From a virus: 40,967 bases of DNA. The stretch spans positions 1-40,967 of the IMG/VR virus record IMGVR_UViG_3300010375_000360, one strand, 5' to 3'. The stretch's first letter is position 1. Each line of letters starts with the position of its first letter. The notes under the pieces are model-generated. The model made no database searches and was not told the origin of the DNA. It saw nothing but the letters and a program-made list of their open reading frames with translations. This document shows, piece by piece, positions 1 to 40,967 of the stretch. The translations under genes and the position numbers were made by a program.

Positions 1-1100
1 GATTCATCAACTTCTTCATGATGATGAATATCATCATTGTCGTGATGGATCATAACCGGCTGAGGCGGGGTTACCACCGGTTGCACATAGGCAGCAGGCA
101 GTAATTCCTTATTCTTCAGCTCATTCAGCAGTGATTGATTCTGCACGGTGGTGCCGGGATTCTGCAGAATGTCTACAAACATCTTTTTCAGCTCGGTCAC
201 ATCTTTTTTCATATCGAAAAAGAGCTTGTAAAGGATTTCTCTTTCGTTGGCAAATTCATGTCCGTTTGCCACAGGATTCCCTGTAGGATGTGCCAGCACC
301 GGAAGCCGGTTGAAATCGCGCGCGGCGGGTAAGAACCGCTGCAGTTCCTGTGCTGTAACATTTTTATCGGTTGCCAGTACTGAGATCTGTTCTGCAATAT
401 TCTTCAATTCGCGCACATTACCGGGCCAGGGATAATTAATTAACAGATCTTTTGCCTCGTCATCCAACTGCACCGGTGTTGTTTTATAGCGCTCTGCAAA
501 GTCAACGCTGAACCTTCTGAACAGAAGGGGAATATCTTCGGGCCTGTCGCGCAGCGACGGCACCCTGATAGGCACTGTACTGAGTCGATAATACAGGTCT
601 TCCCTGAATTTACCGTTTTGTGTAAAGGTGAGCAGGTCTTTATTGGTGGCTGCAATTACCCGTACATCCGTTTTTTGTACTTTGGAAGAACCTACACGTA
701 TAAATTCGCCGGTTTCGAGCACCCGCAAAAGGCGGGCCTGTGTGCCGAGCGGCATTTCGCCAATTTCATCCAGAAAGATAGTACCACCGCTCACTGTTTC
801 AAAATATCCTTTACGGGCATCTACGGCGCCTGTAAAAGATCCTTTCTCGTGGCCGAATAATTCTGAGTCGATAGTGCCTTCGGGAATTGCGCCGCAGTTC
901 ACTGCAATAAAAGAATTGTGTTTACGGGCCGACAGCGCATGAATGATCATTGAAAACGCTTCTTTACCTACGCCGCTCTCTCCGTTGATCAGTACCGTTA
1001 GATCGGTATTGGCTACCTGAACCGCCACTTGCAAGGCATAATTCAATGCCTGTGAATTACCGATAATGCCAAACCTGTTTTTAATACTTTGAATATCCAC
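1..1100 (-). CDS. Sigma-54-interacting AAA+ protein (partial, C-terminus off the window)
   Basis: About 366 residues are visible, read from a GTG at 1100; an in-frame TAG lies two codons upstream at 1104-1106, so the start cannot be much earlier. The protein opens directly with an NtrC-type AAA+ domain and has no receiver domain: Walker A GESGVGKE (residues 40-47), the sigma-54 contact loop as GSFTGA (87-92), Walker B GGTIFLDEIGE (105-115), the RLSTVPIRVPSLRDRPEDI segment and YPWPGNVREL. Proteins of this family hydrolyse ATP to open sigma-54 promoter complexes. After the AAA+ domain comes a proline- and histidine-rich tail with no visible FIS-type helix-turn-helix before the edge. It lies downstream of miaB in the same direction. 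With no ATG start, the gene is easily missed. Confidence 0.85.
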   Translation of the reverse strand, partial: MDIQSIKNRFGIIGNSQALNYALQVAVQVANTDLTVLINGESGVGKEAFSMIIHALSARKHNSFIAVNCGAIPEGTIDSELFGHEKGSFTGAVDARKGYFETVSGGTIFLDEIGEMPLGTQARLLRVLETGEFIRVGSSKVQKTDVRVIAATNKDLLTFTQNGKFREDLYYRLSTVPIRVPSLRDRPEDIPLLFRRFSVDFAERYKTTPVQLDDEAKDLLINYPWPGNVRELKNIAEQISVLATDKNVTAQELQRFLPAARDFNRLPVLAHPTGNPVANGHEFANEREILYKLFFDMKKDVTELKKMFVDILQNPGTTVQNQSLLNELKNKELLPAAYVQPVVTPPQPVMIHHDNDDIHHHEEVDE

Positions 1101-1257
1101 TTTCTACTATTTTTTTCAGATGTCTTCTGCGGCCATAACAATTACAACCGCATGAAGGTGATCCGGATTATTTGAATCAGGCATATAAGCCCGTTGCATG
1201 CGTTACCATATAGCCCCGTGAGATAAAAGGGCATTTTTCAGTTGGAAGTTGTTCTGG

Positions 1258-1310
1258 TCCCGGGCGTCAGCCTCGGGATATGGGTTAAAATAATCCCTCG
1301 GGTATGAGGG
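1258..1310 (-). terminator. Hairpins downstream of miaB
   Basis: Read on the minus strand just after the miaB stop, CCCTC/GAGGG (1295-1310) is followed by ATTATTTTAA. A second, stronger hairpin lies at 1258-1278 (TCCCG-GGC with loop GTCA and GCC-T-CGGGA). The first fits a weak intrinsic terminator. The rest of 1101-1320 shows no gene. Confidence 0.4.
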
Positions 1311-1320
1311 TATTATATAC

Positions 1321-2757
1321 TTATGGTTCAATTTTTCCAATGAGCGTAGCGCCTGTGCAATCATACACTTTAACCATTACATAGCTGCCTTTGTTCAACG
1401 CGTATTGCTCTTTGGGAAAAACGATCACTTTGTTCTGACTGCTACGACCCATCCAATCCTGGTCGCTGCGTTTACTATCGCCTTCAATAAGCACTTTGAA
1501 AGTTTTACCAACATCGTGCTGGTTACTTTCAAGGCTCAGCCTGTTCTGCAATTTTACAATTTCATCGAGTCTCTTTTTCTTCACGGGTTCAGGTACATCA
1601 TCTTTGTAACGACGCGCTGCCAGTGTGCCGGGGCGTTCACTGTAAAAGAACATATAGCTCATATCGTACCGGCTATGTTCCATAATACTCAGTGTATCGC
1701 GATGGTCTTCTTCGGTTTCGGTACAAAAGCCGGCAATGATATCTGAGCTGATGCCGCAGCCGGGCATGATTTCCCTGATACGGTTCACTTTTGCCATATA
1801 CCACTCACGGGTATAGGTTCTATTCATCAGTTGCAATATGCGGGTAGAACCGCTTTGCACCGGCAGATGAATATATTTACAGATGTTTTCGTACTTCGCC
1901 ATGGTATACAGCACATCATCGGTAATGTCTTTCGGATGCGAGGTAGAAAAACGAACACGCAGCGAAGGATCGATGAGGGCAACCTTTTCAAGCAGGTTGG
2001 CAAAGGTTATGGCCCCGCCGTTATTATTGCTTTCAATATGTTCGGGAACCCAGTAATAGCTGTCTACGTTCTGACCTAAAAGAGTTACTTCTTTAAAACC
2101 CCGGTTAAACAAATCCGTACATTCCTGTAGAATTGAATAAGGGTCACGGCTGCGTTCGCGGCCACGGGTAAAGGGCACTACACAAAACGCACACATATTA
2201 TTACAGCCCCGCATAATGCTCACAAAGGCGGTAACGCCGTTGCTATCCAAACGAACGGGGGAAATATCAGCATAAGTTTCTTCCCGGCTAAGCAACACAT
2301 TTACTGCCTTTTGACCGGTTTCGGCTTCTGTGATCAGACCCGGCAGACTGCGGTAGGCATCGGGGCCTACAACTATATCTACCAGTTTTTCTTCTTCCAG
2401 AAATTTGGCTTTCAGCCGTTCAGCCATACAGCCCAGTACGCCGATCAGGGCGCCGGGGTTATTCTGTTTAACAACCTTAAAGTCGCTTAACCGCTTGCGA
2501 ACCGTTTGTTCGGCTTTTTCGCGAATGGAACAGGTATTGATTAAAATCAAATCGGCTTCTTCAAAGTTCCGGGTAGCGCCAAAGCCGTTTTCATTCAAGA
2601 TAGAAGCTACAATTTCACTGTCTGAGAAATTCATCTGACAACCATAGCTCTCTATATAAAACTTTTTATTATACGCAGTAGGGTCATTAACAAAGGGAGC
2701 ATAAGCCTCACCCTGCCTGCTTTCCTGGTGCATCGTATGGGTCGTCCTCTCTAACAT
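1321..2757 (-). CDS. miaB: tRNA-2-methylthio-N6-dimethylallyladenosine synthase MiaB
   Basis: MiaB is a cytosolic radical-SAM enzyme that adds a methylthio group to i6A37 next to the anticodon of tRNAs reading UNN codons. The 478-residue length is normal. The N-terminal methylthiotransferase domain carries the three auxiliary-cluster cysteines (ESYGCQMN Cys40, NTCSIRE Cys76, VLGCMAE Cys110). The radical-SAM triad is [10 protein letters not shown] (Cys185, 189, 192), followed by the family block [12 protein letters not shown]. The last 70 or so residues have the look of a TRAM RNA-binding domain. The ATG at 2757 follows a perfect Bacteroidetes -7 box (2783-2790); a second ATG eight codons in (before HQESRQ) is possible. 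Confidence 0.96.
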
Positions 2758-2782
2758 CTACAATTCGGATTTTTTTGGATGG

Positions 2783-2790
2783 CAAAGATA
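2783..2790 (-). promoter_or_regulatory. Candidate miaB promoter, -7 element
   Basis: On the minus strand the bases read TATCTTTG, a full match to the Bacteroidetes -7 consensus TAnnTTTG, 26 bases before the miaB ATG. No TTG is seen at the expected -33 position, so the match rests on one element. Confidence 0.4.
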
Positions 2791-2849
2791 GCCAAAAAAG
2801 GGTAAAAATGACAGGATGACAGGGAATTTGCACCAGGTAAGGGATCTGC

Positions 2850-3701
2850 TTATTTAGTATACATAATATATCCGTATGTTTTATTGGCCCGTTCGCGGAA
2901 CTTTTTAGGCATTAATTTTTGAAAGATGTTGATGGGAAAGCCAAGTTCGGGCAGTTTGCGGCCCAGGCGGTCGGCTTCATCCAGGATGTGAATATCTTCC
3001 TGCACCTTCCATCCATGCCCGGTAAAAAAGCGGATAGGATCTTTTTCATTAAACCGTAAAGGGGCATTGACCAATATTTTTTTCAGGGCTCTGGCCCGGC
3101 GATGCCGGCGCATTTTACCCTGGTTATAATCATGAACCCAGTATTGAAAGGTAGGAATGGCAAAAAGGTCGTGCGATAATTGGGCTGCCTGTGTTTTGGT
3201 AAGATATCCTATTACACCTTCTGTTATTATAAGGGCTCTTCTGGTTTCGGCGCCCAGCCGGCTGAAAAGCGTTTTCCGTTCCTGATCATTTGAAAGATCA
3301 ATAGCTATGCGTTGCAGATGACAGGCGGGTTTATCATTTTCCAGCAACTGATTTTTATAATCGATCATATGCGGGAAGTCTGCTTCAATCCACCGGAGGT
3401 TTATCGGAAGGGGTAAACGGTAAGGTCTTGTATCCAGTCCGGCACCCAGGTTAATAACGGTATCTATACCACGTTCGATGGCAATATTTACCAACTGATC
3501 GATACCGGTAGTTCGCGCAACCATGGCAAAAGCCATAAATTTTTTGAATGGCGTTTGCTCTACCATCCGATACCCACGTTCGCCTGCCAGTTTTTGGGCT
3601 AACACATCTTTAAATGCCGCATCGGAGCGTTCAGATTCCTGCGCCCTGAAAGCGGCAATCCACAGCGCTGTATCAGACACGTTATTGATTAGCTGTTCCA
3701 T
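2850..3701 (-). CDS. Class I SAM-dependent methyltransferase, leucine carboxyl methyltransferase (PPM1/TcmP) family
   Basis: The protein has 283 residues if it starts at the ATG at 3701 (MEQLINNVSDTALW). The open frame continues upstream to 3839, but that part is low-complexity and unlike the family N-terminus, so I prefer 3701. The SAM-binding motif is NLGAGLDTRPYRL (from about residue 84) followed by the acidic WIEADFP; ITEGVIGYL matches the conserved post-motif-II segment of this family. Family members methylate carboxyl groups or small-molecule hydroxyls; the substrate here cannot be told. It is separated by 92 bases from miaB and reads in the same direction. Confidence 0.85.
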   Translation of the reverse strand: MEQLINNVSDTALWIAAFRAQESERSDAAFKDVLAQKLAGERGYRMVEQTPFKKFMAFAMVARTTGIDQLVNIAIERGIDTVINLGAGLDTRPYRLPLPINLRWIEADFPHMIDYKNQLLENDKPACHLQRIAIDLSNDQERKTLFSRLGAETRRALIITEGVIGYLTKTQAAQLSHDLFAIPTFQYWVHDYNQGKMRRHRRARALKKILVNAPLRFNEKDPIRFFTGHGWKVQEDIHILDEADRLGRKLPELGFPINIFQKLMPKKFRERANKTYGYIMYTK

Positions 3702-3903
3702 AATTTGGTTTTGCGATCGGGGATAGAGAGGATAGCGAAGTAAATTTAGTTTATTTTTAGGGGAGAGGAGTATGTTAGAGAAATTGATAGTGTTATAACA
3801 TGGGGTTGGTGTTGGCGTATGTGAATAGTTTTTCCACAATAAGGTGATTTTATATTAAAATATTTTGGGGGTTAAATAGTTGTTGTATTTTTGTGTTGAA
3901 CGT

Positions 3904-3961
3904 CTTCGCAAGGTTTCATAAACTCTTGCCATGAAGGGGGTTGCTTCGGCACGGTGCTTTG
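3904..3961. repeat. Imperfect direct repeat, copy 1
   Basis: A unit of about 58 bases begins CTTCGCAAGGTTTCATAAAC and ends GGCACGGTGCTTTG. It contains a GAAGGGGGTT arm and the palindrome GCACGGTGC. A related copy starts 100 bases further on at 4004. Both lie in the 381-base gap between the methyltransferase and DUF3800 genes (3702-4082), where I see no gene. Confidence 0.75.
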
Positions 3962-4003
3962 TTCAGGGTGTTGTTTTAATAGTTTTTATATTGATTCTAA
4001 CAT

Positions 4004-4063
4004 CTTGCAAAGTTTCATAAACCCTTCCCTGAAGGGGGTTGCCATCATCGGCACGGTGCTTTG
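4004..4063. repeat. Imperfect direct repeat, copy 2
   Basis: Second copy of the unit at 3904-3961, two bases longer, with the shared blocks TTTCATAAAC, TGAAGGGGGTTGC and TCGGCACGGTGCTTTG. In this copy CCCTTC and GAAGGG pair around a three-base loop, and GCACGGTGC can form a second hairpin. It resembles a small genome-dispersed palindromic repeat and ends 20 bases before the DUF3800 stop codon, so it might also act as a terminator. Confidence 0.75.
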
Positions 4064-4082
4064 CGGAGGCGTTTATTCTTCT

Positions 4083-4841
4083 TTAAAGGAAAGGAGATGC
4101 TTTTTCAAGAGTGAAAGAATCGTTTGCACTGTAAAGTTTGCCCACACCTCCATTTTCATATACATCCAGTATTTTTTCACAGTGCTTTTCAAGAGCCGCA
4201 AAATAACGGCGCTCTCCTTTAAGAATATATCTTTGTAAAGCCCATAAAAAATAATCTACTACGCTCATTTCAGGGAAGTCGCAGCTTTGCACAATTGAGC
4301 AGGAAAACCTTATTTCTTTCAACTTCATGCTTTTAGCTTTTACCGCTTCTTTAAATACTTCTGTAAATCGTTTTTCTGTATTATTTTGTCGATGGCTTAG
4401 GAACAAGTGATATTGTGTATCTGCCTGCAAATGATCTAATTCCAATAGTTTGTGAATAAGATCAAAATAAAATTCTACTGCATTCCCGTTATGCTTGTTA
4501 ATAAAGATCTCCGGAATCTTTCTTCCAATCACTGCATTGAATTTAATACCATTTAATTGCCTTAGAAATTCGGTCGTTTTAAGGTTAATATCTGAATGAT
4601 CAGCGCGTGCATGCAAATACCAGCCTGGTTTGCTTACAGAATAAATACTATTAAATAAAGGATCGTTTAAAACATGGCTTTGAAAGTCCTGTACAGACTT
4701 TCGAAGATTTTCTCTGTTATCAGTTACAATCATGCCCAGGCAAATAATGGGTATAAAACCAGGTTCAGTCCAAAGAGGGCGTTTCCCTTTTCCATAGAAC
4801 TGTGGGCTGCCGGATTCATCAATGAAAATGAATTTCTTCAT
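4083..4841 (-). CDS. DUF3800 domain protein
   Basis: The 252-residue protein opens with FIFIDESGSP (residues 4-13), the acidic strand that marks DUF3800. DUF3800 is a family with a predicted RNase H-like fold, often found near mobile elements and in defence neighbourhoods; its biochemical role is not established. Other family-like features are HLFLSHRQNN in the middle and the late SVVDYFLWALQRYI segment, where the aspartate is a likely metal ligand. The gene is complete, with a -7-like box at 4907-4914. It stands alone next to the tRNA-Gly attachment site, on the chromosomal side. It might be host accessory DNA or the remnant of an earlier element at the same site. Confidence 0.85.
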   Translation of the reverse strand: MKKFIFIDESGSPQFYGKGKRPLWTEPGFIPIICLGMIVTDNRENLRKSVQDFQSHVLNDPLFNSIYSVSKPGWYLHARADHSDINLKTTEFLRQLNGIKFNAVIGRKIPEIFINKHNGNAVEFYFDLIHKLLELDHLQADTQYHLFLSHRQNNTEKRFTEVFKEAVKAKSMKLKEIRFSCSIVQSCDFPEMSVVDYFLWALQRYILKGERRYFAALEKHCEKILDVYENGGVGKLYSANDSFTLEKASPFL

Positions 4842-4906
4842 AGAGCAATTGTTTTTGCCCTAGTATCACTTATGCTATTGAGTTATACTTAACGGGGAGG
4901 GAAAGA

Positions 4907-4914
4907 CAAATATA
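4907..4914 (-). promoter_or_regulatory. Candidate promoter of the DUF3800 gene, -7 element
   Basis: The minus strand reads TATATTTG, matching TAnnTTTG, 66 bases before the ATG at 4841. No clear -33 TTG is seen. Confidence 0.35.
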
Positions 4915-4980
4915 ATACTTTGAATATAAATACCTGATATATTTTGTCGCACCACACTGTCATCTGCTTTCCGGAAAATA

Positions 4981-5007
4981 AAAAAGACAACCGTTACGAT
5001 TGTCTTG
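4981..5007 (-). terminator. Intrinsic terminator of the interrupted tRNA-Gly gene
   Basis: On the minus strand AAGACAA pairs with TTGTCTT around a nine-base loop and is followed by a run of T. It begins 3 bases after the tRNA 3' end at 5010. It marks the left side as the original chromosomal flank of the tRNA gene. Confidence 0.75.
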
Positions 5008-5009
5008 CG

Positions 5010-5054
5010 AGCGGAAGACGAGGTTCGAACCCGCGACCCTCAGCTTGGGAAGCT
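5010..5054 (-). other. Attachment site: 3' half of tRNA-Gly (anticodon CCC)
   Basis: On the minus strand the bases give an anticodon loop TTCCCAA closed by AGC/GCT, a variable loop, a T-arm with GGTTCGAAC, and the acceptor strand CTTCCGC with discriminator T. This is the usual 3' half of a bacterial tRNA-Gly(CCC). Upstream of the anticodon loop (above about 5054) the sequence is unrelated to a tRNA: the 5' anticodon strand reads AAAGC where TCAGC would be needed, and no D-arm follows. Integration into a tRNA anticodon loop is a well-known tyrosine-integrase habit. The tRNA's own terminator lies to the left, so the phage lies to the right and the functional tRNA should be rebuilt at the far end, outside the window. 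Confidence 0.8.
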
Positions 5055-5141
5055 TTGATTGCGTTTCTTCAGTTTTGTGAACTATTGATAATTAAGTATC
5101 TAAGAATATTTATTAATATAATTTGAGGCTATTTTTTTCCG

Positions 5142-5161
5142 TTTGTGTCACTTTTTGTGTC
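5142..5161 (+). repeat. Possible integrase arm-type sites
   Basis: TTTGTGTC occurs twice, at 5142-5149 and 5154-5161, spaced 12 bases start to start and about 90 bases inside the att core. Short direct repeats at this distance fit the arm sites of tyrosine integrases. The assignment rests on position only. Confidence 0.3.
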
Positions 5162-5203
5162 GCGGGTTTTTATTGGGGGAGGTGGGAAATTTAATAGCCA
5201 AAT

Positions 5204-5728
5204 TCAATTGATTTGGTCGAAAATAAATTTTTCGAAATTGCCTGTTGATCTCCCATCGAGCACCATTGAAGTTCCAGTTTTCGTATTCCATACAACACTA
5301 TTAAGCGAACTATATAGTGCTGTAATGTTGTAAAGGTTAGTATTGATTAACGTCTTTCCGTTTTCTTCCTTAACTCTAATATTCCATGAGCCTAAAATGG
5401 TTGTTGGTTTAATAAATTTATTGGAACCCTTATCAAGAATCTTCGGTACCACTACCCAGGCGTCTTTTTTAATGAGGTTGCCATTCTTATCCTCATAGCT
5501 CCAAATCAGAGTCGCCGATTCTGATATAATTAATCCGCTCGATTTATCTATTAATTTTATAGGTATGCCTTTTTGTGCGAACAGATCAATAATATTACTC
5601 CAGACTTTATCAAGGCTGTTGTTCGAAGTATATATTATCGGGGGCTTAGGGTAAGATCCTTTGAGGGAATAAACTTTAGGAGCACATGAGGAAATTAAAA
5701 TAAGGATCAATACATAAAATCTATTCAT
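5204..5728 (-). CDS. Predicted lipoprotein at the attachment end of the phage
   Basis: The 174-residue protein begins with a hydrophobic segment and a lipobox, LILILISSC with the cysteine at about residue 15, so it is probably exported and lipidated. The mature part has alternating hydrophobic strands, looks mostly beta and matches no family I know. The gene lies between att and the repressor, on the repressor strand, a position where temperate phages often carry genes expressed in the lysogen. Surface lipoproteins in this position sometimes block superinfection, but nothing in the sequence shows that here. Confidence 0.75.
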   Translation of the reverse strand: MNRFYVLILILISSCAPKVYSLKGSYPKPPIIYTSNNSLDKVWSNIIDLFAQKGIPIKLIDKSSGLIISESATLIWSYEDKNGNLIKKDAWVVVPKILDKGSNKFIKPTTILGSWNIRVKEENGKTLINTNLYNITALYSSLNSVVWNTKTGTSMVLDGRSTGNFEKFIFDQIN

Positions 5729-5991
5729 ATCGGTTAAGTTTAAAGGTTAAAAGTATCCGGGAAAAATAACACACTTTACTGGTATTTTCACCATTGTTTA
5801 GGCATCAGGATTTGTTAATTTCATATTGGTTTTATCAATGCGTACATAAAACCATGTATTGTGAACTCTTTTATTTTGATAGGTATGCTAACCTTTCATA
5901 ATTTTATTGTCCAACATTTTGAACGCTTTTCCTAACCTTTAACCTGAACTTGTATGCACATTCGAATCTTCACGGGGTAATCATTTTTCTT

Positions 5992-5999
5992 TACATTTG
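5992..5999 (+). promoter_or_regulatory. Candidate promoter (-7 box) of the small RNA
   Basis: TACATTTG is a full match to TAnnTTTG. At the expected -33 distance the bases are TTC instead of TTG (5969-5971). A transcript would start near 6006, just before the first hairpin of the candidate RNA. Confidence 0.4.
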
Positions 6000-6005
6000 C
6001 GATCT

Positions 6006-6176
6006 TCAGCCGGGAAACCGGCATACAATATTGGTTATTGTAGTACGCCCGAGTTCAAAACTGGTAATTTTAGCAAAGGGTAACTGCACTGGCGCCGATA
6101 AGGCGCGGCATGTAGTTGCTGTTTGCGCGGTATACCAGTACCTGAACTCCAGCGATGAGACCGCGCCCCTTTTTTG
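6006..6176 (+). ncRNA. Candidate structured small RNA
   Basis: This lies in the 578-base gap 5729-6306, where no convincing gene is found. It contains a row of hairpins: GCCGG-GAAA-CCGGC (6009-6022), TACAAT/ATTGTA (6024-6042), GCGCC-GATAA-GGCGC (6092-6106), and a terminator GCGCGGT/ACCGCGC followed by C and T runs (6125-6176). A -7 box precedes it. The first hairpin has a GNRA tetraloop. The exact ends and the expression are inferred. The 5729-5990 part of the gap shows nothing I can name. Confidence 0.5.
6125..6176 (+). terminator. Intrinsic terminator of the candidate small RNA
   Basis: GCGCGGT (6125-6131) pairs with ACCGCGC (6160-6166); the stem is followed by four C and a run of T. The 28-base loop is long. 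The stem is perfect over seven pairs. Confidence 0.6.
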
Positions 6177-6306
6177 TACTTTCCCTATACTTCACAAAGA
6201 AACCAGAATAGCGTAACAAATTTAAAAGCTACCTGATTATATAATTAATCGGGCTGGTATTCTTATGACCTTTAAACATGCCAAATGAAAGACGAAACTC
6301 CTTGCC

Positions 6307-6912
6307 TTACTTGTTCACTTCTTCAGTCCTGCCGGTTGGTGCCACAGCCTGTTGAGAAGCGCGTTCTAAGGTGCTCAGTTCTTTTTGAAGCTCGCCAGGC
6401 TTCCCCTCAATGCGTTCCAATGATTTTATCATCACCGTATGTTGTGCCCGTTGCCCAAACTCTACTTCGTGAATATCAGATAGGGCTACTTGCAAATTAG
6501 TATCGACATTGCCTGCCACTTTTAATAGAGTAGTCAAATTGTTTTGAATGATCGTCAATAGGCGATCTTTTTCTTTTTCAGCCCGTTCTGCCCATTCTTT
6601 TGTTTCCTGTCTACGAGCTTCTTTCTCAGCTATAACTTCATCTTTAACAGAAAGCTTACCCGCCAAAAATTCGGTAGAAAGAGTTTCTGAAGGTCGTTCT
6701 GGAACATTTTGTTCCAATATATAGGCGGCTATTTCAGTCTGAATCCCAAGTACTTTAATTATTCTTTTCAATGTCGGAAGGTCGGGCTCGGTTCTCCCAG
6801 TGACGTAAGAATTAAATGTTTTACGTTCTATTTCAGCATATTGAGCCGCCTCAGCTTGTGATATACCTTTTTTAATAAGGCCTGCTTTTAATATTTCAGA
6901 TAATTGATTCAA
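6307..6912 (-). CDS. Phage repressor: XRE-type HTH with C-terminal coiled coil
   Basis: With a TTG start at 6912 the protein has 201 residues and opens MNQLSEILKAGL, straight into an XRE HTH (SQAEAAQYAEIERKTFNSYVTGRTEPDLPTL split over helices 2-4). After it comes a Lys/Glu-rich coiled coil of about 50 residues (KEARRQETKEWAERAEKEK) and a second helical stretch. The frame stays open to 6993, but that extension would cover a good promoter (6991-7022) and two operator-like repeats (6921-6966), so I place the start at 6912. No ATG exists near. There is no LexA-type peptidase domain, so induction by self-cleavage is unlikely. It is divergent from the Cro-like gene and sits where a cI-type repressor belongs. 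Confidence 0.8.
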   Translation of the reverse strand: MNQLSEILKAGLIKKGISQAEAAQYAEIERKTFNSYVTGRTEPDLPTLKRIIKVLGIQTEIAAYILEQNVPERPSETLSTEFLAGKLSVKDEVIAEKEARRQETKEWAERAEKEKDRLLTIIQNNLTTLLKVAGNVDTNLQVALSDIHEVEFGQRAQHTVMIKSLERIEGKPGELQKELSTLERASQQAVAPTGRTEEVNK

Positions 6913-6920
6913 ATCAATAA

Positions 6921-6966
6921 GTCTTGAAAATGTTCCTAAATATTTGGATTGTCTTGTTTTTGTTCC
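6921..6966. promoter_or_regulatory. Operator pair: two 16 bp direct repeats 30 bp apart
   Basis: GTCTTGAAAATGTTCC (6921-6936) and GTCTTGTTTTTGTTCC (6951-6966) are identical except for the central AAAA/TTTT. The 30-base offset is three helical turns, putting both on one DNA face. They lie in the leader of the repressor transcript and upstream of the Cro-like gene, so they are the best candidates for repressor or Cro binding. Confidence 0.6.
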
Positions 6967-6990
6967 GATCTTCGTTCTCACAATTGATAG

Positions 6991-7022
6991 CAAAATAACT
7001 CATAAGTATGAAACTCACAAAA
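6991..7022 (-). promoter_or_regulatory. Repressor promoter (Bacteroidetes -33/-7 type)
   Basis: On the minus strand TTTTG (7018-7022) is followed after exactly 19 bases by TTATTTTG (6991-6998), one mismatch from TAnnTTTG. A transcript would start near 6983 and carry a leader of about 70 bases containing the operator repeats before the TTG at 6912. The -33 box lies inside the start of the divergent Cro-like gene. Confidence 0.55.
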
Positions 7023-7238
7023 CAGGCGCTTACGGCAATTAATACTCCTCGCATTCGCCGCAGGCTTATGGAGGCTCTGGACGATGTGGCAGAGAGTACT
7101 ATATATCGCTATATAAGTAATAATGACGACAATCTCACAAAGGCTGCTGCACTCAAGGTAATCAGGGAGGAGACTGGGCTTACAGATCAGGAGATATTGG
7201 AGGAAGGAGTGGAAGTAATATCACAGCCCCAAAACTAA
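7008..7238 (+). CDS. Cro-like small DNA-binding protein
   Basis: This 76-residue basic-then-acidic protein is divergent from the repressor and is the first rightward gene. It reads as a compact helix-turn-helix: MEALDDVAESTIYRYISNND has the pattern of a recognition helix after a turn, followed by AAALKVIREETGLTDQEIL. The position and size fit Cro, the lytic switch protein that shuts off the repressor. The assignment is by context and fold pattern. The gene starts with ATG and has no clear Shine-Dalgarno site. Confidence 0.7.
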   Translation: MKLTKQALTAINTPRIRRRLMEALDDVAESTIYRYISNNDDNLTKAAALKVIREETGLTDQEILEEGVEVISQPQN

Positions 7239-7300
7239 TACGCAGTTTTCATTCCTGCAAGCCCTTAACTAACAGTTCACTTTAATCAACATCGTACCCC

Positions 7301-7450
7301 ATGACAGAATTATTACAACTCGCTGGCTTAATCGCTATCTGCATTACAATAGGCGAGATCAAAATCCGAAATGTGAAAAGACAAATAAAACGTACCCATG
7401 AAAGTCAACTTAACTATTCAACAAGCATTACAGGCAATAGCCAGAATTAA
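7301..7450 (+). CDS. Small membrane protein, 49 residues
   Basis: MTELLQLAGLIAICITIGEI starts an ORF of 49 residues with one N-terminal hydrophobic segment (residues 4-19) and a basic tail (KIRNVKRQIKR). It fits between the Cro-like gene and the next gene. An overlapping frame at 7398-7472 could encode a 24-residue peptide (MKVNLTIQQALQAIARINKL then NETR) whose end overlaps the start of the next gene, possibly for translational coupling. Confidence 0.45.
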   Translation: MTELLQLAGLIAICITIGEIKIRNVKRQIKRTHESQLNYSTSITGNSQN

Positions 7451-7458
7451 TAAACTCA

Positions 7459-7686
7459 ATGAAACACGGTAAGACCATACTATTCGATCAGGTGGTGATG
7501 AACATCGATGAATGCATCAGGGACCTGGTTCGCTTGAGAGATCGTGTTGAAAAGATTAAAACGGATTGCGCAGAACATCCGAGCGCATTGGCCGATGTGT
7601 CTACATCAGCCCTCACTTCCGGGCTATCAGCTGAATTTATTGCAGCGAAAATAAACAAGCGCGAAAGGACACGAGCAAGGCATTAA
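7459..7686 (+). CDS. Hypothetical early protein, 75 residues
   Basis: I do not recognise this protein. The N-terminal half forms an amphipathic helix (NIDECIRDLVRLRDRVEKIK), then comes a Ser/Ala-rich linker and a basic C-terminus (INKRERTRARH). It is part of the rightward early operon. Confidence 0.6.
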   Translation: MKHGKTILFDQVVMNIDECIRDLVRLRDRVEKIKTDCAEHPSALADVSTSALTSGLSAEFIAAKINKRERTRARH

Positions 7687-7751
7687 TGAAGAACCAGTGA
7701 TCCAGCTTCCGAGAAAACATTATGTGCTTACCACCACAAAAAAACAAGATT

Positions 7752-8033
7752 ATGATTGCAGAATTAAACCACATGATCGATGACGTTGCCCCGCAAGATG
7801 CGGTAATGGATACGTTCAGATGCAATTTCCCACTGGTAGCCGGCTGTTATGTAAAGACTGACGGTAAGGCAATGTACTACCGGTTGAAAAAAGTAAAAGG
7901 CGCTGATATGTGGCTGACTACTGCTAACAATATCATTCACTCACTTGATCTTCCTTTGGATGCCAATATAAGAGTGAAGCGTGAAAAAGGCATTGTTGTG
8001 GAAGTTTTTCTGAATCTAATTTATAAACCCTGA
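7752..8033 (+). CDS. Hypothetical early protein, 93 residues
   Basis: The start is set at the ATG 7752 (MIAELNHMIDDV) because the ten codons upstream in the open frame (from 7722) are proline/lysine-rich and unlike a normal N-terminus, and the bases before 7752 are A-rich. The protein alternates strands and a helix (YYRLKKVKGADMWLTTANNI). The stop at 8031 is followed three bases later by the next start. Function unknown. Confidence 0.6.
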   Translation: MIAELNHMIDDVAPQDAVMDTFRCNFPLVAGCYVKTDGKAMYYRLKKVKGADMWLTTANNIIHSLDLPLDANIRVKREKGIVVEVFLNLIYKP

Positions 8034-8036
8034 GCC

Positions 8037-8423
8037 ATGAATATCTACGAACCTGCATTCCCTGTTATAATATATCCCGGAACAGTTGAACAACAAAGTT
8101 GTCCCGGTCTCAATAAACGCGAGTGGTTTGCGGCAAATGCTCCTGTAGAAATACCCAATTGGTTCGAACATGTTGCGCCCGAAAAAAACATTGACGCATA
8201 TCCCGATTGGCAAAGCATAAGTAATGAGGAAGACCGACAATTGTGTAAAGACTGGTTACATGACCCAATTTATGATTTACCTGATTATTTACAATGGTTT
8301 TCCGACAAGGTCAAGGAAATCACCAAAGCTAATGCAGAATATAACAGACAGAATACGATAGCCCGATACTTCCAATGGCGCCGATATTATGCTGAAACTC
8401 TTTTATCTGAACTCGAAAAATAG
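8037..8423 (+). CDS. Hypothetical early protein, 128 residues, tryptophan-rich
   Basis: This acidic protein is unusually rich in Trp and Tyr (EWFAANAPVEIPNWFEH; DYLQWFSDKVKE; FQWRRYYAETLL). No family is recognised. The ATG follows the previous stop by three bases, so it belongs to the same operon; it ends in TAG. Confidence 0.65.
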   Translation: MNIYEPAFPVIIYPGTVEQQSCPGLNKREWFAANAPVEIPNWFEHVAPEKNIDAYPDWQSISNEEDRQLCKDWLHDPIYDLPDYLQWFSDKVKEITKANAEYNRQNTIARYFQWRRYYAETLLSELEK

Positions 8424-8429
8424 TTTGCC

Positions 8430-8762
8430 ATGAACGACATAAAATTAAAGTTTGACATGCCGATACCTGCACCGCTCTTGAATTTCAACTTCAAAGACGC
8501 ATGCATGGCAGAAGTTAGCTACTCCATCGATAATGACACTAAAGAAGTGTATGTCTATGCGATTGAATGCGCTCCTGTTATCTGGCGTACGATAGCAAAC
8601 AATGAGGCATTTGTAAGAGAATGCGAAGCGGCGGCAAAGCATAATGCCGTAACCCATCTGGGAGACAAGGCAAAAGAGAAAGAGCAGACAGCAGATATGG
8701 TCGCATCACTCAGCAACATTAATCAACATTTTATCGGCGCATTAGCCGGATTAATGAAATAA
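8430..8762 (+). CDS. Hypothetical early protein, 110 residues
   Basis: The N-terminal half looks beta-rich (VSYSIDNDTKEVYVYAIECA) and the C-terminal half helical (AAAKHNAVTHLGDKAKEKEQ). The gene starts six bases after the previous stop and is followed by a terminator at 8784. Function not recognised. Confidence 0.65.
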   Translation: MNDIKLKFDMPIPAPLLNFNFKDACMAEVSYSIDNDTKEVYVYAIECAPVIWRTIANNEAFVRECEAAAKHNAVTHLGDKAKEKEQTADMVASLSNINQHFIGALAGLMK

Positions 8763-8783
8763 AATATTAAGGGCGGTCATCAT

Positions 8784-8820
8784 AGCCGGTTCTGGTAATC
8801 TGTACCCCCGGCTTTTTCTT
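8784..8820 (+). terminator. Intrinsic terminator
   Basis: AGCCGG (8784-8789) pairs with CCGGCT (8808-8813) around an 18-base loop, followed by TTTTCTTT. It closes the first early gene group. Confidence 0.6.
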
Positions 8821-8841
8821 TAACACCCTCAATCCCCACCA

Positions 8842-9009
8842 ATGAAAATAGAACTTTTACCAGTGATCTTATTCGGTATCGCCTTTGTTCTGGCAGTTAT
8901 AGCAGCCGTAGTATTACTACGACTGAAAAGAGATGACCAAACAAAGATCAAAGACGATGCAGACTATCAGGACGCAGAAAGACCTTTTATAGATAACCTA
9001 AATCATTAA
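8842..9009 (+). CDS. Single-pass membrane protein, 55 residues
   Basis: MKIELLPVILFGIAFVLAVI begins a hydrophobic segment that runs to about residue 26, followed by RLKRDD and an acidic tail. The topology is N-out/C-in by the positive-inside rule. It stands three bases before the next membrane-protein gene. It is small and of unknown role, one of three consecutive one-helix proteins. Confidence 0.6.
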   Translation: MKIELLPVILFGIAFVLAVIAAVVLLRLKRDDQTKIKDDADYQDAERPFIDNLNH

Positions 9010-9012
9010 ACC

Positions 9013-9360
9013 GTGGACAAATCAACGCAGGTACTCTACATACATCTCGCAATATGGATTGCTCTCTTTGTAGTAGCCTATTTTCTTGTAGCCTTTAATG
9101 TAGGCAAAAAGAAAGAAGATAAGGAGCAAGTCAGGCTGAACCGCATGAAACGCGACTACTTCGAACTTAAACACGGAATCGAAATCTGCTGCAATGAAAA
9201 TACGCTGATGTTGTTCGAAGTCAGCATGGATCAGTTCTTCGAAAGGTATCACGTATCGGGCAAAAAGAATAAAGAACTACTTCAGTATTATACATTCCTC
9301 TTACGGGCTAGTTCCGAAAAACGCAATGAATTCAATGGAATACAGGAAGTCACGGCGTAA
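9013..9360 (+). CDS. Membrane-anchored protein, 115 residues
   Basis: The start is GTG at 9013, three bases after the previous stop; no ATG precedes the membrane helix. One transmembrane segment (HLAIWIALFVVAYFLVAF, about residues 11-28) is followed by a charged helical cytoplasmic part (KKKEDKEQVRLNRMKRDYF) and a soluble C-terminus. Function not recognised. Confidence 0.65.
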   Translation: MDKSTQVLYIHLAIWIALFVVAYFLVAFNVGKKKEDKEQVRLNRMKRDYFELKHGIEICCNENTLMLFEVSMDQFFERYHVSGKKNKELLQYYTFLLRASSEKRNEFNGIQEVTA

Positions 9361-9469
9361 GGAATATGCGCCTCCTGGTTACGTGATTGCAAGCATATGT
9401 GTGGTACTGGTAACGATGGTAGTAGTTGCAGTAGTCATCAGGATTCTAAAAATATTACTGTTCTCATAA
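9335..9469 (+). CDS. Small membrane protein, 44 residues
   Basis: This ORF overlaps the end of the previous gene by 26 bases. It has a basic N-terminus (MEYRKSRRKEYAPPG) and one strong transmembrane helix (VIASICVVLVTMVVVAVVI). Overlap and gene order support translation. The role is unknown; a holin-like function is conceivable but unsupported. Confidence 0.5.
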   Translation: MEYRKSRRKEYAPPGYVIASICVVLVTMVVVAVVIRILKILLFS

Positions 9470-9582
9470 GTATAGGGTTTTTTTAGGTAAACGATACCGG
9501 CCCTTTTCAGGTTTTTAAAAAGATTAAACGCTCTTTCTATATGGCAAAGCAAAAGTCGCGGTGTTTCTACATCGTGACAAAT

Positions 9583-9721
9583 GGTAGGGTAGCTCAGATG
9601 GTAGAGCGCAGGAAACCGGCAAAACTGTTCTTACGAAAGTAAGCGCCATTAGGTGGGTAAATCCAACAGTTCAGTTTTTTCGGCAGTACTGAGGTCGAAC
9701 GTTCGAGTCGTTCCCATACCT
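9583..9721 (+). tRNA. tRNA-like gene with a greatly expanded anticodon arm
   Basis: The 5' part is canonical: acceptor strand GGTAGGG, TA, and a D-arm GCTC-AGATGGTA-GAGC. So is the 3' part: AGGTC variable loop, T-arm GAACG-TTCGAGT-CGTTC, acceptor CCATACC (one G-A mismatch against the 5' strand), and no encoded CCA. Between them lie 83 bases where 17 are expected. These fold into a long arm: outer CAG/CTG, CCG/CGG, AAAACTG/CAGTTTT or AACTGTT/AACAGTT, with two side hairpins, CTTAC-GAAA-GTAAG (9630-9643) and CGCC-ATTA-GGTG (9644-9655). The extra piece is flanked by near-identical 11-mers, CGGCAAAACTG (9617-9627) and CGGCAGTACTG (9681-9691), 64 bases apart; removing one interval leaves 75 bases. 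No normal anticodon with U33 results, so a decoding role is doubtful. Confidence 0.5.
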
Positions 9722-9749
9722 CGTTTTTAAAGGGTAACGATCAACAAAG

Positions 9750-9778
9750 GCCGGTTTGTTCTCAGGCTGGCTTCTTTT
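9750..9778 (+). terminator. Terminator-like hairpin
   Basis: GCCGG (9750-9754) pairs with CTGGC (9767-9771, one G-T pair), then TTCTTTT. It follows the tRNA-like element by 28 bases. Confidence 0.45.
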
Positions 9779-9818
9779 AAAACTCTTTCGCTCAACTACC
9801 ATCTGCCATTAAGATGGT

Positions 9819-9897
9819 GAGCGCATTGGCTAAGAGCCGGGTCTTTTGAACCGACCCATAATAAACGGTTCACGCTTCGCCTCCGTCAAGGGCGCTC
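9819..9897 (+). ncRNA. Second, degenerate cloverleaf-like fold
   Basis: GAGCGC (9819-9824) pairs with GCGCTC (9892-9897) over a 79-base span, the size of a tRNA. Inside are GGCT-AAG-AGCC, then GGGTC/GACCC closing a nine-base loop that includes TTTTGAA (as in tRNA-Gln UUG), and ACGG/CCGT. The third arm has a 14-base loop and no normal T-loop, so this is not a standard tRNA. The same GAGCG strand can instead pair upstream with CGCTC at 9789-9793, giving two exclusive folds. Confidence 0.35.
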
Positions 9898-9940
9898 CCG
9901 GAAACGGGGTGTATAGTTCTTTCCAAATTTCTCGAATTAG

Positions 9941-9970
9941 GTCCCGGTGCTCTATGCCGGGACTATTTTA
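9941..9970 (+). terminator. Intrinsic terminator
   Basis: GTCCCGG (9941-9947) pairs with CCGGGAC (9957-9963) around a nine-base loop, then TATTTTA. It ends the structured region 26 bases before the next gene. Confidence 0.6.
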
Positions 9971-9995
9971 AAAAGTTAGTCAAATACTCATTTAT

Positions 9996-10349
9996 ATGGA
10001 AATTCAAACCGTCAGTTATCATAAGGTTTTTAATCTTGGCAATTACAGCAACGAAAAGATCGGCGTTGAAATTAAGTTATCCGCCGGTGAGGATCCTTTA
10101 GATGCTTTTGCTGAAGCAAAAAAGCTGGTAGAAAAAAGCCATAAATTCTTTCAGGATTTACCAACCTACGAACGGGCAAAGAAGATTGTATCAGATGCTG
10201 ATAATAACATGGGCAGAGATGTGAAAGCAGCGCAAGAGGTAATGAAGGCATTTGAAAGCAATTATCCCGATTACATGGGAAGATTCATGCCGGTAAGCAG
10301 ACAAATTGAACAGGGTGTCTTGCATGATGAAGACTTTGATGACAATTAA
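9996..10349 (+). CDS. Conserved phage protein of unknown function, 117 residues
   Basis: The N-terminal pattern VFNLGNYSNEKIGVEIKLSA followed by GEDPLDAFAEAKKLVEKSH resembles a small alpha/beta protein often seen in phage early regions next to recombination genes, though its function is not known to me. The C-terminus is helical and acidic. It starts after a terminator and opens the recombination module. Confidence 0.7.
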   Translation: MEIQTVSYHKVFNLGNYSNEKIGVEIKLSAGEDPLDAFAEAKKLVEKSHKFFQDLPTYERAKKIVSDADNNMGRDVKAAQEVMKAFESNYPDYMGRFMPVSRQIEQGVLHDEDFDDN

Positions 10350-10379
10350 TTTTTCAGGGATAAGGTTTAATGGATACCA

Positions 10380-10403
10380 GCGGCCGGGCTGCCGCCGTAT
10401 TTT
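10380..10403 (+). terminator. Terminator-like hairpin
   Basis: GCGGC (10380-10384) pairs with GCCGC (10391-10395), loop CGGGCT, followed by CGTATTTT. It lies between two small genes. Confidence 0.45.
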
Positions 10404-10423
10404 AAAAACAAAAATCAAACGTC

Positions 10424-10750
10424 ATGTTATTAACAGTAAAAAAACAAGTTGAAGAAACATTGGAGATTAAAACTCCTTGTTACTATAAAAGCCCGACTGG
10501 GTATCATCATATTAATGACTATGGTGATCTCATTCAGGCTAGCGAAAGAATGATCAACATGTGGTCGCCATCAGACGGGAAATATCTTAATGAGGCGATT
10601 CAGCAGATGTTGAACTATTCGAAGCCATGTACGAAAGAAGAATTTGATAAGGCCTATGCTGAAGCAATGGCTAAGATGAATGCAGCAGCGGGATTAGGGG
10701 AAGTAAATCATTCATCGATTAGCAACTCCCAAAACAAAAACCCCGGTTAG
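10424..10750 (+). CDS. Conserved phage protein of unknown function, 108 residues
   Basis: The N-terminal part reads EETLEIKTPCYYKSPTGYHH, a pattern shared by small phage proteins near recombination genes. The rest is helical (KEEFDKAYAEAMAKMNAAAG) and ends in a polar tail. The stop codon TAG lies in the loop of the hairpin at 10741. No function is recognised. Confidence 0.65.
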   Translation: MLLTVKKQVEETLEIKTPCYYKSPTGYHHINDYGDLIQASERMINMWSPSDGKYLNEAIQQMLNYSKPCTKEEFDKAYAEAMAKMNAAAGLGEVNHSSISNSQNKNPG

Positions 10751-10758
10751 CGCCGGGG
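10741..10758 (+). terminator. GC hairpin overlapping a stop codon
   Basis: CCCCGG (10741-10746) and CCGGGG (10753-10758) form a perfect six-pair stem with loop TTAGCG, which contains the TAG stop of the preceding gene. It lacks a T-run, so it may protect the mRNA end or attenuate more than terminate. Confidence 0.4.
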
Positions 10759-10781
10759 CTTAATCAACCTTAAAATAAGTT

Positions 10782-11480
10782 ATGGATACATTAACTGTTA
10801 ATAAGAAGAATGGGTACGAAGTTCCCGCCACGCCAATGGCACCCATTGACGCTTTGGAGCACTTTACAAAGCGGTTGAACTCTCAGCCTGATCCCGCTGA
10901 AGTGCAGGTGAATCGGGCAGCGAATAACAGCCAATACCTGCCCATCTCGTTTGTTCGCATGAAGCTTGATGAAACATATGCCGGTCTTTGGAATTTTGAA
11001 CTTAAGAACTATCAGGTTATTGCCAATGAAATAGTAGGAACCGGAATATTGGAAGTGTTTCACCCAATTGCAAAAATGTGGATTCGCCGCAGTGGTACAG
11101 CAGCAGTAATGATTCAGCAGGTATCCAAAGAAAAGGGCGGTTCCGGGCGAATTTCGAATATCGACGACAAAATAAAGAACACGCTGGTTAAAGACTTCCC
11201 CCACCTGGAAAGCGAATGTTTAAAATCTGCTGCGAAGAAGCTTGGTAAAATGTTCGGCGGTGATTTGAATAGGCAATTCGAAGATACTTATTCTCCGATC
11301 TATACAGAAGAAGCAAGCGGGACTGCAGGGCTTGCGCAGGCTATAGAAGCATTTTCCCGTGCAGTTAAAGAAGAAGAATTTAAAGAAATATGGGCTTCTT
11401 ATCCAAAACTTCAGGGCAATGCAGAATTTCAAAAGAACTACCAATACTATTTAAGAATCAATATCAAAAAACCGAAATGA
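10782..11480 (+). CDS. Single-strand annealing recombinase, Rad52/Sak-like
   Basis: The 232-residue protein has a conserved-looking core (SFVRMKLDETYAGLWNFELK, then VIANEIVGTGILEVF, strands and helix) and a late ECLKSAAKKLGKMFGGDLNR segment. This resembles the basic helix near the end of the Rad52-type annealing fold. Such proteins coat single-stranded DNA and anneal complementary ends. The next gene, overlapping by four bases, is a YqaJ-type exonuclease. An annealing protein coupled to an exonuclease is the standard phage two-component recombination pair, which supports the call. A RecT-type protein is the alternative. The last 50 residues are a separate helical tail. Confidence 0.65.
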   Translation: MDTLTVNKKNGYEVPATPMAPIDALEHFTKRLNSQPDPAEVQVNRAANNSQYLPISFVRMKLDETYAGLWNFELKNYQVIANEIVGTGILEVFHPIAKMWIRRSGTAAVMIQQVSKEKGGSGRISNIDDKIKNTLVKDFPHLESECLKSAAKKLGKMFGGDLNRQFEDTYSPIYTEEASGTAGLAQAIEAFSRAVKEEEFKEIWASYPKLQGNAEFQKNYQYYLRINIKKPK

Positions 11481-12190
11481 GCGAACATTACTTCCAATCC
11501 CTTGAATGGCTTCAAAAGCGGTTAGGCCGGTTTACCGCATCAGAAATTCACAAACTTTTTGTGGGTAGTAAAAAGAAAGGCGAACTATTTGGCGATACCG
11601 CAAATACGTACATCTGTTCTAAAGTAGCCGAAATACTTACTCAGGAGGTCAAGGAGGAGGTAGACTTTAAACAGGCCGAATGGGGAAAGGCTAATGAGAT
11701 CGACGCAATGCTGGCTTTTGAGGCGGCCAAGGGCATCAACGGAAACTACTATGGGGTAGGTGACCCGAAATTTTTCCCTCACGGTGAATGGGCAGGTGGA
11801 TCTCCGGACTGGGAAAGTAAAGATCTGATTCATGGCGCCGATTTCAAATGTCCCTACAATTCATCTGAGCATTTCAAGAATATGCTCTTGAAGTCAGCGG
11901 ATGAATTAAAAGATAAACGATGGGAATATTATTGTCAGGGTCAGATGAACATGCTTATCCGTGGATGGAAGTTGTTTCACTTTGTAAGCTACGACCCTCG
12001 ATATATTGATCCGCGTTTCCGCCTAAAGATCATTACAGTCTATCCGGATCAGCAATGGATTGAGGAATACAATGAACGTCTAAAAGCTGCAGTAACATGG
12101 ATCGAAGAAAAGCTTTGTTCCCTTGATCCGTCATTTTCGGTAATAACCGCCTCTCACGATGCAGATGTAAACGCCACAATAGTACAATAA
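11477..12190 (+). CDS. YqaJ/lambda-type exonuclease
   Basis: The start is the ATG at 11477 (MSEHYFQSLEWLQKRLG), overlapping the stop of the annealing protein as ATGA; the frame is open further upstream but overlaps the previous gene. The 237-residue protein shows the PD-(D/E)XK exonuclease pattern: RLGRFTASEI near the N-terminus, a helix with WGKANEIDAMLAFEA, the catalytic aspartate in GGSPDWES, the DFK of GADFKCP, and YYCQGQMNMLI as the QxxM-like helix. It should resect double-strand ends 5' to 3', feeding the annealing protein in recombination-dependent replication. Confidence 0.85.
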   Translation: MSEHYFQSLEWLQKRLGRFTASEIHKLFVGSKKKGELFGDTANTYICSKVAEILTQEVKEEVDFKQAEWGKANEIDAMLAFEAAKGINGNYYGVGDPKFFPHGEWAGGSPDWESKDLIHGADFKCPYNSSEHFKNMLLKSADELKDKRWEYYCQGQMNMLIRGWKLFHFVSYDPRYIDPRFRLKIITVYPDQQWIEEYNERLKAAVTWIEEKLCSLDPSFSVITASHDADVNATIVQ

Positions 12191-12217
12191 TTCATTCACC
12201 TCATTTTAATCATTACA

Positions 12218-12919
12218 ATGGAACAAAATACCCCTATTGTCGAATCCAACGCTAAAAATTTTGAGGATCTTAAAAATGATCTTATATCTCTAGCCGAAGA
12301 AAACGACGCATGTAGCGATGCGGCTGAACAATTGGAATCGGCTGAAACCATAGAATGCCTTTTGAAAGTCGTAAAGGATAATATCTCGTGGTGCTGCCAA
12401 AATATTCCTGAATGCGCTGATAAATTAGTCGCCTGTTTTGGCAATGAATTACTTCTTAAATATAATATCTATGTTTCAGGAGTGCATAATATCAACGTAA
12501 CCGAAGCCAATACCGTCATCGTTTTATGCGGCAGTTCATCTGCAACCGTGAAGACATGGGACAGTTCATCTGCAACCGTGGAGACATGGGGCAGTTCATC
12601 TGCAACCGTGGAGACATGGGGCAGTTCATCTGCAACCGTGGAGACATGGGGCAGTTCATCTGCAACCGTGAAGACATGCGGCAGTTCATCTGCAACCGTG
12701 GAGACATGGGGCAGTTCATCTGCAACCGTGGAGACATGGGGCAGTTCATCTGCAACCGTGAAGACATGCGCCAGTTCATCTGCCAATATTGGTCGTTACT
12801 TTTCTTCGAAACTCGAATATTCACTAGGCTACGGTATTTGTCCGTTGATCAAGCATTTAACGGAAAAGAAAGTATTTATCAAGACTTCCGAATTTGAAAT
12901 CGTGCAGGTTTCTCAATAA
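12218..12919 (+). CDS. Decapeptide-repeat (beta-solenoid-like) protein
   Basis: The 233-residue protein has three parts. Residues 1-105 are acidic and helical (CLLKVVKDNISWCCQNI; KLVACFGNELLLKYNIYVSG). Then come eight near-identical 10-residue units of the form SSSATVETWG (DNA 12541-12780), preceded by one partial unit. The last 45 residues are non-repetitive. Units vary only at E/K, W/C and G/D/A. Short alternating Ser/Thr/Val repeats of this sort are expected to coil as a beta-helix. It lies between the exonuclease and NinG-like genes. Similar repeat proteins occur in phages and plasmids; the function is unknown to me. Confidence 0.75.
   Translation: MEQNTPIVESNAKNFEDLKNDLISLAEENDACSDAAEQLESAETIECLLKVVKDNISWCCQNIPECADKLVACFGNELLLKYNIYVSGVHNINVTEANTVIVLCGSSSATVKTWDSSSATVETWGSSSATVETWGSSSATVETWGSSSATVKTCGSSSATVETWGSSSATVETWGSSSATVKTCASSSANIGRYFSSKLEYSLGYGICPLIKHLTEKKVFIKTSEFEIVQVSQ
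12531..12783 (+). repeat. Tandem 30 bp repeat, eight units
   Basis: Each unit is TGCAACCGTGRAGACATGSG followed by R- or C-CAGTTCATC (30 bases), exactly ten codons. Eight full units run 12541-12780, with a leading GCAGTTCATC. Differences are a handful of single bases (A/G at base 11, G/C at base 19, and one A and one C at base 21). Copy number changes would keep the reading frame. Confidence 0.95.
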
Positions 12920-12925
12920 TTCAAT

Positions 12926-13483
12926 ATGGCCTATAATTCTACCATTCGCCAAAAGACCGGTATCTGCCCCATGTGTGGAGGAACTAAAAAGGTTCCGCTT
13001 ATTAAAGGCCTTTGTCAAACTCATTATCGGGAGCAGAATAAAAAGAAATCATTCGAAAAGTTACAAGCCAAAGACCGCGGCGAATTGCCCGCTGTTCAAA
13101 TCCTGATTGATGATCTTGATATTCTTTTTTCTCAACTGGTAAGACTTAAGGAAGCCGATGAACATGGCATGGTAAAATGCTTTACCTGCGATGAAGTAAA
13201 ACATTGGAAGCAAATGCAGTGCGGTCATTATATACCACGTGCACAAATGCCGACCAGGTTCAGCGAAAAGAATTGTCGCCCACAATGCAAAAACTGCAAT
13301 GAACGTAAAGACGGCAATCTAAAAGTCTTCGCAGAACGTCTCGAAGCAGAACACAAAGGAATCGTAGAAATGCTTCAGGAGCAAGCAAGAGGCATACAAG
13401 ACTACGATAGAGATGAATTGAAAGTGTTGATAGGGGATACGACAAGGCGGATAAAGTATTTTTTGAAAAATATTTATCAATAA
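12926..13483 (+). CDS. NinG/Rap-like recombination protein
   Basis: The 185-residue protein has an N-terminal zinc knuckle (CPMCGGTKK ... CQTHYRE) and a central HNH-like zinc module, FTCDEVKHWKQMQCGHYIPR then NCRPQCKNCNERKDG, as in lambda NinG (Rap). NinG-type proteins are linked to phage recombination and branched-DNA resolution. The order after annealing protein and exonuclease fits. The region between the two modules is helical (LDILFSQLVRLKEADEHGMV). It starts six bases after the previous stop. Confidence 0.8.
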   Translation: MAYNSTIRQKTGICPMCGGTKKVPLIKGLCQTHYREQNKKKSFEKLQAKDRGELPAVQILIDDLDILFSQLVRLKEADEHGMVKCFTCDEVKHWKQMQCGHYIPRAQMPTRFSEKNCRPQCKNCNERKDGNLKVFAERLEAEHKGIVEMLQEQARGIQDYDRDELKVLIGDTTRRIKYFLKNIYQ

Positions 13484-13489
13484 CAATTT

Positions 13490-13729
13490 ATGAAAGCAAT
13501 TAAGCTATCAAAAAAAGAGCGCGAATTATTCGAGCAATTAAAATCTCTTAATAAAAATGGGGGGGGTAGATTGCGGCAGCATGTAAAAATGTCGAATACC
13601 GTTTGTTTTCGTCTTCTCGATAAGGATTTCAATCCAGTAAGTAATTATCGATATGGCACTGTTCACAACCTGATTGATAAAAACATATTGGAATTAAACG
13701 GAATTGATTACGTGCTGAAGGCAGATTAA
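13490..13729 (+). CDS. Hypothetical protein, 79 residues
   Basis: It is basic with a helical start (LSKKERELFEQLKSLNKNGG), a glycine turn and a C-terminal segment resembling a small winged domain (TVHNLIDKNILELNGIDYVL). A run of eight G (13559-13566) lies within the gene. The frame is open through it. It follows the NinG-like gene by six bases. Function unknown. Confidence 0.65.
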   Translation: MKAIKLSKKERELFEQLKSLNKNGGGRLRQHVKMSNTVCFRLLDKDFNPVSNYRYGTVHNLIDKNILELNGIDYVLKAD

Positions 13730-13769
13730 CAGCATTATTTGACCTTATAGAGAACCAGAATAATACTCA

Positions 13770-13943
13770 ATGACCCTTGAAGACCAAATCAAACTGATCG
13801 ATGACATGATCAAGGAAGACCCTGATTCGATTATAAAAGACTTTGTGGAACTGATGAGTGAGATTGAGGTGATAAGCAAAATCACAGACGATCAGGAACA
13901 TAACAGGCGATTCGAGCAACTTTTTATAAGAAGACATTTTTAA
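13770..13943 (+). CDS. Hypothetical acidic helical protein, 57 residues
   Basis: MTLEDQIKLIDDMIKEDPDS opens a short, all-helical acidic protein ending in LFIRRHF. It fills the gap between two clear genes on the same strand. No family is recognised. Confidence 0.5.
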   Translation: MTLEDQIKLIDDMIKEDPDSIIKDFVELMSEIEVISKITDDQEHNRRFEQLFIRRHF

Positions 13944-13976
13944 TCCGGCCCTGCAAATTCAAAACTGATTTGTAGC

Positions 13977-14402
13977 ATGAACGAATCCTATAGTGAAAAA
14001 CTTAAAGATCCAAGGTGGCAAAAGAAAAGACTTGAGATATTCCAGCGCGATAACTGGACATGCGTTTCCTGTAACAAGAATGATTTAACACTTCACGTAC
14101 ATCATCTGAGATATTACCCTGGCATGGAGCCATGGGAATACCATAATTCCATTTTAGTTACTTATTGTGAGTTATGTCATAATACTGAGCATTTGATCGG
14201 TGGACAGATAAGCCGATCGCTGATCGATATTATAGAGCACAATAAATTGTACATAAAGCCATTGGCGCAATTGTGCACGCTTACAGACTGCTATCCGGCA
14301 TTTTATGACCAACTTAAGGAATTTCTGAATGAATCAATGATATCTTATCTGAAAACTAAAACCGAAACCGATGGAAACGACAGGCTGGATAAAGTTGCAT
14401 AG
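13977..14402 (+). CDS. HNH-type endonuclease-like protein
   Basis: The 141-residue protein contains a compact HNH-like zinc module: WTCVSCNKNDLTLHVHHLRY and then ILVTYCELCHNTEH, giving two CxxC pairs around the HH of the beta-beta-alpha-metal site. Upstream is LKDPRWQKKRLEIFQRD, the usual lead-in helix of phage HNH proteins of this class. It overlaps the next gene by 32 bases. It may be a nicking or packaging-associated nuclease; the target is not evident. Confidence 0.75.
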   Translation: MNESYSEKLKDPRWQKKRLEIFQRDNWTCVSCNKNDLTLHVHHLRYYPGMEPWEYHNSILVTYCELCHNTEHLIGGQISRSLIDIIEHNKLYIKPLAQLCTLTDCYPAFYDQLKEFLNESMISYLKTKTETDGNDRLDKVA

Positions 14403-14988
14403 GAAGATGTTACAATGGGAATGGTTTACAGATCGCAACGTCTTTCATGTATTCGTAATCCTCCTATTAAACGCCAACCATGAGGAAAATAAATGGAGAG
14501 GCATAACAATAAAAAAAGGCGAGTACCTAACCAGTATAGAAAAACTTGCTCAAAATACGAAACTTTCCGTAGCTCAGGTTCGTTTGGCTTTAAACAAATT
14601 AAAAAAGACAAACGAAATAACAATCAAAACAACAAGCGTAAACACTTTAATATCAATAACTAACTGGGAAAAATATCAGGCGAATGACAAGGTAAATGAC
14701 AAACCGATAGCAAACGGACAACAAACGAATGACAAACGGACAACAACTAACAAGAAGGAAGAGAAGAATAAGAATGAAAAGAATGTTGGCAACTACGAGC
14801 CTTTTTTTGAATTCTTCAGACGCGCGGCAGGAAGCCACTTAAGCGATGAAGAACTAATTCAGGAAATCGGCAAGTTTAAAAACAAATACCCGAACATTCA
14901 CCCAAACAGGGCAGGGGCCCTAATCAATGCCTGGGTTTCAAACATTGGGAAAACAACCGTAACCCCTAAATCGAGGATTATCGTATGA
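14371..14988 (+). CDS. Phage replication initiator-like winged-helix protein
   Basis: The N-terminal half (GWIKLHRKMLQWEWFTDRNV, then GEYLTSIEKLAQNTKLSVAQ, VRLALNKLKKTNEITIKTTS) matches the winged-helix replication proteins common in phages of low-GC Gram-positives and Bacteroidetes. A polar Asn/Lys/Thr linker follows, then a C-terminal helical domain (FFEFFRRAAGSHLSDEELIQ). It overlaps the primase-helicase start by four bases. The combination suggests an origin-binding replisome organiser that loads the next gene's helicase. The origin itself is not visible; the Asn/Lys-rich linker DNA could contain it. Confidence 0.7.
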   Translation: METTGWIKLHRKMLQWEWFTDRNVFHVFVILLLNANHEENKWRGITIKKGEYLTSIEKLAQNTKLSVAQVRLALNKLKKTNEITIKTTSVNTLISITNWEKYQANDKVNDKPIANGQQTNDKRTTTNKKEEKNKNEKNVGNYEPFFEFFRRAAGSHLSDEELIQEIGKFKNKYPNIHPNRAGALINAWVSNIGKTTVTPKSRIIV

Positions 14989-16808
14989 TCTCAGAAGCAT
15001 CCATAGAACTGGTAAAGGCCCAAATAGAAATAACGGATGTGGTAGGAACCTTCGTGAAGCTAAAAAAGCATGGTGTAAACCTCACAGGTAACTGTCCGTT
15101 CCATTCTGAGAAAACTCCGTCATTCACCGTCTCAAAGGAAAAACAAATTTTCAAGTGCTTTGGGTGCGGTAAATCTGGCGATGCAATCACCTTCCTGATC
15201 GAACATGAAAAGCATTCATATCTTGACGCTATCAGGTGGCTTGCAGCCAGGTACAATATCGAGCTGGAAGAACATCAGAAAAGGGAATTCATAAAGCCTG
15301 CACCCAGATTGGAAAAATTAGGATCGAAAGCGCTGGCGTATTTTGAACATGACCGGAAAATATCAAACAACACGCTCCTCAGATTCAAAATCACAGAAGG
15401 AACCGAATGGATGCCTGCTGTAAACAAAGAAGTTTCGGTCATCTGCTTCAACTACTTCCGTGATGAAGAACTAGTAAACATTAAGTTCAGGGGCCCTCAG
15501 AAGTCATTTAAACTCGCAAAAGACGCCGAACTGATATTCTATAACCTTAACGCGATAAAAGGCTGTAATGAGGCTATAATCGTCGAGGGGGAGATCGATT
15601 GTTTAACCCTTCACGAATGTGGAATTTTCAACACAGTTAGTGTACCCAATGGCGCGGCAAAGGGAAATCAACGGCTAGAATATCTGGATAATTGCTTTGA
15701 ATATTTCACGGACAAAACGAAAGTTATCCTGTTTACCGATAACGACGTGCCGGGGAATAATCTTCGAAATGAACTGGCCCGGCGAATTGGTTTTGAAAAA
15801 TGCTATCAGGTTAAATTTCCGGACGGATGCAAAGATGCGAATGATGTCCTGGTGAAGCATGGAAAAGATGAAGTGGTTCGGATTATTAACAATGCTGTTC
15901 AATGGCCAATAGAGGGAATTGTATCAATGGATGAAATTTACCCGGACGTAATGGATTATTTCGAAAACGGTTATCCGCAGGGTTTCAGAGCGCACATTCC
16001 TGATTTTGATGATCTGCTGACGTTCTATCCGGGGCAACTAACAACCATTACCGGCATACCCGGATCTGGCAAAAGCGAATATGTCGACTATCTTATGACC
16101 TCCCTCACCAGATTCCATGGTTGGAGTTGGGCAATCTGCAGCTTTGAGTGCCCCCCGGCAATTCACGTTACGAAGTTGGCGGAAAAATTTACTGACAAAT
16201 CTTTTGCCTTCCGAAAGAACCCCGATCATCGGATGAATGTCCGGCAGTTCGAGTATGCTATCGACATGATTGATAAATATTTTCACTTTATCAATTTATC
16301 AATGGTCGATATAACGATGGATGGGCTGATAAAAAAGGCTGAAGAGTTGGTTTTGCGTAAAGGCATCAATGGGCTGCTTTTCGACCCCTGGAATTGTATA
16401 GAACATAAATCAGGTGAAGAGAGCGAAACCAAATACACGCTTACCTGTCTGAATAAGCTGATTAATTTTCTTGATAAATACAAAGTTCATGGGTTCTTAG
16501 TGGCGCATCCGACGAAGTTGGGGAAGGATAAGAGAACTGGGAAGTACGAAATCCCAACGATGTATAGCATAAGCGGCTCTGCGCATTTTTTCAATAGGAC
16601 GCATAACGGCATGAGTATCTACCGTGATTTTCAAACGAATGTAGTAGATGTGTATGTGCAGAAAGTTAAATGGTCATGGTTGGGTAGCCTTGGTTATGCA
16701 TCATTTCATTACGATACTATGACGCGTAGGTACATCTCAATGAGCGGGGCCCCGCCTGAACTGGGGGAGGATGGTGCCTGGGTGCCAACTGAAATTCCAT
16801 TCAATTAA
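14985..16808 (+). CDS. Bifunctional primase-helicase
   Basis: This 607-residue protein has the T7-gp4-like order. First is a CHC2-type zinc finger (CPFHSEKTPSF, then CFGCGKSGDAITF; residues about 37-70), followed by a Toprim domain with VEGEIDC (about 199) and FTDNDVPG (about 249). Last is a RecA/DnaB-type helicase with Walker A GIPGSGKSE (about 357) and Walker B LLFDPWN. VAHPTK near the end corresponds to the H4-like loop. It makes RNA primers and unwinds the fork. The ATG overlaps the previous stop. This large replication enzyme suggests the phage relies on its own fork machinery for priming. Confidence 0.9.
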   Translation: MISEASIELVKAQIEITDVVGTFVKLKKHGVNLTGNCPFHSEKTPSFTVSKEKQIFKCFGCGKSGDAITFLIEHEKHSYLDAIRWLAARYNIELEEHQKREFIKPAPRLEKLGSKALAYFEHDRKISNNTLLRFKITEGTEWMPAVNKEVSVICFNYFRDEELVNIKFRGPQKSFKLAKDAELIFYNLNAIKGCNEAIIVEGEIDCLTLHECGIFNTVSVPNGAAKGNQRLEYLDNCFEYFTDKTKVILFTDNDVPGNNLRNELARRIGFEKCYQVKFPDGCKDANDVLVKHGKDEVVRIINNAVQWPIEGIVSMDEIYPDVMDYFENGYPQGFRAHIPDFDDLLTFYPGQLTTITGIPGSGKSEYVDYLMTSLTRFHGWSWAICSFECPPAIHVTKLAEKFTDKSFAFRKNPDHRMNVRQFEYAIDMIDKYFHFINLSMVDITMDGLIKKAEELVLRKGINGLLFDPWNCIEHKSGEESETKYTLTCLNKLINFLDKYKVHGFLVAHPTKLGKDKRTGKYEIPTMYSISGSAHFFNRTHNGMSIYRDFQTNVVDVYVQKVKWSWLGSLGYASFHYDTMTRRYISMSGAPPELGEDGAWVPTEIPFN

Positions 16809-16810
16809 CT

Positions 16811-17128
16811 ATGAAAGCAATAAAAACAACATGCCTTACGAAGGACGTCATCCGTGCCTCAGCACTAAAGGAATTAACCTGGCGTGCATATACCGTTTGG
16901 CGCAATAACAACATCGCAGTAAGAGGAAGAAAGTTTATTGGAAGATTAGGGGTTAGTGATATAATCGGCATTACGAAAGATGGGCGCTGGGTTGCGTGTG
17001 AAGTGAAAACATTGCATGACAGATTATCTGCTGATCAAATGAAGTTCTTAAATGAAATAAAACACTCCGGGGGTATTGCATTACTTGCGATACAGGAAAA
17101 CAATCAGGTGAAGATTGTGGAGTGGTAA
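16811..17128 (+). CDS. VRR-NUC domain nuclease
   Basis: The 105 residues make up a stand-alone VRR-NUC (PD-(D/E)XK) domain: GVSDIIGI with the first acidic residue, ACEVKT carrying the E-x-K, and DRLSADQMKFLNEIKHSGGI as the closing helix. The domain is common in phage replication clusters and can cleave branched DNA or Holliday junctions. It directly follows the primase-helicase, with two bases between. Confidence 0.85.
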   Translation: MKAIKTTCLTKDVIRASALKELTWRAYTVWRNNNIAVRGRKFIGRLGVSDIIGITKDGRWVACEVKTLHDRLSADQMKFLNEIKHSGGIALLAIQENNQVKIVEW

Positions 17129-17139
17129 AACCTATCAAC

Positions 17140-17418
17140 ATGAACAAAGGCAAGCCATTAACTAGCGACCATAAAGAATTTATCCGGTCGAATTATAAAT
17201 TATTGACCCGGCAGCAGATGGCAGTATAGTTACAAGTTGCTTTTAAACGAGTAGATTCTTTTTGTACCGGGGAGAAACTTATAAAGCCGCGATATGTATG
17301 TAAAGGTATTTACAAAAAAAATAATGACGGGCCGGAAAAATTAAAGATCAAACGTCCTCCTGCACATTATAGCAATAGGTCAAGGGAAGAAGTAATTAGT
17401 TACTACGAAAATTTATAA
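17140..17418 (+). pseudogene. Small HTH-like gene interrupted by an in-frame amber codon
   Basis: An ATG at 17140 is followed by 29 codons ending LLTRQQMAV, then TAG at 17227-17229. The same frame continues as LQVAFKRVDSFCTGEKLIKP to a TAA at 17416. The joined reading has 92 codons and looks like one protein: a helix (HKEFIRSNYKLLTRQQMAV) and a recognition-like helix (LQVAFKRVDSFCTGEKL), a pattern seen in small phage DNA-binding proteins. The TAG is therefore probably a point mutation (or sequencing error). TAG is an ordinary stop in other genes here, so recoding is unlikely. Confidence 0.6.
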
Positions 17419-17470
17419 GTATGAAAGTGATACCCGGTAAACCTGATTTACAAACATTAAAAGCAATAGC

Positions 17471-17812
17471 GTGAAATTCGAAATAGCAAAAGAAATGATA
17501 GGCGCGTGTTTACAGAACGCTCTTTACAGTCAGGGTATTCTTGACGAAAAGCCACCAAAAATAAAATGCCGGTCGTTGCAGCATCTTTTACGCGCCAATA
17601 AGGCGCTCGAAAGATCAAACAGAATCAAATTGAAGAAGTCCGGAAGCCAAACTATTTCGATGACCGTTGCAGAACGGGGGCTTGCTGCAATGTATACCGC
17701 AATGAATTTTGAGGGAGGAACACCCGACGAGCCTAATATTGTTGGATATGCAAATGGCAATTATGTGCTGGTAATACGAGCATCATCTTTTACACCTGAC
17801 CCTGAATTTTAA
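17471..17812 (+). CDS. Hypothetical protein, 113 residues
   Basis: It starts with GTG at 17471, overlapping the TGA of a 17-codon ORF (17421-17474, MKVIPGKPDLQTLKAIA) that may serve as a coupling leader. The protein is alpha/beta (IAKEMIGACLQNALYSQGIL; QTISMTVAERGLAAMYTAMN). No family is recognised. Confidence 0.6.
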   Translation: MKFEIAKEMIGACLQNALYSQGILDEKPPKIKCRSLQHLLRANKALERSNRIKLKKSGSQTISMTVAERGLAAMYTAMNFEGGTPDEPNIVGYANGNYVLVIRASSFTPDPEF

Positions 17813-17829
17813 ACTCTTGAATTAATAAC

Positions 17830-18096
17830 ATGAAAAAACTCATCCCCCTCTTACTCTTAGCTGCATGTAGGCCATCTAAGCAGATGGAAGTCTACCCTGA
17901 TCTCAAAGGTGATACCATCCACGAAGTAATGCTTATATCAACCCGGCTCCCTGGATTCGTCTTTGTAAAGTACGGTCAGGCCATCCAAAGAAACGGTATC
18001 TGTATAGCTCACCTTGATTGCAGGGGACAGTTATTAAAGCCACCTATATATGTGTGGACTTGTGAAACTGAAAGGAAAAGGAGGGAAGGGAGATGA
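17830..18096 (+). CDS. Small predicted lipoprotein, 88 residues
   Basis: KKLIPLLLLAAC is a lipoprotein signal with the cysteine at about residue 13. The mature domain is short and beta-rich (VMLISTRLPGFVFVKYGQAI). The C-terminus ERKRREGR is encoded by the purine-rich Shine-Dalgarno of the next gene and overlaps its start by four bases. It is the second lipoprotein of the phage. A spanin or an exclusion protein is possible, but nothing in it is specific. Confidence 0.65.
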   Translation: MKKLIPLLLLAACRPSKQMEVYPDLKGDTIHEVMLISTRLPGFVFVKYGQAIQRNGICIAHLDCRGQLLKPPIYVWTCETERKRREGR

Positions 18097-18386
18097 GTAG
18101 CAATACGACGGTACAAACAAAAAAGGAATTCCTTGAAATGCTAGCAAAAGTAATAGAAGAAGACGATATGATTCTGTGGACAAATAACTGTAACACATTA
18201 GAGGTAAAGAAGAAATTAAATGAAAAGCGATTGACTTTCGGCTTTGCAGCTAACGCATTCGAACAGCAAGATGGCGTCGGTGATTTAATGAAGTTCAGGG
18301 GCATCTTGTTTGGCGCAATTGTCTGCAAAAAAACATTACTGTCAAAAGAGGCAAAAGAGCTTTTAAAGGAGGTAACCAATGAATGA
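18093..18386 (+). CDS. Hypothetical protein, 97 residues
   Basis: A strong Shine-Dalgarno (AAAAGGAGGG, ending ten bases before the ATG) supports the start. The protein is alpha/beta, with AKVIEEDDMILWTNNCNTLE and FRGILFGAIVCKKTLLSKEA. It overlaps the lipoprotein by four bases. Function not recognised. Confidence 0.65.
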   Translation: MSSNTTVQTKKEFLEMLAKVIEEDDMILWTNNCNTLEVKKKLNEKRLTFGFAANAFEQQDGVGDLMKFRGILFGAIVCKKTLLSKEAKELLKEVTNE

Positions 18387-18498
18387 ATCTGCACAGGAAA
18401 TAATTGCTGTCGGTATCAGTATTATGCTTGTTTTCATAGGAGGGTCTTTATTTTATTACATAGCATCAAAATGTGATAAGGAGGATAAAAATGGATAA
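18379..18498 (+). CDS. Small membrane protein, 39 residues
   Basis: The start has a textbook Shine-Dalgarno (AAAGGAGG at 18365-18372) and overlaps the end of the previous gene. The protein has one transmembrane segment (IIAVGISIMLVFIGGSLFYY) and a short charged tail. It ends inside the next gene's start (ATGGATAA). The overlaps at both ends and the ribosome site make translation likely despite its size. Confidence 0.6.
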   Translation: MNESAQEIIAVGISIMLVFIGGSLFYYIASKCDKEDKNG

Positions 18499-18850
18499 AC
18501 TAACAAGAAAAGAAGCTATTGAACAAGGATACACTTATTATGGTCAGGACAAAGGAGAATTTCAGCACCTATATAGTATCGAGAACATGAATGAAGTAGA
18601 TTTTGAATCTGGCCCGGTTTATTTGGCTGAGAAGGAACCATATTATACGCCAGCCATTTCACCCGAAGAAGTAACTGAAACTTTGGCGGATATGGTTTAC
18701 TGTCAAGTTAGTGACGAAACCGGAGATGATACTGATGATGCATACGATATTGTAAAAGGATTGGACTTCACTGCAACGACCAAACTGATTAACGAAGCCT
18801 TGAAAGATAAGAAATATTATAAGCTAACCTCTATTCAATTAACTCCATGA
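18491..18850 (+). CDS. Hypothetical acidic protein, 119 residues
   Basis: The start is the ATG at 18491 (MDKLTRKEAIEQGY), because AAGGAGG lies at 18478-18484; the frame is open six codons upstream but without such a site. The protein is acidic, with SDETGDDTDDAYDIV near the middle. No family is recognised. It overlaps the next gene by four bases. Confidence 0.7.
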   Translation: MDKLTRKEAIEQGYTYYGQDKGEFQHLYSIENMNEVDFESGPVYLAEKEPYYTPAISPEEVTETLADMVYCQVSDETGDDTDDAYDIVKGLDFTATTKLINEALKDKKYYKLTSIQLTP

Positions 18851-19305
18851 GCGAAGACATACAATTACCGGCTGATATTTTAAGTCAAATTGAACAGGCT
18901 TCCACCATAGCAACCGATAAGGAAGAAATTAGGCTAAAAGATGGCAATCCGCATTTAGCATATGGACCTATGCTTGCCCACCTCAATGGATTTAAACGAG
19001 GACACATAGCATGTGCCACCGAATACGCCATAAAGCTCAACCAGCTTGGAGAGCATTATGAAGTCCGGTCTGAGTTTGTTGCAGATTTTGAAAACGCGGA
19101 ACGCGCAAATGAAGTATGCAATAAACTTAACGAATACGGAAATCTTAAAGCCAAATGCGATAGATATGAAAAAGCGCTCAAATTGGCCGAATGTGAATTG
19201 ACTTCTCTCTACCGAAAACTGGGGTATAGTGGTAGCAATATTTTGAAAGAAGTAACAGAAGCCCTATCCGCAGGAGAAGGGAATAAGGAGGTAGAGAATG
19301 GCTGA
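18847..19305 (+). CDS. Hypothetical protein, 152 residues
   Basis: It overlaps the previous stop by four bases. The C-terminal half is a likely coiled coil (ANEVCNKLNEYGNLKAKCDR, then EKALKLAECELTSLYRK). The middle segment LAHLNGFKRGHIACATEYAI is helical. The C-terminal KEVENG is forced by the next gene's Shine-Dalgarno. Function unknown. Confidence 0.65.
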   Translation: MSEDIQLPADILSQIEQASTIATDKEEIRLKDGNPHLAYGPMLAHLNGFKRGHIACATEYAIKLNQLGEHYEVRSEFVADFENAERANEVCNKLNEYGNLKAKCDRYEKALKLAECELTSLYRKLGYSGSNILKEVTEALSAGEGNKEVENG

Positions 19306-19642
19306 GAAAGTAGTAGCATTTGAAAGTTGGACTATTGACGACATTTCCGATTTACTGAATACAGCATTAGATGATGGTGAATGGCATACACCACACGCAT
19401 CTGATATTTATATCCATACCAATAATGGCGTTGCAATCTATGGTCGTTGTAATCTATCGAAGCATAACACTTACCATGATGTCGAGCATTGGTTCAATAT
19501 CAACTCGTATTCAGTCAAGATATGGAAAGAGGAATATGTTCGGTATCGAGCGAATGCCTGCCATCATCTTCCAATTTATAACCTACAAAAATTGGTCGAG
19601 AAATTAAAATTGCATGAAATTAAAAAAGAGGATAAACAATGA
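19298..19642 (+). CDS. Hypothetical protein, 114 residues
   Basis: AAGGAGG at 19285-19291 sets the ATG at 19298, overlapping the previous gene by eight bases. The sequence is rich in His and aromatic residues (DGEWHTPHASDIYIHTNNGV; NACHHLPIYNLQKLVEKLKL). No family is recognised. It overlaps the next gene by four bases. Confidence 0.65.
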   Translation: MAEKVVAFESWTIDDISDLLNTALDDGEWHTPHASDIYIHTNNGVAIYGRCNLSKHNTYHDVEHWFNINSYSVKIWKEEYVRYRANACHHLPIYNLQKLVEKLKLHEIKKEDKQ

Positions 19643-19851
19643 CCCCGGAAGAAAAACAAAAGATGGATTCCATGTTTAAAGAATTAACAAAGCATGAAGT
19701 TGAGTTCTTGAAAGAACAAGGGGCAGATCAAAATGAGCATGGCGTGTTTCTTTACATAAGCGAAAATGGGAACGGTCGTATATCTCTTGATCTCTTCTTA
19801 ACGAGCTACAAAGAGTGGTTAATTGAACATAAAATAGTAAAAGAACTGTAA
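19639..19851 (+). CDS. Hypothetical protein, 70 residues
   Basis: It is a small acidic protein, helical at the start (EEKQKMDSMFKELTKHEVEF), then ISENGNGRISLDLFLTSYKE. The ATG overlaps the previous stop by four bases. No function recognised. Confidence 0.6.
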   Translation: MTPEEKQKMDSMFKELTKHEVEFLKEQGADQNEHGVFLYISENGNGRISLDLFLTSYKEWLIEHKIVKEL

Positions 19852-19862
19852 CCAATTAAACA

Positions 19863-20168
19863 ATGGACAAGATTAAAATACCAGAATTAAATATAGAAGT
19901 CGAAGATATTAGTGATTTCAATGATGAAGCCAGCGAAATATTGGAATCATTTTGCATTGACCTTAGTAAGCAACCGGATATGTGCCGCCCTGCCGATCCA
20001 GAAATTGATTCATTTTTGGAGGAAACCTGTTTTACCCATATTTGGCAAAATGGAGCTTCTGCATTAATTATAGCCGAACGAACCAGATTATACCATATTG
20101 GTGAAAAATACTTTGGTCGGCCTAACCTCGATTTAAATATTGAAACAAGTTGGTTCCGTGAACCTTAA
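19863..20168 (+). CDS. Hypothetical acidic protein, 101 residues
   Basis: Strongly acidic in the first half (IEVEDISDFNDEASEILESF) with FTHIWQNGASALIIAERTRL later. It belongs to the same operon, with an 11-base gap from the previous gene. No family is recognised. Confidence 0.6.
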   Translation: MDKIKIPELNIEVEDISDFNDEASEILESFCIDLSKQPDMCRPADPEIDSFLEETCFTHIWQNGASALIIAERTRLYHIGEKYFGRPNLDLNIETSWFREP

Positions 20169-20186
20169 CCTTATAAACAATGGACA

Positions 20187-20423
20187 ATGAGTAAAGAGAA
20201 GGTAACTGTAAAATGGTCGAAACGGGAAAAGGACTGGCAATCTCGTTACCCCGAATGGCCTAATAGAAACGCTCGGATCGTCGGTAACGCCTTCTTTACT
20301 ATGATACGGCAATATGAAGAATTTATAAAACCAGCCGGATATACGGACTTTAGAGACTATCTAAGTAAGGCAGGATTCGACCCAGATACATTAACCATAA
20401 CAGTAAAAGCACTCAAACAATAA
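20187..20423 (+). CDS. Hypothetical protein, 78 residues
   Basis: It is basic and Trp/Tyr-rich (VKWSKREKDWQSRYPEWPNR) with a helical C-terminal half. A four-codon ORF (ATG at 20180) ends over this start codon, which may couple translation. Function unknown. Confidence 0.6.
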   Translation: MSKEKVTVKWSKREKDWQSRYPEWPNRNARIVGNAFFTMIRQYEEFIKPAGYTDFRDYLSKAGFDPDTLTITVKALKQ

Positions 20424-20426
20424 ATA

Positions 20427-20672
20427 ATGCCAATTATACTTACAAAACCATTTGCTATCAACAAAAAGAAGCAGGCCGAACTAAAAGAAATCGGGTATAT
20501 AGTCATCGAAACGGACAATCCGAACGAGATTTTTTTGGATGAAACCCCCAGTCTTGACGGAAATATTCTATTGAGCGCTGCATTAGAAGCGTTGGAGAAT
20601 GGCAATGATAATGCATCAAGATTGGCATTTGGTAATTTAATTCGGAAGAAAATAAAAGAGAAAAATAAATGA
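20427..20672 (+). CDS. Hypothetical protein, 81 residues
   Basis: The N-terminal half alternates strand and helix (KKQAELKEIGYIVIETDNPN), like a small alpha/beta fold. The C-terminus is helical and basic (NLIRKKIKEKNK). It follows the previous stop by three bases and overlaps the next start by four. Not recognised. Confidence 0.6.
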   Translation: MPIILTKPFAINKKKQAELKEIGYIVIETDNPNEIFLDETPSLDGNILLSAALEALENGNDNASRLAFGNLIRKKIKEKNK

Positions 20673-21310
20673 GCATAGCGCCTAAATGCACTTGTGGCAA
20701 ATCATCTTCAGGCTTTTGCATATCGCGAATAAAAGAATGTAAACAATTTATAACTGTAGAAATAATGGGAAACAAATACCCAATAGGAATTGACCCACAG
20801 GAAATATGGGACGAGTTTAGCGAATACGTAGATGATGACAGTGATAGCTTTTCGCGTTACGCAGGTAGAGATGTTATGTTATTTGACAATTTTGTTCGGG
20901 CATTAACAAAGATACAGGAAGTCCCGACCGGTGCAGTATGGGTTAAGGCTAGTAAGCGGTTACCTTTAAAAGAGCATAATTATTTTGTTAAGGCTATAAC
21001 CAAATTTCAAGGATATAATCATAATGATACTGCCCTTTGGAGAAACGGGAAATGGGAATTTGATAGAGAAAATGGAAGAACAGTTGTAGAATGGCTGGAC
21101 GAAAATCCATCACCCACTCCATCAAAGGAAAGTGATGCTGTTGAATTTAATAGCGAATGGTTAGCAGGTAGATCAAAGGAACGATTTAAAGAATTGGAAT
21201 ACAAAGGCCATGATTGGCGTAGTTTCTATATTGGATGGATTGAAGGACGGGCGGATGCGATAGCTGACCTGATAAAGAAAAAGAAAGAACAAAAGGAGGT
21301 AAAGCCATGA
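20669..21310 (+). CDS. DUF551-like protein, 213 residues
   Basis: The N-terminus has a Cys-rich patch (CTCGKSSSGFC). The middle reads WVKASKRLPLKEHNYFVKAI ... ALWRNGKWEFDRENGRTVVE, then WLDENPSPTP, which follows the DUF551 pattern (W..V..RLP ... V..W...P) of phage small proteins of unknown role. The C-terminal third is a separate helical part (DWRSFYIGWIEGRADAIADL). Its last codons carry the Shine-Dalgarno for the next gene, with which it overlaps by four bases. Confidence 0.65.
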   Translation: MSIAPKCTCGKSSSGFCISRIKECKQFITVEIMGNKYPIGIDPQEIWDEFSEYVDDDSDSFSRYAGRDVMLFDNFVRALTKIQEVPTGAVWVKASKRLPLKEHNYFVKAITKFQGYNHNDTALWRNGKWEFDRENGRTVVEWLDENPSPTPSKESDAVEFNSEWLAGRSKERFKELEYKGHDWRSFYIGWIEGRADAIADLIKKKKEQKEVKP

Positions 21311-21795
21311 TCTCACAAGCAGACCCTATTGACCGCCTGAATGTCTTATCCATTTACATGAACAGATGGATCGACGAATGGCCCAAACCAAAATACAGGT
21401 TTAACGAGTTCTTTAAAAATAAGTACCCTCAGTTTATTCCGGGTACGGTCGAGAATGCCAGGATGATCGCAACGCATTGTTTTTACTGCAATTCGATGCT
21501 CGTTAAAAACAACGGCCAAGGAAACCACCCGAACCGCGCAAGCATCGACCATTACTTACCGCAATCTAAAGGAAAGACTGAACGATATGTTATCTGCTGC
21601 GCTCAATGTAATACCAATAAGGGAAATGTATCGCCGAGTGTTCTTGTATCGAGAATAACCCAAGCTCATTTAAAAGGCAATGCCATGTGGGGATTTCACG
21701 GTAAAAAACTAAAGTTCATCGCCGATCAAATCCAGAAGATCACCAACGACATGCTTTACAATATGGGCCCCCGAATCTATTATTTCAAACGATAA
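21307..21795 (+). CDS. HNH endonuclease-like protein
   Basis: The 162-residue protein has a clear HNH/zinc motif: HCFYCNSML (first CxxC), SIDHYLPQSKGKTE (DH of the active site) and ICCAQCNTNKGNVSP (second CxxC with the closing N). A Shine-Dalgarno AAAGGAGG sits at 21292-21299. It could be a free-standing homing-type or packaging-related nuclease. It belongs to the same overlapping gene string, which argues for a phage function over a recently inserted homing gene. Confidence 0.8.
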   Translation: MISQADPIDRLNVLSIYMNRWIDEWPKPKYRFNEFFKNKYPQFIPGTVENARMIATHCFYCNSMLVKNNGQGNHPNRASIDHYLPQSKGKTERYVICCAQCNTNKGNVSPSVLVSRITQAHLKGNAMWGFHGKKLKFIADQIQKITNDMLYNMGPRIYYFKR

Positions 21796-21804
21796 CCCAA
21801 TAGT

Positions 21805-22122
21805 ATGAATCCCACTATCACTGAAATGAACCGCACCATAGCTGAATTCGATGGCTGGATCTACGGAAAGGCTGGCAAGTATGCCCGCAAAGGGAAAAAC
21901 GGCTCTCCTTTCCGCGCAGAACATATCCACTATCACGACTCATGGAACTGGCTTAAACCGGTCATAGACAAAATCTTCACTTATGCCCTGCTCTATCCGG
22001 ATCAGGTAAAGCCAATCACAGATTTGAGAATTGTTGCTCATATAAAAGTAGCCCACGAAAAAGTATATGAATTTGCCAAATGGTATAAAACTGAACAAAA
22101 TGAACGTAAAATACACCAGTAA
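21805..22122 (+). CDS. Hypothetical phage protein, 105 residues
   Basis: AEFDGWIYGKAGKYARKGKN, then HIHYHDSWNWLKPVIDKIFT, is a motif arrangement seen in small phage proteins of Bacteroidetes, where the function is unknown. It has nine bases of spacing from the HNH gene. Confidence 0.65.
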   Translation: MNPTITEMNRTIAEFDGWIYGKAGKYARKGKNGSPFRAEHIHYHDSWNWLKPVIDKIFTYALLYPDQVKPITDLRIVAHIKVAHEKVYEFAKWYKTEQNERKIHQ

Positions 22123-22318
22123 ACTACAGGATGCACTGATTAACGCAGGTAAAATTGTGGAAGCAAAAATTAAAGAGTCTACGCCTGAAGCAATCTACAT
22201 CGAATTACTTTTCGAGCGATTCTTAAAGGCGATAGACAAAAACGATCTCAAAGCACAAACGGAAACGTCAACCAGGCTTATTGCCGCCTTATTAAAATTC
22301 CAGATTGAAAAATTATAA
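22100..22318 (+). CDS. Hypothetical helical protein, 72 residues
   Basis: The start is the ATG at 22100 (MNVKYTSKLQDALINAGK). The frame is open to 22067, but those extra codons lie inside the previous gene. The protein is almost entirely helical. It overlaps the previous gene by 23 bases. Function unknown. Confidence 0.6.
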   Translation: MNVKYTSKLQDALINAGKIVEAKIKESTPEAIYIELLFERFLKAIDKNDLKAQTETSTRLIAALLKFQIEKL

Positions 22319-22324
22319 TATCAA

Positions 22325-22651
22325 ATGAATAAACAAATTGTAGCGTCCAATCTTAAAAAAGTCCGCACCGCATTAGGTTGGTCACAGGAAAAAGCCGCTC
22401 AGCAAATGGGCATCAGACGTTCAACCCTGGCCAGTTATGAAGAAGGCCGTGCTCTCCCCGCAATTATTCTTTTCCCAAAAATTGTTCACGTTTACGGCAT
22501 CTCCGACTGGAAAGGGTTCATTCAAAATCCCGATTTTGAATTCACAAATCAGAAGAGTGTACCCGAAACAGTATCACTTATCGAGGAAAAATACAACTCC
22601 CTGACTGCAAAGGAAAAAATCTTAGCAAAAACGCTGCTAAACCTTCCCTAA
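22325..22651 (+). CDS. XRE-family HTH regulator, last gene of the early string
   Basis: The 108-residue protein opens with a clear XRE helix-turn-helix: NLKKVRTALGWSQEKAAQQM, then GIRRSTLASYEEGRALPAI. The C-terminal 35 residues (SLIEEKYNSLTAKEKILAKT) are helical and may mediate dimers. It ends 23 bases before a long inverted repeat with an embedded promoter box, immediately ahead of the terminase genes. This position suggests control of the late operon; that is inference. Confidence 0.85.
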   Translation: MNKQIVASNLKKVRTALGWSQEKAAQQMGIRRSTLASYEEGRALPAIILFPKIVHVYGISDWKGFIQNPDFEFTNQKSVPETVSLIEEKYNSLTAKEKILAKTLLNLP

Positions 22652-22673
22652 ATAATTTAGTACACATATTAAT

Positions 22674-22713
22674 AACTGATTAATTTTGATACAATCAATT
22701 AATCAGTTTTTTT
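22674..22713 (+). promoter_or_regulatory. Late-operon palindrome with embedded -7 box (operator and/or terminator)
   Basis: AACTGATTAATT (22674-22685) and AATTAATCAGTT (22697-22708) are perfect inverted repeats with an 11-base spacer, followed by a T-run. The DNA reads as an intrinsic terminator, but TAATTTTG (22681-22688), a full match to the -7 consensus, lies in its left arm and spacer; TTTAG at 22656-22660 is a poor -33. A start near 22695 would give a 17-base leader to the TTG at 22712. It may serve as an operator over the late promoter. Confidence 0.5.
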
Positions 22714-23215
22714 GCTTACAGCTAAACAGAAACGCTTTTGCGAGGAATATCTCATTGATTTGAATGGCAAGCAAGCAGCCATACGAACCGGCTATTCTCC
22801 AAAGACAGCAGAACAACAAGGTTCAAGACTGTTGAGCAATGCTAAGGTTCAGAAATATATACAGCAACTTCAGAAAAAGACTTCAGAGAAGCTCGAAATC
22901 ACCCGCGAGCAGATACTAAAAGAATTAGCGGCAATAGGCGCCAGCGACATAAGAGAGTTCTACGATAAGGATGGTAATCTTAAGAACATTAAGGACTTAT
23001 CGGATAATGCTGCTGCTTCACTATCAGGCGTTGAAGTAGACGAACTCTTTGAAGGTTATGGGGAAGAAAGACGCCATATTGGTTTAACCAGGAAGATCAA
23101 GCGTTGGGATAAAGTCGCGGCAATTGATAAGATATGCAAGATACTTGGCTTTTATGCTCCTGAAAAAGTCATCAATACGATAAACCTATCCGATGAACCC
23201 ATTGTGTTTGAATGA
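22712..23215 (+). CDS. terS: Terminase small subunit
   Basis: The 167-residue protein begins LTAKQKRFCEEYLIDLNGKQ, AAIRTGYSPKTAEQQGSRLL, the typical Terminase_2 N-terminal helix-turn-helix that binds the packaging site. A helical oligomerisation region follows. The start is a TTG at 22712; because the family N-terminus begins right there, it cannot be much later, and the T-run of the palindrome overlaps it. It ends by overlapping the large subunit by four bases. Confidence 0.9.
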   Translation: MLTAKQKRFCEEYLIDLNGKQAAIRTGYSPKTAEQQGSRLLSNAKVQKYIQQLQKKTSEKLEITREQILKELAAIGASDIREFYDKDGNLKNIKDLSDNAAASLSGVEVDELFEGYGEERRHIGLTRKIKRWDKVAAIDKICKILGFYAPEKVINTINLSDEPIVFE

Positions 23216-24531
23216 TAAAAGTAAAAGCTCTTGACCCGTTTAAAATCTTATATCAACTCCCCGAAAGCATCAATATTGTTGTTGTGATCGGGGGCCGTGG
23301 GGGAGCTAAGACATACGAGGTAAGTAAGTTCATTGCATACAGCAGCACCATCAAAAAAAAACGGTGTGTTGTGCTTCGTGATGAAAAGGAATTAATCCGC
23401 GAATCGATCCTTAATGAAGTTCTTTTAAGATTTGATACGGCCAATGCGAATGGTGCCCTGGCTCAACATTACTCCCGGCTCGATACCGGTATAAAGGATA
23501 AGGAAACAGGCGAAATGGTTGTGTTTACCAAGGGCTTTCGCGCCAGTGCAAAGGATAAGAAAGCAAATCTAAAGTCGATCTCTGACATTGATATCGCTGT
23601 CGTCGAAGAAGCCGAAGATATCAGGGACGAGGAAAAGTTTAACACGTTTGCTGATTCAATCCGTAAGGAGGGCTCTTTGATAATTATTATCCTGAATACG
23701 CCTGATATCAATCACTGGATAATAAAGCGGTATTTCAATCTGGTATTTGTCGAAGACGGGTTTTATGAAATTGTGCCGAAGCAGATAGACGGATTTCTTT
23801 GCATCAAAACATCGTATAAAGACAATCCCCACCTGCCAAAACACATTATTCGCAACTATGAGAACTACGGGAACCCCGATAGTCACCTGTACAATTACCA
23901 TTACTTCATGACTGCGATCAAGGGTTATGCGAGTACGGGAAGACGGGGGCAGGTATATACAAAGTTCAAGTCGATCAAGCTCGCGGATTACTTGAAGCTC
24001 CCATTTAAAGAGGTATATGCGCAGGATTTTGGGACTGCGTCACCTGCAGCAATGATCGGTGCCAAGATAGATAAGAACAGGATTTATGCGCGGCTGCTGA
24101 ATTATAAGCCAATGACGACGCTGGAAATTGGAAAGTTTTATTGCACGTTAAAGCTCACAGATAGCGATGAAATAATCGCTGATAGTGCCGATGAAAAAGC
24201 GATCAGGAAATTAAAAAACGGGTGGCGCGGTGAAGAACTCAGTGCCGATGAGTTTCTGAAATACCCGCGCCTGGCCGTTGGGTTTCACGTAAAAGGAGCG
24301 AAAAAGGGTCAGGATAGTGTAAGATTCGGCATAGACCTATTAACTGGCATGGATGTTTTCATAGTCGAAGAATCGGCCGAAATGTGGAACGAGGTTCATA
24401 ATTATGTTTATGCACAGGATAAGAACGGGAATTATACCAATGAACCAATTGACGATTTTAACCACGCTCTTGACGATTTGAGATATATAGCCGTTGAGAA
24501 AAAGGGCAGCACCTATAAGGTTTACGAATAA
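23212..24531 (+). CDS. terL: Terminase large subunit
   Basis: The 439-residue protein is of the PBSX/Terminase_3 type. The ATPase part carries Walker A GGRGGAKT (27-34) and Walker B DIAVVEEAED (about 125-135). The nuclease part has AQDFG (first acidic residue), IIADSADEKAIRKLK and DDFNHALDDLRY near the C-terminus, where the aspartates would bind metal. It cuts the concatemer and drives DNA into the prohead. The start overlaps terS. Confidence 0.94.
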   Translation: MIKVKALDPFKILYQLPESINIVVVIGGRGGAKTYEVSKFIAYSSTIKKKRCVVLRDEKELIRESILNEVLLRFDTANANGALAQHYSRLDTGIKDKETGEMVVFTKGFRASAKDKKANLKSISDIDIAVVEEAEDIRDEEKFNTFADSIRKEGSLIIIILNTPDINHWIIKRYFNLVFVEDGFYEIVPKQIDGFLCIKTSYKDNPHLPKHIIRNYENYGNPDSHLYNYHYFMTAIKGYASTGRRGQVYTKFKSIKLADYLKLPFKEVYAQDFGTASPAAMIGAKIDKNRIYARLLNYKPMTTLEIGKFYCTLKLTDSDEIIADSADEKAIRKLKNGWRGEELSADEFLKYPRLAVGFHVKGAKKGQDSVRFGIDLLTGMDVFIVEESAEMWNEVHNYVYAQDKNGNYTNEPIDDFNHALDDLRYIAVEKKGSTYKVYE

Positions 24532-24535
24532 AACG

Positions 24536-24658
24536 ATGATAAAGATCATTCAGACACGCCAGCACATCCGAAAGGATTTTGATAGATACGATGTAATTAT
24601 AACAATTACAAGTATGTTTGGCATTGTTATTTGCAAAAGGGAAGTTATTTGTAAATAA
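24536..24658 (+). CDS. Possible small protein between terminase and portal, 40 residues
   Basis: ORF of 40 residues, MIKIIQTRQHIRKDFDRYDV with a hydrophobic stretch (VIITITSMFGIVIC). It fills most of the 167-base gap before the portal gene. Size and composition give only weak support. Confidence 0.35.
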   Translation: MIKIIQTRQHIRKDFDRYDVIITITSMFGIVICKREVICK

Positions 24659-24698
24659 GAGTTAAAACGCTTTCCCGTATAAGTAACGGGCAGCAAAC

Positions 24699-26501
24699 AT
24701 GATAGTAGACGATTCACAACTGAAGATAATCCTTCAGAAAAATCCCGCAGCGCCCATACTCGCAGAGGCGCAAAAGGATGCATCACTATACAATGCGCAC
24801 ATTACTGGTGCGGCATTTGACAGTATTATTCGCACCGATGATTACTTTGAAGACGAACAGAAGAAGAACCTGAAGCAAAAGTATGCCCGAAGCAACCGGG
24901 ATCTTTTTGCACGCATCCACCGGCCCATCGATAAAGTCTTTACTGCGAAAGGCGGTTCAGTCATTTACAATCTTTCCGATTCACAGCAGAAGCGGTTTGC
25001 CGCTTATCTTGCTGTTATACGCAATGGCATGCCGCTGCGCCGGTGGATAAAAGCGGTTGCGTTACCAGCTTACCAGATCGACCCAATGGGCGTGATCTTT
25101 ATGGAGATGGACGCTGATCGTAAGCCTTATCCAACTTACAAAGCTACCTGTGACATTTTATCCTATAAACTTACCGGGCGCAAACTCGAATACCTGATCC
25201 TTAAGATCAACCAGAATGATGTGCGAGTAGCTGGGCAAAGCCTGGGACTTGATGGACCGGCACTGGAAGGTATCTTTGAAAAGCTTCCGTCGCTCAATGC
25301 CTCACCCCGATACCTTCGTGTGATTGACGATGTATCGGATAGAATTTACCAATGGGATGGCAAAGAGGACTATCAGGAGCTGATGCAACTGAGTATCCCT
25401 AACTATTGGATGTATGTTCCTGGTATCATAATTTCCGACCTGGTTAAATACAATTCGTCTTCATTCCAGTCTCCTGATGCTGATATCATAGAACTGGCAA
25501 ATGACTTCCTCACAGACTGTTCGGTATTCAACATCTGGAAAAAACTACATGCATATCCAAAAGCATGGCGTGTTAAAACAACCTGTAGCACATGTATGGG
25601 CGGCGGTTTGGTTCGCGGTGTTTCTTGTCCTGACTGCGGCGGTACAGGAGTGAAGAAGAAAGCGACCGTAAGGGATGAATTACTCGTGCCGCTTAGCGAT
25701 GATGGCAAAATGCCGACACAATTCGGAGGTTATATAACACCTGACATAGCTGGCTGGAAGCTGATGACCGATGAAATGGACCGACTCGAAACTTTGATGC
25801 AAATGACAAAGTGGGGAACGACCATGCAGAAACCCAATGAGGCTGGTAAGGATAAAACCGCGACGGAAGTTTGGGTGAACACACAGCCGATCAACGAAAG
25901 GTTACCCGATTATAGCGCCTGGGCAGAATCCATTGAGACGTTCATCATTACTGCCTGCGGTCAGATCATGTTCAATCAGAACTACGAAGGGCCGTCTGTA
26001 AAATACGGCACCAGGTTTGGCCTTGAACCCGCTGACGTGTTATGGAACAAGTATGCTGATGCCAGAGCAGAGGGAGCGCCGCAAGCTACACTCGATAATC
26101 TATTACGAGACTATTACGAATCTGAATTTGCAGGCCGTCCTATGGATCTGGAAAAGGCTATGAAGCTAATGAAGGTCGAACCATGGACACATCTTACTAT
26201 TGCTGAAGTTCAGGCATCTTCTGCCCTAAGTGTCGAGAAAGTCGCTAAAACTTACTTCAGTGAATGGCTTTCCACGAAGACTGATATGGAGATACTCAGC
26301 ACTGATGAACAGGCATTGCGTGATGATCTGCTCGAATATGCACAAGGGAAATCAGATCTGATCAAAGAGCAACAACAAGACATGCTCGACCAGCAGGCGG
26401 CGGCAGCCGGGACAGATCAAACTGATAATACCATCAATAACGACCGTAAAGGTATTCAGAAGAAACGCATTAACGCAGGTATAAAATCTGTTCAGGAATA
26501 G
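24699..26501 (+). CDS. Portal protein with an internal zinc-ribbon-like insert
   Basis: Identification as portal rests on position directly after terL, length (600 residues) and layout: an N-terminal region, a long middle with strand-rich segments (MGVIFMEMDADRKPYPTYKA), and a helical C-terminal region with a Gln-rich tail (IKEQQQDMLDQQAAAAG). An unusual element near residues 290-320 reads TCSTCMGGG and then CPDCGGTGVKK, a pair of CxxCxG motifs as in DnaJ zinc domains. The portal dodecamer forms the channel for DNA entry and the joint to the tail. Confidence 0.8.
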   Translation: MIVDDSQLKIILQKNPAAPILAEAQKDASLYNAHITGAAFDSIIRTDDYFEDEQKKNLKQKYARSNRDLFARIHRPIDKVFTAKGGSVIYNLSDSQQKRFAAYLAVIRNGMPLRRWIKAVALPAYQIDPMGVIFMEMDADRKPYPTYKATCDILSYKLTGRKLEYLILKINQNDVRVAGQSLGLDGPALEGIFEKLPSLNASPRYLRVIDDVSDRIYQWDGKEDYQELMQLSIPNYWMYVPGIIISDLVKYNSSSFQSPDADIIELANDFLTDCSVFNIWKKLHAYPKAWRVKTTCSTCMGGGLVRGVSCPDCGGTGVKKKATVRDELLVPLSDDGKMPTQFGGYITPDIAGWKLMTDEMDRLETLMQMTKWGTTMQKPNEAGKDKTATEVWVNTQPINERLPDYSAWAESIETFIITACGQIMFNQNYEGPSVKYGTRFGLEPADVLWNKYADARAEGAPQATLDNLLRDYYESEFAGRPMDLEKAMKLMKVEPWTHLTIAEVQASSALSVEKVAKTYFSEWLSTKTDMEILSTDEQALRDDLLEYAQGKSDLIKEQQQDMLDQQAAAAGTDQTDNTINNDRKGIQKKRINAGIKSVQE

Positions 26502-26502
26502 T

Positions 26503-26700
26503 ATGATAATAACACACATAAAAACCATCGAGGCAGAGATCAATGCAACGGGCAAGCGTCTGGAAACGGAAGAATTAACCGCTGATGACCTTATTGCATT
26601 GGCAGAGCGTATGGGCAAGCTCGGCCAAACACTCACATGGTTAAAAGCTGTCCATAACATGAAAAGCAAAGTAATCACACCGAGCAAAATCATCAATTAA
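26503..26700 (+). CDS. Small helical protein after portal, 65 residues
   Basis: It is two helices with a short turn (IKTIEAEINATGKRLETEEL; DDLIALAERMGKLGQTLTWL). It starts one base after the portal stop. A virion or assembly role is likely from position only. Confidence 0.6.
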   Translation: MIITHIKTIEAEINATGKRLETEELTADDLIALAERMGKLGQTLTWLKAVHNMKSKVITPSKIIN

Positions 26701-26705
26701 CACAT

Positions 26706-27296
26706 ATGGCTATACACCACACGCGCCGTAAAAAGGCTGCATCGCTTGTAGGCGAAGAAAAAGATCAGGGCAAGATCATTTCCCTGTTAAAAACCAACGA
26801 ATTCACGGATGATGAAATTATGGAGTTGCTTCAGGAAACGGTTATGGCGCCTGTCGCTGATAACTCAAAATTTACAATAACATTAGCCGATCCGAAGGTG
26901 CTCGAATCTGAATCTATAAAAGGATATGATACTGAAACCACTGATTTGCCAAAAGGCATTCAGATGCCCGGAAGTAATGTTCCACCTGTGAAGCAAAGCA
27001 AATACGCCGACTTCGATGTATTCATGGCTCAGGCTATCGTAAAGGATTACCGGCATATCAGCAACGAAACACGCACATATATCAGTCATTTTCAGATCAA
27101 CGAAAAAGTGCAAACCGTACGCATCGAGCCAGCTCTTGCAAAAGAGTTTAACCGGTTTGCGCTCGGCTTTGTAGAAACGCCCGGCAGAATGTATTTCCCG
27201 AAAGGCGAAAAGAAAAATGGGGACATTCAGACCTACAAAGACCCCACCTACAAGCCATTGCAGGAAGAAACAGTCACTAACGAATTCATGGATTAA
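26706..27296 (+). CDS. Hypothetical structural-operon protein, 196 residues
   Basis: It lies between the portal group and the scaffold. The N-terminus is basic (HHTRRKKAASLVGEEKDQGK), then a helical segment, then a mixed alpha/beta C-terminal domain (VQTVRIEPALAKEFNRFALG). No family is recognised. A head protein or assembly factor is plausible by position. Confidence 0.6.
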   Translation: MAIHHTRRKKAASLVGEEKDQGKIISLLKTNEFTDDEIMELLQETVMAPVADNSKFTITLADPKVLESESIKGYDTETTDLPKGIQMPGSNVPPVKQSKYADFDVFMAQAIVKDYRHISNETRTYISHFQINEKVQTVRIEPALAKEFNRFALGFVETPGRMYFPKGEKKNGDIQTYKDPTYKPLQEETVTNEFMD

Positions 27297-27306
27297 AAAA
27301 TAACCA

Positions 27307-28146
27307 ATGCCAATAAAAAATCTTGACACTATAGCCAAACTATTACGAATTGATGTAGCCAAACTACATGAAGCTGCCAAAAGTGAAACAGAGGTGGAGG
27401 TAGAAATACCTGCCGATCTTGATGTGTTAACCAAAGCGGAACGTGAAACCAGGGAAAACAATCTGAAGTCAACGAATATCGAAGCCGGTAAAGAGATCAT
27501 GGTAAAGGAACTGAAGAAAGCAACAAATCTGGAATTTGAAGGGAAGAACCCTGAAAAGTTCATTGCTGAATTTCAGGCAAAAGTGTTGAAAGACGCCAAC
27601 GTCTCTGTTGATGAAAAGATCAAAGAGCGTGATAAGACAATCGAAGGGTTACGCAAGAACCTTGGAGAACGCGAAACTATGATCACATCGCTGAAGACGG
27701 AAGCTATGCAGGCTAAAGCCGATTCTACTTTACTTGGAATGCTGCCTAAAGAACGGGCTTCTATCCTTAGCGATGCGCAATACCTGAGTCTGATCAAAGC
27801 CGAATATGAATTGACGGAGCACGAAGGCAAGCCAGCTGTTAAGAACCTGAAAACAGGTGAAATAGTGAAGAAGGATACAACACTTGAACCATTAGCCCCT
27901 GCTGATGTGATCAAAGGCCATTTTGAAAGCTCGAAGTGGATAGCAACACAGGAGCAAGGCGGCGGCGCTGGCAAAGGCGGTGGTCGCGGTGCTGGAGATT
28001 CGCAACAGGCCTCAGGTATTACCAATATGAAGCAGTTTAAAGATTATGCCTCATCGAAGGGAATGGACTTGAAGGGACAGGCGGCACAGGCAGAACTGGC
28101 AAAGATCACAGCGGCCAATCCGAATTTCGATTTCAATACGAACTAG
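27307..28146 (+). CDS. Scaffold-like capsid assembly protein
   Basis: The 279-residue protein sits where phage scaffolds do, upstream of the capsid gene. It is highly charged and mostly helical, with a coiled-coil part (VDEKIKERDKTIEGLRKNLG, ERETMITSLKTEAMQAKADS), a Gly-rich linker (EQGGGAGKGGGRGAGD) and a short C-terminal helix that would bind the coat protein. The call rests on composition and position; there is no catalytic motif for a protease. Confidence 0.7.
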   Translation: MPIKNLDTIAKLLRIDVAKLHEAAKSETEVEVEIPADLDVLTKAERETRENNLKSTNIEAGKEIMVKELKKATNLEFEGKNPEKFIAEFQAKVLKDANVSVDEKIKERDKTIEGLRKNLGERETMITSLKTEAMQAKADSTLLGMLPKERASILSDAQYLSLIKAEYELTEHEGKPAVKNLKTGEIVKKDTTLEPLAPADVIKGHFESSKWIATQEQGGGAGKGGGRGAGDSQQASGITNMKQFKDYASSKGMDLKGQAAQAELAKITAANPNFDFNTN

Positions 28147-28167
28147 TTATAACCTTTGAAAAACTAC

Positions 28168-28200
28168 AAACCGTCCTTCAATATGATGGGCGGTTTTTTT
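28168..28200 (+). terminator. Intrinsic terminator after the scaffold gene
   Basis: AAACCGTCC (28168-28176) pairs with GGGCGGTTT (28188-28196) around an 11-base loop, then a T-run. It separates the head genes from the small-gene cassette and is strong enough that the capsid gene probably needs its own promoter or read-through. Confidence 0.85.
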
Positions 28201-28211
28201 ATCTTTAGGGG

Positions 28212-28439
28212 ATGGAAAAGAAAAGCGTTTTCGCCGGTAAGAAAATCAAGCTGCTGCGACCTCATTATGAAATAGGCAATATTATTCTCAATGAGTCCGG
28301 AGAATTAAAGAACGGTGATGGTAAAGTATTGGAATTCGGCAAGGATTATATTTTGGCAGAAGATGATCACAAGGATTCATTGATACGCATATATTCAAGT
28401 GATGACTTTGTGCTTCACCAATTTGAATTTAAACCATGA
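28212..28439 (+). CDS. Hypothetical cassette protein 1, 75 residues
   Basis: A small beta-rich protein (GKKIKLLRPHYEIGNIILNE; ILAEDDHKDSLIRIYSSDDF). The start lies 12 bases after the terminator T-run. It overlaps the next gene by four bases. Unknown. Confidence 0.6.
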   Translation: MEKKSVFAGKKIKLLRPHYEIGNIILNESGELKNGDGKVLEFGKDYILAEDDHKDSLIRIYSSDDFVLHQFEFKP

Positions 28440-28855
28440 TAAAACCAAATGAACTGCGGATAGGAAATCTTGTTTCTTGCAGAAATCAGATTATTGCAAT
28501 CGAAAGTGTTGTCGCTAATGTAATAAATATTTCCTTTCCATCTGATAATGATATTGAAGGCATTCTCATTAAGGATATTGAACCGATTCCCCTCACTCCC
28601 GAATGGCTGGAAAGGTGCGGGTTTAATTGGGAAGATAGCTGTTTGAAAATTGATCTCAATAATGCTCGTATGAAATTAGGTTTTCAGGGCGGTGCCCGGG
28701 ATAAAATGACCTTGTTTCAAACTAGTTGCCCGGGTGATGGTAGTATAATAACAACTATGCATTTTGGTTGGAATCATCCAGAATATGTTCACCAGCTCCA
28801 AAACCTTATATACGCTTTGACCGGTGAGGAATTAACTATAAAAGAACCAGCATGA
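28436..28855 (+). CDS. Hypothetical cassette protein 2, 139 residues (paralogue A)
   Basis: It begins IKPNELRIGNLVSC and later has PIPLTPEWLERCGF and YVHQLQNLIYALTGEEL. This block arrangement recurs in the next gene and in many Bacteroidetes phage and mobile-element proteins, whose function is unknown. ATGA overlap on both sides. Confidence 0.7.
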   Translation: MIKPNELRIGNLVSCRNQIIAIESVVANVINISFPSDNDIEGILIKDIEPIPLTPEWLERCGFNWEDSCLKIDLNNARMKLGFQGGARDKMTLFQTSCPGDGSIITTMHFGWNHPEYVHQLQNLIYALTGEELTIKEPA

Positions 28856-29253
28856 TAAATCCGAAGGAATTAAGAATAGGAAATCTATTTTCCTGCAACC
28901 TAATGCCGGGCTTTGGCGAGCAAATTTGTGAGGTGATTTGGCTTACTAAGGAAGGAATAGAAAATCAATATGGCGGGTTCTGTCCTTATCATGCAAGTAA
29001 TCCGATCCCATTGACCTCGGAAATATTGGAACGATGCGGTTTTCACAAAAGCGTGGCACATAATTTTTGGACGAATGATGGCGAATTTACTATTTGGTAT
29101 GATGATTCTGATGCACCTGGAATTTCAGGAGATTTTAGATTTCAATTCCATGACTCACTTATTACAATACAGTACGTTCACGAATTACAGAACCTTTACC
29201 ATTCATTAACCGGCGAGAGAAAGTATGAGCGACCAGCCAACGTATTCGTTTGA
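28852..29253 (+). CDS. Hypothetical cassette protein 3, 133 residues (paralogue B)
   Basis: It shares INPKELRIGNLFSC, PIPLTSEILERCGF and YVHELQNLYHSLTGE with the preceding protein in the same order, so the two arose by duplication or are the same family acquired together. The middle parts differ. It overlaps the next ORF by 29 bases. Confidence 0.7.
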   Translation: MINPKELRIGNLFSCNLMPGFGEQICEVIWLTKEGIENQYGGFCPYHASNPIPLTSEILERCGFHKSVAHNFWTNDGEFTIWYDDSDAPGISGDFRFQFHDSLITIQYVHELQNLYHSLTGERKYERPANVFV

Positions 29254-29413
29254 GGAAGCTATTGAGATGATCAGAAATGCAGAATCGTGGGATCATTTAT
29301 GTTTAATTGGTCAATTCTTAGAGGAAGAAAAACGTCTCTATTGTCTTTTCCATTTGGAGCTTCTCGATCACGCTATTAAAATTAGAGATAAATGGAGATC
29401 AAATAAAACATAA
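29225..29413 (+). CDS. Hypothetical cassette protein 4, 62 residues
   Basis: A small acidic helical protein (SFEEAIEMIRNAESWDHLCL; HLELLDHAIKIRDKWRSNKT). The start overlaps the previous gene. No family is recognised. Confidence 0.55.
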   Translation: MSDQPTYSFEEAIEMIRNAESWDHLCLIGQFLEEEKRLYCLFHLELLDHAIKIRDKWRSNKT

Positions 29414-29509
29414 TGTGCACTGATAAAAACCTTAGCCTATTCCCTGCTAACACATCTATAAAAAGATTTTTCCCACATTATATTTACTTCTACTTTTATA
29501 TCTCAAACC

Positions 29510-29593
29510 GGGGATGTTCCCCAAAAGCAGATAAGGCCGGTGGCCTAAAGCATTCTTACAGGTTGTAAGCCCACTTTATTCATTCCGAATAAA
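29510..29593 (+). promoter_or_regulatory. Four tandem hairpins in the leader of the capsid gene
   Basis: GGGGA-TGT-TCCCC (29510-29522), AGGCC-GGT-GGCCT (29534-29546), CTTACA-GGT-TGTAAG (29555-29569) and TTTATTC-ATTCC-GAATAAA (29575-29593). Three have three-base loops, and the last stem ends at the base before the ATG. They could stabilise the mRNA of the most abundant virion protein. TATATTTA and TACTTTTA upstream are imperfect -7 boxes. No gene is seen in 29414-29593. Confidence 0.6.
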
Positions 29594-30640
29594 ATGGCAG
29601 ATTATGTTTCTTCGGCCCTTTTGGCCTTTCAATCAAAAATAAATAAGCGGTATAACCAATCAGAGTTAAGGGAGCAACAGAACCCGATACTCCGTACAGC
29701 ACTCGCCAACCAGGATTTCACGGTTGCCGATGTTGCAGCTATCAAAGAATCAGATAAACGCGCTGTTCGTGCATATGCGTTAAAACGCATTTCTGCAACG
29801 AACGGCACTGCCCGTTCCTACAATCACACCGGAAGTCAGGGCGATTCATCTCAGATCAGTTTGAGCTGGTCAACTTTCAGCGAAACTACAGGCGTTTTCC
29901 TGCAGACAGGTTACGACAACATTTTCGATACCACGACAATGCTCGATAACCAGATCATGCAGGTACAACGTATCCTCCGCGAACGTATTGGCGCGAATAT
30001 CCTCGGCCAGATTCACACAAATCGTTCACAAAACTATGTGGGCACTCCGCGTAATGCGACATGGAATGCAGGAAACTTCGCCTTTGAGATTGATGACAAC
30101 GATAACAAACGGTTCTGGTACAATGCCGCGTCTATCATGCGCCAGCAGAAATACTATGATCAGTTTATCGCAATTGCCGATCCCATTACCATGAAGCTTG
30201 CCGATTTCCTCGGCGCACAGGGTCAGGGAAACGCCACGAACCTGTCTTACCAGTTCAAAGATTTCCTGCCCAATGGAATCATGGAGCATGCTTTGCTCGG
30301 TGATACCGTGGCAAGTGAATACGCAAACGGTACGGCGCTGGTAATGCCTCAGTATGCATTCAGCGTAATTCCATGGATACCGAAGATCAACCGTACAGGT
30401 GCCGGGGATTACGAAGACTTTAATGGTGGTTGGGGTACAATCCCTGATGCTACTGGCTTACCAATCACTTATGCGGTACACGGCTGGGCACAACGCGCAG
30501 ATGGTTCGTCTAATGGTTCTGTAGCGCAGGACTGGAAGATTGAACTGGAACTGTCTGTAGATATCGCGTTCCAAACCGACTTCCACAGTACCAGCGGTGA
30601 ATCAGCCATCTTCGAGTTTGGCCTTAATAATTTACCATAA
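29594..30640 (+). CDS. Major capsid protein
   Basis: The 348-residue protein follows the scaffold and the cassette. It has a charged helical N-arm (ALLAFQSKINKRYNQSELRE), a long helix with EYGR-like turns (TMLDNQIMQVQRILRERIGA) and a long beta-rich C-terminal part, consistent with an HK97-type coat protein. The call rests on position, size, composition and the special leader; I cannot align it here. The shell is presumably assembled on the scaffold two loci upstream. Confidence 0.75.
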   Translation: MADYVSSALLAFQSKINKRYNQSELREQQNPILRTALANQDFTVADVAAIKESDKRAVRAYALKRISATNGTARSYNHTGSQGDSSQISLSWSTFSETTGVFLQTGYDNIFDTTTMLDNQIMQVQRILRERIGANILGQIHTNRSQNYVGTPRNATWNAGNFAFEIDDNDNKRFWYNAASIMRQQKYYDQFIAIADPITMKLADFLGAQGQGNATNLSYQFKDFLPNGIMEHALLGDTVASEYANGTALVMPQYAFSVIPWIPKINRTGAGDYEDFNGGWGTIPDATGLPITYAVHGWAQRADGSSNGSVAQDWKIELELSVDIAFQTDFHSTSGESAIFEFGLNNLP

Positions 30641-30662
30641 CTTATTACAAACAAGTTATAAG

Positions 30663-31091
30663 ATGAAAAAGCTCATTACTCTCTTACTGCTTGCGATGGT
30701 AATAGGAATTACCACGCAGGCGCAGCGGGCGACATTAATGTCTACAGTGGCCGGCGACACGATTATCACTAGTTCGAGCCGTGATACGATGTCAAAAGTC
30801 ATAACCGCTACGGCAGGCTTTTCAGCGCTCGGCATCCAGGTCAACGCTACAAAGATCAGCGGTACTGTATCTGCGAAAGCATACCTATACAGTTCACTGG
30901 ATGGGGTCAATTATAGCCTGACCGATTCGAGTGCGGCTTTCGCCAACCAGACCACAAACGTAGTATGGTTTACGAAAACGACAACCCCTTATGTCTATTA
31001 CAAAGTGGCGGTCGGTGATCCTTTAGGGTTATCAACGAGTACACAATCCGTTAAGGTTCAAATTTATTATGTCTTAAGACGCTATGATTAA
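30663..31091 (+). CDS. Secreted beta-rich protein in the head operon, 142 residues
   Basis: The start is the ATG at 30663, since KKLITLLLLAMVIGITTQAQ is a textbook Sec signal peptide with cleavage after QAQ; the longer open frame overlaps the capsid gene. The mature part is beta-rich (ISGTVSAKAYLYSSLDGVNY; TTTPYVYYKVAVG) like an Ig or fibronectin fold. An exported protein in the middle of the structural operon is unusual. It may decorate the capsid, or act in the envelope at release or at superinfection. It overlaps the next gene by eight bases. Confidence 0.7.
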   Translation: MKKLITLLLLAMVIGITTQAQRATLMSTVAGDTIITSSSRDTMSKVITATAGFSALGIQVNATKISGTVSAKAYLYSSLDGVNYSLTDSSAAFANQTTNVVWFTKTTTPYVYYKVAVGDPLGLSTSTQSVKVQIYYVLRRYD

Positions 31092-32454
31092 ACCCATTCC
31101 CATAGTAGGAGGTGGTTCAGGTCTGTATGATCCCCCCGTTGACGCAACAACTCTGTACATCCCGGCTCTTGCAGGTCAGGATGTATGGGTTGAGCGTACC
31201 GGATATGGAACATTAAACCCTTCTTCTTACACAGTTGTGGGTGATGGTCATATCAATTTGTTAGGTGGCTTAAAGGTTGGTCTTAACGATCAATACTTTA
31301 TTCACCTGACGGGGTTACAGCTTCCCGGAACACCCGGCTCCTACTCGAATGGATTTAAATCTACAGTAATAAATGCGTTGCTCTTTCGGTTGGGCTGGAT
31401 TCAGCCAACCAGGACAGGGTTTACGCTCGATTCGTTAAATACTACCTCCATAAGTGGTCGGTATTTTAACGATGACAGCTTTCACGCGATTGTTACACCG
31501 GAAAGAATACGACAGGCTCAGGAAGACCCGGACATCACACAAGGCGAGTTTAATGCGAAGCTCTTAACGATGCAGAAAGCCTGCATCTCAAAGGCTTTAA
31601 CGGCAGTGTTCAATAAATCTGAACGCCTTGAACGAACACTGATGTTTGAGCGCTTCGGAAGGAACGATTATAAAAAGGATAATACCGGCGCCTTTGTAGG
31701 TGTCCTACTCAGGCCCGGAAGAAATGAAGGTCTTTCGATTCAGGTCAATAGTGTATCACTATACTTTGACTCAAACGTGACCTTCCCTTTATATCTGTTC
31801 CACGAAGCGAAAAAAACACCGGTATGGTCACAGAATGTTACGGCAGTAGCCGATGAACAAACGGTAGTCAACTTCTCTGAGGTTATCGTAAACTATCTGG
31901 AAAATAACAAAAGCGGTAATTTTTATCTGGGGTATTTCCAAAGCGATTTAGGAACGGCAAAAGCTTACAACGAAATCGTTGAGCGCTTCAACCCGACCTA
32001 CAACTTCGCAATGTATCCGGTAGAAATGGAAGCCAACGGTAACACCATCAACCGCAATAAGATCAGCTACACGTATTCTACACATGGATTCAACGTAGAT
32101 GTGAGCGCCTTCCGCGATCATACGCAACGAATATTAACCAATCCATACCTGTTTGATACGCTGGTTGGGTTGAATATGGCGGCAATGACGGTTGAAATGA
32201 TCAACAACTCAGACCGCGAGAATAAGACGCAACGCATTACACAGGAACAATCAAGCAAGCTATATACCGATCTCCAACTTGCAGGACCTACTGATGAATT
32301 CCCTTACATGGCCGGTTTAAAGAACCAGATTGCCAGGGAAGTCAAACGGGCAAAGGAAGAATTCTTCCCCTGCGAGAAAGTGCAGAACGTGGAACACAAC
32401 ACGAACGACCTGTTGGATTACGGTATGCAGCAACCAGACTTTTTCAGATACTGA
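31084..32454 (+). CDS. Hypothetical virion protein, 456 residues (head-tail region)
   Basis: The N-terminal 90 residues look like a small beta-domain (YIPALAGQDVWVERTGYGTL; GDGHINLLGGLKVGLNDQYF), followed by a helical domain (ALLFRLGWIQ; RIRQAQEDPDITQGEFNAKL) and a longer mixed region. It lies after the capsid and before the putative connector and tail tube, so a neck or head-completion protein, possibly with a decoration-like N-domain, is likely. No known family is recognised. Confidence 0.6.
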   Translation: MIKPIPIVGGGSGLYDPPVDATTLYIPALAGQDVWVERTGYGTLNPSSYTVVGDGHINLLGGLKVGLNDQYFIHLTGLQLPGTPGSYSNGFKSTVINALLFRLGWIQPTRTGFTLDSLNTTSISGRYFNDDSFHAIVTPERIRQAQEDPDITQGEFNAKLLTMQKACISKALTAVFNKSERLERTLMFERFGRNDYKKDNTGAFVGVLLRPGRNEGLSIQVNSVSLYFDSNVTFPLYLFHEAKKTPVWSQNVTAVADEQTVVNFSEVIVNYLENNKSGNFYLGYFQSDLGTAKAYNEIVERFNPTYNFAMYPVEMEANGNTINRNKISYTYSTHGFNVDVSAFRDHTQRILTNPYLFDTLVGLNMAAMTVEMINNSDRENKTQRITQEQSSKLYTDLQLAGPTDEFPYMAGLKNQIAREVKRAKEEFFPCEKVQNVEHNTNDLLDYGMQQPDFFRY

Positions 32455-32999
32455 TGAATATTTTAAAAACAAACCCGGTTGGCCTTGATTGGTACATACA
32501 GCAGGCGCAAATCCAGCTGTATAATGGCCTTTTAACCCAGTGGAGTTTGACCGAAGATCAGTACATGAGTTATGGACGCTGTTACCGGAACAAGAAAGAC
32601 AATGGGTATATAGCAGAAGCATATAAGGGTCCGGACTATACTGAAGTGTACTGGGATGATAATTTAACCGCTTTGTCTTTCTGGGGCATCAGTGACCGGA
32701 TAGAAATTATGAGCGGTAATAAAGTACCCATTCACATGGTGATGTTCGTGAACCTTTCGAAAATTAAACCCTCTATCCTGCACAGACCGGATGAAGAAGC
32801 TCGGCAGGATGTGGATTATGTTATGGGCCAGAATGTTTTCGGTATGCATTACGTCAGTCAGGAGTTATGGCTTGAAAACGTGCTAAGAGAATATCCGGGA
32901 ACGCGGCGTGATGACCGGTTAAAGATGGTCGATATGTATCCTATTCATTGTTTCCGCTTCAATTACAATCTATTTTATAACCCGAATAAAACGTGTTAA
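32454..32999 (+). CDS. Putative head-tail connector or tail terminator, 181 residues
   Basis: It overlaps the previous stop by one base and precedes the tail tube gene. Its central part (HMVMFVNLSKIKPSILHRPD) and C-terminal FGMHYVSQELWLENVLREYP are alpha/beta. Position and size fit a tail terminator or connector. It resembles a protein of Bacteroidetes phages, but I cannot name the family. Confidence 0.6.
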   Translation: MNILKTNPVGLDWYIQQAQIQLYNGLLTQWSLTEDQYMSYGRCYRNKKDNGYIAEAYKGPDYTEVYWDDNLTALSFWGISDRIEIMSGNKVPIHMVMFVNLSKIKPSILHRPDEEARQDVDYVMGQNVFGMHYVSQELWLENVLREYPGTRRDDRLKMVDMYPIHCFRFNYNLFYNPNKTC

Positions 33000-33002
33000 C
33001 AT

Positions 33003-33953
33003 ATGTCACTTAATCTTTGCGGATCGATAGGCGACAATACAGGCCCGGTTTCATGCGATGTAACCAGGGGCGTCCCTAAGTTCCCTTTTGTTGGTGGTAA
33101 AGTATTTCAGCCTTCTGATTATGCCAGCCCGACAGCATTTGCAACGGCTTTCAAAGCGGCCGCTAAACTGGCCAAAGGCGATACTTCAAAACTTTTCCCA
33201 TTCCCCGAGATTCAGGGTAATGCGGATAAAACCGATGCCAACAAAGAAGGCACGCTCGGTTATGGCTTCAAGCAGGTATTATTGGAAGGCCGGCCTGCCT
33301 ATGAGTTCGATGTACTGATTGGCCAAACGCTGTTTCAGAAACTGCGTAAGTTCAACAGAACCATTGCGCCGGTATTCATCGCTGACGATGCAAATAACAT
33401 CTGGGGCGTCGCGAAATCTGACGGCACATTCGTTGGGAACGATGCTTACATTTTTGTTACCGGTAATCCGTTCGGCGACGGCGCAAAGAACATCACAGCT
33501 AAAATCACCTTCAGCTTTGTAAGTGTGAGTGATTTCAACGATTCAAGCGCTTATTTCCCGTTGAATTTTAACCCCAATGAGGTTAAGGGCCTGCTCGATG
33601 TCGTATTAAGCGAAGCTACAGCGCATTCAACCAATGTGTACCACATAGCGGCTAATGTGCTCACAGCCAAACTCGGCACATCCATCAACGTCGCCTCCAC
33701 ATTCGGTACCGATCTGGCGTCAGCGGCTTTATGGACGCTGGTAAAAGATACTGATGGTACATCGGTAACAATCACGTCGGTAGCGTTGAATTCCGGTGGT
33801 ACTTATTTTGATTTCACCATCGATTCAACGGCTTATACAGCACTCTCATCTGGCGCAAAACTACGCGTAGGATTGGCTGCTCCCGCCACACTCGATGCGG
33901 CTGGCGTCACCGGCGTTGAAGCTCCTGATTATCTCATTATAACTAAACCGTAA
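33003..33953 (+). CDS. Major tail tube protein with C-terminal Ig-like domain
   Basis: 316 residues. The N-terminal part (residues 1-190) is beta-rich with a tube-like pattern (VLLEGRPAYEFDVLIGQTLF; NAYIFVTGNPFGDG-like turns). The C-terminal part (about 200-316) is Ser/Thr/Ala-rich with alternating strands (NSGGTYFDFTIDSTAYTALS), as in Ig-like domains appended to tail proteins. The call is by position between connector and tape measure and by composition. Confidence 0.65.
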   Translation: MSLNLCGSIGDNTGPVSCDVTRGVPKFPFVGGKVFQPSDYASPTAFATAFKAAAKLAKGDTSKLFPFPEIQGNADKTDANKEGTLGYGFKQVLLEGRPAYEFDVLIGQTLFQKLRKFNRTIAPVFIADDANNIWGVAKSDGTFVGNDAYIFVTGNPFGDGAKNITAKITFSFVSVSDFNDSSAYFPLNFNPNEVKGLLDVVLSEATAHSTNVYHIAANVLTAKLGTSINVASTFGTDLASAALWTLVKDTDGTSVTITSVALNSGGTYFDFTIDSTAYTALSSGAKLRVGLAAPATLDAAGVTGVEAPDYLIITKP

Positions 33954-34180
33954 TGAAGTACAAAGGAATAGGCTTTAACGGTCCTCACCTGGCGGCTATG
34001 CCTTACAAACAATTTGAAAAGGAAGTTAGCCACCAGCTGACAAAAGAGGAAGCCAAAGAGCTGTACGGGCTCTTGCAGCTTAAGTACGACAAACAGGAGG
34101 TTAAAGATGTCGACGATTGTATCACTATACCAACGCCTGCAGAATCTGGATACCGACAAGGTGATTCAGACGAGCCTTGA
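33953..34180 (+). CDS. Small tail-region protein, 75 residues
   Basis: Starts at the base where the tail tube stop ends (one-base overlap). Helical middle (HQLTKEEAKELYGLLQLKYD), acidic end. Its last 74 bases are shared with the start of the next gene in another frame, and its codons KQEVKDV carry the next gene's AGGAGG. Possibly a chaperone-type protein. Unknown. Confidence 0.55.
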   Translation: MKYKGIGFNGPHLAAMPYKQFEKEVSHQLTKEEAKELYGLLQLKYDKQEVKDVDDCITIPTPAESGYRQGDSDEP

Positions 34181-34559
34181 ACAGACCAAAGATGCACTGG
34201 CTGATTTGAACATTGAGCAGATGCACCATGGATTGAACAGGGATGGCGAAAAGATCGGGGAATACCGGAGTGAGGCCTATGCGGAGGAAAAGAACAGAAT
34301 CAACCCGCTGCCCGGTTTTGGTATTCCCGATTTAAAACTTACAGGGGCCTTTTACCGGGCTACGAAAGTGGTTATAGGTGGTGACAATATCACAATCGAT
34401 TCGGATGATGAAAAGTCTGATGAATTGCAGGAAAAATATGGAAAAGAAATTTTTGGACTGAGTGGTGTCTATAAACGGGAATATTTGAATGAAAGTTTAG
34501 GGCCGGTTTTCAGAAAATCTATTACGGATGTAATCGGGTTAAAATTTGGTGGATTATGA
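34107..34559 (+). CDS. Putative tail completion/neck protein, 150 residues
   Basis: The ATG at 34107 has AGGAGG ten bases upstream. The N-terminal helix region (VSLYQRLQNLDTDKVIQTSL) and the segment IGEYRSEAYAEEKNR resemble tail-completion or neck proteins. The middle PDLKLTGAFYRATKVVIGGD is strand-rich. The call is tentative. It overlaps the previous ORF by 74 bases and the next by four. Confidence 0.6.
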   Translation: MSTIVSLYQRLQNLDTDKVIQTSLEQTKDALADLNIEQMHHGLNRDGEKIGEYRSEAYAEEKNRINPLPGFGIPDLKLTGAFYRATKVVIGGDNITIDSDDEKSDELQEKYGKEIFGLSGVYKREYLNESLGPVFRKSITDVIGLKFGGL

Positions 34560-34777
34560 ATGGATGCGAAGGTTGTCATATATTTGCTAACGGTCAGGCT
34601 GCTGCAATAAAAGCAGTCCGGGACGCGGCAAATAATTATGCAAAGGAACAGGGCGTTTCAATGGCTATTTGGCAAGAGGGATTCGACTGGTTCTACGGGC
34701 CAGCCGCCACCGCCATTAAAGCCGGAAAGCCCGTCCGGGACATACTACCGTTCAATCAGCAATCTACCTCTATATAA
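34556..34777 (+). CDS. Small protein before the tape measure, 73 residues
   Basis: Starts in an ATGA overlap with the previous gene. Helical (ANGQAAAIKAVRDAANNYAK) then FDWFYGPAATAIKAGKPVRD. Its 3' half overlaps the next frame. The pair occupies the place of the tail assembly chaperones of long-tailed phages. Confidence 0.55.
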   Translation: MNGCEGCHIFANGQAAAIKAVRDAANNYAKEQGVSMAIWQEGFDWFYGPAATAIKAGKPVRDILPFNQQSTSI

Positions 34778-35375
34778 ATACCGCGATTGCGTCGTAAACA
34801 AGAATCTTTCAGCTCTTATAATTACGGGTTTCCCTTCTGAGCAGGATTTAAGCCTTGCATGGATGGATATTCAGCAGCAGTACGCTGATGTAATCGGTGA
34901 CCAGGAGCAAAAGAATTATGTAAATGCTCTTAAAGAGGTTGCGTTACTGAATGCTACCATGGTTCAGATCGGCATTTGTATTGAATGGATAGGTAGATGT
35001 ATGTCGCATTTACCACATCCGGACGTACAAGCATATGTTGACCGGTTCGCCGGTGATCTGAATAGTTTCCTCGATGCGGCTTTTGTGTTTGATTACAAAG
35101 ATCCCGATACATATCAGGAAAATCTTGTAAAAGCGGCAAGGCGATCAAAAGGAATAAAACTTGCACTCGATGTAGCTCAGGCGAATCTGGAAGCCCTTAA
35201 AGGAGTTCACGAAAAACAGGAAGCCCCAACAGACGCATACTTTCAAAATATTCTCATCAACCTGTCCGATGCGGCAGGCTACTACATTACAGACACCATT
35301 ACAGTCTTGGAATTCGCACAACGAATAAAAAGACTGAACGATGGCAGAGGAACTAATCTCAAGTTACATAGATAG
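34638..35375 (+). CDS. Putative tail assembly chaperone-region protein; start uncertain
   Basis: The reading frame from 34638 gives 245 residues, but its first 35 (for example PPPPLKPESPSG) look like an out-of-frame reading of the preceding gene. The native-looking sequence begins near 34747 (YRSISNLPLYKYRDCVVNKN). No ATG, GTG or TTG lies near that point in frame. Either a non-standard start is used, or ribosomes shift from the upstream gene (+1 or -2) to enter it. The body is helical (YADVIGDQEQKNYVNALKEV). It overlaps the tape measure start by 35 bases. Confidence 0.55.
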   Translation: MQRNRAFQWLFGKRDSTGSTGQPPPPLKPESPSGTYYRSISNLPLYKYRDCVVNKNLSALIITGFPSEQDLSLAWMDIQQQYADVIGDQEQKNYVNALKEVALLNATMVQIGICIEWIGRCMSHLPHPDVQAYVDRFAGDLNSFLDAAFVFDYKDPDTYQENLVKAARRSKGIKLALDVAQANLEALKGVHEKQEAPTDAYFQNILINLSDAAGYYITDTITVLEFAQRIKRLNDGRGTNLKLHR

Positions 35376-38300
35376 ATCGGCTATTAAAGCCGACACGGAT
35401 TTTTTGCTCACTCAGTTAAAAAGCGTTGCGGATGCCTATACGTCATTAAGTGGGTCTAAAGTAAATCTCTCCTTTGCAAATGGCATACAGTCCACGACTA
35501 GCAACCTTAACTCCCTTAATCAATCTTTAAAACAAACCGCAACCGCCTCAAATCAGGCGGGTACTGCCATTGGTAATATGGCGAAAGAGCAGGCTGCGGC
35601 CGCAAAAGCTGCTTTAGCTGAACAAAAAATTAATGATCAACTCTCAAATGATTATCTACAACTTAGCAAGGCATATAACGACGCTGCCTTAAAGTATAAA
35701 AACTACGCGCTTACTTTAGGCGCCAATCATCCTATTACGCTACAGGCACAACAGGAGGCCATTCAAATGGGTAACACGCTAAAGGAACTTGATGCAGGCG
35801 TGGGTCAATACGGTCGTAATGTCGGTAACTATTCCAGTGCATTTCAAGGGTACGCCAATACGTTACGTGGCTTAAGAGGCCCTACAAAATTATTGGGTGA
35901 GGCATTGGGCTTCAGTGCAACTCAGGCCGACCAGTTCAGATTAATTATAGAACACTCCTTTCAGGGGTTAGCGGCTATTTTTCGCGGAAAAGAAGCGAAA
36001 GCAGCGGCTGAATCAGCAGACGCAGCAGCAACCACAGCTGCTACTCAGGCTGAGGCATTAAACAGCGCAGCAGTGGCAACCAACACAACCGAATTGGAAG
36101 CTAATGCAGCCGCCACAGCAGTGAGTACTACTTCTGTTGAAGCTAATGCCACAGCCGTCGAGGCCAGTGCGGTAGCTGCAGGCACCGCATCAACCGCCAT
36201 GAGGATATTTAATAGCGTTTTGAAGTTCTCAGGAATTGGGCTGGCTATTGCCGGTATCGGATACCTGGTTTACCTGTTTTTAAAAGCAAAAGACGCCGTA
36301 GATGGATCGGAAGACGCCTTCCGAAAATCACAGGACACGTTAAAAGTTTATAACGAGACTTTAGACAAAACCGGCGATGGTTTTGCCAAAGCGGTTGAAG
36401 AAGTCGATAGTCTTCGCATCAACATAGATTTAGCCAAAAACGGTTTTCTTCAGAAAGACGATGTGCTGAGACAATACAACGAAACAATCGGTAAAACAAC
36501 CGGTTACGTTAAAGACCTAGATGAAGCAGAACAACAGTTAGAAAAGAATGCAGACGCCTATATAAAATTCACCTTACTCAAAGCGGCAGCCTCTATGGCA
36601 TTGCAGGACGCTGCGAAAATTGCGGCTGACAGACAAAAGGAGATCATTGAAAAACAAAGCTCATTTGATTTCAATGTTCGCGGGCAGGAAGGACTTTCAG
36701 AAGCGCTTAAAAACAACCAAGAATACCAAAAACTTAACGATCAGGCTGTAGATGAACTAAAGAAATTCGGCAAGGCGTCAGATGAAACAGAGAAAAAATT
36801 AGATGCGTTAAAAAATAAAATCTCCCAGGGGTTAATCGATCCGGAAAAAGGCAAAGAACAAAAAACGCTTGAAGATGTAGCGAAAGACTTACAGCAGCAA
36901 GCCGCTGAATTAGCGAAGGAGTTTAATTTTAATTTCTTCGGTAGCGATCAGGCTTCATTGAAGAACTACACGAAAAAGTTTTTTGCCGATGATTTAAAGG
37001 AGCAGGAAGAAGAATTAAAAAAAGTGTCAGAATCGGAAACCGTTTATCTCAACAAACGGTTAGAAGCCCGGCAACAAGCCTTCGCCATAGAATATAAAAT
37101 AATTCAGGGACAAAGTAATGCCGAAATCGCAGGCGAAAAAGAAAAACTCAATGAGGTTCTCAATAACGTCAAATCTTCCACAAATGAGAGGCTGAATGCA
37201 CAAAGGGAATACTCTGCTAAGGTATCTGACATAAATGAAAAAAGAGATTTTTTAGAAAAAGACGCATTTAGAAAATTAACAATAGACCTTGGCCTAATCC
37301 GTCGCAGTCAAATCGACAATGATCTTGCTCTTGTAAAACAGGAGCAGCAGGAGATTGCTGAATACGATAAAAAGATCGAAGCTGCGAGAATTAAAAAGAT
37401 GCAGGATGATGCGAAGAAAAAACAAGATCAAAATAGCATCGAGAGGGATGATGAGTTACATGCGCTGGATGTAAGATATCAGGAGGGATTGATCAAAGAA
37501 GATGAATATCAACTCGAACGTTTCAAAATCGAGCAAACTTATTCTATAAAGTCCCAAAAAATCTTATTAGATAGTTTGGATGATCAGATTAAGCTTGCAA
37601 AAGAAAAAGGACAGGACACTGTCGCTCTTGAAAAGCAAATTGCAGACGCAAAAGCTAAAATTGATGAAGACCTGACGAATAAGCTTCTAGAAAACAGGGA
37701 AAAACTGAAAGAAAAAGAAAGGGAAGTTGCTACTGCAGTAATTGGCGGTATTAAGCAACTGGTTGATGACGGCTATGATAGGCAGAAAAACGCATTGCAG
37801 GACCAGGTAAACGCCATAGATGCTAAAACTCAAAAAGAAATCGATGCCGTAAATCAATCTGTTTTGAGTGAGCAGGATAAAGCGGCAAAAATCGCTACCA
37901 TAAATGCCACAGCGAACGCCCAGAAGCAGCAGTTAGCGAACAGACAAAAAGAAGAAGATGTTAAGAAAGCCCAATTTGATAAACTGATTGCCATCTTTCA
38001 AATTGGGGTAGAAACAACAAAAACGGTCACTGAATTGACGCAAAAAGCCGCTTTGGCTAAGGCTGCAGCGGCAGGATTTTACGCTTCTGGCAATCCAATA
38101 CAAGGCGGCATAGCCGCGGCCAGTGCTGCATCTATTGCTGCACAAATCCCGCTTGCCATAGCCAGCGGCGCCATTGAAGCCGGATTAATCGCTGCCCAAC
38201 CGATACCAAAATATAAAACCGGTACCTCTAATCACCCTGGTGGTCCCTTCTATGCCGGTGATGGTGGACGGTCAGAAATAGTAATTGGTCCTGACGGCAC

Positions 38301-38601
38301 CGCCTTCATTACGCCGTCAGTTCCTACACTGTACGATATGCCACAGGGCACTATCGTATTGCCTGATGCTAATAAGGAAATTGAAAAGTCCTTCAATGTG
38401 ATGTATAAGGGCGTATCGCCCGCACAAAATCAATCATCGGATCTACAAATAAGAATATTGTCGAAGAAGCTCGACGCGGTGATAAATGCGATTGAGGCAA
38501 AACCTGTTGCAAACATTAAGAACACATGGAGAGGGGTGGAGACAAGCTTTGAGAACGCAAGCCGGCAATGGGAATATATTAACCGAAACACACAAAGTTA
38601 A
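35341..38601 (+). CDS. Tape measure protein
   Basis: At 1086 residues this is the longest gene in the window. It sets tail length and is threaded in the tail lumen. The N-terminal half is helical and Gln/Ala-rich, with an extreme Ala run region at about residues 220-285 (AEALNSAAVATNTTELEANA). A hydrophobic segment follows (FSGIGLAIAGIGYLVYLF, about 297-314). Then come a long charged coiled coil (DDLKEQEEELKKVSESETVY and many repeats) and a C-terminal Gly/Ala-rich part (GIAAASAASIAAQIPLAIAS), typical of tape measures. From the length rule of about 1.5 angstrom per residue, a tail of roughly 160 nm is expected. Confidence 0.9.
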   Translation: MAEELISSYIDRSAIKADTDFLLTQLKSVADAYTSLSGSKVNLSFANGIQSTTSNLNSLNQSLKQTATASNQAGTAIGNMAKEQAAAAKAALAEQKINDQLSNDYLQLSKAYNDAALKYKNYALTLGANHPITLQAQQEAIQMGNTLKELDAGVGQYGRNVGNYSSAFQGYANTLRGLRGPTKLLGEALGFSATQADQFRLIIEHSFQGLAAIFRGKEAKAAAESADAAATTAATQAEALNSAAVATNTTELEANAAATAVSTTSVEANATAVEASAVAAGTASTAMRIFNSVLKFSGIGLAIAGIGYLVYLFLKAKDAVDGSEDAFRKSQDTLKVYNETLDKTGDGFAKAVEEVDSLRINIDLAKNGFLQKDDVLRQYNETIGKTTGYVKDLDEAEQQLEKNADAYIKFTLLKAAASMALQDAAKIAADRQKEIIEKQSSFDFNVRGQEGLSEALKNNQEYQKLNDQAVDELKKFGKASDETEKKLDALKNKISQGLIDPEKGKEQKTLEDVAKDLQQQAAELAKEFNFNFFGSDQASLKNYTKKFFADDLKEQEEELKKVSESETVYLNKRLEARQQAFAIEYKIIQGQSNAEIAGEKEKLNEVLNNVKSSTNERLNAQREYSAKVSDINEKRDFLEKDAFRKLTIDLGLIRRSQIDNDLALVKQEQQEIAEYDKKIEAARIKKMQDDAKKKQDQNSIERDDELHALDVRYQEGLIKEDEYQLERFKIEQTYSIKSQKILLDSLDDQIKLAKEKGQDTVALEKQIADAKAKIDEDLTNKLLENREKLKEKEREVATAVIGGIKQLVDDGYDRQKNALQDQVNAIDAKTQKEIDAVNQSVLSEQDKAAKIATINATANAQKQQLANRQKEEDVKKAQFDKLIAIFQIGVETTKTVTELTQKAALAKAAAAGFYASGNPIQGGIAAASAASIAAQIPLAIASGAIEAGLIAAQPIPKYKTGTSNHPGGPFYAGDGGRSEIVIGPDGTAFITPSVPTLYDMPQGTIVLPDANKEIEKSFNVMYKGVSPAQNQSSDLQIRILSKKLDAVINAIEAKPVANIKNTWRGVETSFENASRQWEYINRNTQS

Positions 38602-40728
38602 ATGCAGGGGCCAGATTTTTTATATTTTCTCATGAACGATCAAAACCAGTTCTATTACATCAATGGAACGCAGGTTTTAACATCTGGCATGCCCAAACCA
38701 TTAACCTATACTCCTGATGGTTGGCAGGATATATCGATCTTTTTCGAACGCAATAAAAAGTACTTCGCTATCGACCGGTCGTTTACCATCCCGATGAATT
38801 TTGTGGAAGATGGGGCAAGGATTTTAAAATACTTGTTCTATGTACTCGGCGTAGAAGCGCCTTGTTACCTGATGATCGCTGAACAAGTACTTGATTTTGA
38901 CGGTACTACTTTTGGATTCCGATATCAGAAGATGTACAAAGGTCAAATTGACTTTTCTACATTTAAGCATATCGGCCCAAAGGTTACAGTTAACATCATG
39001 GAAGGTGAATTGGTAAAGCTTATCAAGGCTTACGAAAGCACTGAGTATGAAATACCGCTCGATACGCCCGAGGCCATACAAATAGAAATGGATGGCCTGA
39101 AGTTGAAGAAATCAGCAAATTATTCGACGCTTGATATTGAATTAACCGGTGCCGGGTTGGTTGTCCATACACCGCCGATTACTTTTTTGAATGAAGAAGG
39201 GTTTAATGTAGGCATCTCTTTTGATTCTGAAAACTTTGGAGACACAACCCCGGATATTGTCCACAATCAGACCGGCCAGGATATAACTTTTAACATCTCC
39301 GGATCTGTACCGTTCCAGACGGAATACGGGTCGCATCAGTATAAGCTTGAAATAAGGCGGCGAAGGGTAGACAACAGCAATGAAATTCTTTTTCAGGACA
39401 CATTAAATGTATCAGATAACGTACAATACAGCATTCCTTTCAATCTGGATGTGACTTTGTTAAATGGAGAGCAATTGTTTTTTGTAGGGTTCTATCTCGC
39501 AGACGTGTCACCTGCGAATCTCGATAGGCTGAAAATGAAATATTTTGCAGCAGATATTAAGGTATCACTTGATTTTACCTATAGAACGACTACGATCAAG
39601 GCCTATCAGCCGCTTGTTCTTTTGCAAAAACTTATTGCTAAGGTAACAAACGGCAAATACCAGGCAACTAGCTCACTGCTGGCATCAAACCTAAATATGC
39701 TTACTTCCGGTGATGGGCTGCGTGGGTTGTCTGGTGCGGTAATCAAAATAAGCCTGTTAAAGTTTTTTAAGCTATTCGACTTACTCGAAGATGCAGCCAT
39801 GGGCATACGCGATAATACGCTTGTTTTTGAGACAAAAAAATATTGGTATGATGAATCAACTGTAATTGATTTAGGCAGCGTATCAAACTTACAAGTGTCT
39901 CAGGCTACAGATTATTTATTCAGCGCTATTAATATTGGCTTTCCAAATCAGAATTACAATATAGCGCTGGGCGACGTAAACGGTAAATTAGAACCAAGTG
40001 TTACGCAAACATATACTACTGGAATCACTTGCGTACAAAATGTGCTCGATTTAACCACGGATGTGCGTGGCGATATGTTCGGTATCGAGTTTACGCGTAT
40101 AAATCTTGACCATAAGACCACGACGGACAGTAGTAGTGATAATAATTCTTTTGTTATCCGCTGTGCTCCTTTAGCTGCCGGAGAAACAGTTTACAAGCTT
40201 GACCGCTCCTTAAATCAATATGCTTCTATTGTTATCGATCCGTCTTACAATATGGATGCGGCCACACAAACGCAATTGATTAATGCTTTTGATAAAAATA
40301 CTGCCTTTAATCTCGCGATTACACCAAAACAATGCCTTTATAAAAAAAGTGCTTTCATTCATGGTTGTTTGCGCAGCAGAGACGCGAGTTATCTAACTTA
40401 TCAGGTATCAGATAAATTTCCATTGCTAAAAGTAGCTGTACCCGGTCAACGGGTAGTCTACGAGCGCGACAATGTCCGTACTGGGGATTTGGATCAGCCT
40501 TATTTTACTGATATTCTTTATGAATTCGAAACAAAAGTCCCCATCAATTTACAAGACGTTCTTAATGTGAATCCCATTCAGGCATTTCAATACGAATATC
40601 AGGGAGTAGTTCAAAAGGGAATTAACCAGAAGATTGGCATGCAGCCGGCAGTTCAGAAATCCCAAACGTGGCAACTTTTGGGACTTCCCGAAAACGATCT
40701 TTCACAATTAATTGAAGTTTGGATATGA
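38602..40728 (+). CDS. Distal tail/baseplate protein, 708 residues
   Basis: The start codon directly follows the tape measure stop. The N-terminal part has strand-rich segments (YYINGTQVLTSGMPKPLTYT; DISIFFERNKKYFAIDRSFT), as in distal tail adaptors of Bacteroidetes phages. The middle and end are beta-rich. Being first after the tape measure fits a distal tail or hub role. It overlaps the next start by four bases. Confidence 0.7.
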   Translation: MQGPDFLYFLMNDQNQFYYINGTQVLTSGMPKPLTYTPDGWQDISIFFERNKKYFAIDRSFTIPMNFVEDGARILKYLFYVLGVEAPCYLMIAEQVLDFDGTTFGFRYQKMYKGQIDFSTFKHIGPKVTVNIMEGELVKLIKAYESTEYEIPLDTPEAIQIEMDGLKLKKSANYSTLDIELTGAGLVVHTPPITFLNEEGFNVGISFDSENFGDTTPDIVHNQTGQDITFNISGSVPFQTEYGSHQYKLEIRRRRVDNSNEILFQDTLNVSDNVQYSIPFNLDVTLLNGEQLFFVGFYLADVSPANLDRLKMKYFAADIKVSLDFTYRTTTIKAYQPLVLLQKLIAKVTNGKYQATSSLLASNLNMLTSGDGLRGLSGAVIKISLLKFFKLFDLLEDAAMGIRDNTLVFETKKYWYDESTVIDLGSVSNLQVSQATDYLFSAINIGFPNQNYNIALGDVNGKLEPSVTQTYTTGITCVQNVLDLTTDVRGDMFGIEFTRINLDHKTTTDSSSDNNSFVIRCAPLAAGETVYKLDRSLNQYASIVIDPSYNMDAATQTQLINAFDKNTAFNLAITPKQCLYKKSAFIHGCLRSRDASYLTYQVSDKFPLLKVAVPGQRVVYERDNVRTGDLDQPYFTDILYEFETKVPINLQDVLNVNPIQAFQYEYQGVVQKGINQKIGMQPAVQKSQTWQLLGLPENDLSQLIEVWI

Positions 40729-40967
40729 GCAGAATATATATACCGCATCTTAACCCTTTATTGTTCTATGATCCGAATAAGGTGCGGCCGGCCCAATATC
40801 AGACAAGGCATATAAACGAATACCAGTTTGCCGATTCGCAACCTGCATGGGTGAACCCGGCTGATTTTTGGCAACCCTGGCAGATCAGTGACACAATTAA
40901 GCTGCAGTTCACAGCCAATTACAGTGCAATACAGGTAGATGTGGTGGACGCAGTTAATTATACCGGC
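40725..40967 (+). CDS. Tail-tip protein, partial (C-terminus off the window)
   Basis: The ATG at 40725 overlaps the previous stop as ATGA. The 81 visible residues begin SRIYIPHLNPLLFYDPNKVR and continue WVNPADFWQPWQISDTIKLQ, a Trp/Pro-rich start as in tail-tip or fibre-attachment proteins. The function is inferred from position only. Confidence 0.6.
   Translation, partial: MSRIYIPHLNPLLFYDPNKVRPAQYQTRHINEYQFADSQPAWVNPADFWQPWQISDTIKLQFTANYSAIQVDVVDAVNYTG

Follow-up and report, generated by a model that had tools for sequence, protein, structure and literature searches.

A tRNA-like RNA with an enlarged anticodon arm in a Chitinophagaceae prophage: a candidate non-decoding tRNA mimic

What can a tRNA body encode when its anticodon arm has been replaced by a much larger domain: an interrupted tRNA, the remnant of one, a piece of a longer transcript, or an RNA that uses the tRNA scaffold for another end? 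This question is raised by a locus in a 40,967-nt stretch of viral DNA from IMG/VR, hereafter the window, which consists of a prophage and a host flank. The flank carries MiaB (1321–2757), which shares 86% identity with its counterpart in a Chitinophagaceae genome (G033), and the relatives of the portal protein are for the most part from Bacteroidota phages; the carrier is a Chitinophagaceae (Bacteroidota) prophage. The 3' part of a tRNA-Gly(CCC) at 5009–5055 on the minus strand probably marks the attachment site at the left border of the prophage. The locus lies in a gap of 635 nt between the genes at 9013–9360 and 9996–10349, and ARAGORN found no ordinary tRNA gene anywhere in the window. 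Downstream, 12218–12919 encodes a protein with about ten near-identical SSSATVETWG-type repeats, in a region where several frames are open on both strands.

When tRNA bodies were sought with the middle left free, the locus was the sole match in the window, and 40 dinucleotide-shuffled windows gave none. The tRNA body at this position is beyond chance. The elements of the RNA are as follows.

9583–9721, plus strand: tRNA-like RNA gene with an enlarged anticodon arm, 139 nt, the unique tRNA-body match; fold stability of the full length against shuffles, z = −3.0
9583–9589, plus strand: acceptor 5' strand GGTAGGG, pairing at 6 of 7 positions with CCATACC (9714–9720), with a G5×A68 mismatch
9592–9607, plus strand: D-arm GCTC-AGATGGTA-GAGC, 4 of 4 pairs, with A14, G15, G18G19 and A21
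9609–9691, plus strand: 83-nt domain replacing the anticodon arm, closed by CAG (9609–9611) and CTG (9689–9691)
9616–9627, plus strand: 5' strand CCGGCAAAACTG of a long helix, an inverted repeat whose 3' strand CAGTTTTTTCGG lies at 9672–9683
9630–9643, plus strand: hairpin CTTAC-GAAA-GTAAG, from folding
9644–9655, plus strand: hairpin CGCC-ATTA-GGTG, from folding
9697–9713, plus strand: T-arm GAACG-TTCGAGT-CGTTC, 5 of 5 pairs

The variable loop is AGGTC, position 73 is T (9721), and the tertiary bases that hold the elbow are kept (U8–A14, G15–C48, G18G19 with U55C56, and U54–A58). Both the nearly canonical acceptor, D- and T-arms and the 83 bases in place of a 17-base anticodon arm, as described in the initial annotation, are therefore borne out by the pairing, the core bases and the unique scan match. 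The features of a decoding tRNA are present in the acceptor, D- and T-arms and in the core, and absent where a 5-bp anticodon stem and a 7-nt loop with U33 would stand. A check with tRNA models, suggested in the same annotation, came out negative: neither ARAGORN nor Rfam called a tRNA at 9583–9721, and the Rfam tRNA, YrlA and group I models gave no match to the RNA at E values up to 10. Intact insert-bearing tRNAs score 43–56 bits with the Rfam tRNA model, and the failure of this model here even at E 10 is what a true loss of the anticodon arm would lead one to expect. When the 139 nt are folded without constraint, the minimum-energy structure (−43.7 kcal/mol) pairs the D and T regions differently and does not keep the arms; it is favored by 6.7 kcal/mol over the imposed cloverleaf (−37.0 kcal/mol).

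We also considered a copy of a host tRNA. The 5' half around the D-arm resembles host tRNA-Met (L287), and a 22-nt stretch of the T-arm region is identical to host tRNA-Arg(TCT) (L291). The tRNAs read from the nearest host genome match at no more than 25 of 31 positions in the 5' half and 28 of 42 in the 3' half, and this origin was rejected.

The enlarged arm exceeds the normal 17-nt arm by 66 nt. Its long helix forms 11 of 12 pairs, with a single C·U mismatch, and encloses three small hairpins, the third of which is GG-TAAAT-CC. The insert bounded by this helix is steadier than its shuffles (z = −2.7; 4 of 300 shuffles were equally good), which confirms the earlier claim that it has a fold of its own. 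The 11-base near-repeats said to flank it fared otherwise. The two sequences, CGGCAAAACTG and CGGCAGTACTG, agree at 9 of 11 bases, and one such pair was seen against a shuffle mean of 1.27, so that they are at chance level; the 64 nt given as the interval between them is their start-to-start spacing, and the actual gap is 53 nt.

An interrupted tRNA should become whole when the interruption is removed. We surveyed viral and genome collections for tRNA bodies with 66–96 nt between the D-arm and the T-arm, which yielded at least 120 stretches from the former and at least 116 from the latter; some of the matches are archaeal (L192, L202 and L203). Phages and bacteria commonly carry tRNAs whose anticodon stem holds an insert of 40–65 nt. 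Among the matches listed, 105 bodies with a perfect acceptor and T-stem served as an excision test set. Removal of a single segment gave a perfect tRNA (5/5 stem pairs, U33 and a purine at 37) in 69 of these 105 listed bodies, compared with 1.1% of shuffled inserts, and the excision point in the restored tRNAs was mostly after position 28 or 29. For the window RNA, no single excision leaves a 17-nt arm with U33, and its best excision score of 5.0 is equalled by 42% of the shuffles of its own insert. Excision between the chance-level near-repeats was rejected as well: the product carries one mismatch, a loop of 9 nt and no U33. The remark that no anticodon with U33 is evident is in line with these results. 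Splicing to a 75-base, tRNA-sized RNA, which had been proposed from the sequence, is not supported, because the repeats are due to chance, no excision yields U33 and the motifs of the recurrent inserts are absent.

These motifs come from two classes of insert. The class 1 insert, a hairpin followed by C-N-GCAA with a length of about 40–50 nt, interrupts the anticodon stem behind position 28 or 29. The tRNAs that carry it come from phages and Lachnospiraceae genomes, are perfect in all other respects, and regain the stem and U33 when it is removed. An alignment of 27 examples shows no variation in the motif or U33 and two-sided compensatory changes in every one of the 7 hairpin pairs. Examples are found at L010, L119, L024, L068, L072, L106, L111, L146, L170, L172, L186, L206, L264 and other loci. 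In the loci scanned, Rfam 15 names just the surrounding tRNA and no insert family, and the open-access literature searched gave no account of short inserts in phage tRNAs. Class 1 may represent a tRNA intron, or an RNA module embedded in tRNAs, of a kind not yet described. The class 2 insert ends in UUACUUC or similar. Like the class 1 tRNAs, the window RNA joins a tRNA body to an extra domain that starts near position 29 in the anticodon stem; unlike them, it has neither a covarying hairpin with C-N-GCAA nor an arm with U33 upon removal. The class 1 model does not match 9583–9721 at E 10 with filters off, the hairpin and C-N-GCAA are absent, and so is the class 2 motif from the insert. Membership in class 1, class 2/YrlA or group I was rejected, with no model or motif match.

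Group I introns are longer than 200 nt and contain a catalytic core. Those in bacterial and phage tRNA genes likewise interrupt the anticodon arm, but the window RNA has just 66 nt beyond a normal arm, no core and no Rfam match, in accord with the earlier statement that it is too short for a normal group I intron. The bulge-helix-bulge introns of archaea are also short and also occur at non-canonical positions of the anticodon stem; the window, in contrast, is a Bacteroidota prophage, and removal of its insert restores no anticodon arm. An excisable element of a kind that the survey did not otherwise turn up, lodged in a tRNA, would be consistent with the frequency of removable short inserts in otherwise perfect tRNAs and with the start of the window insert near the same place (after CAG, positions 27–29). 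We nevertheless regard it as improbable, given the failed excision, the missing class 1, class 2, YrlA and group I matches, and the 66-nt length, which roughly equals or exceeds that of the longest of those inserts (mostly 40–65).

A further possibility is that the locus gives no free RNA at all. The interval 9361–9995 is without an annotatable gene and is structured on both sides of the tRNA-like gene.

9555–9578, plus strand: hairpin GTCGCGGTG..CATCGTGAC directly 5' of the tRNA-like RNA, resembling another conserved terminator of the host genomes and lacking its T-run
9724–9784, plus strand: Chitinophagaceae-type terminator (AAAGGGTACGATCAACAA, hairpin and T-rich tail), from sequence likeness and folding
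9790–9972, plus strand: second structured non-coding stretch (z −3.2), ending in a terminator-like hairpin GTCCCGG..CCGGGAC

These structures, together with a search for the sigma-70 consensus that found no such promoter close upstream, speak for a structured untranslated region between the two neighboring genes, with a tRNA-like fold that regulates host tRNA-processing enzymes or is cleaved by them. However, the 61 nt that start right after T73 match, at 80–86%, a terminator found behind many genes in several Chitinophagaceae genomes. A terminator-type element at this point means that the 3' end of the RNA is defined by sequence, and it separates the tRNA-like RNA from the next gene. The untranslated-region reading is thus quite unlikely. 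The host-type terminator stands in tandem in places in the Chitinophagaceae genomes; in L269–L286 the conserved AAAGGGTACGATCAACAA leader precedes intrinsic terminators, in places as 3–5 tandem copies, and the genes ahead of these tandem copies have ends that resemble secretion-sorting domains. At the start of the second structured stretch, CTACCATCTG (9796–9805) is exactly complementary to the D-loop region CAGATGGTAG (9595–9604).

Relatives of the RNA were sought in several ways. None of the relatives reached through the flanking proteins, the terminase or the portal carries the window RNA. A GCAG-specific pattern run against all viral contigs found three real tRNAs, all of class 1, and a longer-insert pattern found, among the matches listed, tandem tRNAs and one unrelated candidate; neither returned a relative of the window arm, and both assume a fixed D-arm consensus that divergent relatives could escape. 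A blastn search of 399 Chitinophagaceae genomes gave nothing beyond copies of the terminator, fragments of tRNAs and a single match of 34 nt in a probable coding region. As a sequence feature the tRNA-like gene is real but single-copy, with no homologue found by the searches run.

A single copy whose relatives were not found is also what a decaying prophage tRNA would look like, its anticodon arm broken by insertion or rearrangement and its present function lost. The acceptor mismatch G5×A68 and a closing helix reduced to CAG/CTG fit such decay, as does a window without an ordinary tRNA gene, whereas functional phage tRNAs often occur in sets. On the other hand, everything but the anticodon arm is intact, including the tertiary core, the insert folds better than its shuffles, the terminator is precisely placed, and no target-site duplication is seen, the near-repeats being at chance level. 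We consider decay to be on the unlikely side.

The known RNAs that the locus resembles most in plan are the bacterial Y RNAs. YrlA (RF02553), the partner of the TROVE protein Ro60/Rsr, also combines a tRNA-like module of acceptor, D-arm and T-arm with a long stem that replaces the anticodon arm, and it does not decode. It is circularly permuted, whereas the window RNA is unpermuted, and its own conserved Ro60-binding stem (GGCGAAUGC...GGAACUAC / GUUCC...AACUUGUCGCC) is absent from the window RNA. The module and the long stem of a Y RNA are present, and a match to the YrlA model or the Ro60 stem is not. No TROVE (Ro60/Rsr) gene was seen among the window proteins or in the nearest host genome, which belongs to a relative of the actual host. 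We would file the window RNA as Y-RNA-like in architecture rather than as a Y RNA. It has been proposed that the tRNA-like domain of YrlA competitively inhibits an anticodon nuclease (PMC7790460).

Taken with the preceding results, this architecture leads us to favor, tentatively and with somewhat less than even confidence, a locus that encodes a non-decoding tRNA mimic of Y-RNA-like plan, which RNase P and RNase Z would mature and whose arm would bind a partner. A mimic was among the possibilities raised in the initial annotation, and it survives the intact body and the failed excision, its role being suggested by analogy. We prefer it to a broken tRNA because decay would not respect the tertiary core, and to an intron because intron removal should restore decoding; only the anticodon arm departs while the core bases stay. 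The insert that folds better than its shuffles and the host-type terminator just after the RNA also speak for it, and Y RNAs offer a precedent. The G5×A68 mismatch, the non-cloverleaf free fold, the lack of a YrlA or Y-RNA model match, the lack of a TROVE gene among the window proteins and in the nearest host genome, and the lack of a homologue in the searches run argue against it. Transcription of the mimic would accompany that of the early prophage genes, starting from upstream phage genes, and would stop near 9784 at the host-type terminator of the RNA. Trimming like that of a tRNA may then follow, by host RNase P and RNase Z/CCA-adding enzyme, because the acceptor, D-arm, T-arm and tertiary contacts are intact. 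Replacement of the anticodon arm by the long helix and three small hairpins means that no codon would be read. The tRNA half could stabilize the molecule and offer tRNA-binding proteins a point of contact, and the partner of the mimic, a protein or an RNA, may be bound through the body, the enlarged arm or both. The decoy for host tRNA enzymes or anticodon nucleases suggested in the initial annotation is conceivable; more speculatively, the mimic may titrate an enzyme that targets tRNAs, for example an anticodon nuclease of the host. It is doubtful that this is the first phage-encoded unpermuted tRNA mimic, with a 12-position helix and a three-hairpin head, that engages a factor after tRNA maturation; such a host or phage factor could be, for example, a tRNA-cutting defense enzyme, which would be blocked.

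If the RNA is made and matured, a phage uses the tRNA scaffold beyond decoding and outside the Ro60/Y-RNA family, which would open a way to learn how phages employ tRNA-like RNAs in their contest with the host for its tRNAs. Finders that assume a standard anticodon arm miss many insert-bearing tRNAs and tRNA mimics of phages and bacteria, and the side findings on inserts and arrays may carry greater weight than the window RNA.

The class 2 insert can most likely be identified with the Ro60-binding stem of bacterial Y RNAs, as indicated by one family match and by neighborhood: the Rfam YrlA model matches one class 2 array at 92.5 bits, and the distance between array and TROVE (Ro60) gene is about 1.1 kb in Chitinophaga S165 and 1.7 kb in another genome. 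The Bacteroidota class 2 arrays themselves score below the YrlA cut-off. Permuted tRNA fragments in class 2 arrays are most likely Y-RNA tRNA-like modules; a new permuted-tRNA system was rejected, because the YrlA match and the adjoining TROVE genes point to Y RNAs. A Bacteroidota sub-type (L137, L253, L254, L256 and L257) has a tRNA insert of about 40 nt of the form ATTACC-loop-GGTCAA...TTACTTC; G105 carries this sub-type and has no TROVE match, so that the partner may not be Ro60.

Many different tRNA-like fragments are strung together in long arrays at L177/L250, L252, L183, L178, L133, L204, L223, L189 and L240. Permutation is frequent among the fragments (the 3' half comes first, then a short loop, then the 5' half), Y-RNA-like stems stand between them, and ARAGORN misses nearly all of them. 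These arrays look like diverse Y RNAs, each mimicking a different tRNA. In the L223 array, a 23S rRNA-like fragment AACGGTCCTAAGGTAGCG (helix 69–71 region) stands between the same stem elements, shortly after about 2235–2700. Permuted tRNA halves also occur in the phage contigs L035 (about 777), L044 (about 1452, minus strand), L013 (about 6212) and L062 (about 455, minus strand), for example CACTGCT-CTTCGG-AGTAGTG, and are flanked there by insert-like sequence rather than by recognizable class 2 stems.
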